A stretch of 64,000 nt of DNA from Agromyces protaetiae (lineage in GTDB: Bacteria; Actinomycetota; Actinomycetes; Actinomycetales; Microbacteriaceae). The stretch covers positions 62,001 through 126,000 of the forward strand of contig NZ_CP133018.1 in NCBI RefSeq assembly GCF_030866785.1, read 5' to 3'. The notes under the pieces were generated by a model. That model ran no database searches and had not been told where the DNA came from. It saw only the letters and a list, made by a program, of their open reading frames with translations. Both the position numbers and the translations under genes were made by a program. Shown one piece after another: positions 1 to 64,000 of the stretch; the first letter of the stretch is position 1; each line of letters opens with the position of its first letter.

Positions 1-2
1 AC

Positions 3-1898
3 TTCATGGTCAACGATCGGCAGAACACCCGCCGGGTCGGTCTCGCCGTCTCCCACGACGGCCTGACCTGGGAGCCGCGGCCGGGCTGGGTCGCCGAGCC
101 GAACGTCGTGACCGGGCCGAACATCGCTCCGTCGGGCTTCTGGCAGTACAACGGGGACAACTACGTGCTCTTCCACGGCAGCGTCGGGAAGATCTTCGCC
201 AAGCGCGTCGACGAGCACCTGCGTTCCTACGGCGAGACGCAGGTGCTCTACGTGCCGAGCGTGCTGCCACCGGAGGCCGGCCGGTCGTCGTCGCCACGCA
301 TCATCGAGCACGACGGACAGCTGCAGATGTTCTACGAGGCCGGCGTGCGCGGCCACACCACCATCTTCCGCGCCGTGCTCGACCCTGACGGGGTCCGCGA
401 CCCGCTGAACCAGCGGCCCGACGACCCGATGTACGAGCAGTGCCAGGCGCCGGGGTCGGACGAGTTCGAGGATGGCGAGCTCGGCGAACAGTGGTCGGTC
501 GTCGGCGGGACCGCCACGAGCCCGCGGCTCGAGGACGGTGCGCTCGTGCTCGACACCGCGGTGGCCACCACCGCGAACTTCGGTCGCGCGCCGACGGTCC
601 GGCAGCAACTCCCGGTCGGGCAGACGTGGGAGTACACGACGGAGCTCGAGTTCGACCCGACGCAGATCCACCAGCAGGCTGGGCTCTTCCTGCACCGGGA
701 CGACCGCAACAACGCACGCGCGGTGTTCGGCTTCGCGCGTCAAGGTGGCGAGGACTACAAGCTCCGGTTCGACTTCACGTGGAAGCGCAACAACGTCGAC
801 CGGTTCAACACGTGGGTCTGGGAGGACGCGTACTTCCCGGGTGACACGACCGGGGACCGCGTCTGGCTCCGGGTGACGAACAGCGGGCTGCACATCACCG
901 CGTCGCTGTCGACCGACGGGCAGACCTTCATGAAGCTCGGTCAGCCGATCCCGACCGCCGAACTCGCCCCGACGACCGTCGGGGTCGGTGCGGCGCGCAG
1001 CACGGCCGAGATCGCCGAGATCCCGGCCGCGTTCCACTGGTTCCGCGGGACGCCGAACGTCCAAGAGCCGCTGTCCTGCGACCCGCCGGCGCCGCACCAG
1101 GCACCCACGGTGAGCGGCTCGCTCGACGGCCGGACGGTGACCCTCGAGGCCCAGCCCTTCGGAACCGCGACCATCGCGAACTTCGGCTACACGATCGACG
1201 GGGGCCGCTTCGTGACGTACACGGGCCCGTTCGAGGTCGCGGGGACGGACGCGGCGACGATTCGCTTCAGTGCTCGGGACTCGTATGGTCTGAAGTCGGA
1301 AGACGGGGTGATCGAGATCCCGAGCATCGCGGACGATGCGGTCAAGCCGCAGGTGACGCTCGCGTCGCCGGGAGCGCCGGGTCCGTTCCGAGCACTCGAG
1401 ATCGACCTCGACGCGACCGACGACGTCGGGTTGGCGAAGATCGTCGCGAACATCTACGACGCGAACGGCGTCCTGGTGAGATCGACGCAGACCGCGGCGA
1501 ACGGGGCCACCTCCGCCACGCACACCGCTTCGGTGACACTGCCCGACGGCTCGTACACGCTGAGGTTCAACGCGCACGACCTGAACGGCAATGTGTCGCA
1601 GACCGGGAGCTTCGCCTTCACGCTCGACTCGACCAAGCCGACCGCGACGGTCAAGGAGGGCGCGCCGTACACGGTGCGAACCGGTGACACGTACGACGTG
1701 ATCTCGTTCAAGCTGCACGACGCGCAGCGCATCGACCGGGTCGAGCTCAACGGCACGGTCAAAGACCTCGTGAACGATCCGTGGTCCGACGTGAACTTCA
1801 TCGCGCCCGGCGCGTTCGGTGCGGTCTCGGGCTCGAACACCCTCGTGGTGTTCGACGTCGCCGGCAACAGCGAGACGTACACCTTCACCCTCAACTGA
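3..1898 (+). CDS. Secreted glycan-active/binding multidomain protein, 5' end outside window
   Basis: The frame is open at the left edge, so this is the C-terminal part of a longer protein; the ATG at 6 is probably internal. The first ~140 residues look like the last blades of a five-bladed beta-propeller of GH43/GH32 type (SHDGLTW, WQYNGDNYVLFHG, PRIIEHDGQLQMFYEAG). Next comes a concanavalin-like module (about residues 145-350, opening CQAPGSDEFEDG) of the DUF1349/GH43 C-terminal type, then two bacterial Ig-like domains ending LVVFDVAGNSETYTFTLN. The same CxxPGSDEF module occurs twice in the convergent PL8 lyase next door, so both proteins probably work on one extracellular polysaccharide. 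Catalytic residues cannot be judged because the N-terminus is missing. Glycosidase versus binding protein is undecided. Confidence 0.7.
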   Translation, partial: FMVNDRQNTRRVGLAVSHDGLTWEPRPGWVAEPNVVTGPNIAPSGFWQYNGDNYVLFHGSVGKIFAKRVDEHLRSYGETQVLYVPSVLPPEAGRSSSPRIIEHDGQLQMFYEAGVRGHTTIFRAVLDPDGVRDPLNQRPDDPMYEQCQAPGSDEFEDGELGEQWSVVGGTATSPRLEDGALVLDTAVATTANFGRAPTVRQQLPVGQTWEYTTELEFDPTQIHQQAGLFLHRDDRNNARAVFGFARQGGEDYKLRFDFTWKRNNVDRFNTWVWEDAYFPGDTTGDRVWLRVTNSGLHITASLSTDGQTFMKLGQPIPTAELAPTTVGVGAARSTAEIAEIPAAFHWFRGTPNVQEPLSCDPPAPHQAPTVSGSLDGRTVTLEAQPFGTATIANFGYTIDGGRFVTYTGPFEVAGTDAATIRFSARDSYGLKSEDGVIEIPSIADDAVKPQVTLASPGAPGPFRALEIDLDATDDVGLAKIVANIYDANGVLVRSTQTAANGATSATHTASVTLPDGSYTLRFNAHDLNGNVSQTGSFAFTLDSTKPTATVKEGAPYTVRTGDTYDVISFKLHDAQRIDRVELNGTVKDLVNDPWSDVNFIAPGAFGAVSGSNTLVVFDVAGNSETYTFTLN

Positions 1899-1909
1899 GC
1901 GCACGAACG

Positions 1910-1944
1910 CCGAGGTCCCTCGCCCGACGGGCGAGGGACCTCGG
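1910..1944. terminator. Bidirectional hairpin terminator between convergent genes
   Basis: A perfect 17-bp inverted repeat has left arm 1910-1926 (CCGAGGTCCCTCGCCCG) and right arm 1928-1944, followed by TTT on the + strand. It lies between two stop codons and can serve both genes. The leading 15 bases (CGAACGCCGAGGTCC, 1904-1918) recur exactly in the terminator at 14972-15019. Confidence 0.8.
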
Positions 1945-1966
1945 TTTCGACCGTTCGGCCGGAACC

Positions 1967-4900
1967 CTATGGTGCGGGGACGGCGATCCGCGCCGTGAAG
2001 GTCGCGCCCTTCGCACCCGAGACCGGGACGGAGAGCTGCACCGTCGGCGACGTCTGGATGGCGGTGACGCCCGGGGACGTCGACACCACCGATGCACCGA
2101 CGACATGCAGCTCGACGACCAGTGGGGTCGTGCGCGCCTGTGTGGGGTCGACGACCGACAGCACGTACTCGTCGCCGTCGCGCTCCAGCGTCACGGATGC
2201 CGCGCCGGTGACCGAGAGCAGGGCCGCGCCGTCGCGGGCCACGGTGGCGGTGCCCGTCGACCAGAAGTTCGCGGCGACCGATCCGTCCGCGACGTGCTCG
2301 ACGGCCGTCACGGCCGACGTGTCGGCGAGCACCCGGACACCCGGCGTCTGGGCGTAGCCCTCGGTCGCCGCGGCGTCGGCGCCCGGCAGCAGCACGTAGC
2401 CGTAGCCGGCGTTCGTCGGCGCTGCGCCGTGGTCCACCCAGAGGGTCGTGTATCGGTCGGTGCGCGTGTCGGACGAGCCGCTCGCTGCGTTGATCGCCGC
2501 CCACGTCCCCGTCCGGTCCTCGGTCAAGGCCTTGAGCGTCGTGTCGCCGAGCAGGACGTAACCGGTCTCACTCTCCCCGGTCGTGAGGTGCGCCCACGAG
2601 GCATCCGCGTGGGTTTCTGCGGTGCCGGGCGTGGTGCCCGCAGCAGCGCCGTCGACGAGCAGCTCCGACGCCGAAGCGACGGCCCTGTTCTCCAGCACGG
2701 TCTCGATCCGCCGTGGCGCACCGTCCCAGCCGTTGCCGCTCACCGCGGCCCGGGTGATTCCGGAGCCGAGCGCGACCACCTCGTCGCCGAAGAAGAACCA
2801 CGACTTGCGGGCGGAGAGATCGGACCCGAAGGCGTCGAGCACCATGCCGGTGGCCGCGGCGGTGCCACCCGCGCCCGTGACGCCGCCCGCGAAGGTGTTC
2901 GTCGGCGCGGTGTGCGCGCCACTGGTGGCCGAACGGACGTGCGTGTCGACCGTGGTGCCGGCCAGACGGTACCGGTTCACGGTCGCCCAGAAGTCTCCGC
3001 CGTACGCCGGCTCCGCGTCGTACAGGTACGTCATGCCGTCGGCGGTGTACCAGGAGCGGGAGTTCTCGGAGTTGATCGCCTCGTACGTCTTGATGCGCGT
3101 GCTCGACATCGCGATTCCGACCGCGCTGGCATCCCCGTGGTGGATGACGCGCCCCATGCTGTTGTAGACCCACGTGCCGTGCAGGGGAGGAGCCGCCGAC
3201 CCGGCGAGCGCCTCGACGCCCCACTCGAGCTCGGTGAGCGAGCCGCCCTGCCAGAAGTCATCGCGCTCCGTGGCGGTGAGGTGGCGGGCGACGATCCCCC
3301 GGATGACGTCGCCGTCCGCCGATGGTGCCCCGGCGGCGATGCCCAGCATCGCACGCAGCGTCGTCGCGCCCGCGGCGTGGTCGGGGTTGTACTCGCGCGA
3401 GATCTCGCGCCCCCGCACGGAGTCCATCATCGTCCCCTCGAACATGACGGGGTCGAACGCGTCGCTCACCCAGCCGTAGACGTTCGCGACATCCGGGTCG
3501 ACCACCTCCCACGGGCTGCCGTCGAGCAGCAGCAGGAGATCGGCGAGATTCACGAGGAAGGAGATGCCGTAACCGCCCGTGTAGGGGTAGTCGGTGTGCT
3601 GCAGGAATCCGCCGTCCCAGTGGAAGCCGTCGCCGGTCGGTGTGACCTCGAACTCGGCTCCGACCTGGTCGCGCGCCTGCGCGACCTTGCCCGCGTCGCC
3701 GACGATGATCCCGCGGAGGCCGACGACCATCGCCTTCCAGACGCGGTTCGCCCCGGTGAGCCCGACGGTCGGGCTGAACACGTCGATCGCATCCATCGCA
3801 TCGTCGCGCACGTCGGCGTCGAGCTCGTCATAGAGGATGACGGCGAGCTCGTTCACCTCGAGCGGAAAGCCGATCTCGAGGTACCACCAGTTGCCGGTGT
3901 CGGGCGTGGTCGCGTTGTAGCGGTTGGCGATCATCCAGTCGAAGACCCGGAGGGTCTCGGCAAGCGCACGGGCGTCCCCGTGGAGCGGGCTGCCGGGGGT
4001 GGCCCACGACGTCGCGATGGCTTTCAGACGCCGGAACGCGGTGAGCGACTGCGCCTGATCGGACGTGGCGAGGTCGGCCCAGGGTTCGCCTGCAACGGTG
4101 ATCGAGTCGAGGTAGCCGGTCGCGAGGGCGGCCTCGGAGGCGATGACGGATGCGAACGGCTCGACCCCGGGGTCGATCGTGGGTGAGCCGATGAGGAGCT
4201 CGCGCCAGCGTTCGCGTGCATCGACGAACTCCGGAGCGACCTCGCCGCCGCCTGCGCAGTCGTCGCCCACGGGACTCCACCGGAACCAGTCGAAGTTCGC
4301 ATCGATCTCGGGCGCGGAGCTCGTCGCGCCGCGGAACGCGGTCGGACCGATGCGGTTCGGTGCGAACGCGCCGAGGGATGCCGCCGACCCGACACTCTGG
4401 AAGGTCGAGCCGTCGGTGGAGTACGACCCGCGCACGTGCGATCCGTCGCTCGTCATCCGCAGCCAGAAGCGGGGTCCGCTCGTGGTCGGGAGGGCGATGG
4501 AGGCCGAGACGCCCGCGCGGTTGAACTGCACTCGCCGCTGCCCGGAGTAGTACACGTCGAGCGCGACCCACTCGCTCGCGCTCTCCCACAGCATGAGCCC
4601 GGCCTGCTGATAGGCGGCGGTGGGTGCGATCTCCACGGAGACCGTGGCCTCCCACTGGCCGGTCGGCACGTCTTGCGCGATGAAGGGCGCCGCCGGGGAG
4701 TTGACGGCGACGGTGGGGAGGACGAGTTCCCCGTCGGCGACCGTCGCGTGCACCGGTCCGTTCACGACGTGCGGCCACACGGCGCCGTCCACCGCGGTGC
4801 CGCCGAACTCGTCGGAGCCCGGGCCGGCGCAGTACTCATGGAGCGGGCCGTCGCAGGCGGCGATCCGCGCAGCATCCGGACTCCATCGGAACCAGTCGAA

Positions 4901-5566
4901 CGACGCGTCGATCTGAGGTGCCGTGCTGCTGGCGCCGCGGAAGGCGACCGGTCCGATGCCTGTCGGGGCGAACGCGCCGAGGGGTGCCTGGGTGCCGATG
5001 GCCGTGAACGTCGTGCCGTCGGTCGAGTAGCTGCCGGAGACACGGGTGCCGTCGCTCGTCATCCGAAGCCAGTAGGTCGATCCCGCCCCACTCGGCAGTG
5101 CGACGAAGTCGGTGACCCCACCGCGGTTGAACTGCACGCGCTTCTGCCCTGCGGAGTAATAGACGCTGAGCGCGATCCACTCGGTCGCGTTCTCGCGGAG
5201 CATGATGCCGGCCTGTTGGAACGCGCCGGCGAGTGAGACCGTGACCTGGGTCGTCGCCTCCCAGCCGCCGGCAGGAAGGGGCTGCTGGAGGTGCGGGGCG
5301 GTGCCGGCGTTGTGCGCGACGGTCGGCAACACGAGTGCGCCGTCGACGACGGATGCGCTCACGGTGCCGTGGCTGGAGGTCCACGTCCCCGGGTCGACGC
5401 TCGATCCGTCGAACTCGTCAGAGCCCGGTCCGGAGCATCCTGCGAACAGCGGGTCGGACGGCGGGCCCGCGAAGTCGTCGGCGGCCGCGGGCGCCGAGAC
5501 GATCAGCAGGGAGCCCAGCAGGGCCGTGACGGTCGCGAGGACAAGGGGCGTGCGTGCGTTCGGCAT
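1967..5566 (-). CDS. Secreted polysaccharide lyase family 8 (hyaluronate/chondroitin/xanthan lyase type)
   Basis: 1199 aa. PL8 enzymes cleave uronic-acid-containing polysaccharides by beta-elimination outside the cell. The start is ATG 5566, chosen because GGAG sits 5 nt upstream; an in-frame ATG at 5593 lies inside the operator. A signal peptide (LVLATVTALLGSLLIVSAPAAA) is followed by two tandem concanavalin-like modules, each opening CxGPGSDEF and ending FDWFRWSP (about 30-235 and 240-435). The alpha/alpha-toroid follows with NWWYLEIG (Asn near 558), HTDYPYTGGYG (His near 657, Tyr near 666), RGREISR (Arg near 718) and NSENSRSW (near 829), so the catalytic set is intact. A beta-sandwich C-terminus follows. 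Typical PL8 lyases are 750-1000 aa; the extra length is the two binding modules. The exact substrate is not readable. A promoter with an overlapping IclR-type box precedes it. Confidence 0.9.
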   Translation of the reverse strand: MPNARTPLVLATVTALLGSLLIVSAPAAADDFAGPPSDPLFAGCSGPGSDEFDGSSVDPGTWTSSHGTVSASVVDGALVLPTVAHNAGTAPHLQQPLPAGGWEATTQVTVSLAGAFQQAGIMLRENATEWIALSVYYSAGQKRVQFNRGGVTDFVALPSGAGSTYWLRMTSDGTRVSGSYSTDGTTFTAIGTQAPLGAFAPTGIGPVAFRGASSTAPQIDASFDWFRWSPDAARIAACDGPLHEYCAGPGSDEFGGTAVDGAVWPHVVNGPVHATVADGELVLPTVAVNSPAAPFIAQDVPTGQWEATVSVEIAPTAAYQQAGLMLWESASEWVALDVYYSGQRRVQFNRAGVSASIALPTTSGPRFWLRMTSDGSHVRGSYSTDGSTFQSVGSAASLGAFAPNRIGPTAFRGATSSAPEIDANFDWFRWSPVGDDCAGGGEVAPEFVDARERWRELLIGSPTIDPGVEPFASVIASEAALATGYLDSITVAGEPWADLATSDQAQSLTAFRRLKAIATSWATPGSPLHGDARALAETLRVFDWMIANRYNATTPDTGNWWYLEIGFPLEVNELAVILYDELDADVRDDAMDAIDVFSPTVGLTGANRVWKAMVVGLRGIIVGDAGKVAQARDQVGAEFEVTPTGDGFHWDGGFLQHTDYPYTGGYGISFLVNLADLLLLLDGSPWEVVDPDVANVYGWVSDAFDPVMFEGTMMDSVRGREISREYNPDHAAGATTLRAMLGIAAGAPSADGDVIRGIVARHLTATERDDFWQGGSLTELEWGVEALAGSAAPPLHGTWVYNSMGRVIHHGDASAVGIAMSSTRIKTYEAINSENSRSWYTADGMTYLYDAEPAYGGDFWATVNRYRLAGTTVDTHVRSATSGAHTAPTNTFAGGVTGAGGTAAATGMVLDAFGSDLSARKSWFFFGDEVVALGSGITRAAVSGNGWDGAPRRIETVLENRAVASASELLVDGAAAGTTPGTAETHADASWAHLTTGESETGYVLLGDTTLKALTEDRTGTWAAINAASGSSDTRTDRYTTLWVDHGAAPTNAGYGYVLLPGADAAATEGYAQTPGVRVLADTSAVTAVEHVADGSVAANFWSTGTATVARDGAALLSVTGAASVTLERDGDEYVLSVVDPTQARTTPLVVELHVVGASVVSTSPGVTAIQTSPTVQLSVPVSGAKGATFTARIAVPAP

Positions 5567-5585
5567 GAGCTCTCCATCGAGCAAT

Positions 5586-5622
5586 CGTTGCATATAATGA
5601 AACAGGAATGCACTGAGTACAA
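5586..5622 (-). promoter_or_regulatory. Promoter and overlapping IclR-type operator of the PL8 gene
   Basis: Read on the minus strand: -35 TTGTAC (5617-5622), a 17-nt spacer, and -10 CATTAT (5594-5599). An imperfect palindrome TGTTTCAT-TAT-ATGCAACG (5586-5604) covers the -10. It resembles TGTTGTAC-AAA-GTGCAACA next to the iclR gene (10459-10477), so repression by that IclR protein is likely (inference). Confidence 0.6.
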
Positions 5623-5744
5623 CGACGCTAGCCTGCTCCTCGCCCCGCCGTCAACGCCGGCGCGAGGAGACAGCCTCAGGGCCGGACCGGCACGCTCCCC
5701 ACCGAGTCCGGATGCCGCTCGCTGAGCGGTGACGAAGCGCGCGG

Positions 5745-6935
5745 TCAGAGACCGCCGACGCTGGGGTACCAGTCGGGGCGGCGCTCGTCGACGTGGAAGC
5801 GCGCGTAATAGTCGCCGTGCTCCTCGAAGTACCGCTCGTACTTCTCGACTTTCTCGGGGTCGAGCTCGACCCCGAGGCCCGGACCCTTCGGCACGGCGAT
5901 CGACCCGTCGACATACGGCATGAGACCGCCGACGATGATGTCGTCCTCGAGGTAGTGGTAATGCGCGTCGCCCGCGGTCGACATCTCCGGGATGGTGCTG
6001 GCCGTGTGCAGCATCGCGGCCAGCTCGATGCCGAACTCTGATCCGGAGTGCATGGCGACACCGAGGCCGAACGTTCGGCAGACGGCGGCAAGCTCCTTCA
6101 CGCCGCGCGGGCCCTCCCAGTAATGGAGGTCGGTGAGCACGATGTCCACGGCGCCCAGGCGGATGCCCGGGGCGAGGTCGTCGAATCGTGCCGGATACAT
6201 GTTGGTGGCGATCGGGATGCGCACCTGCTCGCGCACGGCCGCATTGCCGGTGAGACCCCACGACGGGTCCTCGTAGTACTCGGGCGCGATCGCTTCGAGA
6301 CGGTGGCCCATTCGGATCGCGGTCGGCACCGACCACACGCCGTTCGGATCGATGCGCAGGCGGTAATCGGAGCCGAGGCGATCGCGGCACAGCTCGAGCG
6401 CACGCACCTCCTCCTCGGGCGCCATCACACCGGCCTTGAGCTTCATCGCGCTCACGCCGAGCGTCTCGGTGAGTTCCTCGCAGAGGTCGGCCATGTCCTC
6501 CGCTCGGGTGTCGTCGCCGCCGCCCGGGCGGTCGTAGCGCCAGAAGAGATAGGCGATGAACGGAATCTCGTCGTGCAGGGCGCCACCGAGCAGGTCGCTC
6601 ATCGGCCGGCCGAGGATCTTGCCCTGGATGTCGAGGCACGCCATCTCGATCGCCGCGTACAGCCGCGCATTCGACATGTAGTAGATCGAGCGCAGCACCT
6701 TGAGCTTGATGACCTCGAGCTGGAACGGGTCGAGGCCGATCAGGCGCGGCTTGAGCTTCAGGATGGCACCGCGCTGGTCTCCGCCGCCCACTTCGCCGAG
6801 GCCCACAACGCCCTCGTCCGTGACGATCTCGATGATCGTGCGGACGAAGTAGCCGGGGTGAACCCCCGTCGAATGGCGGAGCTTGGCGTTGGTCGGGATG
6901 GCGACGGTGCGGGCCCGCAGATCGATGATGTGCAT
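5745..6935 (-). CDS. Enolase-superfamily sugar-acid dehydratase, glucarate dehydratase-like
   Basis: 396 aa. These enzymes remove water from aldarates or aldonates to give 2-keto-3-deoxy acids in the cytosol. Superfamily residues are present: KxK base motif MKLKAG (K165, K167), metal ligands in RIDPNG (D196) and YYEDP (E222), ATNM (N245), and the acid/base His in VAMHSGSEFG (H296). ATNM and AMHS..FGIELA match the glucarate dehydratase subgroup. The gene is divergent from an RraA-family aldolase that could act on the product. The ATG has no good Shine-Dalgarno; a -10-like TAGGCT (6943-6948 on the minus strand) ends 7 nt upstream, suggesting a leaderless message. The true substrate may be glucarate, galactarate or a uronate-derived acid. 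Confidence 0.85.
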   Translation of the reverse strand: MHIIDLRARTVAIPTNAKLRHSTGVHPGYFVRTIIEIVTDEGVVGLGEVGGGDQRGAILKLKPRLIGLDPFQLEVIKLKVLRSIYYMSNARLYAAIEMACLDIQGKILGRPMSDLLGGALHDEIPFIAYLFWRYDRPGGGDDTRAEDMADLCEELTETLGVSAMKLKAGVMAPEEEVRALELCRDRLGSDYRLRIDPNGVWSVPTAIRMGHRLEAIAPEYYEDPSWGLTGNAAVREQVRIPIATNMYPARFDDLAPGIRLGAVDIVLTDLHYWEGPRGVKELAAVCRTFGLGVAMHSGSEFGIELAAMLHTASTIPEMSTAGDAHYHYLEDDIIVGGLMPYVDGSIAVPKGPGLGVELDPEKVEKYERYFEEHGDYYARFHVDERRPDWYPSVGGL

Positions 6936-6964
6936 GTCCCGGAGCCTAGCCGAAAAAGTCCGAC

Positions 6965-7004
6965 TTGGTTTATTCAGTGCAACGGGCGTATTGTCTGATG
7001 CAAC
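6965..7004 (+). promoter_or_regulatory. Divergent promoter region with two TGCAAC boxes
   Basis: For the rightward gene: -35 TTGGTT (6965-6970), an 18-nt spacer and -10 TATTGT (6989-6994). TGCAAC occurs at 6978-6983 and 6999-7004, exactly 21 bp apart, i.e. on the same helix face. The same hexamer is one arm of the palindromes at 5586-5604 and 10459-10477, so this is probably an IclR-controlled divergent promoter. Confidence 0.5.
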
Positions 7005-7065
7005 AGTTCAGTACCGCCGAGCCGCGCTGTGAGTTCGACTCCGCGCTTGATGATCGAGGATGCTC

Positions 7066-7767
7066 ATGACCAATCCGTACGAATACGCCGTCCCAGTCCA
7101 GGAGCTCATCGATCGCTACCGCGCGACGTACTCCGGCGCCGTCTACGACGTGCTCGACGGGCTCGGCTACCCGCACCAGGCGCTCGCCACCGACATCAAG
7201 CCGGTCGACAACAGGTGGGTCATCGCGGGCCCGGCCTTCACGATGAAGGGCATTCCCGAGCCGACCGGCGACGAAAAGCTCCGCTCCCGCCGGATCCATA
7301 TGTTCGAGGCGATGAAGCAGACCGGCGTGCCGATCATCGACGTCCGCGACTGCAGTTTCGACACGCAAGCCGCGCACTACGGCGAGATGAACGCCACGGT
7401 CGGCGCGTCGTGTGGAGTCATCGCGGCGCTTGTGGACGGTGGCTCCCGCGACACCAAGTTCCTGCTCGAGCGCGACTTCCCCGTATTCGCCCGCTACCTC
7501 ACGCCCGTCGAGGCCGTGAGGCGCTGGAGCTACTACGACTGGCAGCTGACCGTCTCCTTGCGAGGCGCGCTGACGAGCACCGTGCAGGTGTCGCCTGGGG
7601 ACTTCATCATGGGCGACCTCGACGGCGTCGTGGTGGTCCCGCGCGACCTCGTGGTCGAGGTGCTCGAGAAGACCGAGGAGCTCATCCGCCACGAAGACCA
7701 GGTACGGGCGGAGTTCGACGAGGGCCAGGACCCCGTCGACGTGTACCGGCGCCACGGCCGCCTGTGA
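7066..7767 (+). CDS. RraA-family aldolase/demethylmenaquinone-methyltransferase-like protein
   Basis: 233 aa from ATG 7066, preceded by GAGG at 7056-7059. The RraA/HMG-aldolase fold is shown by YSGAVYDVLDGLGY near the N-terminus, GPAFTMKG, and the metal/substrate motif ALVDGGSRDTKFL, with LGD-like GDLDGVVVVPRD near the C-terminus. Class II pyruvate aldolases of this family cleave 4-hydroxy-2-oxo acids. RraA ribonuclease inhibitors share the fold, but the position beside a sugar-acid dehydratase favours an aldolase for a keto-deoxy acid (inference). It is the first gene of a rightward run with the SDR and the CE7 esterase. Confidence 0.8.
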   Translation: MTNPYEYAVPVQELIDRYRATYSGAVYDVLDGLGYPHQALATDIKPVDNRWVIAGPAFTMKGIPEPTGDEKLRSRRIHMFEAMKQTGVPIIDVRDCSFDTQAAHYGEMNATVGASCGVIAALVDGGSRDTKFLLERDFPVFARYLTPVEAVRRWSYYDWQLTVSLRGALTSTVQVSPGDFIMGDLDGVVVVPRDLVVEVLEKTEELIRHEDQVRAEFDEGQDPVDVYRRHGRL

Positions 7768-7810
7768 CCGGCCTGCGGTAGCGTCGCGGGCGAGGGGAAG
7801 GAGGCGTGGG

Positions 7811-8512
7811 GTGTTCGACTTCACGGGATTACGCGCGCTCGTGACCGGCGCGACCAGCGGCATCGGCGCGGCCATCGCGTCTGCGCTCGAGGAGCGCGGC
7901 GCCGTCGTGCTCCGGCACGGACTTGAAGGCGCGGATCCCGGGCTCGACCTCGACCTCGGAGTTCCGGATGCTGCGCGGCGGCTCGCGGAGCGGGCGCTCG
8001 CGGGTGGTCCGGTGGACGTCGTCGTGCTGTCGGCGTCGCTACAGATCCGGTCGCCATGGAGGGAGCTGTCGGCGGACGACTTCGACCGGCAGCTGCGCGT
8101 CAACCTGACGTCGGGCGTCGAGCTCCTCAAGGGCCTCGTGCCGGGGATGCAGGAGCGAGGCTTCGGTCGCATCGTCGCGATCGGCAGCGTGCAGCAGGTG
8201 CGCCCCCACCCCGACATGATCGCGTACGCGGCGTCCAAGGCCGCGCTTGCGAACGTGACGCAGAACCTCGCGCGCCAGCTCGCGCCGGCGGGCATCACCG
8301 TGAACGCGCTTTCGCCCGGCGTGGTCCGCACGCCTCGGAACACCGAGGCGCTCGCCGACGAGGCGTACCTGAAGACGGTGCTCGGCGGCATACCCGCCGG
8401 CAGAATCGGCGATCCCGCCGACTGCGTGGCCGCTGCGCTCCTGTTGTGCTCGCGCGAGGCCGGCTACATCACCGGCCAGGACATCACCATCGACGGCGGG
8501 ATGACCCTGTGA
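7811..8512 (+). CDS. Short-chain dehydrogenase/reductase (SDR)
   Basis: 233 aa, GTG start with GGAGG at 7800-7804. Classical SDR features: cofactor motif TGATSGIG near residue 12, VVVLSASLQ in place of the usual NNAG, catalytic Ser in AIGSVQQ, YxxxK in YAASKAALANV, and the C-terminal GQDITIDGG. The family oxidises or reduces hydroxyl/keto groups with NAD(P). Neighbours suggest a sugar-acid or uronate intermediate as substrate. The C-terminus ends cleanly, and a 73-bp gap precedes the esterase. Confidence 0.85.
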   Translation: MFDFTGLRALVTGATSGIGAAIASALEERGAVVLRHGLEGADPGLDLDLGVPDAARRLAERALAGGPVDVVVLSASLQIRSPWRELSADDFDRQLRVNLTSGVELLKGLVPGMQERGFGRIVAIGSVQQVRPHPDMIAYAASKAALANVTQNLARQLAPAGITVNALSPGVVRTPRNTEALADEAYLKTVLGGIPAGRIGDPADCVAAALLLCSREAGYITGQDITIDGGMTL

Positions 8513-8585
8513 ATGCTGCCCGCGAGTCGCTCCAGCGGTGCGCGCGTGACGGTGAGCGCCGATGGGCTGAGGTGCTGAGCCGCTG

Positions 8586-9563
8586 ATGCCGCAGTGGGAC
8601 ATGCCGCCCGCGGAGCTCGAGGCCTATCGCTCCGACTTCCGCGAGCCGGACGACTTCGACGAGTTCTGGGCGCGGACCATGGCGGAGGCGCGGTCGCATC
8701 CGCTGGACCTCGCGACCCAGCCAGTCGACGCCGCGCTCCCGTTGCTCGACATCGACGACGTCACGTTCTCGGGCTTCGGCGGGCACCGCATCCGCGCGTG
8801 GTTCCTCCGGCCGCGCGGCGCGACCGGTCTGCCGGTGGTCGTGGGCTTCCAGGGCTACGGCGGCGGGCGCGGGCTCTCGCACGAGTGGACGATGCTGCCG
8901 TGCGCGGGCTATGCGCATCTCGTGGTCGACACCCGCGGGCAGGGGTCCGGGCATCGTGTGGGCGCCACGGCCGACCCGATCGGCTCCGGTCCCCACGTCG
9001 CCGGGTTCCTGACCAGCGGCATCCGATCGCGCGAGCAGGTGTATCACCGGCGGGTCCTGACCGACGCAGCCCGGGCTGTTGAGGCGGCGGCGGCCCTCCC
9101 CGGCATCGACCCGTCGCGGATCGTCACGTCGGGCGCGAGCCAGGGTGGGGCCATGTCACTGGCCGCCTCGGTGCTCTCGGCCGACCTGCCCAATCCGCCC
9201 GTCGCGGCCTTCATCGACGTGCCGTTCCTCCAGGACATCGGGCGCGCGATCCGCATCGTGTCGACGGGTCCGACGCGCGAGATCGCAGCCTACTTGCGCG
9301 CCCACATCGACGCTGAGGCGGAGGTCGCCCGTACCCTCGGCTACCTCGACGGCCTGGCCTTCGCCGCCCGCGCACGGATTCCCGCGAGCTACTCCGTCGG
9401 GCTCATGGACGACGTCTGCCCGCCCTCGACGGTGTACGCCTCGTTCAACCGGTACGCCGGGCCGAAACACATCGACGTCTATCCGTTCGCCGGGCACGAG
9501 GGCGGCGGGGCGCACCAGCACGCGCGCCAGTTGCGGTATCTGAGGGAGATGCTCCCGGACTGA
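8586..9563 (+). CDS. CE7-family acetyl(xylan) esterase / cephalosporin-C deacetylase
   Basis: 325 aa, the usual length for carbohydrate esterase family 7. The family removes acetyl groups from short oligosaccharides in the cytosol. Seen: RGQGSG near 117-122, nucleophile motif GASQGG (S185), the acid in GLMDDVCPP (D275) and GHEGGG (H304), at the family's usual spacing. No signal peptide, so it would act on imported oligosaccharides. It follows the SDR and precedes the convergent iclR gene; deacetylation would fit an acetylated substrate such as xanthan or a glycosaminoglycan fragment (inference). The ATG has only a distant GAGG upstream. Confidence 0.88.
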   Translation: MPQWDMPPAELEAYRSDFREPDDFDEFWARTMAEARSHPLDLATQPVDAALPLLDIDDVTFSGFGGHRIRAWFLRPRGATGLPVVVGFQGYGGGRGLSHEWTMLPCAGYAHLVVDTRGQGSGHRVGATADPIGSGPHVAGFLTSGIRSREQVYHRRVLTDAARAVEAAAALPGIDPSRIVTSGASQGGAMSLAASVLSADLPNPPVAAFIDVPFLQDIGRAIRIVSTGPTREIAAYLRAHIDAEAEVARTLGYLDGLAFAARARIPASYSVGLMDDVCPPSTVYASFNRYAGPKHIDVYPFAGHEGGGAHQHARQLRYLREMLPD

Positions 9564-9593
9564 GTGAGCGCGTTCGGCGAGGCGTGGGCGCGG

Positions 9594-10364
9594 TCAGCGG
9601 CCGAGCGCCTCGCTGACCGCGCGCGCGATCCGGATCAGCTCGGTGCCGAAGTGCTCGATCTGCGGCTCCATCCGGTAGTCGGGGCCGGAGAGGGTGATCG
9701 CTGCGATGGGCTCGCCGTCGGCGTCGACGATCGCGGACGCCAACCGGGTGACGTCGTCGTGCCGGTCGACCGCGGCCCAGCCGCGCTCCACGGCCTCATC
9801 GACGTCTGCACGCAGCTGCGGGACGTCGATCGGCTCCTGGCGGGCGGTCGCGTCGGCCTCGAGGCTCGCAATGAGCTGGTCGCGGCTCTCAGGATCGAGC
9901 TCGGCGAGCACGGCGCGACCCATCGCGGTGCGGTGCATCGGCAGGCGCGAGCCGACGGCGCTGCGCACGCGGATCGAACGGTCGGGCTGCTCCTGTGCGA
10001 TGAAGACGACCGACGTGTCCTCGAGGATCGCGAGGTGCACGGTCTCCTGCGAGAGGTCGCGCAGCTCGGCGAGGAACGGCTGCGCAACACTGCTGAGCTC
10101 CTCTCGCCGCGACTTGTACTCGCGGGCGAGCCAGAGGCATCGGCTGCCCAGGACGAAGCGGCGGTCGACGCTGCGCTGCTGGACGTAACTCATCTGGCGG
10201 AGGGTCGCCAGCAGCCGCGACACCGTCCCCTTGTCGATCTCCGCGCGGGCGGCGACCTCGGTCACGCCGATTCCCTCCGGGGCTTGGGCGACGATCTCCA
10301 GGATCGTGAGGCCGCGGACGAGCGTGCGTGCGGCAGACGTGCCGACCTCCGTTGGTGCGGGCAT
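9594..10364 (-). CDS. IclR-family transcriptional regulator of the polysaccharide locus
   Basis: 256 aa. The start is ATG 10364 because AGAGGAG lies 5 nt upstream; the frame runs further up without support. N-terminal winged helix-turn-helix (about 15-75, VTEVAARAEIDKGTVSRLLATL) and C-terminal effector domain (about 85-250, with SRLPMHRTAMGRAVLAEL and VDADGEPIAAITLSGP), the standard IclR layout. It faces the ABC importer operon across a 133-bp gap that contains a near-perfect palindrome, so autoregulation and control of the importer are likely. Similar boxes lie at the PL8 and enolase/RraA promoters. Confidence 0.9.
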   Translation of the reverse strand: MPAPTEVGTSAARTLVRGLTILEIVAQAPEGIGVTEVAARAEIDKGTVSRLLATLRQMSYVQQRSVDRRFVLGSRCLWLAREYKSRREELSSVAQPFLAELRDLSQETVHLAILEDTSVVFIAQEQPDRSIRVRSAVGSRLPMHRTAMGRAVLAELDPESRDQLIASLEADATARQEPIDVPQLRADVDEAVERGWAAVDRHDDVTRLASAIVDADGEPIAAITLSGPDYRMEPQIEHFGTELIRIARAVSEALGR

Positions 10365-10451
10365 GGTGACTCCTCTGGCTGTTCTCGACGATACTGCCGA
10401 ATTCGACTTGACATCGGTCGGGGAAGGCCGCATCCTGGGATCTCACTCTAC

Positions 10452-10477
10452 ACAACGATGTTGTACAAAGTGCAACA
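10452..10477 (+). promoter_or_regulatory. IclR-type operator upstream of the ABC importer
   Basis: Two overlapping palindromes: ACAAC-GAT-GTTGT (10452-10464, perfect) and TGTTGTAC-AAA-GTGCAACA (10459-10477, one mismatch). They lie 21 bp before the first permease ATG. A -35-like TTGACA is at 10408-10413 with a weak CATCCT 17 nt later, which would put the operator just downstream of the transcription start. Confidence 0.65.
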
Positions 10478-10497
10478 GGCTCAACGATGAGGAACAG

Positions 10498-11442
10498 ATG
10501 ACATCGACCATCGAACGTACCGCGCGGGGTCCGTCGTCCCCCGTCGTCGTTCGTCCCCGCCGCAGCAAGCTCGAGCGGATCGACAGCCTATACGGGTACG
10601 CGTTCGTCGCCCCCGTCGTGATCGGCTTCATCGTCTTCGTCGCGATCCCCATCGTCGGCGTCTTCGCGTTCAGCTTCCAGGACTACAACACGATGTCGGG
10701 GCGCAGCAGCTTCGCTGGCGTCGACAACTACGTCGCGCTCGCGGAGAGCGGTACCTTCGCCCGCGTGCTCGGCAACACCGCGCTCTTCTCCGCGTTCGTG
10801 ATCCCCGCCAGCATCTTGCTCGGACTCGTGCTCGCGACCCTCGTGAACCAGCGGATCCCGGCCATTGCGATCTTCCGCACGGCCTACTTCGTGCCCGTCG
10901 TGATCTCACTGGTCGCCTGGTCGCTGGTGTGGGAAGTGCTGCTGCAGGACTCGGGCGGCATCAACGGATGGCTCGCGATGATCGGCATCGACGGGCCCAA
11001 CTGGCTCGCCGACAAGAACGTCGCGATGGGCACGATCATCGTCGTGCAGGTGCTCAAGGGCGTCGGCGTGAGCATGATCCTCTTCCTCGCCGCGCTCCAG
11101 GAGGTGCCCGTCGAGCTGGTGGAGGCGTCGAGGATCGACGGCGCCGGCCGCTGGCAGACCTTCCTCCACGTCGTGGTGCCGCTCATCACCCCGACGATCC
11201 TGATGGTCGCGATCCTCGCGACCATCAACTCGCTCAAGGCCTTCGCCCAGGTGTACCTGCTGACGGAGGGCGGCCCGGAGCTCTCCACCGCCATCCTCGG
11301 CTACTACATCTACGAGCAGGCCTTCAAAGCGTTCCAGGTCGGCTATGCGTCGACCGCCGCGGTCGTCCTGTTCGCGATCGTGCTGCTGCTGACCCTCCTC
11401 CAGTGGTGGTCACGACGGAGGTGGGTCTTCAATGAGTCTTGA
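10498..11442 (+). CDS. CUT1 carbohydrate ABC transporter permease (MalF-type)
   Basis: 314 aa from ATG 10498, with GAGG 5 nt upstream (10489-10492). Six predicted membrane segments, starting YAFVAPVVIGFIVFVAIPIVGV, and the EAA loop (EVPVELVEASRIDGAGRW..VVVPLITP) that contacts the ATPase. The protein forms half of the membrane channel of a sugar importer. It overlaps the second permease by 11 nt and is followed by the binding protein. No ATPase gene is present; CUT1 systems in actinobacteria usually share a distant MsiK-type ATPase. The IclR operator upstream ties import to the PL8 locus. Confidence 0.92.
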   Translation: MTSTIERTARGPSSPVVVRPRRSKLERIDSLYGYAFVAPVVIGFIVFVAIPIVGVFAFSFQDYNTMSGRSSFAGVDNYVALAESGTFARVLGNTALFSAFVIPASILLGLVLATLVNQRIPAIAIFRTAYFVPVVISLVAWSLVWEVLLQDSGGINGWLAMIGIDGPNWLADKNVAMGTIIVVQVLKGVGVSMILFLAALQEVPVELVEASRIDGAGRWQTFLHVVVPLITPTILMVAILATINSLKAFAQVYLLTEGGPELSTAILGYYIYEQAFKAFQVGYASTAAVVLFAIVLLLTLLQWWSRRRWVFNES

Positions 11443-12337
11443 CCTGAGCTACGACACCGCCGTCGAAGGCGTGGAGAAGGTCCACGACGAGCCGCCGGCG
11501 AAGCGTCGCCCGTGGATCGCGAAGGCGCTCATCTACGTCCTGATGACCCTCATCGCACTGCCGTTCGTCTTCCCCGTGTACTGGATGATCTCCACGGCGC
11601 TGAAGACCTACGGCGACGTGTTCGAGAACCCGCCGGTGCTCTTCCCCGCCGACCCGCAGTGGCACAACTTCGCGGCACCGTTCCTCACCAGCCCGTTCCT
11701 GCAGCAGTTCCTGAACTCCGTGTACATCGCGACGATCACGACGATCGGTGTGCTCGCGGTGGCGTCACTCGCTGGGTACGCGTTCGCACGCATCCAGTTC
11801 CGCGGCCGCAACGCCCTGTTCATCATGCTGCTGAGTGCGCTTCTGGTGCCGCCGGAGGTCACGATCATCCCGCTCTTCCGACTGATCTCGGCGTTCGGCT
11901 GGGTGGACAACCACCTCTCATTGATCGTGCCGTCGATCTTCGGGGTGCCGGCGGTCCTGGGCGTGTTCCTCATGCGGCAGTTCTTCATCAGCATGCCGGT
12001 CGAGCTCGAGCAGGCCGGACGCGTCGACGGGCTCGGACGCTTCGGCATCTTCGCCCGCATCGCCCTGCCCCTCGCGAAGGCGCCGATGGCCGCGCTCGCG
12101 ATCCTGACGTTCCTCAACAGCTGGAACGACTTCCTCGAGCCCCTCGTGTTCCTCCGCACTCGTGAACTGTGGACGATTCCGATCGCGCTCCAGTCCTTCA
12201 CCGACCCGATCACGGGCATCCCGATCTGGAACGTCCAGATGGCGGCGACGACCCTCAGCGTCATCCCCGTCCTCCTCGTCTTCTTCGTCGCGCAGCGCCA
12301 GTTCGTCCAGGGCATCGCGGGAACGGGGATCAAGTAA
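11432..12337 (+). CDS. CUT1 carbohydrate ABC transporter permease (MalG-type)
   Basis: 301 aa. Partner of the preceding permease. MalG-type signs are the first membrane segment near 30-50 (LIYVLMTLIALPFVFPVYWMI), the EAA motif ELEQAGRVDGLGRFGIFARIALPLAK and the conserved LTFLNSWNDFLEPLVFL. The C-terminus ends FVQGIAGTGIK, as usual for this subfamily (KG-type end). The start overlaps the previous gene by 11 nt, which suggests translational coupling. The substrate is likely an oligosaccharide released by the PL8 lyase (inference from context). Confidence 0.92.
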   Translation: MSLDLSYDTAVEGVEKVHDEPPAKRRPWIAKALIYVLMTLIALPFVFPVYWMISTALKTYGDVFENPPVLFPADPQWHNFAAPFLTSPFLQQFLNSVYIATITTIGVLAVASLAGYAFARIQFRGRNALFIMLLSALLVPPEVTIIPLFRLISAFGWVDNHLSLIVPSIFGVPAVLGVFLMRQFFISMPVELEQAGRVDGLGRFGIFARIALPLAKAPMAALAILTFLNSWNDFLEPLVFLRTRELWTIPIALQSFTDPITGIPIWNVQMAATTLSVIPVLLVFFVAQRQFVQGIAGTGIK

Positions 12338-12389
12338 GCAGCACCCCGGCGGCGCCGCCGTCGGTCACGACCAGGAAGGAAAGCAGCAC

Positions 12390-13667
12390 ATGCGAAAGAC
12401 ACAGCGCGCCGCGATCGCGGCGATGGCCATCGCCGGCCTCGCACTCGCGGGATGCACCTCGGCGGAGACCCCCGGCAGCGAAGAACCGGTCGATCTCACC
12501 ATGACGCTCTGGACCGCGGACGAAACGATCATCGCCACCTTCCAGGAACTCGCCGACGAGTTCCGCGCCGACAACCCGGAACTGGGCGAACTCACGATCG
12601 AGACCATCCCGTTCGCGGACTACGACGCCCAGCTCTCCATCCGCCTGAGCGGCGGCGACTCGCCCGATCTCGGGTGGATCGTGGAGTCGGCCACGCCGGC
12701 GTGGGTCGACTCGGGAGCGCTCCTCGACATCAGCTCGCTCAAGGAGGACGAGAGCTGGAACTTCGAGGACATCATCCCGAACCTCTACTCCGAGCTCGAG
12801 GGCGACGACGGCGAACTGTACGGGTACCCGTTCGCCGGCACGACACATCCGATCATCTACAACGCGACCGCGTTCGAGCAGGCCGGCCTGCCCACTCCGA
12901 ACGAGCTGTTCGACCAGGGCGCGTGGACCTGGGAGGCACTGCGCGGATCCGCGAAGGCGCTCGTAGACGCCGGCGTCGTGACGTACGGCTTCGACATCCC
13001 GCAGTGGGGGTACACCAGTTACGCGTTGTTCACGCCGTTCCTCAAGGGCTTCGGCGCCGAGGCGTATCCCGGCGGCACGCAATGCGGGTACACCGACCCG
13101 GCCACCGTCGAGACGTTCGAGTTCGTCCACGGCATGATCTTCGAGGACGGCTCGTACCCTGCGCCCGGGAACACCTCGAGCTTCCCGACGGGCGACACGG
13201 GTATGTACCTCGGGGCGCCGAGCACGCTCGCGCAGCTGGCCGACTCCACGTTCGAGTACGACATGGCGCCCCAGCCCAAGGGCGACGTCGAGTACGACCC
13301 GTTCATCGGCCAGGCCTCCATGGTGGTCTTCGCCGACGGAGCCGCGCCCGACCTCGCGACCCGGCTCTTCGCGTTCCTCACGAGCGAGCACGGTTCCGAG
13401 ACCCTGCCGTACGTCGCGCCGCGCTACTCGCTCCAGACCGAGGAGTTCATCGGCAACCTCTACCCGCAGGTGCCGGCCGAACACGCGAAGGAGTCGCTGC
13501 TCGACACCCTCGAGTTCGCGAATCAGATCCCGTACCCGGTGGCGTTCCCCGAGCTGTCGACCGCGACCAAGCCGGTGCTCGACGGCGTATGGGTCGCCGG
13601 CGCCGACATCGAGTCGCAGCTCGCGGCGGTCTGCGACGTGGTCGACCCGATCCTCGAGAAGCAGTAG
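12390..13667 (+). CDS. CUT1 extracellular sugar-binding lipoprotein
   Basis: 425 aa from ATG 12390, with AGGAAGGA at 12373-12380. The lipobox LALAGC shows a lipoprotein anchored outside the membrane. The mature part has the type 1 solute-binding pattern (LTMTLWTADETIIATFQELADEF with 'FADYDAQLSIRLSGGDSPDL'-like segment, and YPFAGTTHPIIYNATAFEQAG). It captures the sugar and delivers it to the two permeases. The order permease-permease-binding protein is less common than binding protein first. No ATPase is next to it. Confidence 0.9.
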   Translation: MRKTQRAAIAAMAIAGLALAGCTSAETPGSEEPVDLTMTLWTADETIIATFQELADEFRADNPELGELTIETIPFADYDAQLSIRLSGGDSPDLGWIVESATPAWVDSGALLDISSLKEDESWNFEDIIPNLYSELEGDDGELYGYPFAGTTHPIIYNATAFEQAGLPTPNELFDQGAWTWEALRGSAKALVDAGVVTYGFDIPQWGYTSYALFTPFLKGFGAEAYPGGTQCGYTDPATVETFEFVHGMIFEDGSYPAPGNTSSFPTGDTGMYLGAPSTLAQLADSTFEYDMAPQPKGDVEYDPFIGQASMVVFADGAAPDLATRLFAFLTSEHGSETLPYVAPRYSLQTEEFIGNLYPQVPAEHAKESLLDTLEFANQIPYPVAFPELSTATKPVLDGVWVAGADIESQLAAVCDVVDPILEKQ

Positions 13668-13761
13668 GTCCGAGGTTCGAAGGCGGGGGCGCATCGGAAG
13701 GTGCGTCCCCGCCGCACTGTCAGTGGGCCGGCAGCACGACCCGGCACGTCGGAGGGGCGGA

Positions 13762-14937
13762 ATGGACGCGATCGAGTGGGACTTCCGCGACCCGGCGGCG
13801 CCGCTGCGCGACGTGACCGGCGGCAGCCTCCAGCTGCGCGGAGCCGGCCCCCGGTGGACTGCTGACCCGATCGTCGGGGGTGCGCTCCGCTTCGACGGCG
13901 AACGCGACTTCCTCGTGATCGATGCGGCGGCCACCGGCCCGCTCAACGTCGCCGAGAAAGGCGACCGGGTGAGCGTGATCGCCCTGGTTCGGCGCGCGAA
14001 CCTCGCGACGGGTTTCATCGCCGGGATGTGGCAGGAGGATGATGCGGACCCGCGTCGGCAATACGGGCTGTTCGTGAGTCTCCCGACGTACGGGGGAGCG
14101 CATCAGGCGATCGGTCATGTATCGGCCGACGGGCGTCCGAGCGAATCGCTGCCCTACAGCCGCGAGTACGCCGCCAGCGCGCGGATGATGGTGCCGGGCG
14201 GATGGCGGGTGGTGGGCTTCACGTACGACGGCGCTGAGATCACCGCGTACCTCGACGGCATCGCAGATCCCCGTCCGCACTTCCGCGAGATCGGTCCGCC
14301 GATGGGTCAGGCCCGCGAATACGCCAAGAACCCCTACGCGTATCCGCTGGGGCTCAACCGCCTGAACGTATCGGACTTCACCATCGGGGCGGTGCTTCTG
14401 AGCTCGGGGATGGGGAACCACTTCGCGGGCGACATCGCGCGCGTGCGCGTCGTGCCGGCGGCGCTGGACGCGCGGCAGATGCTGGACATCGCCGCCGAGT
14501 GGACGCCCGAAGGCGCCCCGCTCATCCACGTGGACCTCTACCGACCCAGAGCGGGCGTGCGCTCGGTCTCCGGGGGAGCCGACGGCGAAGCGTGGCCGCT
14601 CGAGGCGCTCGGTTTCTCCTCCGACGGGCCCGTAGGAGAAGTGCGGCGCAGCCGGCTCGTCGTCCCGGCGGGCGGTCGGCCCGGCCGCATCACCCTCATC
14701 CGGTTCCCCGGCTTCGCCGCCGAGCGGATCGAGGCCGTGGAGGTCGAGTTCGAGAGCGGGATCGCGGCGCTCGAGATTCGCTCCCATCACGAGTGGGGGT
14801 CGGTCGGTGCGTTGTCGCCGGGCATGCAACGGCTCTCGCTCGCCGGTGTGGGTGGCAGCATCCACGAGCTCGCGCTCGCCGTCGACCCGCGTGACGAACC
14901 AGCCGTCGTGCGCGGATTGCGGGTCTGGGCTCGGTGA
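13762..14937 (+). CDS. LamG/concanavalin-like domain protein, no signal peptide
   Basis: 391 aa from ATG 13762 (GGAGG 6 nt upstream). The first ~260 residues read as a laminin-G/concanavalin-like jelly roll: GGALRFDGERDFLVI, DRVSVIALVRRAN, WRVVGFTYDGAEITAYLDGI and GDIARVRVVPAALDARQMLDI. The last ~120 residues are a second beta-rich domain of unknown type. It is the last gene of the importer operon, 94 bp after the binding protein. No secretion signal or membrane segment is visible, which is odd for a glycan-binding fold; a cytosolic enzyme or a non-classical start upstream cannot be excluded. Function unknown. Confidence 0.65.
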   Translation: MDAIEWDFRDPAAPLRDVTGGSLQLRGAGPRWTADPIVGGALRFDGERDFLVIDAAATGPLNVAEKGDRVSVIALVRRANLATGFIAGMWQEDDADPRRQYGLFVSLPTYGGAHQAIGHVSADGRPSESLPYSREYAASARMMVPGGWRVVGFTYDGAEITAYLDGIADPRPHFREIGPPMGQAREYAKNPYAYPLGLNRLNVSDFTIGAVLLSSGMGNHFAGDIARVRVVPAALDARQMLDIAAEWTPEGAPLIHVDLYRPRAGVRSVSGGADGEAWPLEALGFSSDGPVGEVRRSRLVVPAGGRPGRITLIRFPGFAAERIEAVEVEFESGIAALEIRSHHEWGSVGALSPGMQRLSLAGVGGSIHELALAVDPRDEPAVVRGLRVWAR

Positions 14938-14971
14938 GCGAGAGCACCGTTTCGACGTAGGTGGGAATCGC

Positions 14972-15019
14972 CCGAACGCCGAGGTCCTTGCCCTCACGGG
15001 CGGGGACCTCGGCGTTCGG
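14972..15019. terminator. Hairpin terminator between convergent genes
   Basis: A 16-bp perfect inverted repeat has arms at 14972-14987 (CCGAACGCCGAGGTCC) and 15004-15019 with a 16-nt loop. It lies between the end of the sugar locus and the start of the core block, and shares 15 identical bases plus the right-arm GGACCTCGG with the terminator at 1910-1944. Confidence 0.75.
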
Positions 15020-15041
15020 CGGAGTCTGGCGCTGGGCGCTC

Positions 15042-15566
15042 TTACAGCGCCGTGCTCGCCTCGCCCGACGGCGTGGGCTCGTCGTCGGCGACCCAGAGCT
15101 CGTCGTCGGCGCGGAAGGTCTGCCACACCGCGTAGGCGACGCCCGCGGCCGCGACGACGCCCGCGCCGATCGCGAGCACCGAGCCGATGCCGATGCCCTT
15201 CTTCTTCTCGACCTTGGCGACCGCGGTCGGCGAGACCCGGGCGACGGCACGGCGCACGCGCACATCGTTCGCGAGGTCGCCGATCGAGAGCAGCGAGCCG
15301 AGGACGTTGCCGAGCGACCGCTCGGCCGTGTCACCCGCGGCCCTGGCGTAGCCCTTCGCCTGCTCGACCGACGGCCGAACGTACGACTCGTACCCCGTTC
15401 GCACGCGCGGGACGACCTCTTCGCGAGTGAGGTGCCCGAGCTGGCGGCTCGCCTCGCGGGCGATGTGGTTCGCGTGGTCGATGACCACTTGCTGGTTCCC
15501 CCAGAGCTCTTCGGCACTCGCGCGCAGTCGCTTGAGTTCCTTCTTGCGCTTGCGTGACAGGCTCAT
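15042..15566 (-). CDS. Conserved hypothetical protein with basic N-terminus and one membrane segment
   Basis: 174 aa from ATG 15566, with GGAGG 5 nt upstream. The N-terminus is strongly basic (SRKRKKELKRLR), the middle is helical and charged, one membrane segment lies near 134-155 (GIGSVLAIGAGVVAAAGVAYAVW), and the tail is acidic. I do not recognise a named family. A gene of this kind often precedes ppiA in Microbacteriaceae (recalled, not checked). It is transcribed away from ppiA across 116 bp. The role may be in membrane-associated housekeeping, but nothing in the sequence proves it. Confidence 0.7.
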   Translation of the reverse strand: MSLSRKRKKELKRLRASAEELWGNQQVVIDHANHIAREASRQLGHLTREEVVPRVRTGYESYVRPSVEQAKGYARAAGDTAERSLGNVLGSLLSIGDLANDVRVRRAVARVSPTAVAKVEKKKGIGIGSVLAIGAGVVAAAGVAYAVWQTFRADDELWVADDEPTPSGEASTAL

Positions 15567-15682
15567 CCCGACCTCCATCGTTTGCGAGTCCCTCCATCTT
15601 GCCACCGAACCGTCTGGAAGCGGGGTGAGAGTCGTGAATGGCGGGGGGCGGTTGACGAAGCAGCGCGTGACACAATATGGGA

Positions 15683-16228
15683 ATGCCGATTCCCACCGCT
15701 GTCGCTACGCTGCACACCAACTACGGCCCCATCGAGGTCGAGCTCTATGGCAACCACGCGCCGAAGACCGTCAAGAACTTCGTCGGCCTCGCGACCGGCG
15801 ACATCGAGTGGACCCACCCGGCCACGGGTGAGAAGTCGACCGCGCCGTTCTACGACGGCATCATCTTCCACCGCATCATCCCCGGCTTCATGATCCAGGG
15901 CGGCGACCCGCTCGGTCAGGGCGTCGGCGGCCCGGGCTACCAGTTCGACGACGAGATCAACCCCGAGCTCGACTTCACCGAGCCCTACGTGCTCGCGATG
16001 GCGAACGCCGGCCCCGACCGCATCACGGGCGGTGGCACCAACGGTTCGCAGTTCTTCATCACCGTCGGGCCCACGACGTGGCTGCAGGGCAAGCACAGCA
16101 TCTTCGGCAAGGTGAACGACCCGGCGAGTCAGGCCGTCGTCGAGAAGCTCGCCACCGCGCCGACCGACGGTCGCGACAAGCCGCTCGAAGACATCGTTAT
16201 CGAGCGCGTGACCGTCGAATCCCGCTGA
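15683..16228 (+). CDS. ppiA: Peptidyl-prolyl cis-trans isomerase, cyclophilin type
   Basis: 181 aa. Cytosolic protein-folding catalyst. Core cyclophilin motifs: IIFHRIIPGFMIQGGDPLGQGVGGPG with the catalytic Arg in FHRIIPGF, NGSQFFITVG, and WLQGKHSIFGKV. ATG 15683 is chosen over 15677 because CACAAT (15671-15676) ends 6 nt upstream and would make a leaderless start; no Shine-Dalgarno is visible for either. Gene order ppiA-rhomboid-crgA matches the near-origin region of other actinobacteria such as Mycobacterium. Confidence 0.93.
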   Translation: MPIPTAVATLHTNYGPIEVELYGNHAPKTVKNFVGLATGDIEWTHPATGEKSTAPFYDGIIFHRIIPGFMIQGGDPLGQGVGGPGYQFDDEINPELDFTEPYVLAMANAGPDRITGGGTNGSQFFITVGPTTWLQGKHSIFGKVNDPASQAVVEKLATAPTDGRDKPLEDIVIERVTVESR

Positions 16229-16235
16229 CCGGCCC

Positions 16236-17093
16236 GTGAGCGACGCCGCCGGCAATTCGAACGGATTCTGTTACCGGCACCCCGACCGGCAGAGCTTCGT
16301 GCTCTGCCAGCGGTGCGGCCGGACCATCTGCGGCGAATGCCAGACCCCGGGCGCCGTCGGCGTGATCTGCCCCGAGTGCATGAAGGAGCAGCGCGCCTCC
16401 GCACCCCGCACGAAGCCGGCCGTGCTCACGCGCATGAGTTCGGCCGGGCGTCGCGGTGCGCCGGTGGTCACGTACACGCTGATCGCCGTCACGCTCGCGG
16501 TGTTCGTGCTGCAGCTGATCCCGGGTCTCGCGGTCACCGAACGGCTGGCCTACGCCGGGGTGTACTCGATCCCCGGCAACCTCGAGCCCTGGCGCATGCT
16601 CACCTCGGTGTTCGTGCACTCGACCGGGCTGATCTTCCACGTGCTGCTCAACATGTACACGCTGTGGATCTTCGGTCAGCTGCTCGAGGGCATGCTCGGC
16701 CGGTGGCGCTTCCTCGCGCTCTACCTGATCGCGGGGCTCGGCGGATCGGTCGGCGTGCTCTGGCTCGGCGACCCGCGCATGGGCGTGGTCGGGGCATCCG
16801 GTGCCATCTTCGGGCTGATGGGCGCGTTCCTGGTGATCCAGCGCCGCCTCGGCGGCCAGACCAAGCAGCTCTTCGTGCTGCTCGGCATCAACCTGGTCAT
16901 CGGCTTCGTGCCGGGGTGGAACATCGCCTGGCAGGCGCACCTCGGCGGGCTCGTCGTCGGCGCGCTGATCGGACTGATCTACGTCGAGACCCGCAAGCGG
17001 AACCAGCAGGGCCTGCAGGTCGGCCTGCTCGTCGGCGTCGTCGCGGTGCTCGTCGTGCTCAGCCTGCGCTACTTCGTCTTCCCCGCCTTCTGA
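16236..17093 (+). CDS. Rhomboid-family intramembrane serine protease with N-terminal zinc-binding box
   Basis: 285 aa, GTG start 7 nt after ppiA, so probably co-transcribed. The N-terminus holds a B-box-like zinc motif with paired Cys/His (CYRHPDR, CQRCGRTICGEC, CPECM). Six or more membrane helices follow, with the catalytic Ser in GASGAIFG and the catalytic His in AWQAHLGG, plus HVLLNMYTLWIFG (the HxxxN oxyanion segment). The protease cuts membrane proteins within the bilayer; natural substrates are unknown here. A DnaA-box-like sequence overlaps the region right after its stop codon. Confidence 0.93.
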   Translation: MSDAAGNSNGFCYRHPDRQSFVLCQRCGRTICGECQTPGAVGVICPECMKEQRASAPRTKPAVLTRMSSAGRRGAPVVTYTLIAVTLAVFVLQLIPGLAVTERLAYAGVYSIPGNLEPWRMLTSVFVHSTGLIFHVLLNMYTLWIFGQLLEGMLGRWRFLALYLIAGLGGSVGVLWLGDPRMGVVGASGAIFGLMGAFLVIQRRLGGQTKQLFVLLGINLVIGFVPGWNIAWQAHLGGLVVGALIGLIYVETRKRNQQGLQVGLLVGVVAVLVVLSLRYFVFPAF

Positions 17094-17097
17094 CGAG

Positions 17098-17190
17098 TTA
17101 TCCACAGCATTCTCCACATGTTGGGGAGAATCACATCCCTGTCATTGCATGGAGGCCCGGAATTCCGGGCCTCCATGCTTTCCACATGTG
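17098..17190. promoter_or_regulatory. DnaA-box-like cluster around a palindrome
   Basis: TTATCCACA at 17098-17106 is a perfect DnaA box. TTCTCCACA begins at 17110 and TTTCCACA at about 17179, each one or two bases off consensus. The last two both continue into ATGT and flank the palindrome at 17147-17178. Too few boxes for a replication origin, but close to the expected position of oriC in this gene order. Confidence 0.4.
17147..17178. terminator. 32-bp perfect palindrome, probable terminator
   Basis: GCATGGAGGCCCGGAA is followed directly by its reverse complement, centred on AATT. It lies 54 bp after the rhomboid stop codon and is followed by TTTCC. As RNA it would form a strong hairpin serving the rightward ppiA-rhomboid transcript. 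Confidence 0.65.
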
Positions 17191-17226
17191 TGTAGAACTG
17201 GGGAATGTGCGATCCGGTGAACGCAT

Positions 17227-17256
17227 GAGGGGCGGATGCCTCAGCATCCGCCCCTC
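17227..17256. terminator. Hairpin terminator after crgA
   Basis: A 13-bp perfect inverted repeat (GAGGGGCGGATGC, 17227-17239; loop CTCA; right arm 17244-17256) lies 23 bp past the crgA stop codon, between convergent rhomboid and crgA. Confidence 0.7.
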
Positions 17257-17278
17257 GTCGAAGTCGTCTCGCGCGTGG

Positions 17279-17518
17279 TCAGCGCCACCTGGTCGTCATC
17301 AGGAAGCCGATGAAGGCGATGCCGAAGCCGATCAGGATGTTCCAGGACTCGAGCGCCTGGATCGGCAGCGTGCCCTGGCTCACGTAGAACACGATGATCC
17401 ACGCGAGACCGAGGAGCATGAAGCCGAACATCACCGGCTTGTACCAGACCGGGTTCGGGGCCTCCTCGCCGGAGGCCACCTCCTCGCGCGCGGGCTTCGG
17501 GTTCTTCGAACGGGCCAT
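17279..17518 (-). CDS. crgA: Cell division protein CrgA
   Basis: 79 aa, typical for CrgA, a small septal membrane protein of actinobacteria that interacts with the divisome and peptidoglycan synthases. Seen: a charged N-terminus (MARSKNPKPAREE), then PNPVWYKPVMFGFMLLGLAWIIVFYVS and a second segment ILIGFGIAFIGFLMTTRWR, with the conserved short loop between. ATG 17518 is used: TACAAT (17526-17531, minus strand) ends 7 nt before it and no Shine-Dalgarno exists, so the mRNA is probably leaderless. Confidence 0.93.
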   Translation of the reverse strand: MARSKNPKPAREEVASGEEAPNPVWYKPVMFGFMLLGLAWIIVFYVSQGTLPIQALESWNILIGFGIAFIGFLMTTRWR

Positions 17519-17633
17519 GCCGCCGATTGTAGCCGAGTGATCCATCGAACCCCCACTCACCCGAACGGGCGTTCGAACGTGCAGTAGTCTGAATCGACCG
17601 ATCTTCCACCTCGATCGGCAGACGGAGACGCCT

Positions 17634-19565
17634 TTGGACCCGGCCGAACTCGCCATCGATCCCGATGAGCTGCGGCGGCTCGAAGAGTGCGCGAGAGAGC
17701 CCATCCGCACCCCGGGCATGATTCAGGCGCACGGCGCGGTGCTCGGCATCGATTCGGCCACTCAGGTCGTGGTCGTCGCGAGTGAGAACGCCCGCGACTG
17801 GCTCGGCCGGCCGTTCGCCGAGATCGCCGACCCGGCGCTCGAGTACGCGGCGCGCACGGGTGCCGCGATCGATCCCGTCCGGGTGAGCTGGGGCGGCGTG
17901 CCCAGCGATGCGATCGTGCACCGCGTCGACGACCTCACGCTCGTGGAGATCGAGCCGGTGCCCGCCGGCAACGAGTATGCGCGGACCGCCGTCGTCTCCG
18001 CGATCACGACGCTGTTGTCGGTGACCTCCGTCGCGGAGCTTCGCGAACGTGCAGCGGCACTGATCCGGGAGATCACCGGATTCGACCGCGTGATGATCTA
18101 CCACTTCCACGACGACGGCCACGGGGAGGTCGTCGCCGACGACCGCCACCCCGACCTCGAACCGTACCTCGGGCTGCACTTCCCGTCGTCGGACATCCCG
18201 CCCCAGGCCCGTGCGTTGTACATCTCGAAGCTCGGCCGCGCGATCGCGAGCACGACCGAGCCGGCGATCCCGCTGCTCGCCGTCTCCGGCGACCCGCGGA
18301 CGATCGACCTCTCGAACGCCGAGCTGCGGGCGGTCTCGCCGTATCACCTGCAGTACATGCAGAACATGGGCCAGGCGTCGACGTTCTCACTCAGCCTCGT
18401 GGAGAACGGGCGCCTCGTCGGCATGATCACCTGCGCGCACCGCACCGAGCGGCGGTTGCCGGTGCTGCTCCGGCGCTCGCTCGAGGTGCTCGCGGGTCAG
18501 GTGTCCATGCAGCTCGCCTCGATGCGTGAGATCGCGAGGCTGCAGCACATGGTCGAGGTCCGCGAGCGTCGGGCCGCGCTGCTCGCGCCGCTCTACGCGT
18601 CCGACGACATTCAAGCCGCGCTCCTGGGCGGGTCGCAGACGGTGCTCGACCTCGTCCCCGCCGACGGTGTGCTGGTGCGCATCGGCGGCACCTCCCGCGT
18701 CGGTGGCGACGTGCCTGCCGTCGGTGGCCTGCTGAAGGTGCTCGAACGGCTCCACGGCGAGCCGTTCGTGTCCGAGTGCCTTGACACCGACCGGCCCGAG
18801 TTCGCGGAACTCCTCCCCGGCGTCGCCGGGCTCCTCGTCGTGCAGCTCTCAGGAACGGGCGACGCGATCGTCTTCGTGCGTGGCGAGGTGTCGCGTGAGA
18901 TCTCGTGGCTCGGGGACCCGGGCATGACGCACCGCCCGAGCGATCTCTCGCCGCGCACCTCGTTCTCGGCGTGGGAGCGCACTGTGCGGGGGCGCTCCGA
19001 GGCGTGGGGCACCGTGCCCGAGGAGGCGGCAGAGCTCGGGCACGAGCTCGAGATCGCGCTGCAGCGCCGCGCTGAGGCCCAGCTCGCCGAGCTCGCGATG
19101 CGGGACGCCCTCACGGGCCTGCACAACCGGCGCTATCTCGTCGAACGACTCGCCACCCGCGGACCCGTCGGCGAGGAGGGCAAGGCGCTGCTCTTCGTCG
19201 ACCTCGATGAGTTCAAACGCATCAACGACGAGCACGGGCACGACGTCGGCGACATGGTCATCCTCGAGGTCGCCAAGCGATTGACCGCCCATTCGCGGCA
19301 CCAAGACGACGTCGTGCGGCTCGGTGGCGATGAGTTCGTCGTGCTGATCGACGGGGTCGTCGGCGAAGACGTGAACGCGATCGCCCAACGCATGGTCGAG
19401 GCGGTCGCCGCCCCGATCGTCGTCGGCCGCGTCGTGCTGACGGTCACCGCGTCGTGCGGATTCGTCATCGCCGAGCCGGGGTCGCCGCGCGCCGGGCTGC
19501 TGGAGGCCGCCGACGCGGCGATGTATCGCGCCAAGCGCGCCGGACGCAACCGGGTCTCGGCCTAG
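17634..19565 (+). CDS. Bacteriophytochrome-diguanylate cyclase (PAS-GAF-PHY-GGDEF)
   Basis: 643 aa from TTG 17634 (GGAG at 17624-17627). A red/far-red light sensor fused to a c-di-GMP-making enzyme. N-terminal biliverdin-binding Cys is present (C19 in ECAREPIRTPGMIQAHG). The GAF domain has HFPSSDIPPQARALY (Asp187), SPYHLQYMQNMG (H238) and ITCAHR (H269). The PHY tongue shows WLGDPG and PRTSF (440-444). A short linker helix leads to GGDEF (564-568) with the inhibitory I-site RxxD (R555-D558) intact, so active and product-inhibited synthesis is expected. No heme oxygenase, needed to make biliverdin, is in the window. The gene interrupts the usual crgA-to-sortase order. Confidence 0.93.
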   Translation: MDPAELAIDPDELRRLEECAREPIRTPGMIQAHGAVLGIDSATQVVVVASENARDWLGRPFAEIADPALEYAARTGAAIDPVRVSWGGVPSDAIVHRVDDLTLVEIEPVPAGNEYARTAVVSAITTLLSVTSVAELRERAAALIREITGFDRVMIYHFHDDGHGEVVADDRHPDLEPYLGLHFPSSDIPPQARALYISKLGRAIASTTEPAIPLLAVSGDPRTIDLSNAELRAVSPYHLQYMQNMGQASTFSLSLVENGRLVGMITCAHRTERRLPVLLRRSLEVLAGQVSMQLASMREIARLQHMVEVRERRAALLAPLYASDDIQAALLGGSQTVLDLVPADGVLVRIGGTSRVGGDVPAVGGLLKVLERLHGEPFVSECLDTDRPEFAELLPGVAGLLVVQLSGTGDAIVFVRGEVSREISWLGDPGMTHRPSDLSPRTSFSAWERTVRGRSEAWGTVPEEAAELGHELEIALQRRAEAQLAELAMRDALTGLHNRRYLVERLATRGPVGEEGKALLFVDLDEFKRINDEHGHDVGDMVILEVAKRLTAHSRHQDDVVRLGGDEFVVLIDGVVGEDVNAIAQRMVEAVAAPIVVGRVVLTVTASCGFVIAEPGSPRAGLLEAADAAMYRAKRAGRNRVSA

Positions 19566-19576
19566 CGAGGCTCAGG

Positions 19577-19873
19577 TCAGGCCGGGCGCTCAGGCTCGGG
19601 CGTGATGCGCAGGCCCGACGCGGCGTTCGCCGAATCGATGAGCTCTTCGAGCCACATCCGGTTGATGTCGCTCACCGGCCCCTCGAACTCGAAGCGAAGG
19701 GTCGCGGCGGTGTTGATCCAGATCTGCTGCCGCCCGCCCGACGCCTCATCGATCGAGAGCGCGAAGCCCTCGCCTCGGCGGAGCTTGGCGAGCACCACGA
19801 ACTCGACGTGCGCGAGCGTCCGGTCAGGCAGTGCGAACGAGGTCGGCGGCGAGCCGTAGTGCAGGGTACCCAT
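19577..19873 (-). CDS. DUF7882-like small protein, copy A
   Basis: 98 aa. The family signature shared with the two copies at 21178 and 21507 is DRTLAH, KLRRGEGF, IW, FEF and AN..SGL, ending in PEPE. I recall this as a Microbacteriaceae family (DUF7882, sometimes mislabelled ATP-dependent DNA ligase); no ligase motif is visible. No signal peptide or membrane helix. ATG 19873 has the -10-like TAGGAT (19881-19886, minus strand) 7 nt upstream and no Shine-Dalgarno. It is convergent with the phytochrome gene, 11 bp away, and divergent from the next small gene with only 32 bp between starts. Confidence 0.75.
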   Translation of the reverse strand: MGTLHYGSPPTSFALPDRTLAHVEFVVLAKLRRGEGFALSIDEASGGRQQIWINTAATLRFEFEGPVSDINRMWLEELIDSANAASGLRITPEPERPA

Positions 19874-19905
19874 CACGTCGATCCTACGCGGGGTAGCCTG
19901 GTGGA
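19874..19905. promoter_or_regulatory. Overlapping divergent leaderless promoters in 32 bp
   Basis: Minus-strand -10 TAGGAT (19881-19886) sits 7 nt from ATG 19873. Plus-strand -10 TAGCCT (19894-19899) sits 6 nt from GTG 19906. Any -35 elements would have to lie inside the opposite gene's coding start, so the two promoters should compete. Confidence 0.5.
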
Positions 19906-20172
19906 GTGAGCATTGTGCACCGGTTGACCGTAGATGGACGCGATTACTTCCTGCCCGACCCTGTGACCGCGCTCAAAGGGCAGATCCTGGAGGCGATCAA
20001 ACAGGGCGGCGGCTACGTCAACATCCCGCCGTTGCGCGGCGGTCCCGGCATCGACATCCTCTTCTCGCCGGGCATGCCCGTGACGTGGTCGCAGATCGAC
20101 GTCGGCGGCGAGGCCGTCCCCGACGCCGAGGCCAAGGGCCCGGTGCAGGTCGACGACGAGTTCGGGCTCTGA
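19906..20172 (+). CDS. Small hypothetical protein
   Basis: 88 aa from GTG 19906, probably leaderless (TAGCCT 6 nt upstream). Soluble, acidic C-terminus (VQVDDEFGL). Notable segments are LTVDGRDYFLPDPVTALKGQ, QGGGYVNIPPLRGG and FSPGMPVTWSQIDV. I recognise no family. It shares its promoter region with DUF7882-like copy A and lies inside the c-di-GMP cluster; a link to signalling is only a guess. Codon usage looks like its neighbours. Confidence 0.6.
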   Translation: MSIVHRLTVDGRDYFLPDPVTALKGQILEAIKQGGGYVNIPPLRGGPGIDILFSPGMPVTWSQIDVGGEAVPDAEAKGPVQVDDEFGL

Positions 20173-20275
20173 CGCTCTCACGGTTGGCGCGCGGTTAAGG
20201 AACCGAGCACCGCATCGGATGCCTCGTCGGGCGCCCGTCACGGGCGCCTGGATCGGGCATCCCGATGAGCGGAGC

Positions 20276-21058
20276 TCAGGCGGCCTTGGCGAGGATCTGA
20301 TCGAGCTGTTCGGCCGGGAGCGCGGGCGCGAAGTAGAAGCCCTGCGCCCGGTCGCAGCCCCAGCGCAGCGCGCGGGCGAAGTGCTCGTCCGTCTCGACGC
20401 CCTCGGCGACCACGCACGCGTCGTGGTCCCGGGCGATCTCGACGCACTCGGCGACGAGCGCGTCGGCGGAGGCGCGATCGTCGCTCATGAGCGATCGGTC
20501 GATCTTCACCTCGGTGAACGGCAGACGGCGCAGGATCTCCAGCGAGGTGTGGCCGGCGCCGAAGTCGTCGATCGACACACCCACCCCGCCGTCGAGCAGC
20601 GTTCGCAGCGTCTCCAGCTCGGCATCCGACTCCTGGAGCCGGGGCGACTCGATGATCTCGACCGTGACCGCACCTCGGGGCAGCTCGAGGCGGCTGATGG
20701 TCTCCAGCATCGACTCGGCGAACTCGGGGCGGAGCTCGGAGGGCGACACGTTGAGTGAGAGTCCGACGTGCAGGCCGCGCCGGTGCCATTCCGCGGCGCG
20801 ACGGCCCGATTCCTCCAGCATGACCCGGCCGAGGTCGGCGATCAGCCCGTGCTGTTCGGCGATCTCGATGAACCGATCCGGAAGGAGGATGCCGCGCTCC
20901 GGGTGGTTCCACCGGCAGAGCGCCTCGAGGGCGACGACGCGACGGGTCTTCAGGTCGTACAGCGGCTGGAAGTACGCGGTGAGCTCACCCGACGTGAACG
21001 CACGCCGGAGCTCGCCGGCGAGCTCGTCGGCGGGGTTCAGCGGGCTATCCAACATCAC
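20276..21058 (-). CDS. Stand-alone EAL-domain c-di-GMP phosphodiesterase
   Basis: 260 aa, a single EAL domain without sensor or membrane part. The enzyme cleaves c-di-GMP to pGpG. Catalytic and metal residues are all visible: EALCRW, LNVSPSEL, EIIES, DDFGAGHTSL, KIDRSL, VAEGVET and QGFYFAPAL. It should therefore be active, opposing the phytochrome cyclase 0.7 kb away. Start at ATG 21058 or 21055; no clear Shine-Dalgarno. A minus-strand TTGTCA (21087-21092) with a weak GACCCT 17 nt later could be the promoter. It is divergent from DUF7882-like copy B. Confidence 0.9.
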   Translation of the reverse strand: MMLDSPLNPADELAGELRRAFTSGELTAYFQPLYDLKTRRVVALEALCRWNHPERGILLPDRFIEIAEQHGLIADLGRVMLEESGRRAAEWHRRGLHVGLSLNVSPSELRPEFAESMLETISRLELPRGAVTVEIIESPRLQESDAELETLRTLLDGGVGVSIDDFGAGHTSLEILRRLPFTEVKIDRSLMSDDRASADALVAECVEIARDHDACVVAEGVETDEHFARALRWGCDRAQGFYFAPALPAEQLDQILAKAA

Positions 21059-21164
21059 CAGTCAAGGGTCGGGAAAGTTCGGGCATTTGACAATATCGGA
21101 CTTTTTCGTCCGAACCGGCGTATACTGCCGCCCCCGCCCCGCGGCTTCGACCCGTCCGGCGCGA

Positions 21165-21177
21165 TATCCTGCCAGTG
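21165..21177 (+). promoter_or_regulatory. -10 element for leaderless DUF7882-like copy B
   Basis: TATCCT (21165-21170) ends 7 nt before ATG 21178, and no Shine-Dalgarno is present. The same layout precedes copy A and several other genes in the window. Confidence 0.5.
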
Positions 21178-21510
21178 ATGGGCACCCTCACGTACGACTC
21201 CAAACTCACCGTCTCGTTCGACGACCGCGTGCTGGCGCACCTGCAGTCGGTCATCTGGTCGAAGCTCCGGCGCGGCGAGTGCTTCTCGTTCACCTGGGCG
21301 GAATCGTCCGGCAGTGCGTTCGGCCGCACCTCGATCTGGCTCGCGCCGCACATCCCGATCGCGTTCGAGTACTTCGGCGGTCGTGCGCCGCGATTGAACC
21401 CCGCATGGGTGCAGGTGCTGACGAAGGCGGCGAACTCGGCCGCGGGCCTCGTGATCGTGCCCGAGCCGAGCGAGTCGGACGCGCGGGCGTCGGGCGCCGG
21501 TTCGCCCTAG
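21178..21510 (+). CDS. DUF7882-like small protein, copy B
   Basis: 110 aa. Shows the family signature DRVLAHLQSVIWSKLRRGE, a W-rich middle (FSFTWAESSG..SIWLAP), IAFEYF, LNPAWVQVLTKAANSAAGL and VPEPSE. It is closest to copy C (both have LNPxW..LTKAANS.AGL) and further from copy A, which suggests an older and a newer duplication. Its TAG stop shares the palindrome CTAG with the stop of copy C. Function unknown; soluble, single domain. Confidence 0.75.
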   Translation: MGTLTYDSKLTVSFDDRVLAHLQSVIWSKLRRGECFSFTWAESSGSAFGRTSIWLAPHIPIAFEYFGGRAPRLNPAWVQVLTKAANSAAGLVIVPEPSESDARASGAGSP

Positions 21511-21830
21511 CCGCGCTCGGTGCGCGCAGGTGCCGGCTCGGGCTCCGGCACCAGCACGAGCCCGGCCGGTGAGTTCGCGGCCTTGGTGAGGGCCCTGATC
21601 CAGTGCGGGTTGAGCGGGATCTCACGCGATTCGAAGAACTCGAAGGTCACGGCGACGTTCGGGCTGAACCAGATCGAGCTCCGGCCGCTGCCGCGCTCGA
21701 CGGGGTTCTCCCACGAGTACGAGAACGACTCGCCACGCCGGAGCTTGGCGAAGATCACGCTCCGCAGATGCGCGAGCGGACGGTCGTCGATCTCGATCGT
21801 GCGGATGAAGTTATACGTCAGAACGCCCAC
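21507..21830 (-). CDS. DUF7882-like small protein, copy C
   Basis: 107 aa from GTG 21830 (VGVLTYNF aligns with MGTLTYDS of copy B). A longer frame to ATG 21881 adds 17 residues without family similarity. Conserved parts: DDRPLAHLRSVIFAKLRRGESF, SIWFSPN, VTFEFFES, LNPHWIRALTKAANSPAGL and a PEPEPAPAR tail. It is convergent with copy B and divergent from the class E sortase gene. Function unknown. Confidence 0.72.
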   Translation of the reverse strand: MGVLTYNFIRTIEIDDRPLAHLRSVIFAKLRRGESFSYSWENPVERGSGRSSIWFSPNVAVTFEFFESREIPLNPHWIRALTKAANSPAGLVLVPEPEPAPARTERG

Positions 21831-21891
21831 CCTCCCAGCATGCCACCTCCACACCCGTCCGATTCCCAGCAGAACGTTCAATCCACGCGGA

Positions 21892-21904
21892 TAGAATCGC
21901 CCGT
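21892..21904 (+). promoter_or_regulatory. -10 element for leaderless sortase E gene
   Basis: TAGAAT (21892-21897) ends 7 nt before ATG 21905. No Shine-Dalgarno is visible. A convincing -35 is lacking. Confidence 0.5.
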
Positions 21905-22696
21905 ATGCCAGAGCCGCTCACCGAGTCGCGTCGCGCCCGCCGCAGGTCCGAGCGACCCCGCCGACGCGTCAGCGTGGTCGGCGTCTTCGGCGAGCTGTTG
22001 CTCACCGCGGGTGCCCTGATCCTGCTCTTCCTCGGCTGGCAGCTCTGGTGGAACGACGCCATCATGGCGGGTCAGCAGTCGAGCGCGGCATCCGATCTCA
22101 GCAATGAGTGGATGGAGTCTGACCGCGCCGAACGCGGCGACGCGCCCCCGCCGGCGACGCCCGACCCGGGCGAGCCCGTCGTCGACACGACGACGTACGG
22201 CAATGCCGAATCGTTCGCGGTCATGTACGTGCCGCGCTTCGGTGAGGGCTCGCAGCGGAACATCGCCGAGGGCACGGGGCTCGACGTGCTGAACAGCTTC
22301 ACGCTCGGCGTCGGGCACTACCCCGGCACGGCGATGCCCGGGTCCGTCGGCAACTTCGCGATCGCCGCGCACCGTTCCGCCTACGGCGGCGGCATGCACG
22401 AGATCGATCAGTTGCAGCTCGGTGACGCCATCTACGTGCAGACCAAAGACGGCTGGTACACGTACCGGTTCCGCGACTTCGAGTACGTCACGCCCGAGAC
22501 CGTCGACGTGCTCGCGCCCGTGCCGCACCACCCCGACCTGCAGCCGACCGACCGCATCATCACACTGACCAGCTGCAACCCGCTCTGGTCGACCGCCGAG
22601 CGCATCATCGCGTACGGCGTGCTGGAGTCCTGGCAGCCGGGCGCAGCCAATCCTCCGGCGGAGATCGCCGAGACCGTCGCAACCTGGGGACAATGA
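21905..22696 (+). CDS. Class E sortase
   Basis: 263 aa. Housekeeping-type transpeptidase that attaches LPXTG-like proteins to the cell wall in high-GC actinobacteria. A basic cytoplasmic tail is followed by one membrane helix (about 23-45, VVGVFGELLLTAGALILLFLGW) and an extracellular sortase barrel with His in AIAAHRSAYG (H156), Cys in TLTSCNPLW (C224) and Arg in STAERIIAYG (R233). The position between crgA and trpG matches other actinobacterial genomes. A 53-aa membrane protein and trpG follow with almost no gaps. Confidence 0.93.
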   Translation: MPEPLTESRRARRRSERPRRRVSVVGVFGELLLTAGALILLFLGWQLWWNDAIMAGQQSSAASDLSNEWMESDRAERGDAPPPATPDPGEPVVDTTTYGNAESFAVMYVPRFGEGSQRNIAEGTGLDVLNSFTLGVGHYPGTAMPGSVGNFAIAAHRSAYGGGMHEIDQLQLGDAIYVQTKDGWYTYRFRDFEYVTPETVDVLAPVPHHPDLQPTDRIITLTSCNPLWSTAERIIAYGVLESWQPGAANPPAEIAETVATWGQ

Positions 22697-22697
22697 C

Positions 22698-22859
22698 ATG
22701 TACGGTGCACTCTGGAGGGTCCTGCCGGGCCCGTGGTGGGTTCGCCTGCTGCTTCTGCTCATCCTGATCGCCGCTGCGGTCTACGCCCTGTTCACGTGGG
22801 CGTTCCCGTGGGTCGACGGCATCCTGAACCCGATCAACGTCACGGTGGACCAGTCATGA
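22698..22859 (+). CDS. Small conserved membrane protein (53 aa) between sortase and trpG
   Basis: The frame begins ATG 1 nt after the sortase stop and ends TGA at 22857-22859, overlapping the trpG ATG by 4 nt (ATGA). The product starts MYGALWRVLPGPWWVRLLL, has one hydrophobic helix (about 14-36) and a short polar tail ending NVTVDQS. The tight coupling on both sides shows it is a real gene. Similar small proteins occur at this place in related genomes (recalled). It may partner the sortase or serve at the membrane; function unknown. Confidence 0.75.
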   Translation: MYGALWRVLPGPWWVRLLLLLILIAAAVYALFTWAFPWVDGILNPINVTVDQS

Positions 22860-23497
22860 CCCGCATCCTCGTCATCGACAACTACGACAGCTTCGTCTAC
22901 ACGCTCGACGGCTACCTGCAAGAGCTCGGCGCCGAGACCGAGGTGGTGCGCAACGATTCGTTCGCTGCGGCCGACGTCGCTTCCCGCATCTCCGAGTACG
23001 ACGGCGTCCTGATCTCACCCGGCCCGGGCAAGCCCGCCGGAGCGGGGGTGTCGATCCCGATCGTGGAGGCCGCGGTCGCCTCGGGGCAGCCGCTGCTCGG
23101 CGTCTGCCTCGGGCACCAGGCGATCGCCGAGGCCTTCGGCGCGGTGGTGACGAACGCCGAGGAGCTCATGCACGGCAAGACGTCGCGCATCGAGCACGAC
23201 GACAGCGCCTTCTACGACGGCGTGCCGCAGCCGTTCACCGCGACGCGCTATCACTCGCTCGCGGTGGTCGACGGCACGGTGCCGAGCGACCTGGTGGTCA
23301 CCAGCCGGACGCAGGGCGGCGTGATCATGGGCCTCCGGCATCAGGATGCCCCGATCTACGGCGTGCAGTTCCACCCCGAGTCCGTGCTCACCGAGGGCGG
23401 CTACCGCATGCTCGGCAACTGGCTGGACGTCGTCGGCCTGCCCGGTGCCCGCGACCGCTCGCGTGAGCTCAGCCCACTCGTGCGCCCGACCGCCTGA
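22856..23497 (+). CDS. trpG: Anthranilate/aminodeoxychorismate synthase glutamine amidotransferase subunit
   Basis: 213 aa. Class I glutamine amidotransferase that supplies ammonia for anthranilate or aminodeoxychorismate synthesis. DNYDSFVYTL at the N-terminus, oxyanion region SPGPGKP, nucleophile Cys in LLGVCLGHQAIAEAFG (C84), and the catalytic pair in GVQFHPESVLTEGG. The start overlaps the small membrane gene. The large subunit (TrpE or PabB) is not nearby, so TrpG versus PabA cannot be settled; the trpG name follows the same locus in Mycobacterium. Confidence 0.9.
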   Translation: MTRILVIDNYDSFVYTLDGYLQELGAETEVVRNDSFAAADVASRISEYDGVLISPGPGKPAGAGVSIPIVEAAVASGQPLLGVCLGHQAIAEAFGAVVTNAEELMHGKTSRIEHDDSAFYDGVPQPFTATRYHSLAVVDGTVPSDLVVTSRTQGGVIMGLRHQDAPIYGVQFHPESVLTEGGYRMLGNWLDVVGLPGARDRSRELSPLVRPTA

Positions 23498-23898
23498 CCT
23501 CCGGCCCCCCGCCCGCACGCCCCGCGCGCCCCCGGCCCGCGCGCCCCACCCCCCCCGCCGAGTGATGACGGAATGCGCCGAGTGTTAACGAAACGCGGTC
23601 GCTATCGGCCCATTTCGTTAACGCTCGGCGGCTGTGGTCTGAGGGGTCACGGGCGGACCGGCCGGGCGGCCGGGCGGGGGTCAGCCCGGTCGTATGCCCG
23701 ACCGCCGGACCTCCGCCTGCCCGCGCGTCCCTGCCCGCGCGCCCCCGCCCGCGCGCCCCTGCCCGCGCGGGCCTGCCCCGCGCGCCTCTGCCCCCGCGCG
23801 CCCTCACTCCCGCCCACCACACCCCGCCGAGTGATGACGAAATGCACCGAGTGTTAACGAAACGCGGCCGCTATCGGCCCATTTCGTTAACACTCGGT
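23484..23898. repeat. Tandemly duplicated spacer with two GTTAAC hairpin elements
   Basis: A 447-bp gene-free gap lies between trpG and pknB. A ~75-bp element occurs at 23555-23629 and 23824-23898. Each has GAGTGATGACG followed by arms CCGAGTGTTAACGAAA and its complement (23578-23593/23613-23628 with one mismatch; 23847-23862/23882-23897 perfect) around a 19-nt loop. The duplication also copies the end of trpG: GCCCGACCGCC at 23484-23494 recurs at 23696-23706. The space between is a low-complexity C/G tract. The elements may end transcription from both sides. Confidence 0.75.
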
Positions 23899-23944
23899 GG
23901 GGGTCGGCGGGTGGGGTGCGTGGGGCGGACGAGGGCGGGGCGGG

Positions 23945-25642
23945 TCAGCCCGAGCAGTAGGCCAGGGTCACGTCGGACTTCTGCGGGACCTCACCGGGCG
24001 GCAGGGACTGCCGGATGACCGGCGAGCCCGGCTGCTCCTCGCAGGCCGGGTCGGGTTCGGGGATCGGGTTCAGCTGCAGGTCCTCTGCCCGGAGGTAGGC
24101 CGACGCGGCCGCGAGGGTCTGCCCGGTGAGGTCGGGAAGCGTCACGTTTCCGCTGGAGATGCGCAGGTCGACGGATGACCCGGAGGGCACTTGCTCGCCG
24201 GCCCCCGGGCTGGTGCCGAGCACCGTGTCGGCGGGGATGAGCGGCGACCCCTCACGGTTCTCGACGCCGGCGGTGAGCCCGGCGGCCTCGAGGGCCGCTT
24301 TCGCCTGATCGATCGGCATGTTCGTCAGGTCGGGGACCCCGACCGGCACCCTGCCGGTCGAGACGAAGACCGTGATCGGGGTGGCGGTCGCCACGACCTC
24401 GCCCGCCGGCGGGTCGGTGCGGATCACCTCGCCCGAGGGCACCGTGTCGTTCGCCTCGTCGATGCGTGTGGCCGGCAGCGTGAGCTGCTGCAACTCGTCC
24501 ACCGCCTGCTCATAGGTCATGCCGGTGAGCACCGGCACCTCGCGTGCGTTCGACGGGACGTTGTCGGTCGGCTGCAGGTTGAAGGCCCAGTACATGACGG
24601 CGATCACGATGACCACCACCGCGACGATGCCCGACCAGATCCAGATCGCCGGCGGACGACGCTGGGTGCGTACCATCGTCTCGTCGTCGGTGAGCTGGCG
24701 GAGGGCGAGCTCGGAGGTCGAGAACGAGCCCGTCGCGGTGCTGCCGAAGAGCGCCGTCGCGGTGTCGGGCTCGCGTCGCACGGGCAGCCGGCCCGACGCG
24801 GCGAGGTCGACCTCTTCGCGGAACTCGGCCGCGGACTGGTAGCGCCTGGTCCGGTCCTTGTCGAGCGCGTGCAGCACGACCGCGTCGAGCGCCGGCGAGA
24901 CTCGGGAGTTGATCGAGCTCGGCTTCACCGGGCGCTCGCTCACGTGCTGGTAGGCGACCGCGACGGGCGTGTCGCCCCGGAACGGCGGCCGGCCGGTGAG
25001 CATCTCGAACAGCACGACGCCGGTCGAATAGAGGTCGGTGCGCGCGTCGACCGTCTCGCCTTTCGCCTGCTCGGGCGAGAAGTATGCGGCCGTGCCGAGG
25101 ATGGCGGTGGTCTGCGCGACGGTGGTCGCCGAATCGGAGACCGCACGGGCGATGCCGAAGTCCATGACCTTCACCTGGCCGGCGGTGGTGATCATGATGT
25201 TGCCGGGCTTGATGTCGCGGTGCACGACGCCGGCCCGGTGCGAGTACTCGAGCGCGGTGAGCACGCCGTCGATGATGCGCACCGCGGCGGTGGGCTCGAG
25301 CGGGCCCTCGTGCACGATGTCTTTCAGCAGCCGGCCGTCGACGTGCTCCATGACGATGAACGGCAGCTGGACCTCGTGGCCGCTCGAGTCGACGACCGTC
25401 TCCTCGCCGGCGTCGAAGACGCGCACGATGGTCGGGTGCGCCATACGGGCCGCCGACTGCGCCTCTTGGCGGAAGCGCATGCGGAACGCCGGGTCCGTCG
25501 CCAGCTGCGGCTTCAGGATCTTGATCGCGACCTGGCGGCCGAGCCGACTGTCGGTGCCGACATGGACGTCGGCCATGCCGCCGCGGCCGATGAGCGCGCC
25601 GACGCGGTATCGTCCCGCGAGGACACGTCCTTCATCAGTCAC
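23945..25642 (-). CDS. pknB: PASTA-domain serine/threonine protein kinase PknB
   Basis: 565 aa, GTG start. Membrane kinase that senses peptidoglycan fragments and controls growth and division. Kinase domain 10-270: GRGGMADV loop, K41, HRDIKPGN (D143), DFG (161-163), and an activation loop with several Thr (TTVAQTTA, 173-179) for autophosphorylation. One membrane helix near 345-363, then three extracellular PASTA repeats (openings VPVLTGM, VPDLTNM, LPDLTGQ). It is the last gene of the leftward fhaA-fhaB-pstP-rodA-pbpA-pknA-pknB operon, 57 bp after pknA. Confidence 0.95.
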   Translation of the reverse strand: MTDEGRVLAGRYRVGALIGRGGMADVHVGTDSRLGRQVAIKILKPQLATDPAFRMRFRQEAQSAARMAHPTIVRVFDAGEETVVDSSGHEVQLPFIVMEHVDGRLLKDIVHEGPLEPTAAVRIIDGVLTALEYSHRAGVVHRDIKPGNIMITTAGQVKVMDFGIARAVSDSATTVAQTTAILGTAAYFSPEQAKGETVDARTDLYSTGVVLFEMLTGRPPFRGDTPVAVAYQHVSERPVKPSSINSRVSPALDAVVLHALDKDRTRRYQSAAEFREEVDLAASGRLPVRREPDTATALFGSTATGSFSTSELALRQLTDDETMVRTQRRPPAIWIWSGIVAVVVIVIAVMYWAFNLQPTDNVPSNAREVPVLTGMTYEQAVDELQQLTLPATRIDEANDTVPSGEVIRTDPPAGEVVATATPITVFVSTGRVPVGVPDLTNMPIDQAKAALEAAGLTAGVENREGSPLIPADTVLGTSPGAGEQVPSGSSVDLRISSGNVTLPDLTGQTLAAASAYLRAEDLQLNPIPEPDPACEEQPGSPVIRQSLPPGEVPQKSDVTLAYCSG

Positions 25643-25699
25643 AGTGCATCGGCTCCTGTCGTCGGGGGTGGCGGGGTGAATGGGGTCGGGGCGGGCCGA

Positions 25700-27397
25700 T
25701 CAGTCCTGGTCGCCGCCGCCGTTGCCGCCCTCGGTGACCGTCACGGTCGTTGCGGGCGAGGCGGGCGATTCGACGGGGCCGCAATAGTACGTGTACGTCA
25801 GCTGCAGCGCGCCGGCCGTCTGCGGCGCCAGCGTGGCGGTCGTCGTGCCGGCACCGAGCGGCTGCGTCGTGCCGTCGGACCCGATGAGTCGGTAGCCGCT
25901 CAGCGGCGGCCCGGCCGGGCAGGTCTGTGCGGGCCAGCTCACGCTCACGCTGCCGCCGGTCTGCACGGTTGTCGGGTTCGCCGTGGGGGCCGTGGAGGGC
26001 GCCGCCGGTGCGTCGGGCGCACCGAGGAAGCTCAGCGTGATCGTCGTGCCGGGCGGCACCGGCCCGGACGGGTTCACGTCGGAGACCGTGTTGTTCTGAG
26101 CCTGCTCGGTCGCCTTGCCGCTCTCCTGCCGGTTCACGGGAAGGCCGAGCGCCTCGATCTCGGCGGCCGCCTGGTCGATGTTCATGCCGAGGTAGGCATT
26201 GCGATCGATCTGGACCGTCTCGGGCGCCTGAGTCGTGGGCGGCGGCGCCGTGGTGCTCGGCGCAGGCGCCGAGGTCGACGGCGGACGCGAGGTGCTCGGC
26301 GCGGGGTCGTCGTTCTGGTTTGTGAGGAGCGCGATCACCGTGCCGATGAGCACGATCGCGAGGATCGCGATCAGGATGATGAGCGGCCAGGTCCAGCGGC
26401 TGCGCTTCTTCTTGCCCTCGTCGGCCTGCTCCTCGTCGAGCGCTTCGCCGTCTGCCGCTGCGCTCGGCATGACCGTCGTCGCGGCGGTCTGGCCCTGCTG
26501 CGACGGCATGAGCATGGTCGCCGCCGTGGCGCCGGCCGCGCCGAGCACAGCGGGCACGGCGGCCGCGGCGCCCTGCACGTCGCCACGACGCAGCGCCTGT
26601 GCAGCGCGCGCCAGGTGTGCGGCGGTCTGCGGGCGGTCGCTCGGGTTCTTCGCGATGCACGCGTAGACCAGGTTCCGCACCGGCTCTGAGACGGTGACGG
26701 GGAGGTCGGGCGGCGTCTCGTTGATCTGCGCCATGGCGATCGCGACCTGCGACTCGCCCGTGAACGGACGGCGGCCGGCGAGGCACTCGTACGCGACGAT
26801 GCCGAGCGAGTAGATGTCGGTCGTCGGCGAGGCGGGGTGGCCGGAGGCCTGCTCGGGGGAGAGGTACTGCACCGTGCCCATGACCTGACCGGTCGCGGTG
26901 AGCGGCACCTGGTCGGCGATGCGGGCGATGCCGAAGTCGGTGATCTTCACCCGCCCGTCGGGCGTGATGAGCAGGTTGCCCGGCTTGATGTCGCGGTGCA
27001 CGAGGCCGGCCGCGTGCGCGGCCTGCAGGGCCGCGGCGGTCTGGGCGACGATGTCGAGCACCTTGTCGGTCGAGAGCACGTGCTCCCGCTCGAGGATCGT
27101 CGACAGTGCCTCGCCGGGTACGAGCTCCATCACGAGGTAGGCGCTGCCATCCTCCTCGCCGTAGTCGAAGACGTTCGCGATGCCTTCGTGGTTCACGAGC
27201 GCCGCATGCCGCGCCTCGGCGCGGAATCGCTCGAGGAAGCCGGGGTCGCCGAGATACTCGTCTTTGAGGATCTTGATCGCGACCTGTCGCCCGATGACGA
27301 GATCGGTCGCCTGCCACACCTCGCCCATGCCGCCGATGGCGATTCTGGACTGCAGCTCGTAGCGCCCTCCGAAGGTGAGCCCCGCGCTCGGTCTCAT
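25700..27397 (-). CDS. pknA: Serine/threonine protein kinase PknA with extracellular PASTA and Fn3-like domains
   Basis: 565 aa; ATG 27397 overlaps the pbpA stop by 4 nt. Kinase domain near 10-270 with IGGMGEVW, K42, VHRDIKPGN and DFGIARI. Then a long Ala/acidic linker, one membrane helix (LIILIAILAIVLIGTVIALL) and a Ser/Pro/Thr-rich stalk. Outside is one PASTA-like repeat (AYLGMNIDQAAAEIEALGLPV ... VPPGTTITLSFLG) and a C-terminal Fn3/Ig-like domain with two Cys (QTCPAG, YTYYCGP). The Mycobacterium PknA lacks a comparable extracellular part, so this version may sense ligands itself (inference). It works with PknB and is opposed by PstP. Confidence 0.94.
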   Translation of the reverse strand: MRPSAGLTFGGRYELQSRIAIGGMGEVWQATDLVIGRQVAIKILKDEYLGDPGFLERFRAEARHAALVNHEGIANVFDYGEEDGSAYLVMELVPGEALSTILEREHVLSTDKVLDIVAQTAAALQAAHAAGLVHRDIKPGNLLITPDGRVKITDFGIARIADQVPLTATGQVMGTVQYLSPEQASGHPASPTTDIYSLGIVAYECLAGRRPFTGESQVAIAMAQINETPPDLPVTVSEPVRNLVYACIAKNPSDRPQTAAHLARAAQALRRGDVQGAAAAVPAVLGAAGATAATMLMPSQQGQTAATTVMPSAAADGEALDEEQADEGKKKRSRWTWPLIILIAILAIVLIGTVIALLTNQNDDPAPSTSRPPSTSAPAPSTTAPPPTTQAPETVQIDRNAYLGMNIDQAAAEIEALGLPVNRQESGKATEQAQNNTVSDVNPSGPVPPGTTITLSFLGAPDAPAAPSTAPTANPTTVQTGGSVSVSWPAQTCPAGPPLSGYRLIGSDGTTQPLGAGTTTATLAPQTAGALQLTYTYYCGPVESPASPATTVTVTEGGNGGGDQD

Positions 27398-28848
27398 TTG
27401 TTCAGCACCGCCTCTAGTACCTGTTGTGCGACGGGTGCGGCGATACCGTTGCCGAACCCCTCCTGACCCTGTCCCCCGCCATCCTCCACGAGCACCGTGA
27501 TCGCATACTGAGGGTCGTCGGCGGGGGCAAAACCGGTGAACCAAAGAGTGTATGGATCGCTCTCGCCGTTCTCCGCTGTACCCGTCTTACCGGCCACGCT
27601 GACGCCGTCTATTCTTGCATTACTCGCGGCCCCGTTTTCGACGCCGCTGACCATCATCTGGACCATCGTGGCGGCGGTTTCCTCGCTGATCGCGCGGCCG
27701 TACTCGGACGCTTCGAACTGCTCGAGCGGGCTGAGGTCGGGCGCGGTCACCTCGTCGACGAGATCGGGGTTCATGACGATGCCGCCGTTCGCGATCGCCG
27801 CGGAGACCATGGCCATCTGCAGCGGCGTCGCGCGGACGTCGCCCTGGCCGAACGCGGTGAGTGCGGTCTGCGCGTCGTCGAGGGCACGAGGGTAGGTGCT
27901 CGGCTCGGTCAGGTTGGGGATCTCGAACTCCGAGTTGAAGCCGAACTTCTCGGCCTGCTCGCGGATCGCGTCGTCGCCGAGCGCGATGCCCAGCTCGGCG
28001 AAGGGGATGTTGCACGACAGCCGCAGCGCGTCCGCGAGCGTGACCTCGTCGCCGGGGCCGCAGGTGCCGCCGCTCGAGTTGCGCACGACCGAGCTGCTGC
28101 CCGGCAGCGTGAACGTCGCGGGGTTGGGGAACCGGCTCTCGGGCGTGTACCGGCCCGACTCGAGCGCCGCGGCGGTGACGACGAGCTTGAACACCGAGCC
28201 GGGCGGGTTCATATCGCCACCGGTCGCGCGGTTGAACAGCGGGTCGGCGGGGTCGTCGAGCAGCGCCTGGTAATTGTCCTCCAGCTGTGAGCCGCTGTGC
28301 ACGGCGAGGGAGTTCGGGTCGTAGGTCGGCTTGGTCACCATCGCGAGGATGCGGCCGGTCGCCGGCTCGGTGACGATGACCGCGCCGGTGTACTCGCCGA
28401 GTGCGTCCCACGCGGCCTGCTGCAGGGTCTGGTCGATCGAGACCGAGACGGACGCCCCCATCGGGTCCTGCCCGGAGATGAGGCGGTTCAGGGAGTCGAA
28501 GAACTGGCTCGACGACTGTCCGCTGAGCACCGAGTTCATGGACCGTTCGAGCCCGGTCGCCTCGCCGTTGACCGGGATGAACCCCGTGATCGGCGCGTAG
28601 AGCGGGCCGTTCGCGTACACGCGCTGGAACTGGTAGTTGTCGCCGGACGGCTGCGAGAACGCGATGGGCTCGCCGCCCACGAGGATCGGTCCCCGTTCGA
28701 CCGAGTAGCTCTCGTAGAGCGTCCGCGAGTTGCGCGGGTCTTCCGCGAGGGTCTCGGCCTGGGCGTACTGGATGATCGACGACGCGACGAAGAGCGTCAG
28801 GAACATGACCAGGACGACCAGGGTCACCCGCTTGAGTTCGCGATTCAT
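27394..28848 (-). CDS. pbpA: Class B penicillin-binding protein (PbpA, transpeptidase)
   Basis: 484 aa. Peptidoglycan cross-linking enzyme for division or elongation. One N-terminal membrane anchor (about 8-27, VTLVVLVMFLTLFVASSII), a dimerisation/pedestal region, then the transpeptidase with SxxK in PPGSVFKLV (S218, K221), SCN (278-280) and KTGT (421-424). ATG 28848 overlaps the rodA stop by 4 nt, and its own stop overlaps pknA by 4 nt, so translation is chained. It acts with the RodA glycosyltransferase encoded just upstream. Confidence 0.95.
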   Translation of the reverse strand: MNRELKRVTLVVLVMFLTLFVASSIIQYAQAETLAEDPRNSRTLYESYSVERGPILVGGEPIAFSQPSGDNYQFQRVYANGPLYAPITGFIPVNGEATGLERSMNSVLSGQSSSQFFDSLNRLISGQDPMGASVSVSIDQTLQQAAWDALGEYTGAVIVTEPATGRILAMVTKPTYDPNSLAVHSGSQLEDNYQALLDDPADPLFNRATGGDMNPPGSVFKLVVTAAALESGRYTPESRFPNPATFTLPGSSSVVRNSSGGTCGPGDEVTLADALRLSCNIPFAELGIALGDDAIREQAEKFGFNSEFEIPNLTEPSTYPRALDDAQTALTAFGQGDVRATPLQMAMVSAAIANGGIVMNPDLVDEVTAPDLSPLEQFEASEYGRAISEETAATMVQMMVSGVENGAASNARIDGVSVAGKTGTAENGESDPYTLWFTGFAPADDPQYAITVLVEDGGGQGQEGFGNGIAAPVAQQVLEAVLNK

Positions 28849-30266
28849 CCGTCGATCACCAGCCTCGGGTGGTTCCGGATCGTGTCGGAGAGCCGGAGGA
28901 GCAGGGCGACGATGATCCAGTTCGCCACGAGTGACGAACCGCCCGCCGCCAGGAAGGGCGTCGTGAGGCCGGTGAGCGGGATGACGCGCATGACGCCGCC
29001 CACGACGATGAAGACCTGCAGCGCGAGCGTGAACGACAGGCCCACGCCGAGCAGCTTGCCGAAGTCGTCCTGACCGGCGAACCCGATACGGAAGCCGCGC
29101 GCGACGAACAGCACGTAGAGGCCGAGGATCGCGAAGACCCCGGCGAGCCCGAGCTCCTCGCCGAGCGACGCGATGATGTAGTCGCTCTGCGGCACCGGCG
29201 TGATGTCGGGGCGGCCCTCGCCCCAGCCCGTGCCGATCAGCCCGCCGTTGGCGAGTCCGAAGAGGCCCTGCACGAGCTGGAAGCTGCCGCCGAAGGCGGC
29301 GTCGTACCGCTCCTGGTTGAACGGGTCGAGCCAGTTCTGGAATCGGTTGTTCACGTAGTCGAGGGTCTGGCTCGCGATGAGCGCGCCGGCGACGAACATG
29401 GTGAGCCCGAGCACGACCCAGGACAGCCGGCTCGTGGCCACGTAGAGCATGACGAGGAAGAGCCCGAAGTACAGCAGCGCGGTGCCGAGGTCGCGCTGGA
29501 ACACGATCACGGCCATCGAGAGCGCCCACACGATGAGCAGCGGGCCGAGGTCGCGTGCCCGCGGGAACTGCATGCCGAGGAACCGGCGGCCGACCATCGA
29601 GAGCGAGTCGCGGTTCCGCACGAGGTAGCCGGCGAAGAACACGGCGAGGGCGATCTTCGCGATCTCGCCCGGCTGGAAGGTCGCGAAGTCGCCGAAGCCG
29701 ATCCAGACCCGCGCGCCGCTCACCTCGCGGCCGAGTCCCGGCACGAGCGGCAGCAGCAGCAGCACGATCGCGACGAACCCGGCGACGTAGGTGTACCGGA
29801 AGAGCACGCGGTGGTTGCGGATCACGAGGATCGTGGCGATCGCGCAGACGATGGCGATCGCGCTCCACGCGATCTGGCGTACCGCCGCGCTCTCCCAGCC
29901 GGCGTCGCCGTTGGCGATGTCGATCCGGTAGATCATCGCGATGCCGAGCCCGTTCAGCACGGTCGCGATCGGCAGCAGGAACGGATCGGCGTCGCGTGCG
30001 ACGAACCGCATCGCGATGTGCAGTCCGAACACGAGCACCGAGAGGCCGAGCCCGAGGAGCACGAGCTGGGTGTCGACTGTGCCGAGCGCGCCGAGCTGCA
30101 CGAGGACGATCGAGGCGGCATTGATCGCGCACGCGAAGAGCAGCAGCCACACCTCGAGGTTGCGCAGCCGTTGCGGCAGCCGGATCTTCCGCACGCCGGC
30201 GGGCGGCGTGTCCGACTTCACGGGCGTGCCGCGCGGAGGCGTCTGGCTTCGTCCGCGGTCACTCAA
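28845..30266 (-). CDS. rodA: SEDS peptidoglycan glycosyltransferase RodA/FtsW
   Basis: 473 aa, TTG start supported by GGAGG 6 nt upstream. Polytopic membrane protein (10 or more helices) that polymerises glycan strands from lipid II. Family signs are GARVWIGFGDFATFQPGEIAKIALAVFFAGYL (with the conserved FQPSE-like motif), FQRDLGTALLYFG and the C-terminal IPLTGLTTPFLAAGGSSLV. It overlaps pstP by 8 nt and pbpA by 4 nt. Pairing with an adjacent class B PBP is the standard SEDS-bPBP arrangement. Confidence 0.94.
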   Translation of the reverse strand: MSDRGRSQTPPRGTPVKSDTPPAGVRKIRLPQRLRNLEVWLLLFACAINAASIVLVQLGALGTVDTQLVLLGLGLSVLVFGLHIAMRFVARDADPFLLPIATVLNGLGIAMIYRIDIANGDAGWESAAVRQIAWSAIAIVCAIATILVIRNHRVLFRYTYVAGFVAIVLLLLPLVPGLGREVSGARVWIGFGDFATFQPGEIAKIALAVFFAGYLVRNRDSLSMVGRRFLGMQFPRARDLGPLLIVWALSMAVIVFQRDLGTALLYFGLFLVMLYVATSRLSWVVLGLTMFVAGALIASQTLDYVNNRFQNWLDPFNQERYDAAFGGSFQLVQGLFGLANGGLIGTGWGEGRPDITPVPQSDYIIASLGEELGLAGVFAILGLYVLFVARGFRIGFAGQDDFGKLLGVGLSFTLALQVFIVVGGVMRVIPLTGLTTPFLAAGGSSLVANWIIVALLLRLSDTIRNHPRLVIDG

Positions 30267-31491
30267 GGGACTCCTCCAGTCGCTGCACGATGACCAGCGC
30301 CTCCGCGAGGCTGCCCGCGGTGATCGTCTGGCCGACGCGCTGCTGATCGTAGGTGCGCAGCTCGGAGACGTCGAGGTCGGTCTCGGTGTGCAGCTCGTGC
30401 AGCGAGATCGGCCCGAGGTCTTGTTGGATGCCCTGGTAGACGGCCACCCGGCCGTTCGACTCGCCGACGTAGTACCTCGTCTGCGTCCACTGGTAGCCGA
30501 GCACGAACGCGGCGACGATGGCGCCGATGAGGAGCACGATCCAGAAGCTCCAGAGCGCCCGCCGCCGCCGGCGGCGCCGGGCGTCCTCTTCGATGAGCTC
30601 GTCGAAGAACTCCTCGGAGTCGGGCTCGAAGTGCGTCTCCTGCACGGGGTGCGGGCGGAAGGGCGTCAGGAAGATGCCGCGCGCGCGGGCGGGCTCCGAC
30701 GGCTGGCCGAAGGCCAGCGGTGCGGCGGCGGAGCCCACGATGAGCGGCGGCGTCTCGGGGGCCGCGGGCTCGCCGATGTCGACGACGACCACGGTGACGT
30801 TGTCGGGGGCGCCGCCGTCGAGCGACGCCTTGACGAGCCGGTCGGCGATCTGCTTGGCACCCGCGTCGGACGCGATCAGCTCGTGCAGCTCGTCGAAGGA
30901 CACCACACCCGACAGCCCGTCGGAGCAGAGCACCCACCGGTCGCCCGGTCTCGTGTCGAGGACCATCGTGTCGATCTCGGGTGAGGCCTCGACGTCGCCG
31001 AGCACGCGCATGAGCACCGAGCGCCGGGGGTGCACCATCGCCTCTTCGGCGGTGATGCGGCCGGCGTCGACGAGCCGCTGCACGAAGGTGTGGTCCGTCG
31101 AGATCTGGCTCAGTTCACCCGATCGCAGTAGGTAGATGCGCGAGTCGCCGATGTGCGCGATGACCGCGCGGTCGCCGTCGATGAGCAGGGCGCTGACCGT
31201 CGTGCCCATGCCCGTGAGCTCGGAGTGGTCGGCGACGGTCTCGGTGATGCGGCGGTTCGCGGCGAGCAGCGCCGACTCGAGCGCCGCTGCCGCCTCGGGC
31301 GCACTCGGGTACTCGACGTCGGAGTCGGCGATGTGCTGCGTCGCGATCGCGCTCGCGACGTCGCCGCCCGCGTGTCCGCCCATGCCGTCGGCGACGAAGA
31401 ACAGCTGCCGCCCGGCGTACCCGGAGTCCTGGTTGTTCGCGCGGACCCGTCCGACGTGCGAGACGGCCGCACTCGCCTTGACCGAAGCCAT
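30259..31491 (-). CDS. pstP: PP2C-family Ser/Thr phosphatase PstP
   Basis: 410 aa. Dephosphorylates PknA, PknB and their targets. The PP2C domain (about 5-235) shows RANNQDSGYAG, VADGMGGHAGGD, AHIGDSRIYLLR, LCSDGLSG and GAPDNVTVVVVD, giving all metal-binding Asp residues. A juxtamembrane stretch is followed by one helix near 315-335 (LWSFWIVLLIGAIVAAFVLGYQW) and an ~75-residue extracellular tail. It sits between fhaB (3-nt gap) and rodA (8-nt overlap), as in Mycobacterium. Confidence 0.95.
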   Translation of the reverse strand: MASVKASAAVSHVGRVRANNQDSGYAGRQLFFVADGMGGHAGGDVASAIATQHIADSDVEYPSAPEAAAALESALLAANRRITETVADHSELTGMGTTVSALLIDGDRAVIAHIGDSRIYLLRSGELSQISTDHTFVQRLVDAGRITAEEAMVHPRRSVLMRVLGDVEASPEIDTMVLDTRPGDRWVLCSDGLSGVVSFDELHELIASDAGAKQIADRLVKASLDGGAPDNVTVVVVDIGEPAAPETPPLIVGSAAAPLAFGQPSEPARARGIFLTPFRPHPVQETHFEPDSEEFFDELIEEDARRRRRRRALWSFWIVLLIGAIVAAFVLGYQWTQTRYYVGESNGRVAVYQGIQQDLGPISLHELHTETDLDVSELRTYDQQRVGQTITAGSLAEALVIVQRLEESLE

Positions 31492-31494
31492 GGG

Positions 31495-32037
31495 CTACCG
31501 CCGCAGCTCGAACGTCGTCGCGCCGACCTTCACCGTGGCTCCGAGCGGAACGGGCGTCGGCACGGTCACTCGGGAGCCGTCGAGGAAGGTGCCGTTCGTG
31601 GAATCGAGGTCCTGGATCATCCACCGGCCGTTCCACAGCATGAGCCGGGCGTGGTGGGTCGAGGTGTAGTCGTCGCGGATGATGATCGCCGAGTCGCTCG
31701 ACCGGCCGATGGTGATCTCGTCGCGGCCCAGCGGGAACTCCGCGCCGGCCTTCGCGCCGGACGTGATCACGAGGCGGGTCGCGTTGTCGGTCGAGGCGTG
31801 ATCGGATGCCACGGGCGGCTGTGTGACGGCCTCGGTCGGGGCGGAACCCACCTGCGACGAGGGGAACGCGGAGGGGGCCGGGGCCGCCGGGGCGGCCGCG
31901 GCCGCCGCAGCATCCGGGAACTTGCGCACCCGTTGGCCGAACAGGTCGCTGCGCAGCGCGTAGACGATGGAGAAGACGAAGACCCACAGCAGCAGCAGGA
32001 AGCCGAGCTGCAGGACGAGGAGCGTCAGTTCACTCAC
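31495..32037 (-). CDS. fhaB: FHA-domain protein FhaB (FipA) with N-terminal membrane helix
   Basis: 180 aa from GTG 32037, which overlaps the fhaA stop by 4 nt. A hydrophobic helix (LTLLVLQLGFLLLLWVFVFS) opens the protein, then an Ala/Pro-rich linker, then a C-terminal FHA domain with IGRSSDSAIII, STHHARL and DLDSTNGTFLDG, the phosphothreonine-binding motifs. It is a likely target and reader of PknA/PknB phosphorylation at the division site. Length and place match FhaB of other actinobacteria. Confidence 0.93.
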   Translation of the reverse strand: MSELTLLVLQLGFLLLLWVFVFSIVYALRSDLFGQRVRKFPDAAAAAAAPAAPAPSAFPSSQVGSAPTEAVTQPPVASDHASTDNATRLVITSGAKAGAEFPLGRDEITIGRSSDSAIIIRDDYTSTHHARLMLWNGRWMIQDLDSTNGTFLDGSRVTVPTPVPLGATVKVGATTFELRR

Positions 32038-32780
32038 GAGGCCGGCCCCCAGAATCCGCCGAGGTCGCCGCCGCCGCGCGACTCGCCCGCGCGGGAGCCG
32101 CCGCCGTGCTCGGCGCCCGCCTGGGCCAGCACCCGGAACACGATGCGCGACCGGCCGATGGTGATCACCGAATCCGGTTCGAGCACGGCCTCTTTCACGG
32201 GCGAGCCGTTCAACTGTGTGCCATTGGTCGATCCGAGGTCGCGGACCCGCGCGCGCGACCCGTCCCACTGCACCTCGGCGTGCCGGCGCGACGCGCCCGT
32301 GTCGTCGAGGGTGACGTCGGCCTCGCTGCCGCGGCCGATCACGGTGCGGCCCTTGAGCATCGGGTACCGGCGCCCGTTCACGTCGAGCACCGGCGTCCAG
32401 GCGACGGTGCCCTTCGTGGTGTTCGAGTCGACCTGGACCATGCCGACCGAGAGGCTCTCGTCGGGCTGCAGCGCGATCGAGATGCCGCCCGCGAACTGGA
32501 ACCGCTGGCTGGCCGCGTGCTTCTGCACCAGGTCGACGAGCTCATCGATGAGTGCGGGTCCCAGGCGAGACATCCGGTCGTGGTCTTCGGGAGCCATGCG
32601 GACCGTGAAGGTGTTGGGCACCAGCACGCGGTCGCGTGACACGACCGCGGCCTTCGTGTCGATCTCGCGCTTGAGGGCGGCGGTGATCTCCACCGGCTGC
32701 AGCCCCGAGCGGAAGGTCTTCGCGAACGCGCCGTTGACGGCGCGCTCGAGACCCTTCTCGAAGTTGTCCAGTAGGCCCAC
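32034..32780 (-). CDS. fhaA: FHA-domain protein FhaA (DUF3662 plus FHA)
   Basis: 248 aa from GTG 32780 (GGGAG a few nt upstream). The N-terminal ~120 residues are the DUF3662 domain (LLDNFEKGLERAVNGAFA, VEITAALKREID, RVLVPNTFTVRMAPED). A linker is followed by an FHA domain with VIGRGSEADVTLDD, SRRHAEV and DLGSTNGTQLNG. Soluble. FhaA binds phosphorylated kinases and MurJ-type partners to regulate wall synthesis in Mycobacterium. First gene of the leftward kinase operon; the promoter should lie in 32781-32845. Confidence 0.93.
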   Translation of the reverse strand: MGLLDNFEKGLERAVNGAFAKTFRSGLQPVEITAALKREIDTKAAVVSRDRVLVPNTFTVRMAPEDHDRMSRLGPALIDELVDLVQKHAASQRFQFAGGISIALQPDESLSVGMVQVDSNTTKGTVAWTPVLDVNGRRYPMLKGRTVIGRGSEADVTLDDTGASRRHAEVQWDGSRARVRDLGSTNGTQLNGSPVKEAVLEPDSVITIGRSRIVFRVLAQAGAEHGGGSRAGESRGGGDLGGFWGPAS

Positions 32781-32845
32781 GTGTCTCCCGATCGGTATCC
32801 GTGACTCGCGACAGAATAGCGCGAAGGGCTGAAAAACGAGCTGGC

Positions 32846-35356
32846 TCAGTCGACGGGTATGGGTGAGTCCGCCTCGTCGACGTCGAGCGACAGCGTGGGG
32901 ATCGACGCCGTGAGCAGTGTGCCGTCGGCGCGGCGGACGCCCGTGACGTCGCGCATCGTCGGCGCGCCCAGGATGCGCGGGCCCTGCCCGTCGAGCGGCA
33001 CCCGCAGCTCCGCCCCGGGCCGCACCTCGACCGCATGGCCGCGCACCGAGACATCCGCCCCCTCGCCGTCTTCGACGAGGAAGGTGATCGCCTCGTGCTC
33101 GACCCGCACCCGCACCCGGCTGCCCTTGAGCGTGACGCGGAACGTCAGCGACTCCCAGCCGTCTGGCAGGCGCGGATCGAACGTGAACCGGCCGTTGTGG
33201 TCGCGGAAGCCGCCGAAGCCGAAGGCCAGCGCCGCCCAGACGCCGCCCGTCGAGGCGACGTGCACGCCGTCGGCCGCATTGTGGTGCAGGTCCGCGAGAT
33301 CGACGTACAGCGCGGCCCGGAAGTAGCGGAGCGCGAGCTCGTGGTAGCCGACCTCGGCCGCGATGATCGACTGCACGACCGCCGACAGGGTCGAGTCGCC
33401 CGTGGTCAGCGGGTCGTAGTACTCGAAGTCGGCGAGCTTCTGCTCCATCGAGAAGCGGTGGCCCTGCAGGAACAGCGCGAGCACCACGTCGGCCTGCTTC
33501 AGCACCTGGAAGCGGTAGATCACCAGCGGGTGGTAGTGCAGCAGCAGCGGCCGACGGTCGTCGGGCGTGTGCTCGAGGTCCCACAGCTCCTTCTCGAGGA
33601 ACGCGGCGTCCTGCGGGTGCACGCCCAGCTGCTCGTCGAACGGGATGTGCATGTGCGCTGCGGCACGGCGCCAGCTCGCCACCTCGGCCGGCGTCACGCC
33701 GAGCCGCTCGATCAGGCGACGGTACTCGTCGGGCTGGTTCACCTGCAGCTCGTCGACGGCCTTCGCGGCGGACTCGAGGTTCGCGCGCGCCATGACGTTC
33801 GTGAACAGGTTGTCGTTCACGACGGTCGTGTACTCGTCGGGGCCGGTCACGCCGTGGATGTGGAAGATGTCGTCGGTGTTCGAGCGCCAGAAGCCGAGGT
33901 CCTCCCACATGCGCGCCGTCTCGACGAGGATGTCGATCGCGCCGCGCGCGAGGAAGTCTTCATCGCCCGTCGCCCGCACGTACTGCATGAGTGCATACGA
34001 GATGTCCGCGTCGATGTGGTACTGCGCAGTGCCCGCCGCGTAGTACGCGCTCGACTCGAGGCCGTTGATCGTGCGCCACGGGAACAGCGCGCCGAGCTGG
34101 TTGAGCTCCATGGCGCGCTCGCGCGCGGCGTCGAGCATCTTCTGCCGGAACCGCAGCACGTTGCGCGCCACGATCGGCGCCGTGTAGCTGAGGAAGGGCA
34201 TGACGTAGATCTCGGAGTCCCAGAAGTAGTGGCCGCCGTAGCCCGAGCCCGAGACGCCCTTCGCTGCGACGCCGCCGCCGTCGGTGCGCGCCGTGGCCTG
34301 GCCGAGCTGGAACAGGTTCCAGCGGATGCCCTGCTGCAGTTGCGGCTGGCCCGGGACCTCGACGTCGGAACGGGTCCAGTAGTCGTCGAGCCAGGCGCGC
34401 TGCTGCGCGAAGATCTCGGCGACGCCGAGCTCGGCGGCGCGGTCGAGCGTGCGGTCGGCGCGGTCGACGAGCTCGCGCGCCGGCACCTTGCGGGCCGTGT
34501 GGTAGCTCACGGCCTTCGTGATGCGGATCGGCATGCCCTGGCTCGCGTGCACCTTATAGATGTGCTTCGCGAGGTCGTCGCCGATCGAGCCCGACTCGGA
34601 GAACGGGTTCTCGGTCTCGATCGAATGCTGGGCGGCGACCGCGATCGTCATGCCCGAGTTCGTGGTCTGGTACGCGAGCATGTAGCGGCCGTCGCCGTGC
34701 CGCTTCACGCGGGGCTGCAGCACGCGCTCGTTGAACATCTCGGCCTTGCGCGGGTCGAATCCCGCGGGCGCTTCGGTGACGCCCGACCGGTACTCGTCGC
34801 GGCCGTCCTGCCGGTTCAGGATGTGGCTCGAGATCGTGATCGCCGCGTCGGCGTCGAGCAGCTCGACCTCGTAGTCGATGAGCGCGAGGTGCCGGTCGGT
34901 GAAGCTCGCCATGCGCCGACTCGTGATGAGCACACGCTTGCCCGAGGGCGTGCGCCACTCGATCGAGCGGCTGAGCGTGCCGGTGCGGAAGTCGAGCCGG
35001 CGCTCGTACGACAGGATCTCGGCCTCGGTCATGACGAGCGGCTCGTCGTCGACGTAGAGGCGGATGATCTTCGCGTCGGGCGCGTTCACGATCGTCTGCC
35101 CGACCCGCGCGAAGCCGAACGCCTCCTCGGCGTGCCGGATCGGCCAGGTCTCGTGGAAGCCGTTCACGAACGTGCCGTGCATGTGGCCGTCGCGGCCCTC
35201 TTCCACGTTGCCGCGCAGACCGAGGTACCCGTTGCCGACGGCGAACATCGTCTCGGACCGGCCCTGGTCGTCGAAGCCGAACTCGGTCTCGACGAGGGCC
35301 CACTCGTCGATCGGGAACCGGCTGCGGTTCAGGGGGTCGGTGTCGGCGAACCTCAT
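32846..35356 (-). CDS. Glycoside hydrolase family 65 disaccharide phosphorylase
   Basis: 836 aa, full family length. GH65 enzymes split kojibiose, trehalose, maltose or nigerose with phosphate, giving beta-glucose-1-phosphate. Seen: N-terminal beta-sandwich with FAVGNGYLGLRGN, the (alpha/alpha)6 barrel with GHYFWDSEIYVMPFLSYTAP, catalytic Glu near 508 in GPDEYTTVVNDN, and phosphate-site residues in LLLHYHPLVIYRFQVLKQADVV. A short C-terminal sheet follows. ATG 35356 overlaps the beta-phosphoglucomutase stop by 4 nt, which fits phosphorolysis plus sugar-phosphate use. Exact disaccharide unknown. It lies between fhaA and tRNA-Leu, where core genes normally adjoin. Confidence 0.92.
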   Translation of the reverse strand: MRFADTDPLNRSRFPIDEWALVETEFGFDDQGRSETMFAVGNGYLGLRGNVEEGRDGHMHGTFVNGFHETWPIRHAEEAFGFARVGQTIVNAPDAKIIRLYVDDEPLVMTEAEILSYERRLDFRTGTLSRSIEWRTPSGKRVLITSRRMASFTDRHLALIDYEVELLDADAAITISSHILNRQDGRDEYRSGVTEAPAGFDPRKAEMFNERVLQPRVKRHGDGRYMLAYQTTNSGMTIAVAAQHSIETENPFSESGSIGDDLAKHIYKVHASQGMPIRITKAVSYHTARKVPARELVDRADRTLDRAAELGVAEIFAQQRAWLDDYWTRSDVEVPGQPQLQQGIRWNLFQLGQATARTDGGGVAAKGVSGSGYGGHYFWDSEIYVMPFLSYTAPIVARNVLRFRQKMLDAARERAMELNQLGALFPWRTINGLESSAYYAAGTAQYHIDADISYALMQYVRATGDEDFLARGAIDILVETARMWEDLGFWRSNTDDIFHIHGVTGPDEYTTVVNDNLFTNVMARANLESAAKAVDELQVNQPDEYRRLIERLGVTPAEVASWRRAAAHMHIPFDEQLGVHPQDAAFLEKELWDLEHTPDDRRPLLLHYHPLVIYRFQVLKQADVVLALFLQGHRFSMEQKLADFEYYDPLTTGDSTLSAVVQSIIAAEVGYHELALRYFRAALYVDLADLHHNAADGVHVASTGGVWAALAFGFGGFRDHNGRFTFDPRLPDGWESLTFRVTLKGSRVRVRVEHEAITFLVEDGEGADVSVRGHAVEVRPGAELRVPLDGQGPRILGAPTMRDVTGVRRADGTLLTASIPTLSLDVDEADSPIPVD

Positions 35357-36156
35357 GCCAGTCCTTCTTCAGTGTCCGTTGGTCGAGTAGCGCCCGACGA
35401 AGGAGGACGCGTATCGAGGGCGGGGATCAACTCGTCCAGTTCGTGCACGACCACGTCGGCGCCGAGCGCGAGGAGCGCCTCGGCCCCCGCGCCGCGGTCG
35501 ACGCCGACGACGGCGCCGAACGGGCCGGCGGCGCCGGCGCGCACGCCCGACTCCGCATCCTCGACGACCGCGCACACGGACGGGTCGAGACCGAGGCGTT
35601 CGGCCGCCGCGAGATAGGTGTCGGGTGCGGGCTTGCCCGCAATGCCCTCGCGTGCCGCGACCGCGCCGTCGACGACGACCTCGAACCGCGGGGCGAGCCC
35701 CGCGGCGGCCAGCACCGACGGCGCGTTCTTCGAGCTCGACACGACCGCCACGAGGCATCCGTGCCGTTCGACCGCGTCGAGGAACGCGACGCTCGCCGGG
35801 TACGCGGCGACGCCCTCTTCGGCGAGGGTCGCATTGAAGGCGGCGTTCTTGCGGTTGCCGAGCCCGTGCACGGTGTCGAGCTCGGGGGCGTCGGTCACCT
35901 CGCCCTCGGGCAGCACGATGCCGCGGCTCGCGAGCAACGAGCGGACCCCGTCATAGCGCGGCTTGCCGTCGATGTAGGCGTAATAGTCGGCGTCGGTGTA
36001 CGGCGCGACACCCGCCTCCGCGAGCACGGGTGTGAACAGGCGCGACCACGCGTGCATGTGCACGTCGGCAGTCGGCGTGAGCACACCGTCGAGGTCGAAC
36101 AACCAGCCGCGGATCCGGCTCAGATCGAGCGCACGCGTCGCGGGGGAGTGGGTCAC
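35353..36156 (-). CDS. HAD-superfamily beta-phosphoglucomutase
   Basis: 267 aa from GTG 36156, preceded by AAAGGA with 8 nt spacing; an in-frame ATG at 36180 is the alternative. Converts beta-glucose-1-phosphate to glucose-6-phosphate. HAD motifs: nucleophile FDLDGVLTPT, VVSSSKNAP (motif II), GKPAPDTYL with Lys (motif III) and VEDAESGVRAG (motif IV). The helical cap between motifs I and II contains HxxxW-type residues of this subgroup. Stop and GH65 start overlap by 4 nt, so the two form one operon and one pathway. Confidence 0.88.
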   Translation of the reverse strand: MTHSPATRALDLSRIRGWLFDLDGVLTPTADVHMHAWSRLFTPVLAEAGVAPYTDADYYAYIDGKPRYDGVRSLLASRGIVLPEGEVTDAPELDTVHGLGNRKNAAFNATLAEEGVAAYPASVAFLDAVERHGCLVAVVSSSKNAPSVLAAAGLAPRFEVVVDGAVAAREGIAGKPAPDTYLAAAERLGLDPSVCAVVEDAESGVRAGAAGPFGAVVGVDRGAGAEALLALGADVVVHELDELIPALDTRPPSSGATRPTDTEEGLA

Positions 36157-36341
36157 GTGAGCGGTCCTTTCATCGCGCATCGGCCGGGCACCTGAACCCA
36201 GGTTTTCGATGGTATTCCGGATGCCTCGCCTCGTGCGAGTCCGGATCGTGAAGATTGCGGGAGGATCGGCCGAATGGCGATCCCAGAGTCGAGATGTTAG
36301 TCTCGGTTGGCTGATGCGCGCCTGAGTGTGCACGTCGGTTT

Positions 36342-36425
36342 GCGCAAGTGGCGGAATAGGCAGACGCGCACGGTTCAGGTCCGTGTGCCCGAAAGGGCGT
36401 GGGGGTTCAACTCCCCCCTTGCGCA
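36342..36425 (+). tRNA. tRNA-Leu (anticodon CAG)
   Basis: Acceptor stem GCGCAAG (36342-36348) pairs with CTTGCGC (36418-36424), with discriminator A at 36425. Anticodon stem CACGG/CCGTG encloses loop TTCAGGT, giving CAG. The long variable arm (GTGCCCGAAAGGGCG) is typical of tRNA-Leu, and the T arm reads GGGGGTTCAACTCCCCC. CCA is not encoded (ACCG). A tRNA-Leu follows fhaA in Mycobacterium too. Confidence 0.95.
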
Positions 36426-36442
36426 CCGCAGTTCGAGCGAGT

Positions 36443-36469
36443 GAAAGCCGGGTCGTCGACCCGGCTTTC
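36443..36469. terminator. Hairpin terminator of tRNA-Leu
   Basis: GAAAGCCGGGTCG (36443-36455) is followed one base later by its exact complement (36457-36469), starting 18 bp past the tRNA end. Confidence 0.75.
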
Positions 36470-36752
36470 GTCGTTTCCGGATGCCTCGGCATGGGGCTGG
36501 GGTGCGGGCAGTGGCTGCTCGGCGCCGACGACCGCCGTGGGACGTGCGCTGGAAGTCGAAAAGTGGGTTGGAACGACTGCAGGGTCGACTTCCGACCCAC
36601 CATCGGGCGCCGGATCCACGTTTCGCGGCGTTGATCGCATGGCTCAGTGCTGCGTCGCATCTCCTGCTTACGAACCGCGCATGGCCATACCGGACGAAAA
36701 CTGTCCGGGTTGGGTGACAGGGTTCGATCACCTACAGAAGGAGGACCTGTTC
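36470..36752. other. Gene-free spacer before the VOC gene
   Basis: No reading frame with coding support. It holds an inverted repeat, GTGGGTTGGAA (36563-36573) against TTCCGACCCAC (36590-36600) with one mismatch, nested inside GGAAGTCGA (36551-36559)/TCGACTTCC (36585-36593); its role is unclear. AGAAGGAGG at 36736-36744 is the strong ribosome-binding site of the next gene. Confidence 0.45.
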
Positions 36753-37310
36753 ATGACCCCCGTGGCTATCCCCGAAGGCTCGAACACCGTGAACCCGTTC
36801 ATCATGGCGGACCGGGCCGCCGAGCTCATCGAGTTCCTGGTCGCCGTGCTCGACGCTGCTGATGTCCCGGAAGCGCGCACACTCGACACCGACGGCTTGA
36901 TCCTGCATGCCGAGCTGAAGGTCGGCGATTCCCTGCTCACGATCGCCGACCGGAAGCCCGACTGGCCGTTCACACCCGCGTTCACGCGCGTGTACGTCGA
37001 CGACGTCGACGCCGTGCTCGCCCGGGCCGAGGCCAACGGCGGACGCATCGTCACGAAGCCGACCGAGTTCTTCGGAGACGTCCTCGGGCGGTTCCAGGAC
37101 CCCTCCGGGAACCTCTGGTGGATCTACCGCCACAACTCCGAGGCGGTCTACGACTGGTCCGTCGAGGGTGCATCCGACGAGGGGGCCGACGAGTCTGCCG
37201 GCGAGTCCGGTGCCGAGGACTGGGAAAGCTTCAGCACCCCCGAACTCGAGTACATCCACTCGACGCTCATCGACGCGATGAGCACCCTGCGTGACCCTCG
37301 CAACCCCTGA
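36753..37310 (+). CDS. VOC-superfamily (glyoxalase/bleomycin-resistance-like) protein
   Basis: 185 aa from ATG 36753 with perfect AGAAGGAGG 8 nt upstream, suggesting strong translation. The first ~125 residues form a PhnB-like VOC fold: VNPFIMADRAAELIEFLVAVLD, ADVPEARTLDTDG..HAELKVGDSLLTIAD, VYVDDVDAVLARAEANGG, FGDVLGRFQDPSGNLWWI. The last ~45 residues are acidic and low-complexity, then a short helix (ELEYIHSTLIDAM). Substrate or ligand not predictable. It is monocistronic, ending before the strong inverted repeats at 37365-37421. Confidence 0.82.
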   Translation: MTPVAIPEGSNTVNPFIMADRAAELIEFLVAVLDAADVPEARTLDTDGLILHAELKVGDSLLTIADRKPDWPFTPAFTRVYVDDVDAVLARAEANGGRIVTKPTEFFGDVLGRFQDPSGNLWWIYRHNSEAVYDWSVEGASDEGADESAGESGAEDWESFSTPELEYIHSTLIDAMSTLRDPRNP

Positions 37311-37364
37311 GCCCTCAACCATCGAGCGGAATGACCGGGGAGGCTTCCGCTCCGGTACATTGGC

Positions 37365-37421
37365 GTAGCCCACGTGACTTCGTTTTCGAAGTCACGTGGG
37401 CTGACTACGAAAACGAAGTCA
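37365..37421. repeat. Nested inverted repeats (strong hairpin with alternative fold)
   Basis: A 16-bp perfect stem (AGCCCACGTGACTTCG, 37367-37382) with loop TTTT and complement 37387-37402. Its inner segment GACTTCGTTTTCGAAGTC (37375-37392) is repeated in reverse as GACTACGAAAACGAAGTC at 37403-37420, so a second, competing pairing is possible. It lies 55 bp past the VOC stop and 118 bp before the next start. Confidence 0.7.
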
Positions 37422-37539
37422 TCCGCGCCGGGGTGGATGGAGGTCGCGCCGACGCCACGGCCGTCTGCCCGGGTCACCTACACCTCCGCTCCCCGATGGA
37501 GCCGTCCGCGAGCTGGTCGCGAACCTATGATCGGACCAC

Positions 37540-38568
37540 ATGAGCACCGCACACGCAACCGCTCCGGCCCGCCGGGACGCGGTGAGCTGGGTCGGCTTCG
37601 GGGTGGCCGTCGCCGGGCTCCTCGTGTGCGCCTGGGCGTGCCTGACGGCCTGGAGCGCGATCGTCCACGGCCATCCCGCGTACGCGATCCTGCTCGCGGT
37701 GACCGCTCTCGTCTCCGCGGGTGCGGCGTGGTGGACGCTTCGACGGCGCATCCGGCGCGGCGGCTGGCGCCGGGCCGGGCGCATCGCGCTGATCGTGCTC
37801 GCCGCAGTCTGGCTCGGCCTCACCGCGTGGCTCCGGCCGTACAGCGCCGTCGAACCCGCGCTGGCCGCGATGCACTCCGGCTCCGGCGTCTCCGTCGCGG
37901 AGACGCCGACCGAGATCGTGCTGACGCCGCAGGCGGTGACCGACCCGGTCGGCGTGCTGTTCCAGCCGGGTGCGCTCGTGGACGCGCGCGCCTATGCGGC
38001 AGTGCTGCGGCCGCTGGCCGAAGACGGTCACACGGTCGTCATCGTGAAGCAGCCGCTCGGCATCGCCTTCCTTGCGCTCGGCGCACTCGACCGCGCCCGG
38101 GCGGACCATCCGGACGTGCAACGGTGGGTGGTGGGCGGCCATTCGCTCGGTGGCACGGTGGCCGCCATGGAAGCGACCGGCACCGAGGCGACCGGCACCG
38201 AGGCGACCGGCACCGAGGCGACCGGCACCGAGGCGACGGGTACCGAGTCGACCGGCACAGCGCCGGTCGGCGGCCTGTTGCTCTACGCGTCGTATCCGGC
38301 GTCCGACCTCAGCTCGTCCCTCCGAGTCTCCGTCGAATCGGTCTCCGGCACGCGTGACGGACTGGCGACACCGGAGAAGATCGCCGCGTCTCGCGCGGAT
38401 CTCCCGCCCGACGCCCAGTTCACGGTCATCACCGGGGCGTCGCACGCCCAGTTCGGCGACTACGGTCCCCAGCCGGGGGACAACGCCCCGACGATCAGCC
38501 ACGACGACGCCCGCCGGCAGATCAGCGCCGCCTCGCTCGACTTCCTGGACCGGATCGCCGACCGCTGA
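37540..38568 (+). CDS. Membrane-anchored alpha/beta hydrolase with in-frame ATGTE repeat
   Basis: 342 aa. Two membrane helices near 17-40 and 46-66 plus a third near 80-98 precede an alpha/beta hydrolase domain. Visible: VLFQPGALVDARAYAAVLRPLAEDGHTVVIVKQP, nucleophile motif GGHSLGGTVAAM, and a His in VITGASHAQFGDYG, matching a dienelactone-hydrolase-like family. Right after the nucleophile helix the pentapeptide ATGTE is repeated about five times, encoded by a 15-bp tandem repeat. The insertion is probably a surface loop; its effect on activity is unknown. Natural substrate unknown. Confidence 0.78.
   Translation: MSTAHATAPARRDAVSWVGFGVAVAGLLVCAWACLTAWSAIVHGHPAYAILLAVTALVSAGAAWWTLRRRIRRGGWRRAGRIALIVLAAVWLGLTAWLRPYSAVEPALAAMHSGSGVSVAETPTEIVLTPQAVTDPVGVLFQPGALVDARAYAAVLRPLAEDGHTVVIVKQPLGIAFLALGALDRARADHPDVQRWVVGGHSLGGTVAAMEATGTEATGTEATGTEATGTEATGTESTGTAPVGGLLLYASYPASDLSSSLRVSVESVSGTRDGLATPEKIAASRADLPPDAQFTVITGASHAQFGDYGPQPGDNAPTISHDDARRQISAASLDFLDRIADR
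38173..38262 (+). repeat. 15-bp coding tandem repeat (six units)
   Basis: Units of GCGACCGGCACCGAG: four identical copies at 38173-38232, a variant at 38233-38247 and a degenerate last copy at 38248-38262. The period is a multiple of three, so copy-number change keeps the hydrolase frame. Confidence 0.9.
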
Positions 38569-38851
38569 CGGTCGCCGCTCCCGCGCGCGTCGCGGAGCGA
38601 GCTCATCTGAGACAGCGACCTCATGACAACGCAGCGCGGACGGGCTGTGTGATGAAGTTCTCGGCCGCATCAAGACCACCACGCTCGCGGCGCTCGACGA
38701 AGGCCAGCGACTGGCCCGAGGTCGGCTGACGTCGGGCCGCACCGGCGGCCGGACCTGCCGGTCGAGATCCGAATCCGGAGGGTTGCCGTCGCCGGGAGGA
38801 CCGGACACACTCGACCCCGAAGGGATGCACCCTTCGCGGAAGGGGAATGCA
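38569..38851. other. Gene-free spacer before the alkyl sulfatase gene
   Basis: I see no supported reading frame, repeat or clear promoter. GAAGGGG just before 38852 is the probable ribosome-binding site of the next gene. Confidence 0.4.
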
Positions 38852-40723
38852 ATGCAGCAGAACCAGCCGTCGGCGGCGATCGCCGCCGCGAACCGCGATC
38901 TGGCCGGCCGGCTCCCGTTCGAGGACACCAGCGACTTCGAGGCGGCGAGCCGCGGATTCCTCGGCACGCTCGCCGATCCGAAGATCCGCAACGCGGCGGG
39001 CGAGGTGGTGTGGGATGCCTCGAGCTACGACTTCCTCGACGGCGATGCGCCGTCCTCGGTCAATCCGAGTCTGTGGCGCCAGTCCCAGTTGGCCGCGAAG
39101 CACGGCCTGTTCGAGGTGGTCGACGGCATCTACCAGGCACGCGGCCTCGACCTGTCGGTGACCTCCTTCATCGAGGGCGACACCGGGGTGATCGTCGTCG
39201 ATCCGCTCATCTCCGCGGAGACCGGCGCGGCCGCGCTCGCCCTGTATCGCGAACATCGGGGCGACCGGCCGGTCGTCGCCGTCATCTACACGCACAGCCA
39301 CATCGACCACTTCGGCGGTGTGCTCGGGGTCACGACGCAGGCCGACGTCGACGCGGGACGCGTGCAGATCCTCGCGCCCGAGGGCTTCCTCGAGCACGCG
39401 ATCGCCGAGAACGTGTACGCGGGCACTGCGATGGGGCGCCGTGCGGGATACATGTACGGCGCGGCCCTGGCCAAGGGTCCGCAGGGGCAGGTCGGCGCGG
39501 GCCTCGGGCAGTCCACGTCGACCGGGCAGCCGGGTCTGATCGTGCCGACGGTCGACGTCGCGCAGACCGGCGAGACGCACACGATCGACGGGGTCGAGTT
39601 CGAGTTCCAGATGGCGCCGGGTACCGAGGCGCCGGCGGAGATGCACTTCTACCTGCCGCGGTACCGGGCGCTGTGCATGGCCGAGAACGCCACCCACAAC
39701 CTGCACAACCTGCTCACCTTGCGAGGTGCGCTCGTGCGCGATCCGCACGTGTGGTCGCAGTACCTCACCGAGGCGATCGAACGATTCGCCGACCGCAGCG
39801 ACGTCGTGTTCGCCTCTCACCACTGGCCGACCTGGGGCAGCGACCGGGTGCGGCACTTCCTCGGTGTGCAGCGCGATCTCTACGGGTACCTGCACGATCA
39901 GACGCTGCGGCTGCTCAACCAGGGCTACCAGGGCGCCGAGATCGCCGAGATGCTCCGGATGCCTCCGTCGCTCGAGCGCGAATGGAGCACGCACGGCTAC
40001 TACGGCTCGGTGAGCCACAACGTCAAGGCCGTCTATCAGCGCTACATGGGCTGGTTCGATGGCAATCCGGCGCGGCTCTGGCCGCACCCGCCGAAGGAGC
40101 TCGCCGAGCGTTATGTCGCCGCGATCGGTGGCGTCGACCGTGTCGTCGAGGTCGCGCAGGACGCGTACGACGGCGGCGACCTGCGGTGGGCGGCCACACT
40201 GCTCGACCACGCGGTGTTCGCCGAACCGACGCACGAGACCGCGCGGCGCCTCTACGCGGACACGCTCGAGCAGCTGGGCTACGGATCCGAGAACGGCACG
40301 TGGCGCAACTTCTTCCTCTCGGGGGCGACCGAGCTGCGGGAGGGCAACTTCGGCACGCCGACCGCCGCGAACGCCCCCGACATCCTGGCCGAGCTGTCGC
40401 CGGAACAGGTGTTCGACGCGATCGCCATCACGGTCGACGGCCCGAAGGCCTGGGATCTCGACCTCGCCTTCGACGTGACGATCAGCGATCTCGAGCGCAA
40501 CTTCCACGTGACCCTGCGCAACGGCGTGCTGATCTACGTCGAGAAGCCGGCGGCCAGCGACCCCGCTCTGCGGATGACGCTCGAGAAAGCACGATTGATC
40601 CGTCTCGTCGGCGGAGACCTGTCGCCCGACGGGCTCGGCATCGAGGGCGACCTCGGTGTGCTGCAGCAGCTGCTCGGGGTGCTGTCGCCCGGGGACACGA
40701 ACTTCGAGATCGTCGTGCCCTGA
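38852..40723 (+). CDS. Class III alkyl/aryl sulfatase (SdsA-type metallo-beta-lactamase fold)
   Basis: 623 aa from ATG 38852 (GAAGGGG upstream). These zinc enzymes hydrolyse sulfate esters such as SDS. The N-terminal MBL domain has THSHIDHFGG (H148, H150, D152, H153), IVVDPLISAETGAAAL, MAENATHNLHNLLTLRGA and ASHHWPTWG. A helical dimerisation domain follows (YMGWFDGNPARLWPHPPKELAERYV), then a C-terminal SCP2-like lipid-binding domain (LDLAFDVTISDLERNFHVTLRNGVLIY). No signal peptide, unlike some secreted SdsA enzymes. Length fits the family. It stands alone with its own leader. Confidence 0.92.
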   Translation: MQQNQPSAAIAAANRDLAGRLPFEDTSDFEAASRGFLGTLADPKIRNAAGEVVWDASSYDFLDGDAPSSVNPSLWRQSQLAAKHGLFEVVDGIYQARGLDLSVTSFIEGDTGVIVVDPLISAETGAAALALYREHRGDRPVVAVIYTHSHIDHFGGVLGVTTQADVDAGRVQILAPEGFLEHAIAENVYAGTAMGRRAGYMYGAALAKGPQGQVGAGLGQSTSTGQPGLIVPTVDVAQTGETHTIDGVEFEFQMAPGTEAPAEMHFYLPRYRALCMAENATHNLHNLLTLRGALVRDPHVWSQYLTEAIERFADRSDVVFASHHWPTWGSDRVRHFLGVQRDLYGYLHDQTLRLLNQGYQGAEIAEMLRMPPSLEREWSTHGYYGSVSHNVKAVYQRYMGWFDGNPARLWPHPPKELAERYVAAIGGVDRVVEVAQDAYDGGDLRWAATLLDHAVFAEPTHETARRLYADTLEQLGYGSENGTWRNFFLSGATELREGNFGTPTAANAPDILAELSPEQVFDAIAITVDGPKAWDLDLAFDVTISDLERNFHVTLRNGVLIYVEKPAASDPALRMTLEKARLIRLVGGDLSPDGLGIEGDLGVLQQLLGVLSPGDTNFEIVVP

Positions 40724-40746
40724 GCGGCCGGCCTCAGGAATTAATT

Positions 40747-40775
40747 CCATTCGAGTGCATCCAAACCAGCGTCGG
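40747..40775 (+). promoter_or_regulatory. Candidate ECF (SigK-like) promoter before the DUF4397 gene
   Basis: CCATTC (40747-40752), 17 nt, then CGTCGG (40770-40775). It resembles the SigK-type -35 (CCATCC) and a CGTC-like -10. A 12-bp palindrome GGAATTAATTCC (40737-40748) abuts it. The ECF sigma gene encoded 1.5 kb downstream is the natural candidate regulator (inference). Confidence 0.35.
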
Positions 40776-40839
40776 TGACGGAAGGGATAGGTGAAGGCAA
40801 TCCACGCCCCATCACGGGGCTGACCGACCTGGAGGAACC

Positions 40840-41673
40840 ATGAAGAAGATCCTCGCCGCGGCCATCGGCGCCGGCGCACTCGTCGCTCTCGGCGGCGTGG
40901 CTCCGGCGCACGCTGCCGAAGCACCTGCCCAGCTCTCCGTCTTGCACGGCGTGCCGGGGCTCACGGTCGACGTCTACGTCGACGACGCACTCACGATCGA
41001 CGACTTCGAGCCAGGCGACCTGGCCGGTCCGCTCGAGCTTCCGGCCGGCACCTACTCGGTGGCGATCACGGCCGCGGATGCCGCCGATGCATCCGCGCCC
41101 GCGATCGGTCCCATCGACCTGACGCTCGCCTCGGGTGGCAACTACACCGCAGTGGCCCACCTGACCGAGGCGGGCGAACCCACCGCGACCCTGTTCACGA
41201 ACGATGTCGCGCAGATCGCCGCCGGTGAAGGTCGCCTCACGGTCAGGCATGTGGCGGCAGCGCCCGGCGTCGACGTGCTGGCGGCCGGCACCCCGGTGAT
41301 CTCGAACCTCACGAACCCGAACGAGCAGGTGCTGACCCTGCCCGCCGGCGTCGTGTCGGCGTCGGTCGCTGCGACCGGCACGACCGAGCCGGTGATCGGC
41401 CCGGCCGACGTCGACGTCGCCGAGGGCGTCAACACGATCGTGTACGCCTGGGGCAGCCTCGAGGACGACAACCTCGCCCTCGCGGTGCAGACCATCACCG
41501 GGCTGCACTCCACGCCCGATGGCGTGCCGGCCGGTGTCGCCGGGCTCGCCGCGACCGAAGCGCCCGGCGGTGGTTCCGCCGCGCTGATCGTCGTCGGCGT
41601 GGGACTGCTCGCAGTGCTCGCGCTCGCGGCCGTGATCGTGGCGACGCGGCGCCCCGCGGAGCAGCGGCGCTGA
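40840..41673 (+). CDS. Secreted, membrane-anchored DUF4397 protein
   Basis: 277 aa. Signal peptide (MKKILAAAIGAGALVALGGVAPAHA), then two DUF4397-type beta-sandwich repeats (LSVLHGVPGLTVDVYVDD..LPAGTYSVAI and LTVRHVAAAPGVDVLAAG..LPAGVVSASV). A C-terminal helix (LIVVGVGLLAVLALAAVIVA) is followed by RRPAEQRR, as in sortase-like or plain membrane anchors; no LPXTG is present. It leads the operon DUF4397-sortase F-ECF sigma-anti-sigma and probably acts at the cell surface. Function of DUF4397 is not established. Confidence 0.85.
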   Translation: MKKILAAAIGAGALVALGGVAPAHAAEAPAQLSVLHGVPGLTVDVYVDDALTIDDFEPGDLAGPLELPAGTYSVAITAADAADASAPAIGPIDLTLASGGNYTAVAHLTEAGEPTATLFTNDVAQIAAGEGRLTVRHVAAAPGVDVLAAGTPVISNLTNPNEQVLTLPAGVVSASVAATGTTEPVIGPADVDVAEGVNTIVYAWGSLEDDNLALAVQTITGLHSTPDGVPAGVAGLAATEAPGGGSAALIVVGVGLLAVLALAAVIVATRRPAEQRR

Positions 41674-41690
41674 ACCGGCGGGAACGGGCG

Positions 41691-42353
41691 ATGGCCGTGA
41701 TCAGGACCGTGCAGGCCCTGATCGCGGCCTCGCTCATCGTGCTGGCGCTCGCCGCGTGCCTGGGCCCGGCCGCCGCCCCGCCGACATCGCCGGCGCCCCC
41801 CGGGCCGTCGCCGGAGACGGCCGCACCGGCACCCACGCCGTCGCCGACGGTGCCGCAGCCGGCCCGGCAGTCCGCCGCGCTCGAAGACCAGCGCGCACTC
41901 GCGGCCCCGCCGCCGACCCGGCTGGAGATCCCCGATCTCGGCATCGATGTCACGGTGCAGCCCGTCGGTCTCGACGATCGCGGGCAGATGGGGTTGTTCG
42001 ATGACACCGCGATCGCCGCGTGGTATCAATGGGGACCCGCTCCGGCCAGCGCGGCCGGCTCGACCGTGATCGCCGCCCACGTCGACTCGCTGGAGTACGA
42101 CCTGCTGCCCTTCGCCAGGCTCAGGGATGCGGTCGGCGGCATGCAGGTCATCGTGACGGATGCCGCGGGCGGCCGCCACGGCTACGCCGTGCAGGCCGTC
42201 GAGGTCTCCGAGAAGTCCGCAGTCGACTGGTCCGCCGCGTTCGATCGGACCGGTTCGCCGCGGCTCACGCTCGTCACGTGCGGTGGTGAGTTCGATGTGC
42301 AGAACCGCCGATACCTGAGCAATCTCGTGCTCACCGCGGTCCGGGTCGGGTGA
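41691..42353 (+). CDS. Class F sortase, lipoprotein-like
   Basis: 220 aa. The N-terminus ends in a lipobox (LALAAC, C23), followed by a Pro-rich stalk (about 25-65) and a sortase barrel. Catalytic set: His in VIAAHVDS, Cys in LTLVTCGG and Arg in VQNRRYLSNLV. Class F sortases of actinobacteria are poorly characterised. It is 17 bp after the DUF4397 gene, so that protein may be its partner, although a classical sorting motif is not visible there. A lipid anchor instead of a membrane helix is worth noting. Confidence 0.85.
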   Translation: MAVIRTVQALIAASLIVLALAACLGPAAAPPTSPAPPGPSPETAAPAPTPSPTVPQPARQSAALEDQRALAAPPPTRLEIPDLGIDVTVQPVGLDDRGQMGLFDDTAIAAWYQWGPAPASAAGSTVIAAHVDSLEYDLLPFARLRDAVGGMQVIVTDAAGGRHGYAVQAVEVSEKSAVDWSAAFDRTGSPRLTLVTCGGEFDVQNRRYLSNLVLTAVRVG

Positions 42354-42368
42354 ACGTGGGGAGTCGAT

Positions 42369-43043
42369 ATGCTGATCGCATCACCGCAGCATCCGGGTCC
42401 GCGCTCGGGTACGGGCTCATGGATTCCGGAATCCGCCCACGACGCCGCCGAAGGGGGTGAACGTCAGCTGAGCAGCAACTCGCGGGTCTCGGATCGGCTC
42501 GACGATCAGACGCTCGCCGCAGGCTTCGCCGCGGGCGACGAGTCTGCGCTGAGCGAGGCGTACGCGCGCTGGTCGCCTCTGGTGTTCACACTGGCGCTCC
42601 GATCGCTCGGCGTCCGCGCGGATGCCGAGGACGTCACGCAGCAGGTGTACATCTCGGCGTGGCGGACCCGTGCCGGATACGACCCGACCCGCTCATCCCT
42701 GAGCGCGTGGATCGTCGGCATCACGCGGCACCGCATCGCCGACGCGCACGAGGCCCGGTCGCGCCAGCGTCGGGTCGAGGAGGCCGCCGTCGCGGAGGCC
42801 GCGGTCCGGCCCGCCTCGCACGGCGATGACGTCGCCGAACGCGTCATGGTGGCCGAAGAGCTCGAGGCGCTCGAACCGGTGCCGAGGCGCGTGATGCAAC
42901 TGGCCTTCTACGAGCAGCTGAGCCAGAGCCAGATCGCCGAGACGCTCGATCTGCCGTTGGGAACGGTGAAGAGTCACATGCGACGCAGCCTCAGCCGATT
43001 GAGGACACGATGGGAGGTGGATGATGAGCCACATCGAACCTGA
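42369..43043 (+). CDS. ECF-type RNA polymerase sigma factor (SigK-like)
   Basis: 224 aa from ATG 42369, supported by GGGGAG 5 nt upstream. Region 2 is in YARWSPLVFTLALRSLGVRADAEDVTQQVYISAWR, region 4 in PRRVMQLAFYEQLSQSQIAETLDLPLGTVKSHMRRSL. About 45 extra N-terminal residues precede region 2. The next gene, overlapping by 20 nt, encodes an RskA-like anti-sigma factor, the usual ECF pair. The pair follows DUF4397 and sortase F genes and probably controls them; see the candidate promoter at 40747-40775. Confidence 0.9.
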   Translation: MLIASPQHPGPRSGTGSWIPESAHDAAEGGERQLSSNSRVSDRLDDQTLAAGFAAGDESALSEAYARWSPLVFTLALRSLGVRADAEDVTQQVYISAWRTRAGYDPTRSSLSAWIVGITRHRIADAHEARSRQRRVEEAAVAEAAVRPASHGDDVAERVMVAEELEALEPVPRRVMQLAFYEQLSQSQIAETLDLPLGTVKSHMRRSLSRLRTRWEVDDEPHRT

Positions 43044-43842
43044 AGACCTCGCGACGCTCGCGCTCGACGGGATGGACACCGACGCGGCAGCGCGGGCGCA
43101 TCTCGACGACTGCACCGAGTGCCGCGCCGAGTACGACGCGATCGTGCGCACGATCGACCTCGCGCGGGGCGAGGTCGACCAGCCGCTCGAGGTGCCGCCG
43201 CCGCACGTCTGGACGACCATTCACCGCGAGCTCGGCCTCACGGCGGAACTGGCCCAGGATCCACTGGGGGCACCCGGGGGTGTGCAGGCGCGCATCGCCG
43301 AGCCGGGCTCCCCGGCCGGCGGGCCGGAGGCGGTCGACGACCCGGCTGCGGGGGCCGCCGCTGCCGGTCGTGCGACCAGCGCTGAAGCACGGGCCCGGCG
43401 ACGGTGGTGGCCGGTCGCGCTGGCCGCGGCCTCGGCGGGTGTGCTCGTCGGCCTGGCCCTCGGGATCGCGCTGGCCGGGTTCGGCACGGGCGGCCAGGGC
43501 TCGCAGACCGTCGTCGCGAGTGCGACGCTCGCCGCGTTCCCGGGCTGGTCGACCAGCGGCACCGCGGTCGTGGAGGAGGATGACGACGGGGCCAGGTCGA
43601 TCGTCGTCGACCTCGACGAGGAGGTGCCCGCGAGCGAGGTCCGCGAGGTCTGGTTGATCCGCTCGGACGCGTCAGGGCTTGTCAGCCTCGGACTGCTCGA
43701 GGGCCTCACCGGTCGGTTCGCCGTGCCGGCCGGGATCGATCTCGACGAGTTCACGCTCGTCGACGTGTCCGCCGAGCCGGTCGACGGTGATCCCTCGCAT
43801 TCGGGGGACTCCATCGTTCGCGGGGAGCTCCAGAGGGCGTGA
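43024..43842 (+). CDS. Membrane anti-sigma factor with zinc finger and RskA C-terminal domain
   Basis: 272 aa from ATG 43024 (or 43021). The N-terminal anti-sigma domain has HLDDCTECRAEYD, the HxxxCxxC zinc motif. A long linker is followed by one membrane helix (about 135-157, PVALAAASAGVLVGLALGIAL) and an extracellular RskA-type domain (VVASATLAAFPGWSTSGTAVV..EVREVWLIRSDASGLVSLGLLEG). It should hold the adjacent sigma factor at the membrane until an outside signal leads to proteolysis; the rhomboid and other membrane proteases are possible partners (inference). Confidence 0.9.
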   Translation: MSHIEPEDLATLALDGMDTDAAARAHLDDCTECRAEYDAIVRTIDLARGEVDQPLEVPPPHVWTTIHRELGLTAELAQDPLGAPGGVQARIAEPGSPAGGPEAVDDPAAGAAAAGRATSAEARARRRWWPVALAAASAGVLVGLALGIALAGFGTGGQGSQTVVASATLAAFPGWSTSGTAVVEEDDDGARSIVVDLDEEVPASEVREVWLIRSDASGLVSLGLLEGLTGRFAVPAGIDLDEFTLVDVSAEPVDGDPSHSGDSIVRGELQRA

Positions 43843-43896
43843 CCATGCGCGGACTGCCGTCCTCGCGGACCGGCGCGACCATCGGTCACGCCGCCA

Positions 43897-44832
43897 TCAC
43901 ACCGCTCGATCGCCGGATGCCTCCACGAGGGTGCCGCGCGTCAACCCGGCCGGCCAGTCGCCGGCCACGGCCGCGACGTCGTACGTGGCCTCGAGGAATC
44001 GCAGGAGCAGCGCGTCCGGGTCCGGCGCGGTGCGTACTCGCTCGTAGGGCAGCAGGAACTCGCCGAGCTCCCGGTCGTAGTACGCGCCGTCGATGCCCAG
44101 GTCCCGCTCGCGGAATCCCACCGGTTCGGGGTAGGCGTATGCGTAGAAGGCACCCTCCGCGGCGCCGCCCGGCCAGTAGCCGGCGCTCGAGAGCTCCGCG
44201 TCGTACGCCTCGTGCATGACCCAGTCGGGACAGTTCGGCACCCCGCCCGGGTGCAGCGGTGCCGGGCGTCCCGAGAATCGCGTCGTCGCGAGGTCGAACG
44301 CGCCCCAGAAGAAGTGCACCGGGCTCGCCTTGCCGGTGAACTGGGCCCGGAACCGGTGCAGCACGCGCGACGCCGAGACCAGCGAGACCCAGAATCGGTG
44401 GGCCGCGTCCGGGTCGTACTCGGCGGGGCGGGTGTCGAGGTCGAACGCGATGACCTCGGCCAGCTCGACCGGGACCGGATCGAGGTCCACCTCCACGCCG
44501 AGCTCGCTCAGCGCCTCGGTGAACGATGCATAGAAGCGCGCGATCGTCCCGCTGTGCAGCGGCAACCGCCGCTCCTGCCCGTCGGTGTGCAGGAGCACGA
44601 GTTCGTGGGTGAAGAAGTCGAAGCGCGCCTCGAGTCCCGCCGAACCCACGGGCATGAGCGAGGTGGTGAGGCCACGGCTGTCGACGTAGAGCGGGACGTT
44701 CCACCAGTGATTCACGAGCGGGGTGAGCGCGAGGCGGAGCTTCCCGACCATCTGCGTCCAGAGCTGCAGGGTGTCGCGGGTGCCCTGCCATTCCGAAACG
44801 GGAAGCGCCGGCCAGGGGGGAGCAACGGTCAT
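43897..44832 (-). CDS. DUF5996 family protein
   Basis: 311 aa. Recognised by WPALPVSEWQGTRDTLQLWTQMVGKLRLALTPLVNHWW, LTTSLMPVG, FDFFTHELVL, FFWGAFDLATTRFSGRPAP and FYAYAYPEP, which are the usual DUF5996 segments. No signal peptide or membrane helix. Its biochemical role is unknown. It is convergent with the anti-sigma gene (54-bp gap) and 54 bp upstream of the cls stop on the same strand, so not clearly part of either unit. Confidence 0.85.
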   Translation of the reverse strand: MTVAPPWPALPVSEWQGTRDTLQLWTQMVGKLRLALTPLVNHWWNVPLYVDSRGLTTSLMPVGSAGLEARFDFFTHELVLLHTDGQERRLPLHSGTIARFYASFTEALSELGVEVDLDPVPVELAEVIAFDLDTRPAEYDPDAAHRFWVSLVSASRVLHRFRAQFTGKASPVHFFWGAFDLATTRFSGRPAPLHPGGVPNCPDWVMHEAYDAELSSAGYWPGGAAEGAFYAYAYPEPVGFRERDLGIDGAYYDRELGEFLLPYERVRTAPDPDALLLRFLEATYDVAAVAGDWPAGLTRGTLVEASGDRAV

Positions 44833-44886
44833 GGGTCGAGCCTCCGATCGGTGATGAGCATCACGGAAAGGCTAGACGGCCTTTCA

Positions 44887-46359
44887 TCACTGCAGCGCCG
44901 ACGTGAGCCGAGCGACGCCGTCGAGGAAGGTCGCCGATGCGGGCTCGCGCTTCCACTCGTCGAGCGTGAGCTCCCGCCCGATCGCGCGGTACCCGGCCTC
45001 GACCGCACGGAGGTCGGAGACGAACGACGCGCTGCGCACGAGGAGCGAGATCTCGAAGTTCAGGGCGAACGAGCGGATGTCCATATTGCTCGAGCCGATC
45101 ACCGCGACGTCGTCATCGATCGACAGATGCTTCGCATGCAGGATGTACGGACCCGGGTACAGGAAGATGCGAACGCCCGCGCGGAGGAGTGCCCCGTAGT
45201 AGGAGCGCTGCGCGTGCCACACCGACCCCTGATCGCCGATCTCCGACACGAAGAGCTGCACGTCGAGCCCGCGCAGCCTGGCCGACGTGATGGCGTACAT
45301 CATCGCCTCATCCGGGACGAAGTACGGGCTGGTGATGATCACCCGCTCCTGCGCCGCGCTGACGAGGCCGAGGAACATGCGCAGGTTGTTCTCCTGCTCG
45401 TAGGCCGGGCCGCTCGGCACGATCTGGCAGACGACCGGGGCATCCGTCGAGGCGACGCCGATGTCGGTCACCGGCACGTGCTCCTGGTCACGCAGCATCT
45501 CGTCGGTCTCGGCGTACCAATCCGACAGGAAGACGGTGTTCACCGCCGCGACGGTCGGGCCGGTCAGCCTGACCACGAGCTCTTGCCACATGAGCCCGCG
45601 CTTCTGGTTCTTCGGCGAGTCGTAGTCGCGCGCGATGAGGTTCTGCGAGCCGGTGTAGGCGACCCGGCCATCGACGACGACGAGCTTGCGGTGGTTGCGC
45701 AGGTCGGGCCGCTGCGACTGCCCCTTGAACGGTCGCACGGGAAGGAGATACGCCCACTGCACGCCGATGCGGTCGAGTTCGGCGGTCGTCGCTCCATGCA
45801 CGGGGACCTTCCGCGACGCGATGTAGTCCATGAGCAGTCGCACCGTCACGCCACGCTGCACGGCTCGCTCCATGGCGGCGAAGAAGCCGCGCGTGGTGTC
45901 GTCGAACGCGACGATGAAGAACTCGACGTGCACCCAGCGCTCGGCCCGGTCGAGGTCCGCGGCCATGCGGTCGATCGACGTCTGGTACTCGCCGATGAGC
46001 TCCGCGTCGTTGCCGCCGAAGGCGGGCAACGCCCCGAGTGCGGTGTTCTGTCGCACGAGCGAGGCGAACCACTTCGGCCACACCTCGTCGCCGAGATGCA
46101 GGTCGATCCCGGCGGAGCGCTCCGCGATGATCCGGTTGATCTCGAGCTGCCGTTCCATCCGCTTGCGGGGCAGCTTGGTGTTGCCGATGAGCAGGAACAG
46201 GAGGATGCCGACGAACGGGATGAGGAAGATCGCGAGCAGCCACGCCATCGCGGCCGTGGGCTTCCGCCCGCGGGGGACGATGATGAGCGCGGCGATCCGG
46301 ATCGCAAGGTCGACCAGGATGAGGATGCCCCCGAGCAGCGTGATTGCCTCGGCGCTCAT
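44887..46359 (-). CDS. cls: Cardiolipin synthase (phospholipase D family)
   Basis: 490 aa from ATG 46359 (GGGGGCAGG upstream). Two N-terminal membrane helices (ITLLGGILILVDLAIRIAALI and AMAWLLAIFLIPFVGILLFLLIG), then two PLD catalytic motifs: NHRKLVVVDGRVAYTGSQN and HAKHLSIDDDVAVIGSSN. The enzyme joins phosphatidylglycerols to form cardiolipin in the membrane. Length matches bacterial ClsA. An unsupported in-frame extension upstream to 46563 was rejected. Confidence 0.93.
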   Translation of the reverse strand: MSAEAITLLGGILILVDLAIRIAALIIVPRGRKPTAAMAWLLAIFLIPFVGILLFLLIGNTKLPRKRMERQLEINRIIAERSAGIDLHLGDEVWPKWFASLVRQNTALGALPAFGGNDAELIGEYQTSIDRMAADLDRAERWVHVEFFIVAFDDTTRGFFAAMERAVQRGVTVRLLMDYIASRKVPVHGATTAELDRIGVQWAYLLPVRPFKGQSQRPDLRNHRKLVVVDGRVAYTGSQNLIARDYDSPKNQKRGLMWQELVVRLTGPTVAAVNTVFLSDWYAETDEMLRDQEHVPVTDIGVASTDAPVVCQIVPSGPAYEQENNLRMFLGLVSAAQERVIITSPYFVPDEAMMYAITSARLRGLDVQLFVSEIGDQGSVWHAQRSYYGALLRAGVRIFLYPGPYILHAKHLSIDDDVAVIGSSNMDIRSFALNFEISLLVRSASFVSDLRAVEAGYRAIGRELTLDEWKREPASATFLDGVARLTSALQ

Positions 46360-46481
46360 ATGCCTGCCCCCACTCTCGGTGGGTCGATCATATGGGTGAC
46401 CTGAGCATTCTTCAATGAACGTGCGCTCGCCCGCGGACCTCATCGTGGGGGCGGAGGCGAGAGGCGGAGGGGGCGAGGGGG

Positions 46482-46808
46482 CTAGCTCGGTGTCCCGCCG
46501 TCGGCCTCGATGATCTCTCGCATGGTCTCCATCGAGATCTGGTCGCGCTCGCCGTCGATCCACTCGTGGATGGTGAACGGGATGTCGAGACCGACGAGGT
46601 AGTCGACCGTCTTCTCGAGCCGGGGTGCGACGTCGAGATGGTCGTTGCCGAACAGGGCTGCGGTGTAGACGGGCTCGCCGCCGCGGATCGCGCGCCGCAG
46701 CTCGACCGTCGACCGCCCGGTGAGGCGGTACAACGACTTCAGGACCTCGCTGCCGAAATCGGGCGTTCCGGTGATGGTGAGCGAAAGGGCGTTCTCGGGT
46801 GCGGTCAC
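46482..46808 (-). CDS. Small hypothetical protein downstream of the SDR gene
   Basis: 108 aa from GTG 46808. Reads LSLTITGTPDFGSEVLKSLYRLTGRSTVELRRAIRGGEPVY, then a basic-to-acidic region ending MREIIEADGGTPS. The first half resembles the L7/L12 C-terminal-like alpha/beta fold found in some small actinobacterial proteins (weak, by eye). GGAGG lies only 1-2 nt before GTG, so the start is uncertain. It is 41 bp after the SDR stop on the same strand and could be co-transcribed. Function unknown. Confidence 0.6.
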   Translation of the reverse strand: MTAPENALSLTITGTPDFGSEVLKSLYRLTGRSTVELRRAIRGGEPVYTAALFGNDHLDVAPRLEKTVDYLVGLDIPFTIHEWIDGERDQISMETMREIIEADGGTPS

Positions 46809-46849
46809 CCCTCCATCACACCACTCGGCACCCAGATCAGCGAGCCGGT

Positions 46850-47524
46850 TCAGTAGCTGGCGCGGCCACCGCTGATGTCGTACACGGCGCCGGTCGAGAA
46901 GCTGCAGGCGTCCGAGGCCAGCCACGCGACGAGCTCGGCGACCTCCTCCGCGCGACCGAGGCGTCTCATGGGGATCTTCTCCACCAGGGAGGCGAGCACA
47001 TCCGGTCGGGTCGTCGCGTTCATGGGCGTCTCGATGACGGCCGGGGCGATGGCGTTCACGAGGACGCCTGTGGTCGCGAGCTCTTTGCCGAGCGACTTGG
47101 TGAGGCCGATCACGCCCGCCTTGGAGGCCGAATAGGCGGCGAGCCGGGGATTGCCCTCCATGCCGGCGATGCTCGCGATGTTCACGATACGACCCCATCC
47201 GGCGTCGATCATGCCCGGCAGCACCGCCTGGCACATGTGGAAGGTCCCCGTGAGGTTCACCGCGAGCGTGCGCTCCCAATCCGAGCCGTCGACGTCGACG
47301 AAGTCGGCGTTGGGGCCCACGATGCCCGCGCTGTTGACCAGCACGGCGACGGACCCGAGCCCGGAGACCACTCGGCCGAGATCCTTCGGATCCGTGACGT
47401 CGGCGACGAAGTCCGCGTCCGACGTCCGGTCGAGCGTGAAGACCTCATACCCGGCGCGTCCGAGTCGCTCGGCGCACGCGGCGCCGAGTCCGCTCACGCC
47501 ACCGGTTACTACCGCTTTTCGCAT
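46850..47524 (-). CDS. SDR dehydrogenase of the sugar-acid locus
   Basis: 224 aa from ATG 47524 (GGAGAGAG, 5 nt spacing). SDR motifs: TGGVSGLG near residue 6, NSAGIVG, catalytic Ser in NIASIAG, YSASKAG and the end STGAVYDISGG. In non-phosphorylative sugar-acid routes an SDR oxidises 2-keto-3-deoxy acids to 2,4-diketo acids, and an FAH-family hydrolase (53918) then cleaves them. The presence of both here supports that role (inference). Its promoter has the same two-part operator as the iclR gene at 53015. Confidence 0.85.
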   Translation of the reverse strand: MRKAVVTGGVSGLGAACAERLGRAGYEVFTLDRTSDADFVADVTDPKDLGRVVSGLGSVAVLVNSAGIVGPNADFVDVDGSDWERTLAVNLTGTFHMCQAVLPGMIDAGWGRIVNIASIAGMEGNPRLAAYSASKAGVIGLTKSLGKELATTGVLVNAIAPAVIETPMNATTRPDVLASLVEKIPMRRLGRAEEVAELVAWLASDACSFSTGAVYDISGGRASY

Positions 47525-47540
47525 GGTCGCTCTCTCCATA

Positions 47541-47584
47541 TTCCACTTAATGGAACGCACATCTGATAGATTGAATGTTATCAG
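47541..47584. promoter_or_regulatory. Two-part IclR operator at the SDR promoter
   Basis: TTCCA-N5-TGGAA at 47541-47555 and CTGATA-N10-TATCAG at 47563-47584. The left half-sites start 22 bp apart, exactly as at 52964-53007. It lies 17 bp before the SDR start codon. Confidence 0.65.
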
Positions 47585-47607
47585 GCGTGAACGGTCCGTC
47601 TCGGAAT

Positions 47608-47639
47608 CCGGGGTGCCCCGGGCAGCCGGGGCACCCCGG
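47608..47639. terminator. Hairpin terminator of the gntR gene
   Basis: A 14-bp perfect stem (CCGGGGTGCCCCGG, 47608-47621; loop GCAG; complement 47626-47639) lies 57 bp past the gntR stop and shields the SDR promoter. Confidence 0.75.
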
Positions 47640-47695
47640 CCGCCGCGGGCGAGGCGGACCGCGGCGGTGCCGAGGAGCAGCGAACAGCGTGGCGT

Positions 47696-48337
47696 CTAGC
47701 GCTTCGGGAGCGTGTCGTACGTGAACGCGACGAGGTAGTCGTTCAGAGCCAGCGAAGCGGCCTCGGCCCCGGCTCCGTCGGCTTTCACGATCGCGTGCAG
47801 GATGCCGCGGTGGAGTGCGACCGCCTCCTGCACCTGTGCCTCCGGGTCGGTCAAGTGAGCGAACCAGAACCTGCGAGACAGTCCTTGCAGCGGCGCCATC
47901 GCCACAGACAGGAACTCGTTCTGCGCTGCCTCGACGATGAACTCGTGTGAGTCGCGGAGCACGGTCGGGAAGTCCTCGACCGATACCGGCGAGGCGTCGA
48001 GCCGGTCGAGCATGTCGCGAGCGTGTTCCCGCTGATTGGGACGTGCGCGTGCCGCCGCCAGTTGCGCCGCGAAGGGCTCCAGCACTCGCCGAAGCTCGAG
48101 GAGCTTCAGCTGCGCCTCGATGGAACTCGCCGGCACGAGCACGCCGCGCTGCGGGTGGATCTCGACCATCCGGTCCCGGGCGAGTCGCTGGAGCGCTTCA
48201 CGCACGGGTGTGCGGCCGATGCCGGTGAGCTCGGTGAGCTGCTTCTCGGAAATCAGGCTCCCAGGCGGGATCTCCTGCAGGACGATCATGCGCTCGATCT
48301 GATCGAACGCACGATCGGTCAAGTTGCGCTCTGTCAC
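47696..48337 (-). CDS. GntR-family (FadR subfamily) transcriptional regulator
   Basis: 213 aa from GTG 48337, chosen because GCAGGAGG lies 5 nt upstream; the open frame extends 87 codons further without support. Winged helix: FDQIERMIVLQEIPPGSLISEKQLTELTGIGRTPVREALQRLARD, then an all-helical FCD-type effector domain (ELRRVLEPFAAQLAAARA, DSHEFIVEAAQNE, HRGILHAIVKADG). The family usually senses sugar acids or organic acids. It is divergent from the FAD oxidoreductase gene, with a perfect palindrome TGTATG-GTT-CATACA over the shared control region. Confidence 0.9.
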   Translation of the reverse strand: MTERNLTDRAFDQIERMIVLQEIPPGSLISEKQLTELTGIGRTPVREALQRLARDRMVEIHPQRGVLVPASSIEAQLKLLELRRVLEPFAAQLAAARARPNQREHARDMLDRLDASPVSVEDFPTVLRDSHEFIVEAAQNEFLSVAMAPLQGLSRRFWFAHLTDPEAQVQEAVALHRGILHAIVKADGAGAEAASLALNDYLVAFTYDTLPKR

Positions 48338-48350
48338 GTCGACCTCCTGC

Positions 48351-48387
48351 TCGACAGTATCGCGCGAGCCGATGTATGGTTCATACA
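48351..48387 (+). promoter_or_regulatory. Promoter and GntR operator of the FAD oxidoreductase gene
   Basis: -35 TCGACA (48351-48356), an 18-nt spacer, -10 TATGGT (48375-48380), and ATG 6 nt later at 48387. The palindrome TGTATG-GTT-CATACA (48373-48387) covers the -10 and touches the start codon, so bound GntR protein would block transcription directly. Confidence 0.6.
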
Positions 48388-49799
48388 TGACTGATATCTC
48401 AGTTGGGCGATGGAGCCTGGTGACTCGAGCGGACGCCACAGATCTGCAGGTGCTCGCAGAGGTCGACGTGCTCGTCGTCGGCGCCGGCGCCGCGGGTGTC
48501 GCGGCCGCGACCGTTGCGGCCGAGGGTGGCGCGGAGGTGCTCATCGTCGAGAAATACGGCTTCGCCGGAGGCGCCGCCGTCGCCGGCATGTCGGGCACGA
48601 TCTGCGGGATGTACCTGGCTTCCGACGACCCGGAGGCGCCGCCGCGTCAGGTCGTCTTCGGATTCACCGAACGCTTCGCGGCCCGCCTTCGCGAACGCGG
48701 CGGCCTGACGGGGCCGCAGCGCTACGGAAAGACCTTCACGAGCGCGCACGACCCCCTCAAGTGGCGCGAAGTGGCGGACGAGCTCCTCACCTCGGCGGGG
48801 GCTCGCATCCTGTTCCACACCGACGTGGTCGAGGTGATCGTGGAGGACGGCCGATACCGCGGCGTGGTCATCGCCTCGAACGCGGGGCTCGGCGTGATCC
48901 GCGCCAGGCGGATCGTCGATGCATCCGGTGACGGGGCGATCGTTGCGCGTGGCGGCGGCGACTGGCGGTTCGGGCAGGACGGTCGGATCCAGAACCCGAC
49001 CATGTTCTTCCGCATCGGCAACGTCGACCTCGAGCGGTTCTGGGATGCGTGGGGTGAAGACACCATCTGCCCGGCATGGATCACCGAGCGGATCGTCGCC
49101 GCGCGCGATCGTGGGCTCGACCTGCCGCGGAACAAGATCTGGATCTTCGACACCGGCCGGGCCGGTGAACTGCTCGTCAATGCCACCCGCCTCGTCGGAG
49201 AGGGGGGCCGAATGCTCAACGTCATCGACCCCGTCGACTTCACGATCGCCGAGATCTCGGGCCGTGAGCAGGTTCGCCAGTACGCGCGGTTCCTGCGCGA
49301 AGAGATCCCCGGGTGCGAGGAGCTGTACGTGGTCGACACCGGCGTGGAGGCCGGCATCCGGCAGACCAGAACCATCCGTGGCATCCAGACGCTCCGGAAC
49401 GAGGATGTGGTGGAGGCGCGGAAATCGCCCGACGCGGTGGTGCGGTCGCCGTGGCCGATCGAGCTGCACGATGGTGAGCGTCCGAAGCTGCACTGGATCC
49501 TGGACGACTATTACGAGGTGCCCTACGGCACGCTCGTGCCGGCCGTCGGTGAAGACGTCATCGTCGCGGGCCGCTGTCTCAGCGCCGAGCACGAGGCACT
49601 CGCCTCGGCGCGGGTCACCGCGCAGTGCTTCGAGTACGGGCACGCGGCGGGCGCCGCCACCCTGATCTCGCTGGAGCGCGAGATCGACTATCGCGCGATC
49701 GCCGCGCGAGAGGTACGTGAACGGATGATTCGCGCAGGCAGCGCGCTCACACACGACGAAGACACTGCGAACGTCGACCTGGAGAGGACCCACGCATGA
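48387..49799 (+). CDS. FAD-dependent oxidoreductase (FAD_oxidored family)
   Basis: 470 aa from ATG 48387, proposed as leaderless; GTG 48420 with GGAG 4 nt upstream is the alternative. FAD-binding N-terminus VDVLVVGAGAAGVAAATVAAEGGAEVLIVEKYGFAGG, and C-terminal GEDVIVAGRCLSAEHEALASARVTAQCFEYGHAAG, the second FAD-contact motif. No NAD motif stands out. Such enzymes oxidise hydroxy acids or sugars, but the substrate is unknown. The stop overlaps the IlvD/Edd dehydratase ATG by 4 nt (ATGA), so oxidation and dehydration probably belong to one pathway. Confidence 0.88.
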   Translation: MTDISVGRWSLVTRADATDLQVLAEVDVLVVGAGAAGVAAATVAAEGGAEVLIVEKYGFAGGAAVAGMSGTICGMYLASDDPEAPPRQVVFGFTERFAARLRERGGLTGPQRYGKTFTSAHDPLKWREVADELLTSAGARILFHTDVVEVIVEDGRYRGVVIASNAGLGVIRARRIVDASGDGAIVARGGGDWRFGQDGRIQNPTMFFRIGNVDLERFWDAWGEDTICPAWITERIVAARDRGLDLPRNKIWIFDTGRAGELLVNATRLVGEGGRMLNVIDPVDFTIAEISGREQVRQYARFLREEIPGCEELYVVDTGVEAGIRQTRTIRGIQTLRNEDVVEARKSPDAVVRSPWPIELHDGERPKLHWILDDYYEVPYGTLVPAVGEDVIVAGRCLSAEHEALASARVTAQCFEYGHAAGAATLISLEREIDYRAIAAREVRERMIRAGSALTHDEDTANVDLERTHA

Positions 49800-51466
49800 C
49801 CGAGCCGACCACCCTGCGAAGCAACTTCACACCGGGTACGACTCGCTGGGCGGTGCGTCGTGCCCAGTGGAGTGCGATGGGCATTCCACTGGAGGATCAG
49901 GAGAAGCCGAAGATCGCCATCGTCAACACGTCTTCGCGCCTCTCGGTCTGCTTCTCGCACCTCGACGACGTCGCGGTGCGGGTCGCCGAGGCGGTGCGGG
50001 AAGGCGGCGGCCTGCCGTTCGAGATCCGCACCACCGCGCCGAGCGACTTCGTCACGAGCGCGGGCCGCAAGGGTCGCTACCTGATGCCGACCCGCGATCT
50101 CATCGTCAATGACGTCGAGGCGGCGGTCGAAGGTGCGGTACTCGACGGCATCGTCTTCCTCTCCTCGTGTGACAAGACGACCCCGGCGCACCTCATGGCC
50201 GCCGCGCGACTCGACCTTCCGTCGATCGTCGTGATCGGCGGCTACCAACGGGGCGGGACCTGGAGCGGCTGTTCGGTCGACATCGACACGGTCTACGAGT
50301 CGGTGGGGGCGATCGCCTCCGGGGAGATGACCGCGCCTCAGCTGGGTGACCTCGCGGATGCCGCGATCCAGGGGCCGGGTGTCTGCGCCGGCCTCGCCAC
50401 CGCGAACACCATGCATTGCCTCGCGGAGGCGATCGGCATGACCGTGCCCGGCTCCGCGCCGACCCGTGCGAACTCGGAGCAGATGCTCGCGAATGCGTCC
50501 GCCGCGGGGCGGCGAATCGTCGACATGGTCATCGAGGGGCTGACAGCTCGACAGGTCATCACCGCCGAGGCCGTCGAGAACGCCGTCGAGGTCGCACTCG
50601 CACTCGGCGGCTCCGTCAACTGCATCCGGCACCTCACCGCCATCTCGGCTGAAGCAGACCTCGACCAGGACGTCGTCGCGCTCTTCGAGTCGAAGGGGCG
50701 GGATGCCGTCCAACTCGCCGCCATCCGCCCGAACGGCGCGCATCAGGTCTGGGACCTCGATGACATCGGCGGCGTGCAGACGGTGATGCGGACCCTGCTG
50801 CCTCGCCTGCACGGAGACGCGCTGACCGTCGATGGCCGTACCGTGGCCGAGCGAGCCGAAGTGGCGCGCGAGGCCGACGGCGAGGTGCTTCGCCCGCTCC
50901 ATGAACCGATCAAGCCCGAGCCCGGCCTCATCATCCTCCGCGGGTCGCTCGCCCCCGACGGGGCCATCGTCAAGGTCGCCGGGGTCGGCAGCGCGCGACG
51001 CCAGTTCAGCGGCCCGGCCAATGTCTTCGTCGGTGAGGACGACGCGATCGACGCGCTCGGAACCGGCGGCATCTCACCGGGCGACGTCATCATCCTCCGC
51101 GGCATGGGTCCTCGCGGTGGGCCGGGCACGGTGTTCGCGGCGAGCTTCGTCGCAGCGCTGAACGGCGCAGGCCTCGGCGGTCAGGTCGCGGTCGTCACCG
51201 ACGGTGAGCTTTCCGGGCTCAACCATGGTCTGGTCGTCGGGCAGGTCATGCCGGAGGCCGCCGACGGTGGTCCGCTCGCCGGAGTCGAGCAGGGGGACGT
51301 CATCTCGATCGACCTCGACGCCCGCCTCATCGACGCCGAACCCGTTCGCAACGGCGCGCCCGTGCGTGCCGGCGACCCGGAGGCCGAACGAGGCTGGCTC
51401 GGCCAGTACGCCGCGCTCGTGTCGCCGATCCAGCAGGGCGCCGTGCTCCGCCGCCCGCGCCCCTGA
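49796..51466 (+). CDS. IlvD/Edd-family sugar-acid dehydratase
   Basis: 556 aa. Fe-S enzyme family that dehydrates dihydroxy acids to 2-keto acids. Cluster-ligand cysteines: SVCFSHLDD (C52), SSCDKTTPAHLMAAAR (C125) and GPGVCAGLATANTMHCLAEA (C197). The C-terminal domain has FSGPANVF, GMGPRGGPGTVF and TDGELSGLN, a variant of the usual TDGRFSG. The changes from biosynthetic IlvD, and the context with SDR and FAH genes, point to an aldonate dehydratase rather than branched-chain amino acid synthesis. It is translationally coupled to the upstream oxidoreductase. Confidence 0.9.
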   Translation: MTEPTTLRSNFTPGTTRWAVRRAQWSAMGIPLEDQEKPKIAIVNTSSRLSVCFSHLDDVAVRVAEAVREGGGLPFEIRTTAPSDFVTSAGRKGRYLMPTRDLIVNDVEAAVEGAVLDGIVFLSSCDKTTPAHLMAAARLDLPSIVVIGGYQRGGTWSGCSVDIDTVYESVGAIASGEMTAPQLGDLADAAIQGPGVCAGLATANTMHCLAEAIGMTVPGSAPTRANSEQMLANASAAGRRIVDMVIEGLTARQVITAEAVENAVEVALALGGSVNCIRHLTAISAEADLDQDVVALFESKGRDAVQLAAIRPNGAHQVWDLDDIGGVQTVMRTLLPRLHGDALTVDGRTVAERAEVAREADGEVLRPLHEPIKPEPGLIILRGSLAPDGAIVKVAGVGSARRQFSGPANVFVGEDDAIDALGTGGISPGDVIILRGMGPRGGPGTVFAASFVAALNGAGLGGQVAVVTDGELSGLNHGLVVGQVMPEAADGGPLAGVEQGDVISIDLDARLIDAEPVRNGAPVRAGDPEAERGWLGQYAALVSPIQQGAVLRRPRP

Positions 51467-51507
51467 GCCACCACCCCACCCCGCTCTCGCCAACGAAGGA
51501 GATGGCC

Positions 51508-52851
51508 ATGACCACCGCGACCGATCAGCACGACAGGATGAGCGACGCGAGACGCCGCCAAGCGCGAAAAGCCGGCATCGCCGCGCTCGTCGGCACGACG
51601 CTCGAGTGGTACGACTTCTTGATCTACGGCACCGCCGCGGCGCTCGTGCTCAACTCGCAGTTCTTCCCGGACGTCGACCCGCTCGTCGGCACGATCGCGG
51701 CCTTCGCGACGTACGCGGTCGGCTTCCTCGCTCGGCCGTTCGGCGGCATCATCCTCGGCAACATGGGCGACAAGGTCGGCCGTAAGAAGATGCTCGTGTT
51801 CACCATCGTGCTCATGGGTGTCGCGACGACCCTCATCGGGGTCTTGCCCACGTACGCGGCGATCGGCATCGGTGCGCCGATCCTGCTGGTCGTCCTCCGA
51901 CTGCTGCAGGGTTTCGGAGCGGGCGGCGAGTACGCCGGCGCGGTCGTGCTCTCGGTCGAGCACGGCGATCAGAAACGACGAGGTCTCGCCGGGGCGTGGG
52001 CTCCGACCGGATTCGCCCTCGCGACGCTGCTGTCGACCGGGATCTTCCAGCTCATGACGACGATCCTCTCCAAGGAGGACTTCGAGGCATGGGGCTGGCG
52101 CGTGCCGTTCCTGCTCGGCGCACTGCTGCTCCTCGTCGGCTACTTCATCCGTCGGACGATCGATGAGACCCCGGCGTACGAAGACGCGGTCAAGGCCGAG
52201 CAAGCCGGCGCCGCCAAGGAGACGAAGATCCCCGTCCTCGAAGCGGTGCGCCGCCACCCGCGGAACTTCTTCGTCGTGGTCGGCTCCCGCCTCGCCGAGA
52301 ACGCCTTCGCGTACCTCTTCCCGGTGTTCGCCGTCGGCTTTGCGGTGAACACGCTCGGCGTCGAATCGTCCACGACGCTCATGGCCGTGGTCATCGCGTC
52401 CGCCGTGCAGGTCGTCGCCATTCCGCTGTGGGCGGCCCTGAGCGACCGGGTGGGCCGCCGGCCCGTCTATGCCGGCGGCGCGATCGCCTCGATCGTCTGG
52501 CTCGCGCCGTTCTTCATGCTGCTCGAGACGCTCTCCCCGCCACTGCTCATCATCGGGTTCGTCGTCGGTCTTGGCATCTTCTACCCGGCGATGCTGGCGC
52601 CGCAGGCGGCGTACTACGCCGAGCTCTTCGACACCCGCACCCGCCTTTCCGGATTCGCGTTCGCGCGTGAAGTCGGCTCCGTGCTCTCCGGCGGCTTCCT
52701 CCCACTCATCGCGACCGCGCTCCTGGCGGCCGTCGGCCACTGGTGGGTCATCCTCGTCTACCTCGGCTTCCTCACGCTGCTGACGCTCATCGCGCTCGCG
52801 TTCGGTCCCGAAACCCGGCACGAAGACATCGAAACCGTGCCCTCGGACTGA
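51508..52851 (+). CDS. MFS transporter, metabolite:H+ symporter (MHS) type
   Basis: 447 aa from ATG 51508 (GAAGGAG, 6 nt spacing). Twelve predicted helices. MHS signs: GTTLEWYDFLIYGTAAALV at the N-terminus, FLARPFGGIILGNMGDKVGRKKML (the loop 2-3 motif), LQGFGAGGEYAGAVVLSVEH and RRTIDETPAYE. The group carries organic acids, shikimate or betaines with protons. It is the third gene of the FAD oxidoreductase-dehydratase run and probably imports the acid they degrade. A strong hairpin ends the operon. Confidence 0.92.
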   Translation: MTTATDQHDRMSDARRRQARKAGIAALVGTTLEWYDFLIYGTAAALVLNSQFFPDVDPLVGTIAAFATYAVGFLARPFGGIILGNMGDKVGRKKMLVFTIVLMGVATTLIGVLPTYAAIGIGAPILLVVLRLLQGFGAGGEYAGAVVLSVEHGDQKRRGLAGAWAPTGFALATLLSTGIFQLMTTILSKEDFEAWGWRVPFLLGALLLLVGYFIRRTIDETPAYEDAVKAEQAGAAKETKIPVLEAVRRHPRNFFVVVGSRLAENAFAYLFPVFAVGFAVNTLGVESSTTLMAVVIASAVQVVAIPLWAALSDRVGRRPVYAGGAIASIVWLAPFFMLLETLSPPLLIIGFVVGLGIFYPAMLAPQAAYYAELFDTRTRLSGFAFAREVGSVLSGGFLPLIATALLAAVGHWWVILVYLGFLTLLTLIALAFGPETRHEDIETVPSD

Positions 52852-52875
52852 CCAGAGCTCCGGGAGGCGATATCT

Positions 52876-52913
52876 CCGGGCGCGCAGCGGTGACCTCGCC
52901 GCTGCGCGCCCGG
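52876..52913. terminator. Hairpin terminator after the MHS transporter
   Basis: A 15-bp perfect stem (CCGGGCGCGCAGCGG, 52876-52890; 8-nt loop; complement 52899-52913) lies 24 bp past the stop codon. Confidence 0.8.
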
Positions 52914-52963
52914 CTTCTTCACGGGCCGGCTGCGGGACGTCGCGGGCGACTACTCGACGTGCG

Positions 52964-53007
52964 TTCCATCTGGTGGAATACTGATCTGATACATTGAACG
53001 GTATCAG
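52964..53007 (+). promoter_or_regulatory. Two-part IclR operator at the iclR promoter
   Basis: TTCCA-N5-TGGAA (52964-52978) and CTGATA-N10-TATCAG (52986-53007), same spacing as at the SDR promoter. The second palindrome touches the ribosome-binding site of the iclR gene, as expected for autorepression. Confidence 0.65.
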
Positions 53008-53014
53008 GAGCAGA

Positions 53015-53830
53015 ATGTCCGAATCAGAATCGGTCCCCGTGGACCCCTCCGTCTCCGATGCCGGTCCCGTCGGCGCGGAGCGCGTGCTGACGGTGCTGGT
53101 CGAGCTGGCGAAGGAGCCCGAGGGGTTGAGCCTCGACGAGCTGACCAAGCGTGTCGGAGCGGCGAAGCCCACCGTGCACCGCGCGCTCGGATCGTTGGCG
53201 CGCCTCGGCCTCGCGAACCGGCTCGCGCGTGGCCGCTATGTGCTCGGCGACGAGTTCCTCCGCTTGGCGTTCCTGCACCAGGACCGACGCCCCGACCGTG
53301 CACGGGTGGAGCCGTTGCTGGAGGCGCTGACGGCGACGTTCGGAGAGACCAGTCACTACGCCGTGCTCGACGGCGACGACGTCGTCTACCGCGCGAAGCG
53401 CGATCCGGCCGAGGGCGCCGTGCGACTCACCTCGACCGTCGGCGGCCGCAATCCCGCCTATCGCACGGGAGTCGGCAAGATGCTGCTCGCCTGGCGGTTC
53501 GAGTCGTTCGAGGAGGCCGAGCACTGGGCCGCCTCCGAACCCCGGGAGCAGAAGACGCCCACGACGTTGACGGCGCCCCGGGCGCTCGCGACCGCGTTGC
53601 AGGAGGCTCGGGAGCGTGGCTACGCGACCGACGATCAGGAGAGCGAACCCGGGGTCAACTGCATCGCGCTGCCGGTCTTCCTCGATTCGCCGCAGGTGCC
53701 GACCGGCGCGCTCTCGGTGAGCGCGCTCGCGTTCCGGACCCCGCTCGGCGAGCTCACCGACGCCGTCGAACGCATTCGTGCCATCGCCGACGAGCACCAC
53801 GTGCGCACCCGGCCGGAGACCGACGGGTAG
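53015..53830 (+). CDS. IclR-family transcriptional regulator of the sugar-acid locus
   Basis: 271 aa from ATG 53015 (AGGAG 4 nt upstream). Winged helix near 22-85 (LSLDELTKRVGAAKPTVHRALGSL), effector domain near 95-265 (VYRAKRDPAEGAVRLTSTVGGRNPAYRTGVGKMLLAW, CIALPVF). The palindromes upstream are repeated at the SDR gene 5.5 kb away, so one regulon covers both. Its TAG stop is part of the first unit of a 17-bp tandem repeat. It precedes and probably controls the FAH-family hydrolase. Confidence 0.92.
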   Translation: MSESESVPVDPSVSDAGPVGAERVLTVLVELAKEPEGLSLDELTKRVGAAKPTVHRALGSLARLGLANRLARGRYVLGDEFLRLAFLHQDRRPDRARVEPLLEALTATFGETSHYAVLDGDDVVYRAKRDPAEGAVRLTSTVGGRNPAYRTGVGKMLLAWRFESFEEAEHWAASEPREQKTPTTLTAPRALATALQEARERGYATDDQESEPGVNCIALPVFLDSPQVPTGALSVSALAFRTPLGELTDAVERIRAIADEHHVRTRPETDG

Positions 53831-53886
53831 ACGAGATCACCGGGTAGACGAGATCACCGGGTAGACGAGACCACCGGGTAGACGAC
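53825..53886 (+). repeat. 17-bp tandem repeat over the iclR stop codon
   Basis: GGGTAGACGAGATCACC is repeated at 53825, 53842 and 53859 (one base changed), with a partial fourth unit at 53876-53886. The first copy holds the iclR stop codon TAG. It fills the gap before the FAH-family gene. No role is evident. Confidence 0.85.
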
Positions 53887-53917
53887 CCGGCTCAGAGAGA
53901 AAGAGGAACACGGCAGC

Positions 53918-54772
53918 ATGCGATTCATCAGAGTGGGAGAGCCCGGCCGCGAACGACCCGGCGTCGATGTCGGATCGGGCCGGTTCGTGGACATCTCAGA
54001 TCTCGTCCCCGAGATCGACGGCGCGTTCCTCGCGTCCGTGGCCATCCCCGAGATCGAGGCGCTCGTCGCGGAGCGCGTCGCCGCGGGATCGGTCGAGACG
54101 CTCGGCGACCGGCGCCTCGGCGCGCCGATCGCGCGGCCGCACCAGATCCTGTGCATCGGACTGAACTACCGGGACCACGCCGAGGAGACGGGGCAGGCGG
54201 TGCCCGACGAGCCCATCCTCTTCACCAAGGCGCCGAACACTCTCGTCGGCCCCAATGACGACGTGCAGATCCCCCGGAACTCGACCAAGACGGACTGGGA
54301 GGTCGAGCTCGGGGTGGTCATCGGCCGCCGGGCGAGCTATCTCGAGACCGACGAGGAGGCCGAAGCCTGCATCGCCGGGTACGTCCTCGTGAACGACGTG
54401 AGCGAGCGGGAGTTCCAGATCGAGCGCGGCGGCCAGTGGTCGAAGGGCAAGTCCTGCCCCACGTTCAATCCGGCCGGTCCGTTCCTGGTGACGCCCGACG
54501 AGGTCGGCGACGTGCTCGACCTCGGGCTCTGGCTCGACGTCGACGGGGTGCGCAAGCAGGACAGCTCGACGTCGCAGATGGTCTTCAGCCCCGCCTTCAT
54601 CGTGCGCTACCTCAGCTGGTTCCTCACCCTCGAGCCCGGCGATCTGATCAACACCGGCACGCCGCCCGGCGTCGGCATGGGCTTCAGCCCGCAGCAGTTC
54701 CTGCACGGTGGCGAGGAGGTCCGGCTCGGCATCACGGGTCTCGGCGAGCAGCGGCAGCGCGTCCTCGCCTGA
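53918..54772 (+). CDS. Fumarylacetoacetate hydrolase (FAH) family protein
   Basis: 284 aa. FAH-fold enzymes cleave C-C bonds or decarboxylate diketo acids. Metal ligands are in TDWEVELGVVIG (E128, E130) and VLVNDVSERE (D160). KGKSCPTFNPAGPFLVTPDEV and LINTGTPPGVGMGF are typical of 2,4-diketo-3-deoxy acid hydrolases (for example of L-fuconate or L-rhamnonate routes). Together with the IlvD/Edd dehydratase and SDR it completes a non-phosphorylative pathway ending in pyruvate plus a hydroxy acid (inference). AGAGGA 10 nt upstream serves the ATG. Confidence 0.9.
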   Translation: MRFIRVGEPGRERPGVDVGSGRFVDISDLVPEIDGAFLASVAIPEIEALVAERVAAGSVETLGDRRLGAPIARPHQILCIGLNYRDHAEETGQAVPDEPILFTKAPNTLVGPNDDVQIPRNSTKTDWEVELGVVIGRRASYLETDEEAEACIAGYVLVNDVSEREFQIERGGQWSKGKSCPTFNPAGPFLVTPDEVGDVLDLGLWLDVDGVRKQDSSTSQMVFSPAFIVRYLSWFLTLEPGDLINTGTPPGVGMGFSPQQFLHGGEEVRLGITGLGEQRQRVLA

Positions 54773-54784
54773 CGCGCCGACGCG

Positions 54785-54820
54785 CAGACCTGGTGGGGCG
54801 GCGGTGACCGCCCCACCAGG
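54785..54820. terminator. Bidirectional hairpin terminator
   Basis: A 15-bp perfect stem (GACCTGGTGGGGCGG, 54785-54799; loop CGGTGA; complement 54806-54820) lies between convergent FAH and MBL genes. Confidence 0.8.
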
Positions 54821-54824
54821 TCCG

Positions 54825-55646
54825 CTACTCGGAGGCCGCGTCGGAGGAGCGGCGCGTCAGCGCCTCGAGTTGCCATCGGTGCACGTCGGGCAGCCACTCC
54901 AACGGGGCCGCGGGCCCGACTCGCACGTCATCGGGCTCGCGGCCGTCGCGCACGGCTTCGACGTAGGCGCGATCCTGTGCGATTCGCGCCCGGAACGCCT
55001 CGGATCCGCCGACCGAGCCGTGGCCGGGAATGACGACGTCGACCTCGTCGGCCACGCCTTCGAACAGCCGCAGTGCGGCGAGGTAGTCCGCGATCGGGTC
55101 CGCGGCCTCGAGGTCGAGGAACGGCATCAGGATGTCGGAGAGCATGTCGCCCGCCACGAGGACGCGGGCGTCCTCGATCAGCAGTGCCGCGTGGCCTGTC
55201 GCGTGGGCCCGGTGCTCGAGGACCCGGATCTCGGGGCCGTCCCACGGGATCAGAGCGGCCCCGGCCGGGAGGGCGGTCAGGAGTCCGAGCAGGTGCATCG
55301 GGATCTCGTCGGCATGCTCCGGCGGCAGCCCCTCCGCGATCTGGGCCTGCCAATCGGCATGGGTCAGCAGCTCCCGGATCGAGGCGGCACCCCGCGCGGT
55401 CCCGTACCGCGGCACGTCGCCGAAGGCGGCGTGCCAGAGCACATGGTCCCAGTCCGGATGCGTCGAGAATCCCGCCACTACGGGCTGACCGAGCTCGGCC
55501 ACGTCGTGCGCGAGGTCCGCCAGGTCGCGGTCGGTGACGCCGGGGTCGACGAGCAGCACTCCATCGGTGCCCTGCACGACCGTCGAGGTGCTCTGGATGA
55601 ACTCGCTCTCGTGCACGAGCACGCCGTCAGCGACTCGAGTGAGCAT
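54825..55646 (-). CDS. Metallo-beta-lactamase-fold hydrolase
   Basis: 273 aa. Metal-site motif STHPDWDHV (HxxxDH type), GHAALL with His, AGDMLSD (bridging Asp) and IPGHGSVGG. The opening LTRVADGVLVHESEFIQSTSTVV..LVDPGV matches lactonase/glyoxalase-II-like proteins. The substrate is unknown; a sugar lactone would fit its place beside the sugar-acid genes, but it points the other way and could be independent. No signal peptide. Confidence 0.85.
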   Translation of the reverse strand: MLTRVADGVLVHESEFIQSTSTVVQGTDGVLLVDPGVTDRDLADLAHDVAELGQPVVAGFSTHPDWDHVLWHAAFGDVPRYGTARGAASIRELLTHADWQAQIAEGLPPEHADEIPMHLLGLLTALPAGAALIPWDGPEIRVLEHRAHATGHAALLIEDARVLVAGDMLSDILMPFLDLEAADPIADYLAALRLFEGVADEVDVVIPGHGSVGGSEAFRARIAQDRAYVEAVRDGREPDDVRVGPAAPLEWLPDVHRWQLEALTRRSSDAASE

Positions 55647-55730
55647 GAACTGCCTCCCGCCTTCGGGTGCGATCGTGTGTGGTCGAGACGGTAGTACGGC
55701 GCGGTCGCCGCCGCCATCGCGGGCGGTGCG

Positions 55731-56225
55731 TCAGCCGGCGCGCATCGTGTCGTCGTAGGCGGCCGCGAGCTGCGCACTGGGCCGCGGTGCGTCGGGGACG
55801 GGCCTGGCGATGCCGAGGTGCAGCTCTCGGAGTTCGTCCATCATGGCGTCGACGAGCTGCGGGCCGCCATCCCGCAAGAGCTCGGCACGCACCCTGAGAC
55901 GGCGCTCCCCGTCGCGATGGGCGAGGCCCCAGTTGCCGAGCGCGACCATGATCGGCAGTACCTGGATGCCCGCCTCGGTGAGCGAGTACGCCGCGCGCTG
56001 ACCGCGTCGAGCCTCGTCGCGGGTGAGGAGCCCGGCGCCGACGAGCCGCTTGAGCCGGTTCGCGAGGATGTTCGACGCGATGCCCTCCTCGGATCCGGCG
56101 AGCAGCTCCCGGAAGTGACGGCGGTTGCCGAACATGACGTCGCGCAGCACGAGCATCGACCACGGGTCGCCGAGCACCTCGACGGCGGCATTGATCGCAC
56201 AGCCCGAGCGCGGAGCGTCTTCCAT
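55731..56225 (-). CDS. HxlR-family winged-helix regulator
   Basis: 164 aa from ATG 56225, with -10-like TAGGCT (56233-56238, minus strand) 7 nt upstream, so probably leaderless. HxlR signs: CAINAAVEVLGDPWSMLVLRDVMFG, FRELLAGSEEGIASNILANRLKRLVGAGLL and YSLTEAG. The Cys near the N-terminus is often redox- or aldehyde-sensing in this family. It is divergent from two RibD/DHFR-like reductases, and a TTGCA-CAT-TGCAA palindrome lies between them. Confidence 0.9.
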   Translation of the reverse strand: MEDAPRSGCAINAAVEVLGDPWSMLVLRDVMFGNRRHFRELLAGSEEGIASNILANRLKRLVGAGLLTRDEARRGQRAAYSLTEAGIQVLPIMVALGNWGLAHRDGERRLRVRAELLRDGGPQLVDAMMDELRELHLGIARPVPDAPRPSAQLAAAYDDTMRAG

Positions 56226-56242
56226 GACACCCAGCCTAGTGG

Positions 56243-56255
56243 TTGCACATTGCAA
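56243..56255. promoter_or_regulatory. Candidate HxlR operator
   Basis: Perfect palindrome TTGCA-CAT-TGCAA in the 86-bp gap between hxlR-type gene and reductase gene, just upstream of the HxlR -10 element. Confidence 0.5.
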
Positions 56256-56311
56256 TCGCTTCCGTTAGCGTGCCGAGTGATCCTGATCCGCGCTCACTCC
56301 GGAGGCCGACG

Positions 56312-56974
56312 ATGTCGCTCGTACGCGTACAGAACTTCTCCATCTCGCTCGACGGGTTCGCCACCGGGGAGGGGATCAGCGTCGACGCGCCGTTCGGTCA
56401 CGCCGGCGAGCGGTTGCACGAGTGGATGTTCGCGACCCGCTTCGGGCGGGCGATGTTCGGCGGCGACGGCGGCTCCGACGGGGTGGACAACGCATTCGCC
56501 GAGCGCCACGAGAGCCTCGGCATCGGCGCCGAGATCATGGGTCGCGGCAAGTTCAGCGCGTCGACCGGGCCGTGGACCGACCTCGGCACCGACGACGAGT
56601 GGCGGGGCTGGTGGGGCGACAATCCGCCCTTCCACACCCCGGTGTTCGTGCTCACGCACCATCCACGACCATCCATCGAGATGGAGGGCGGCACCGTCTT
56701 CCACTTCGTCGACGCGTCGCCGCAGGAGGCCCTCGCGCTCGCGCGCGAGGCGGCGGGCGACCGCGATGTGCGGCTCGGTGGCGGGGCGACCTCGATTCGC
56801 GAGTTCCTCGCCGAGCGGCTCGTCGACGTGGCGCACCTCGTGGTGGTCCCGATCGTGCTCGGCCGAGGCATCCGGCTCTGGGATGGCCTGGAAGGCCTCG
56901 AAGCCGACTACGACGTCGAGCAGGTCTCCTCACCGAGCGGCGTCGTCCACCTGACGTTCACGCGGCGAGGCTGA
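56312..56974 (+). CDS. RibD C-terminal/dihydrofolate-reductase-like protein, copy 1
   Basis: 220 aa from ATG 56312 (GGAGG, 6 nt spacing). Fold signs: VQNFSISLDGFATGEG, EIMGRGKFSASTGPW, PVFVLTHHPRP, VRLGGGATSIREFLAERLVDVAHLVVVPIVLGRGIRLWDGL. These NADPH-dependent reductases act on pteridine-, flavin- or unknown substrates. 12 bp from a second member, so the two form an operon likely controlled by the divergent HxlR regulator. Substrate unknown. Confidence 0.85.
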   Translation: MSLVRVQNFSISLDGFATGEGISVDAPFGHAGERLHEWMFATRFGRAMFGGDGGSDGVDNAFAERHESLGIGAEIMGRGKFSASTGPWTDLGTDDEWRGWWGDNPPFHTPVFVLTHHPRPSIEMEGGTVFHFVDASPQEALALAREAAGDRDVRLGGGATSIREFLAERLVDVAHLVVVPIVLGRGIRLWDGLEGLEADYDVEQVSSPSGVVHLTFTRRG

Positions 56975-56986
56975 GGGGAGCGGCAC

Positions 56987-57553
56987 ATGGGAAAGGTCGC
57001 CTGGGGGTTCACGTCCTCGATCGACGGATTCATCGCCGGGCCCGGCCATGACATGAGCTGGCTGTCCGCGGGCGAACCGTTGGTTGACGGCACGATCGAA
57101 CGCATGGCGCGACGGGTCGGGGTGATCATCTCGGGCCGGGCCGGCTACGACGCGGCGCTCGCGCAGCGCGACGAGCGCGACGAGATGACCTCCGAGGCCT
57201 ACGGCGGCGCGTGGTCCGGTACGGAGTTCATCCTCACCCACCGTCCGGAGGAGCTCGCCGACGATGCATCCGTCATCGCGCTCGACTGCGACGTCATCGA
57301 GGCGATCCGCCGGGCGCAAGAGATCGCCGGCGACGCCGACGTGCAGATCATCAGCGCCGACATCGCCCGGCAGGCGCTCGAGCACGACCTCATCGACGAG
57401 CTGCAGGTGTTCGTCGCCCCGGTGTTCCTCGGCGACGGCACCCGCATCTTCGACGTGCCCGGCGGGCGCCGCGTCGACTGGGAGCTCGTCGAGATCTTCG
57501 AGGACAGCCCGCGCAGCTTCGGACGGGTGTACCGGCCGAAGGGGCGGCTGTGA
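56987..57553 (+). CDS. RibD C-terminal/dihydrofolate-reductase-like protein, copy 2
   Basis: 188 aa. Begins KVAWGFTSSIDGFIAGPGHDMSWL, then RRVGVIISGRAGYDAAL, FILTHRPEEL, VQIISADIARQALEHDLIDELQVFVAPVFLGDGTRIF. Shorter than copy 1 and only distantly similar to it. In place of the usual GG before the helix it has IISADIA, which may affect NADPH binding. GAGGGGAG lies upstream of the ATG. Same operon as copy 1; function unknown. Confidence 0.83.
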   Translation: MGKVAWGFTSSIDGFIAGPGHDMSWLSAGEPLVDGTIERMARRVGVIISGRAGYDAALAQRDERDEMTSEAYGGAWSGTEFILTHRPEELADDASVIALDCDVIEAIRRAQEIAGDADVQIISADIARQALEHDLIDELQVFVAPVFLGDGTRIFDVPGGRRVDWELVEIFEDSPRSFGRVYRPKGRL

Positions 57554-57593
57554 CCGCCGTGAGCTGAGGTGAGCGGACCTCCGGGACGCGCCG

Positions 57594-58415
57594 TCAGCCC
57601 TTGACGGCGCCCGCGAGGACCGCCTTGACGAAGTGACGTTGGAGCACCAGGAACACGAGCAGCGTGGGCACCATGAGCAGGATCGCTCCAGCACACAGGA
57701 GCGCCAGATCCGTTCGGTACTGACCCTGGAACGCGCCGAGGGCTCCGGCCATGGTGCGCCGCGACGGATCGTCGATGAGCACGACGGCGAGGATGAAGTG
57801 GTTCCACGTGTTCAGGAACTGCAGGAGGCCGAGCGTCACCAGTGCAGGGACCGCGAGGGGCAGGTGCACGTGTCGGAACAGCTGCCAGGCGTTCGCACCG
57901 TCCATACGGGCGGCTTCCGAGATCTCGGCCGGGATGGAACGGAAATGGCCGGTCATCCAGAACACACCGAACGGCATGGCGAGGCCGATGAGGGGCAGGA
58001 TGATCGCCCACTGCGTGTTCAACGTGCCGAGATCGCGGGCCTGGTAATAGAGCGGGATGACCGCGGACTCGAACGGAATGGTCAGTCCGAGCAGGAAGGC
58101 GACGAAGATCGCCCGGCGACCCCATGGCCGGAGGTGCCCGAGCGCGAAGCCGGCGAAGGTGGCGAAGGCGAGTGCTGCGGGGACGACGCCCAGGACGATG
58201 AGCACGCTCGACTGTGCGAGCGTCAGGAAGTCGGTGGCCTCGAACGCGATCGCGAAGTTGCCCCACTGGGGGTCGGCCGGCCAGGTCAGCCCGGCCGGGG
58301 TGCGCCCTTGCGGGTGCAGCGCGGTGACGAGCATGGCCAGGAAGGGCAGCACCATGGCGAGCATGAGCGCCACGAGGGTGAGGGTGCCGAGGGCCTCCGA
58401 TCGTCGGTCTCTCAT
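57594..58415 (-). CDS. CUT1 carbohydrate ABC transporter permease (MalG-type), second system
   Basis: 273 aa from ATG 58415, overlapping the other permease's stop by 4 nt. Six helices; EAA motif EISEAARMDGANAWQLFRHVHLPLAVPALV, LLQFLNTWNHFILAVVLI, and the C-terminal HFVKAVLAGAVKG typical of MalG-type subunits. It is the last gene of the leftward binding-protein/permease/permease operon. No ATPase is encoded nearby. Substrate unknown. Confidence 0.92.
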   Translation of the reverse strand: MRDRRSEALGTLTLVALMLAMVLPFLAMLVTALHPQGRTPAGLTWPADPQWGNFAIAFEATDFLTLAQSSVLIVLGVVPAALAFATFAGFALGHLRPWGRRAIFVAFLLGLTIPFESAVIPLYYQARDLGTLNTQWAIILPLIGLAMPFGVFWMTGHFRSIPAEISEAARMDGANAWQLFRHVHLPLAVPALVTLGLLQFLNTWNHFILAVVLIDDPSRRTMAGALGAFQGQYRTDLALLCAGAILLMVPTLLVFLVLQRHFVKAVLAGAVKG

Positions 58416-59350
58416 CGCGTACCCCGCTCCCGGTTGAGCCGCTGCACCGGGAGCACGATCGCGACGATGATCACGAGGAGCACGATCGCGAGAGCCGAGG
58501 CCAGCCCGACCCGGTTCTCGGTGAAGGCGAGCCGGACGATCTGCACACCGGGGACCATCGTCGTGTAGCCGGGTCCGCCCTGCGTGGTCATGTAGACGAG
58601 GTCGAAGCTGGCGATGGCGGCGATCAGCGTCACCGTGACGCACACGACGACCTCATGGCGGAGGCCGGGGAGCGTGACCGCGAAGAACTCCTGCACCGCA
58701 TTCGCACCATCGAGTCGGGCGGCTTCGTAGAGCGACGCGTCGATACGCCCCATTCCCGCCGAGAACACCACGGTGCAGAACCCGATCATGACCCAGGACC
58801 CGATGATCCCGATCGCCGGGAGCGCGGTCGTGAAGTCCCCGAGCCATGGGCGCGCGAGCCCGCCCGCACCCACGGCACGGAGCACTTCGTTGATGGGGCC
58901 GGTATCCGCGTACATCCACGTCCACGCGACGGCGGCCGCGGCGAACGGGACGATCTGCGGCAGGAACAGCACGGTGCGGGATGCCGAGACGAGGCCGGAC
59001 CTCCCGACCGCGCGTGCGGCCGCGGCGGCGAGCAGCCCGAGCGCGACCGGCACAGCGCAGAAGAACAGGATCAGGGTGAGCGTGTTGCGCAGTGAGCCGT
59101 AGAGCTGGGGGTCCGTGATGACGCTGACATAGTTGTCGAATCCGGCCCAGGTGGCCGGCCCGATCCCATCCCAGTCGTAGAAGGAGTATCGGAGCGCCTG
59201 CGCCAGGGGGTACAGGGCGAAGACGGCATACATCACCGCCGCGGGGGCGATCCAGAGGTACACGGCGGCTCGACGCAGGCGGCGCCGGGTAGCGGATGGC
59301 TCGATCGCCGGCGCCTCGGTCGCCGGTGCCTCGATCGTTCGGTCGGTCAC
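58412..59350 (-). CDS. CUT1 carbohydrate ABC transporter permease (MalF-type), second system
   Basis: 312 aa, GTG start 16 nt after the binding-protein stop. Basic N-terminus, six helices beginning AAVYLWIAPAAVMYAVFALYPLAQAL, EAA loop RIDASLYEAARLDGANAVQEFFAVTLPGLRHE, and the conserved FDLVYMTTQGGPGYTT. Forms the channel with the downstream permease. The order here (binding protein, F-type, G-type) is the classical one, unlike the first importer in the window. Confidence 0.92.
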   Translation of the reverse strand: MTDRTIEAPATEAPAIEPSATRRRLRRAAVYLWIAPAAVMYAVFALYPLAQALRYSFYDWDGIGPATWAGFDNYVSVITDPQLYGSLRNTLTLILFFCAVPVALGLLAAAAARAVGRSGLVSASRTVLFLPQIVPFAAAAVAWTWMYADTGPINEVLRAVGAGGLARPWLGDFTTALPAIGIIGSWVMIGFCTVVFSAGMGRIDASLYEAARLDGANAVQEFFAVTLPGLRHEVVVCVTVTLIAAIASFDLVYMTTQGGPGYTTMVPGVQIVRLAFTENRVGLASALAIVLLVIIVAIVLPVQRLNRERGTR

Positions 59351-59366
59351 GTGCAGCCCTCGGTGC

Positions 59367-60713
59367 CTATCGGCCGCGCGCCGACGTCGCCGCAGCGTAG
59401 TCGGCCTGGAGGTTCGCGAGGAACTCCTCGGCGGTGACGTGACCGGCGATGAGCAGATCGCTTTGGGGGTCGAGGGTCGCGCTCGACATGCCTGCGGTCG
59501 CGTTGGCGAGGAAGTCGACGATCCCGTCGGCCTCGACGACCTGGTCGAACGCAGCGATCGTGTCGGCGAACACCGTCCCCGTGGGGACAGGCGGCGGCGA
59601 CAGATCGGCGGGTCCTCCGGCGGCGAGGCCGCCGACCTCGGCGAGGATGGCTCGTGCCTCGTCGCCGTTGAGCCAGTTCAGGAATGCGGCGGCCTCGTTC
59701 GGGTGCTCTGCGCCGGAGGGGATCACGAGTGCATTCGGGGCGGCCATCGTCTGGAACCCCGTCGGCGGCTCGGCCGGCGGGAGGAGGAAGAAGCCGAACC
59801 GGCCGGGGTCGACCGTGTCCAGGCCGGCCGCGAACCAGCTGCCGTTGTGGAAGAACAGGCTCTCGCCGTCGCTGAACCGCCCGAAATCCAGGCCCGGGTC
59901 TGCGGAGCCGAAGTCCCTTGGGAAGTACCCCGCCGCGATCCACTCCTGGAGGGTTCGCGCGGCGGTCTCGGCCTCCGGGGTCTCGATCGTCGCGCCCGGC
60001 ACATTGAACACCCAGTCGGAGACGGCGTCGGCGCCGCCGTACGCCTGCGTGAGGCCCTGGAACAGGTAGGCGGGATTTCCCATCAACGGCGTCGTGCCGT
60101 GTTGGGCGGCGGTGGCGAGCATGCCCTCGAACTCGTCGAGCGTCGAGGGCGGGCTCGTGTAGCCGAGCTCTTCGAGTCGGTCCCGGTCGTAGTAGACGCC
60201 GACCAGGCCGAACCCCGCGCCCATGCCGTACAGCGCGCCCTCCCCGCGGACCCGGCCGTCCTCCGCGATGGTCCACTGCTCCAGTTGCGAGCGCGGGAAG
60301 TCGTCCCATCCGTACGCCTCTGCATATGGGTCGAGGGTGAGCAGCAGGCCGTTCTTCACGGCGTCGCCGGGCGCGGCCAGCCGGAGCAGGTCGGGTGTGT
60401 GCTCGGCCGCGAGGTATCGCGGGGCGTTCTGCTGCAGCGTGTCGAACGCCTCGGTCTCGAGCTCGACGGTCACCGTGGGGAACTCGACCTCGAAGGCCTC
60501 CGTGAGTGATTCCCACAGCGCGACCTGATCTTCGTTGACGCGGGCCGTGATGCGAACGGGATCCGATCCGAGCTCGGTGCTCACGGCCGGTGTCGACCGG
60601 GTCGGGGCGACTCCGCCGGGCGCATCGCAGCCGGTGAGCAGGAGCGCGGCGCTCAGTCCGAGTGCCGCGGCGAAGCGGGTTCGCGAACGGATCGCGTGGT
60701 CGGTCGTGTGCAT
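59367..60713 (-). CDS. CUT1 sugar-binding lipoprotein, second system
   Basis: 448 aa. Signal sequence with lipobox LLLTGC, then a type 1 sugar-binding protein: VNEDQVALWESLTEAFEVEFPTVTVELE, YLAAEHTPDLLRLAAPG, ALYGMGAGFGLVGVYYDRDRLEELG, FHNGSWFAAGLDTVDPGRFGFFLLPP. First gene of the importer operon; AAGGAAGAGG precedes the ATG. It is divergent from a TetR regulator whose operator-like repeats (60751-60797) lie over the shared region. Confidence 0.9.
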   Translation of the reverse strand: MHTTDHAIRSRTRFAAALGLSAALLLTGCDAPGGVAPTRSTPAVSTELGSDPVRITARVNEDQVALWESLTEAFEVEFPTVTVELETEAFDTLQQNAPRYLAAEHTPDLLRLAAPGDAVKNGLLLTLDPYAEAYGWDDFPRSQLEQWTIAEDGRVRGEGALYGMGAGFGLVGVYYDRDRLEELGYTSPPSTLDEFEGMLATAAQHGTTPLMGNPAYLFQGLTQAYGGADAVSDWVFNVPGATIETPEAETAARTLQEWIAAGYFPRDFGSADPGLDFGRFSDGESLFFHNGSWFAAGLDTVDPGRFGFFLLPPAEPPTGFQTMAAPNALVIPSGAEHPNEAAAFLNWLNGDEARAILAEVGGLAAGGPADLSPPPVPTGTVFADTIAAFDQVVEADGIVDFLANATAGMSSATLDPQSDLLIAGHVTAEEFLANLQADYAAATSARGR

Positions 60714-60750
60714 CGGGCGCCGCCTCTTCCTTGAAAACGAGTCGTGATGG

Positions 60751-60797
60751 ACTGCCGAAAACTGAATTGGCAGTCAGTATCGCATAAAACTGACTGC
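60751..60797. promoter_or_regulatory. TetR operator region between importer and tetR genes
   Basis: GCAGTCAGT (60770-60778) and its complement ACTGACTGC (60789-60797) are 10 nt apart. A further pair ACTGCC/GGCAGT (60751-60756/60769-60774) overlaps them. AGTCAGTATCGC recurs upstream of the esterase gene (near 62216-62227). Confidence 0.6.
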
Positions 60798-60831
60798 TCG
60801 GTAAACTATCCGGTGAATCGAGGAGGAGCCG

Positions 60832-61503
60832 ATGGCACAGTCCCGCACGTCGCCGACGGGTGGCTACGCCAAGGGCAGGGAACGGCGAGACCGGTTGGTC
60901 GATGCGACCATGAAGCTCGTGGCCCGCAACGGCTCCCGCGGGACCACGCTGGCGCAGATCGCCGCGGAGGCCGAGGTCTCTCAGGCCGCGGTGATGTACC
61001 ACTTCGCCACGAAGGACGATCTGCTCAAGGCGGCACTCGACAAGCGCGATGAGCTCGAGAGTCCCGACTTCGAGGACGTCACGATCGGCCTCGGCGTCTT
61101 CGACCTCATCGCGGGTGCCGTGCACCAGTGGGGCGCGCGCCCCGACGCGGTGGGCATGCACACGGTGCTGGTCGCCGAGAACGTCGGCGTCGACGGCCCG
61201 CTGCGGCCACGTCTGCGTGCACGGTACGAGCGCACGGTCGACCAGCTCGCCGGCATCCTCGCGTCGGGTCAGGCCGACGGGCGGATCCGTCCCGACGTCG
61301 ACCCCCAGCTCAAGGCGATCGAGGTGCTCGCCTTCCTCAATGGCCTGGAGACCGCCTGGCTGCTGAATCCCGAGGCGCCCGTCGCCCAGGCGGCGACGCA
61401 GTGGGCCGCCCACCAGAAGCTGAGCCTTGCGTCGGGCGGGCGGATCGGTCACGCGGGCACTGGCAACCAGGAGATGACGTCACCGATCCGGCGATCCCAG
61501 TAG
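60832..61503 (+). CDS. TetR-family transcriptional regulator
   Basis: 223 aa with GAGGAG upstream of the ATG. N-terminal helix-turn-helix: RRDRLVDATMKLVARNGSRGTTLAQIAAEAEVSQAAVMYHFATKDDLL. The C-terminal ligand domain has GLGVFDLIAGAVHQW and LKAIEVLAFLNGLETAWLL. Similar regulators respond to sugars or small hydrophobic ligands. It is divergent from the importer and its 3' end overlaps the convergent esterase gene by 55 bp. Shared operator motifs suggest control of importer, itself and esterase. Confidence 0.9.
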   Translation: MAQSRTSPTGGYAKGRERRDRLVDATMKLVARNGSRGTTLAQIAAEAEVSQAAVMYHFATKDDLLKAALDKRDELESPDFEDVTIGLGVFDLIAGAVHQWGARPDAVGMHTVLVAENVGVDGPLRPRLRARYERTVDQLAGILASGQADGRIRPDVDPQLKAIEVLAFLNGLETAWLLNPEAPVAQAATQWAAHQKLSLASGGRIGHAGTGNQEMTSPIRRSQ

Positions 61504-62192
61504 TCCCAGGTGTGCGCGCCCGGTCCGAAATCGACGTCGATCGGAAGGTTCCGTTCGCGAGCTGCGGTGACGAACACCCGGTTCTCGTCATAGAGCGCAT
61601 CCTCGGTTCCGCAGCACACGCGCAGCGCGGGGAGGGTCGCGCCGGTCGACCGCGTGTGGAGGAGATGGACGACGTCGTCCTCGCCGCCGACGATCGACTG
61701 CGAGTCGAAGATGCGGTCCCAGAGGCCGGACTCGAGCCGCCCCGCGCCGGGGACCGTGCGAGCCGCGAGACCGAGTGCGCCCGACAGGCTCGCGGCCGCG
61801 GCGAATCGCTCGGGGTGTCGGAGGGCCCATTTCATCGCCCCGTAGCCGCCCATCGACAGTCCGGCCACGAAGGTGCGATCCCGGGCCACGGGCACCTGGA
61901 ACATGCGCTGCACCATCGCCGGGAGCTCGGTCGTGAGGAACGACCAGTAGGCGCCCCCGTGTGCCTCGTCCGTGTAGTACGACCGATGCACCTGCGGCAT
62001 CACGACGGCGAGGCCGCGGGCCGCGGCGTACCGTTCGATCGCGGTGTGCCGCAGCCACATCGTGTCGTCGTCGCTCAGGCCGTGCAGCAGGTACAGCAGC
62101 CCGCGCGCGGCCGTCCCCTCGGGGAGGATCGCGGTGAAGGATGAGCTGAGCTCGAGCACCTCCGAGCGGAAGGCGCAGGATAGGACGGCCAT
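61449..62192 (-). CDS. Esterase of the S-formylglutathione hydrolase/esterase D type
   Basis: 247 aa. Alpha/beta hydrolase with LLYLLHGLSDDDTMWLRHTAIERYA, nucleophile motif GLSMGGYGAMKWA, CGTEDALYDENR (acid) and PGAHTWDYWD (His). Small acetyl- or feruloyl-type esterases of carbohydrate loci share this form, so it may trim sugars taken up by the adjacent importer (inference). No signal peptide. Its promoter has ATACTGA-N8-TCAGTAT, related to the TetR operator 1.4 kb away. Confidence 0.87.
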   Translation of the reverse strand: MAVLSCAFRSEVLELSSSFTAILPEGTAARGLLYLLHGLSDDDTMWLRHTAIERYAAARGLAVVMPQVHRSYYTDEAHGGAYWSFLTTELPAMVQRMFQVPVARDRTFVAGLSMGGYGAMKWALRHPERFAAAASLSGALGLAARTVPGAGRLESGLWDRIFDSQSIVGGEDDVVHLLHTRSTGATLPALRVCCGTEDALYDENRVFVTAARERNLPIDVDFGPGAHTWDYWDRRIGDVISWLPVPA

Positions 62193-62202
62193 GAACGCTC
62201 CA

Positions 62203-62224
62203 ATACTGAGTAGGTAGTCAGTAT
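62203..62224 (-). promoter_or_regulatory. TetR operator-like repeat before the esterase gene
   Basis: ATACTGA (62203-62209) and TCAGTAT (62218-62224), 8 nt apart, ending 10 bp upstream of the ATG at 62192. It shares AGTCAGTATCGC with the tetR/importer control region. Confidence 0.55.
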
Positions 62225-62359
62225 CGCCGGAGCGAGCCCGCCGCGCAAGCTCGTGGCGGGGAGCGCCCTCAGCCGATCGCCGGCCGCCGACCCCGGACGA
62301 CCCCGCCTGCGCCTACTCTGTCGAGCGAGGCATCCGATTCGTCTCGGAGGAGAGAGCAC

Positions 62360-62824
62360 ATGAGCGACGTCACCGAACTCGAGGCCGAGGCCGCCGGCCT
62401 CGTCTTCGCGCGGTTCGACCACGAGGACGCGTGGGCGATCGGCGCCGACCTCAGGGCACGCGCGCTCGAGGAACACCTGCCGATCGCGATCGACATCCGC
62501 ACGGCCGCGGGCACCGTGCTGTTCCACGTGTCGCTGCCGGGCGCATCGGCCGATCAAGAGCATTGGCTCCGCGGCAAGGCGGCGGTCGTGTTCCGCTTCT
62601 CGGCGAGCTCGGCGCTCATCGCGGCTCGCTTCGCCGAGACGGGCGCCGGGCCGAACGGATGGCTCGATCCGAACGAGTACGCGCCCACCGGTGGTGGCGT
62701 GGCGGTCACGGTCGAAGGGGCCGGGGTGGTCGCGGCGGTGACCGTGTCCGGCCTGGCGTCGGCCGACGACCACGCGCTGGCCGTCGACGCGATGCGTCGC
62801 CGCATCCGCGACCAGCTCGGGTGA
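62360..62824 (+). CDS. HbpS/GlcG-like UPF0303 family protein
   Basis: 154 aa with GGAGGAGAG before the ATG. Family signs: ALEEHLPIAIDIRTAAGTVLFHVSLPGAS, DQEHWLRGKAAVVFRFSASS, PNGWLDPNEYAPTGGGVAVTVEGAGVVAAVTVSGLASADDHALAVDAM. UPF0303 proteins share the fold of heme-binding HbpS/GlcG and are often called heme-degrading-domain proteins, but heme activity is not shown for most. Monocistronic. It precedes convergent SMR genes. Confidence 0.87.
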   Translation: MSDVTELEAEAAGLVFARFDHEDAWAIGADLRARALEEHLPIAIDIRTAAGTVLFHVSLPGASADQEHWLRGKAAVVFRFSASSALIAARFAETGAGPNGWLDPNEYAPTGGGVAVTVEGAGVVAAVTVSGLASADDHALAVDAMRRRIRDQLG

Positions 62825-62901
62825 CTCCTCGTCGGCGCCTCCGGCCATTGCTCGCGACGACGCGCTCGCCCGCATGACCGATTCCCGTACGCCCGGCTGG
62901 C

Positions 62902-63225
62902 TCAGTGCGCCGGGTTGCCGAGCTCGATCAGCAACACCCCGCCGACGATCAGCGCGACGCCGAGTGCCATCACCCAGGTGAACGGCTCCTTGAAGAGCAG
63001 ACGACCGAGCAGGGCGGTCAGCGCCACGCCGACCGCGGTCCAGATGCCGTAGGCCACGCCGATGGGCATGCCGTTCGCAAGCGTAAGCGACAGCAGCCAG
63101 AACGCCACGAGGTAGCCGGTGACGACGGGCAGCAACCAGATCTTCCTGCCGTGGGCGGCCATGCGCAGCGACAGCGTCGCACCGACCTCGGAGACGATCG
63201 CGCCGCCGAGCAGCAGCCAGATCAT
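62902..63225 (-). CDS. Small multidrug resistance (SMR) transporter, subunit 2
   Basis: 107 aa, four helices. SMR signature: WLLLGGAIVSEVGATLSLRMA with the essential membrane Glu (E13), GMPIGVAYGIWTAVGVALTALLGRLLFKEP and VMALGVALIVGGVLLIELG. ATG 63225 overlaps the stop of the other SMR gene by 4 nt; adjacent pairs in this family often form heterodimers (EbrAB/YkkCD type). The substrate may be a cationic drug or guanidinium compound; no riboswitch is seen upstream. Confidence 0.9.
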   Translation of the reverse strand: MIWLLLGGAIVSEVGATLSLRMAAHGRKIWLLPVVTGYLVAFWLLSLTLANGMPIGVAYGIWTAVGVALTALLGRLLFKEPFTWVMALGVALIVGGVLLIELGNPAH

Positions 63226-63581
63226 GCGCCGACCCGTTCTGCCGCCGCCGCGCGCCGCGTCGCGAGCTGCGAGCCGAGCTCGACGAGGAGGACACCGCCG
63301 ACGACGAGGCCGATGCCGATGAGCATGACCGGCGTGAGCGGGTCGCCGAGGAGCGCCCAGCCGAGCACGGCGGTGAGCACGACGCCCGAGGCGCCCCAGA
63401 TGCCGTAGGCGACCCCGAGCGGCATCCCGAGCCGCAGCACCTGCGAGAGCAGTGTGAACGAGCCGACGTATCCGACGACCACGATGACGAAGAAGAGCGG
63501 CTCGGTCTGCGCCGCGCTGAGCGAGAGCGACGCCGCGACCTCGAGCGCGATCGTCACCGCCAGCAGCCACCATTTCGCCAT
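63222..63581 (-). CDS. Small multidrug resistance (SMR) transporter, subunit 1
   Basis: 119 aa from ATG 63581 with AGGAGGAG upstream. WWLLAVTIALEVAASLSLSAAQ carries the conserved Glu (E14); GMPLGVAYGIWGASGVVLTAVLGWALLGDPLTP and IGIGLVVGGVLLVELGSQ complete the pattern. Longer basic/Ala-rich tail than its partner. First of a two-gene operon divergent from an acyl-CoA ligase gene, with 108 bp between starts. Confidence 0.9.
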   Translation of the reverse strand: MAKWWLLAVTIALEVAASLSLSAAQTEPLFFVIVVVGYVGSFTLLSQVLRLGMPLGVAYGIWGASGVVLTAVLGWALLGDPLTPVMLIGIGLVVGGVLLVELGSQLATRRAAAAERVGA

Positions 63582-63689
63582 GTGATCTCCTCCTGCGTCT
63601 CCTGGCCGCGAGATCACCGTAGTGGCTCGACTGACAGTGGTTGAGGAGGTTGCCCGGGTAAAGATGGGCGGAGCGGGTCTGGGGGAACG

Positions 63690-64000
63690 ATGAACGCGTA
63701 TGAGCAACGGCCATGGTTGGCGCACTACGCCGAGGGCGTGCCCGAGGAGATCGAGGCGCCGACGCAGACGCTGGTCGACATGATCGAGGACGCGACCGCG
63801 CGGTTCGGGCGGCGCACGGCCCTCGAGTTCTTCGGCGCCGAGACCAGTTATCGCGACCTCGGCCGGCAGATCGCGCGCGTCGCCGAAGGGCTGCGGCGGC
63901 TGGGCGTGCGGCCCGGCGACCGGGTCGCACTCGTCCTGCCGAACTGCCCGCAGCACGTCGCCGCGTTCTACGGCGTGCTCCGCCTCGGCGCGATCGTGGT
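63690..64000 (+). CDS. AMP-dependent synthetase/acyl-CoA ligase, 3' end outside window
   Basis: The first 103 codons are present from ATG 63690 (GGGGG just upstream) and the frame is open at the right edge. The N-terminus matches long-chain fatty acid-CoA ligases: QTLVDMIEDATARFGRRTAL, SYRDLGRQIARVAEGLRRLG, GDRVALVLPNCPQHVAAFYG and VLRLGAIVV. ATP-binding and catalytic motifs lie beyond the window, so substrate class cannot be judged. The usual activity is fatty acid or carboxylate activation to CoA thioesters in the cytosol. Confidence 0.85.
   Translation, partial: MNAYEQRPWLAHYAEGVPEEIEAPTQTLVDMIEDATARFGRRTALEFFGAETSYRDLGRQIARVAEGLRRLGVRPGDRVALVLPNCPQHVAAFYGVLRLGAIV

What the first reader, a model, noticed from the sequence alone, without database searches (positions are those of the whole stretch)
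17634..21058. Red-light to c-di-GMP module inserted in the near-origin cell-division block
Seen: a phytochrome with Cys19, DIP motif, both GAF histidines, PRxSF tongue, GGDEF and I-site all intact, and an EAL protein with every catalytic motif, within 3.5 kb, between crgA and the class E sortase. Known: those two core genes are normally near neighbours in actinobacteria. Inference: light may control c-di-GMP, and so envelope or division functions, through genes placed next to the PknA/PknB operon. Phytochrome cyclases are little studied in this family.
Basis: partly seen in the sequence, partly recalled or inferred. Interest (0 to 1): 0.75.

Follow-up and report, generated by a model that had tools for sequence, protein, structure and literature searches.

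The report
Portable light-to-c-di-GMP gene cassette
A soil actinomycete (Agromyces) carries, slipped between a cell-division gene and a sortase gene, a compact set of six genes that should turn red light into a bacterial signalling molecule; the same set sits at other places in related genomes and includes relatives of proteins proposed to pass on signals from a light-sensing rhodopsin.

Summary
In detail: 17634-19565 encodes an intact phytochrome-activated diguanylate cyclase (PadC), 20276-21058 an EAL protein with all EAL motifs. They belong to a larger unit, PadC - DUF7882 - unk88 (a family without Pfam model) - EAL - DUF7882 - DUF7882, on strictly alternating strands, so not an operon. The genome is an Agromyces. 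Eleven of 60 Agromyces genomes have PadC; all 11 have the six genes in the same order and orientation, at several sites, and only this one has them between crgA and srtE. None of 97 other genomes checked has the unit there: it is an insertion, and trees favour a separate gain over a simple move. Heme oxygenase (biliverdin source) is present. Light-to-c-di-GMP is well supported by homology; two PadCs of this family, one from Agromyces, are already characterised in print. A link to division or envelope through location is not supported. New is the company: DUF7882 was defined in 2025 as the putative CryoRhodopsin transducer family, and a DUF7882-unk88-EAL core recurs in Microbacteriaceae beside a phytochrome cyclase or an RsbQ/PAS-GGDEF sensor. 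This suggests a small-protein adaptor set for c-di-GMP signalling; that role is inferred from association alone.

The parts
17279..17518 (-). crgA, left flank
   Evidence: Pfam CrgA E 1.1e-28; adjacent to srtE in relatives
17526..17531 (-). -10-like element of crgA, kept at the left edge of the insertion
   Evidence: counterpart conserved in the 14 relatives printed; promoter role is inference
17585..17590 (+). TAGTCT, -10-like element upstream of PadC (TACGCT in several relatives); about the left end of sequence conserved among cassettes
   Evidence: alignment of 11 cassettes, read by eye
17634..19565 (+). PadC: phytochrome-activated diguanylate cyclase, PAS-GAF-PHY-GGDEF, 643 aa
   Evidence: IsPadC (5llw) matched over residues 136-641
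19577..19876 (-). DUF7882 protein D1
   Evidence: Pfam PF25355, 102.2 bits against cut-off 27
19906..20172 (+). unk88, conserved 88-aa protein without a Pfam or NCBIfam match at E 0.001
   Evidence: 1221 relatives in the protein database, best 120 seen; alignment
20276..21058 (-). stand-alone EAL phosphodiesterase, 260 aa
21175..21510 (+). DUF7882 protein D2
   Evidence: 121.5 bits against cut-off 27
21507..21830 (-). DUF7882 protein D3 (start moved from the TTG at 21881 to fit the family)
   Evidence: 113.9 bits; alignment; gene call
21831..21848 (.). right end of sequence conserved among the cassettes (CCCAGCATGCCACC)
   Evidence: alignment of 11 cassettes, read by eye
21892..21897 (+). TAGAAT, -10-like element of srtE, kept at the right edge of the insertion
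   Evidence: counterpart in the 14 relatives printed; promoter role is inference
21905..22696 (+). class E sortase srtE, right flank
   Evidence: NCBIfam class_E_sortase, 241 bits against cut-off 160

Best explanation
A self-contained six-gene light-signalling cassette, gained at the crgA-srtE junction in this Agromyces lineage. Red light converts biliverdin-bearing PadC to its active form and raises c-di-GMP; the stand-alone EAL protein breaks c-di-GMP down, so the balance of the two sets the level. The three DUF7882 proteins and unk88 are small partner or adaptor proteins of this pathway; DUF7882 is the family proposed in print, from structure prediction, to be the transducers of CryoRhodopsins. 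The insertion site is incidental. Shown here: intact genes, fixed gene content and order, insertion, several sites, recurrent association, heme oxygenase. Inferred from homology: light activation and both enzyme activities. Inferred from association alone: the adaptor role. The receptor and the output of the pathway are unknown.
For: All PadC and EAL motifs. Characterised actinobacterial relatives are activated by red light (2.2-13-fold for their group; PMC9587094 passage). Heme oxygenase. 11 of 11 PadC-bearing Agromyces genomes carry the same six genes in the same order and orientation, at several sites. Insertion: 0 of 97 other genomes have the unit there. Of 199 family genomes, 28 have strong unk88; all 28 also have an EAL match (84 of 199 overall), 22 within 150 bases of it; PadC and unk88 co-occur in 18 of 20 against 10 of 179. 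DUF7882 is encoded next to every CryoRhodopsin gene examined in PMC12227055 (section read).
Against: No direct test of light, enzyme activity or binding. DUF7882 is common: 125 of 199 genomes, 58 of them without an EAL match in my search, so it cannot serve c-di-GMP alone. The co-occurrence tests are not corrected for ancestry, and in Agromyces and G180 PadC and unk88 are physically linked. No receptor of the PilZ type was found. The genes are not in one operon. For a separate gain: PadC alone does not place this genome outside the other ten (support 62/35).
Confidence: 0.6

Rival explanations
1. One reading: the genes act on division or envelope functions because they are placed beside crgA, srtE and the kinase operon.
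For: They are inserted exactly between crgA and srtE, which could alter the upstream region of both.
Against: In 10 of 11 PadC-bearing Agromyces genomes and in G180 the same unit is elsewhere; both -10-like elements are kept; G211 has a different gene in the same gap.
Confidence: 0.08
2. The unit is a loose neighbourhood of generally useful genes that travel together; DUF7882 and unk88 have nothing to do with c-di-GMP.
For: DUF7882 occurs in 58 genomes without an EAL match and at three other places in this genome where I saw no GGDEF or EAL gene in the 6 kb printed around each. No operon.
Against: unk88 lies within 150 bases of an EAL gene in 22 of 28 genomes and within 5.3 kb in 27 of 28; in 20 family loci anchored on unk88, EAL is found in 19 and DUF7882 in 19; one arrangement is kept in 11 of 11 Agromyces cassettes at several sites.
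Confidence: 0.2
3. PadC works mainly as something other than a light switch, for example as a cyclase governed by biliverdin or heme status.
For: PMC9587094 suggests that one other PadC branch (+2) may not act as a light sensor (passage).
Against: That concerns another branch; here Cys19 and the pocket motifs are all kept, heme oxygenase is present, and characterised relatives from this family respond to red light.
Confidence: 0.12

Closest known systems
Phytochrome-activated diguanylate cyclases (PadC), actinobacterial branch: AsPadC of Agromyces sp. Leaf222 and MtPadC of Microbacterium trichothecenolyticum (PMC9587094)
   Same: Domain order and all defining motifs; same bacterial family and, for AsPadC, same genus
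   Different: The paper treats the proteins alone; its text has no occurrence of 'genomic context', 'neighbour' or 'gene cluster'. Here PadC is one gene of a fixed six-gene unit
PadC-EAL fusion proteins such as R. sphaeroides BphG1 (PMC9587094, passages)
   Same: A light-controlled cyclase and an EAL domain serve one function
   Different: Here the EAL is a separate protein on the opposite strand
CryoRhodopsin putative cytoplasmic transducers, Pfam DUF7882 / PF25355 (PMC12227055)
   Same: D1, D2 and D3 are members of this Pfam family and are encoded beside a photoreceptor
   Different: The photoreceptor is a soluble phytochrome cyclase, not a rhodopsin; three paralogues plus unk88 and EAL
RsbQ / RsbP-PAS sensing module coupled to diguanylate cyclase (PMC3183031)
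   Same: In family relatives an RsbQ-like hydrolase and a PAS-GGDEF protein sit beside the same DUF7882-unk88-EAL core
   Different: In this cassette PadC stands in their place; this genome has a separate RsbQ-PAS-GGDEF-EAL locus without DUF7882 or unk88 in the stretch printed

Membership tests
PadC | Cys in the N-terminal segment, DIP, PRxSF and GGDEF motifs (definition in PMC9587094) | tested here: met
   Cys19, DIP 187, PRTSF 440, GGDEF 564
PadC | Linker length class (-4 in the actinobacterial branch) | tested here: inconclusive
   One search did not print an alignment to IsPadC; the reference residue could not be fixed
PadC | Biliverdin binding and red-light-dependent cyclase activity | not testable with these tools
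   Heme oxygenase present in the genome
EAL phosphodiesterase | Catalytic motifs of the EAL domain (motif list recalled) | tested here: met
   Seven motifs found; Pfam EAL residues 16-245
EAL phosphodiesterase | c-di-GMP hydrolysis | not testable with these tools
   -
DUF7882 (PF25355) | Score over the Pfam cut-off | tested here: met
   D1 102.2, D2 121.5, D3 113.9 bits against 27
CryoRhodopsin transducer | Gene next to or overlapping a CryoRhodopsin gene | tested here: not met
   Neighbours are PadC, unk88, EAL, other DUF7882 genes and srtE
CryoRhodopsin transducer | Pentameric ring (predicted in PMC12227055) | not tested
   Only a monomer model was made
DUF7882, for unk88 | Match to the Pfam model or a profile-profile match | tested here: not met
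   No Pfam match; hhalign probability 1.1%; only the order of predicted elements agrees
Operon | Genes on one strand | tested here: not met
   Strictly alternating strands
Transposon or integrative element | Own recombinase gene or repeats at the ends | tested here: not met
   No recombinase among the six genes; no flanking repeat at both insertion edges among the repeat families shown (20 of 42 direct families, 25 of 69 inverted pairs)

The most novel reading that the evidence does not exclude
DUF7882 proteins with unk88 form a common adaptor or receptor layer of c-di-GMP signalling in Microbacteriaceae, onto which different sensors are plugged: phytochrome cyclases (red light), RsbQ/PAS cyclases (energy stress) and, in other species, CryoRhodopsins (UV). 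CryoRhodopsin transducers would then feed the same c-di-GMP pathway.
Probability: 0.25. Interest if true: 0.8.

Novelty: new variant of a known kind. Interest (0 to 1): 0.58.

Why it matters
The CryoRhodopsin paper leaves its transducer family (DUF7882) without a known pathway (section read; discussion passage). Three of these proteins in a fixed unit with a red-light cyclase and a phosphodiesterase, and the same core beside other cyclases, give that family a concrete pathway to test. The host is convenient: three intact-looking GGDEF genes, one degenerate GGDEF and two EAL genes, and no PilZ match; HD-GYP enzymes and other receptors were not searched. It also points to a likely new small-protein family (unk88) tied to EAL enzymes.

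Tried and rejected

Dropped before counts: for PadC, three genomes with matches of 33-34% (G195, G143, G080) and the GGDEF-only matches; for unk88, 13 of 41 genomes, with only weak matches (E 1e-8 to 1e-3), and a second place in G055. G240 was fetched twice (L209, L248) and is counted once.
Full report
WHAT IS THERE. PadC (17634-19565) has PAS, GAF, PHY and GGDEF domains and every motif that PMC9587094 uses as definition (section 5 read). The EAL protein (20276-21058, opposite strand) has the EAL motifs. Between crgA and srtE lie four more genes: three DUF7882 proteins (D1, D2, D3) and an 88-residue protein, here called unk88, without a Pfam or NCBIfam match. Order and strand: crgA- PadC+ D1- unk88+ EAL- D2+ D3- srtE+; gaps of 115, 11, 32, 103, 119, -4 and 74 bases. 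Neighbours always lie on opposite strands, so this is no operon.

WHOSE GENOME. The window is bases 62001-126000 of a single contig of 4,181,720 bases.

INSERTION. Of 59 other Agromyces genomes none has a cassette gene between crgA and srtE. In 52 crgA and srtE are neighbours (65-229 bases apart in 51; 961 in G211, with another gene between); in 7 no srtE was found and crgA is followed by the next gene at 60-260 bases. Of 40 family loci, two of which (G079, G142) are Agromyces counted above, none has it either: srtE lies next to crgA in 39, and G006 has no srtE match. That makes 97 other genomes. In this genome the inserted DNA falls between the two divergent -10-like elements of crgA and srtE, and both remain; calling them promoters is inference.

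THE CASSETTE IS A UNIT. PadC occurs in 11 of 60 Agromyces genomes and all 11 carry the six genes in the same order and orientation; so does G180 of another genus. The flanks show several sites: four genomes share one site (G237, G249, G199, G242); three share the left flank of a second (G231, G238, G230), of which two also share most of the right; G202, G206 and G239 share only pieces of 0.2-1.2 kb, some on opposite sides; this genome shares none. Conserved sequence around the unit reaches about 50 bases before PadC and about 18 bases beyond the D3 start, read by eye. The cassette is 75.0% identical to that of G199, whose genes around crgA are 86.5% identical to this genome's; for G180 the figures are 69.1% and 58.7%. 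The cassette tree puts this genome outside the other ten (support 93/93, short of the tool's star; PadC alone 62/35, that is, unsupported). A flank-gene tree of 22 genomes groups it with six PadC-less genomes and with G199 and G242 (81/99, also unstarred). Holding this genome, G199 and G242 together is rejected by the cassette (p-AU 3e-42), by PadC alone (2e-5) and by the other five genes (3e-76). A separate gain from an unsampled donor is the simplest reading; old duplication with losses is not excluded, and the flank tree rests on five short genes.

THE WIDER PATTERN. Of 199 family genomes 20 have a full-length PadC of 44% identity or more, 28 a strong unk88, 84 an EAL match and 125 DUF7882. 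unk88 lies within 150 bases of an EAL gene in 22 of 28 genomes and within 5.3 kb in 27 of 28; in G071 it does not. PadC and unk88 co-occur in 18 of 20 genomes against 10 of 179 without PadC; G134 and G187 have PadC without strong unk88. They co-occur also on different contigs (G023). By genus it is 11 of 11 against 7 of 74. None of these tests corrects for ancestry. In 20 family loci anchored on unk88, tblastn finds EAL in 19 and DUF7882 in 19, L165 lacking both. Gene clustering of the same 20 loci finds PAS-GGDEF in 15, an RsbQ-like hydrolase in 13, a Ser/Thr kinase in 6 and PadC in none (it missed unk88 and EAL of L163, seen). Where the clustering allowed a distance, DUF7882 lies within 160 bases of unk88 in 15 of 18 loci and about 3.5 kb away in three. 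One hydrolase matches B. subtilis RsbQ (1wom, E 6e-86), and an RsbQ-PAS module with cyclase output is known (PMC3183031, passages). So a DUF7882-unk88-EAL core is paired with a phytochrome cyclase or with an RsbQ/PAS cyclase. G202 has both at one locus, and this genome has a separate RsbQ-PAS-GGDEF-EAL locus at C1:4057798-4060817 (RsbQ name by likeness to the protein tested).

DUF7882. The only paper found with this name is PMC12227055. Its section on genomic context (read) reports such a gene next to the CryoRhodopsin gene in all genomes examined, predicts pentamers that touch the rhodopsin's C terminus, and founds PF25355. The cassette ties this family to a second kind of photoreceptor and to c-di-GMP enzymes. 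Against an exclusive tie: 58 of 125 DUF7882 genomes had no EAL match. Models of D2 (mean pLDDT 83) and unk88 (mean 70, first 60 residues 77-85) show the same order of elements, two strands, helix, three strands, but profile comparison does not support kinship and no solved fold matches either (for D2).

MECHANISM. Shown: intact genes, constant unit, insertion, heme oxygenase. By homology: red light raises PadC output (2.2-13-fold in the group that includes AsPadC and MtPadC; PMC9587094 passage) and EAL lowers c-di-GMP. By association only: DUF7882 and unk88 pass the signal on. Receptor and output are unknown; PilZ was not found, other receptors were not searched.

NOVELTY. PadC by itself is a new member of a known and studied family. 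A fixed six-gene unit, its several sites and its tie to the CryoRhodopsin transducer family were not seen in the paper searches made in the held open-access library; subscription papers are mostly not in it.

Noticed in passing
L139 (own genome C1:4057798-4060817): A second c-di-GMP locus: RsbQ-like hydrolase, PAS-GGDEF, and a convergent EAL gene, without DUF7882 or unk88 in the stretch printed.
   Followed up: partly
L223 (G211, crgA-srtE gap of 961 bases): A different gene, by eye a membrane protein, sits in the crgA-srtE gap of another Agromyces genome, so this gap tolerates insertions.
   Followed up: no
L196, L205, L219, L226, L227, L234, L243: Seven of 59 other Agromyces genomes show no srtE next to crgA by tblastn; loss of this sortase may recur.
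   Followed up: no
P0124, P0126, P0136, P0139 and others; L252 (own genome C1:532022-537718): DUF7882 proteins are named 'ATP-dependent DNA ligase' in public records. In this genome one copy lies 2.7 kb from what looks, from memory, like a LigD-type ligase; such closeness may have bred the name.
   Followed up: no
L174, L176, L178, L187 and others: A small Ser/Thr protein kinase (Pfam Pkinase E 1.6e-43 for the one tested) recurs at 11 of 36 unk88 or PadC loci.
   Followed up: partly
L253 (own genome C1:2861201-2862355): A membrane protein with a weak GGDEF match (25 bits) and no GGDEF motif seen in the printed sequence.
   Followed up: no
L140 (own genome C1:317400-318350): A third PAS-GGDEF gene, without an RsbQ-like gene directly beside it in the stretch printed.
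   Followed up: no
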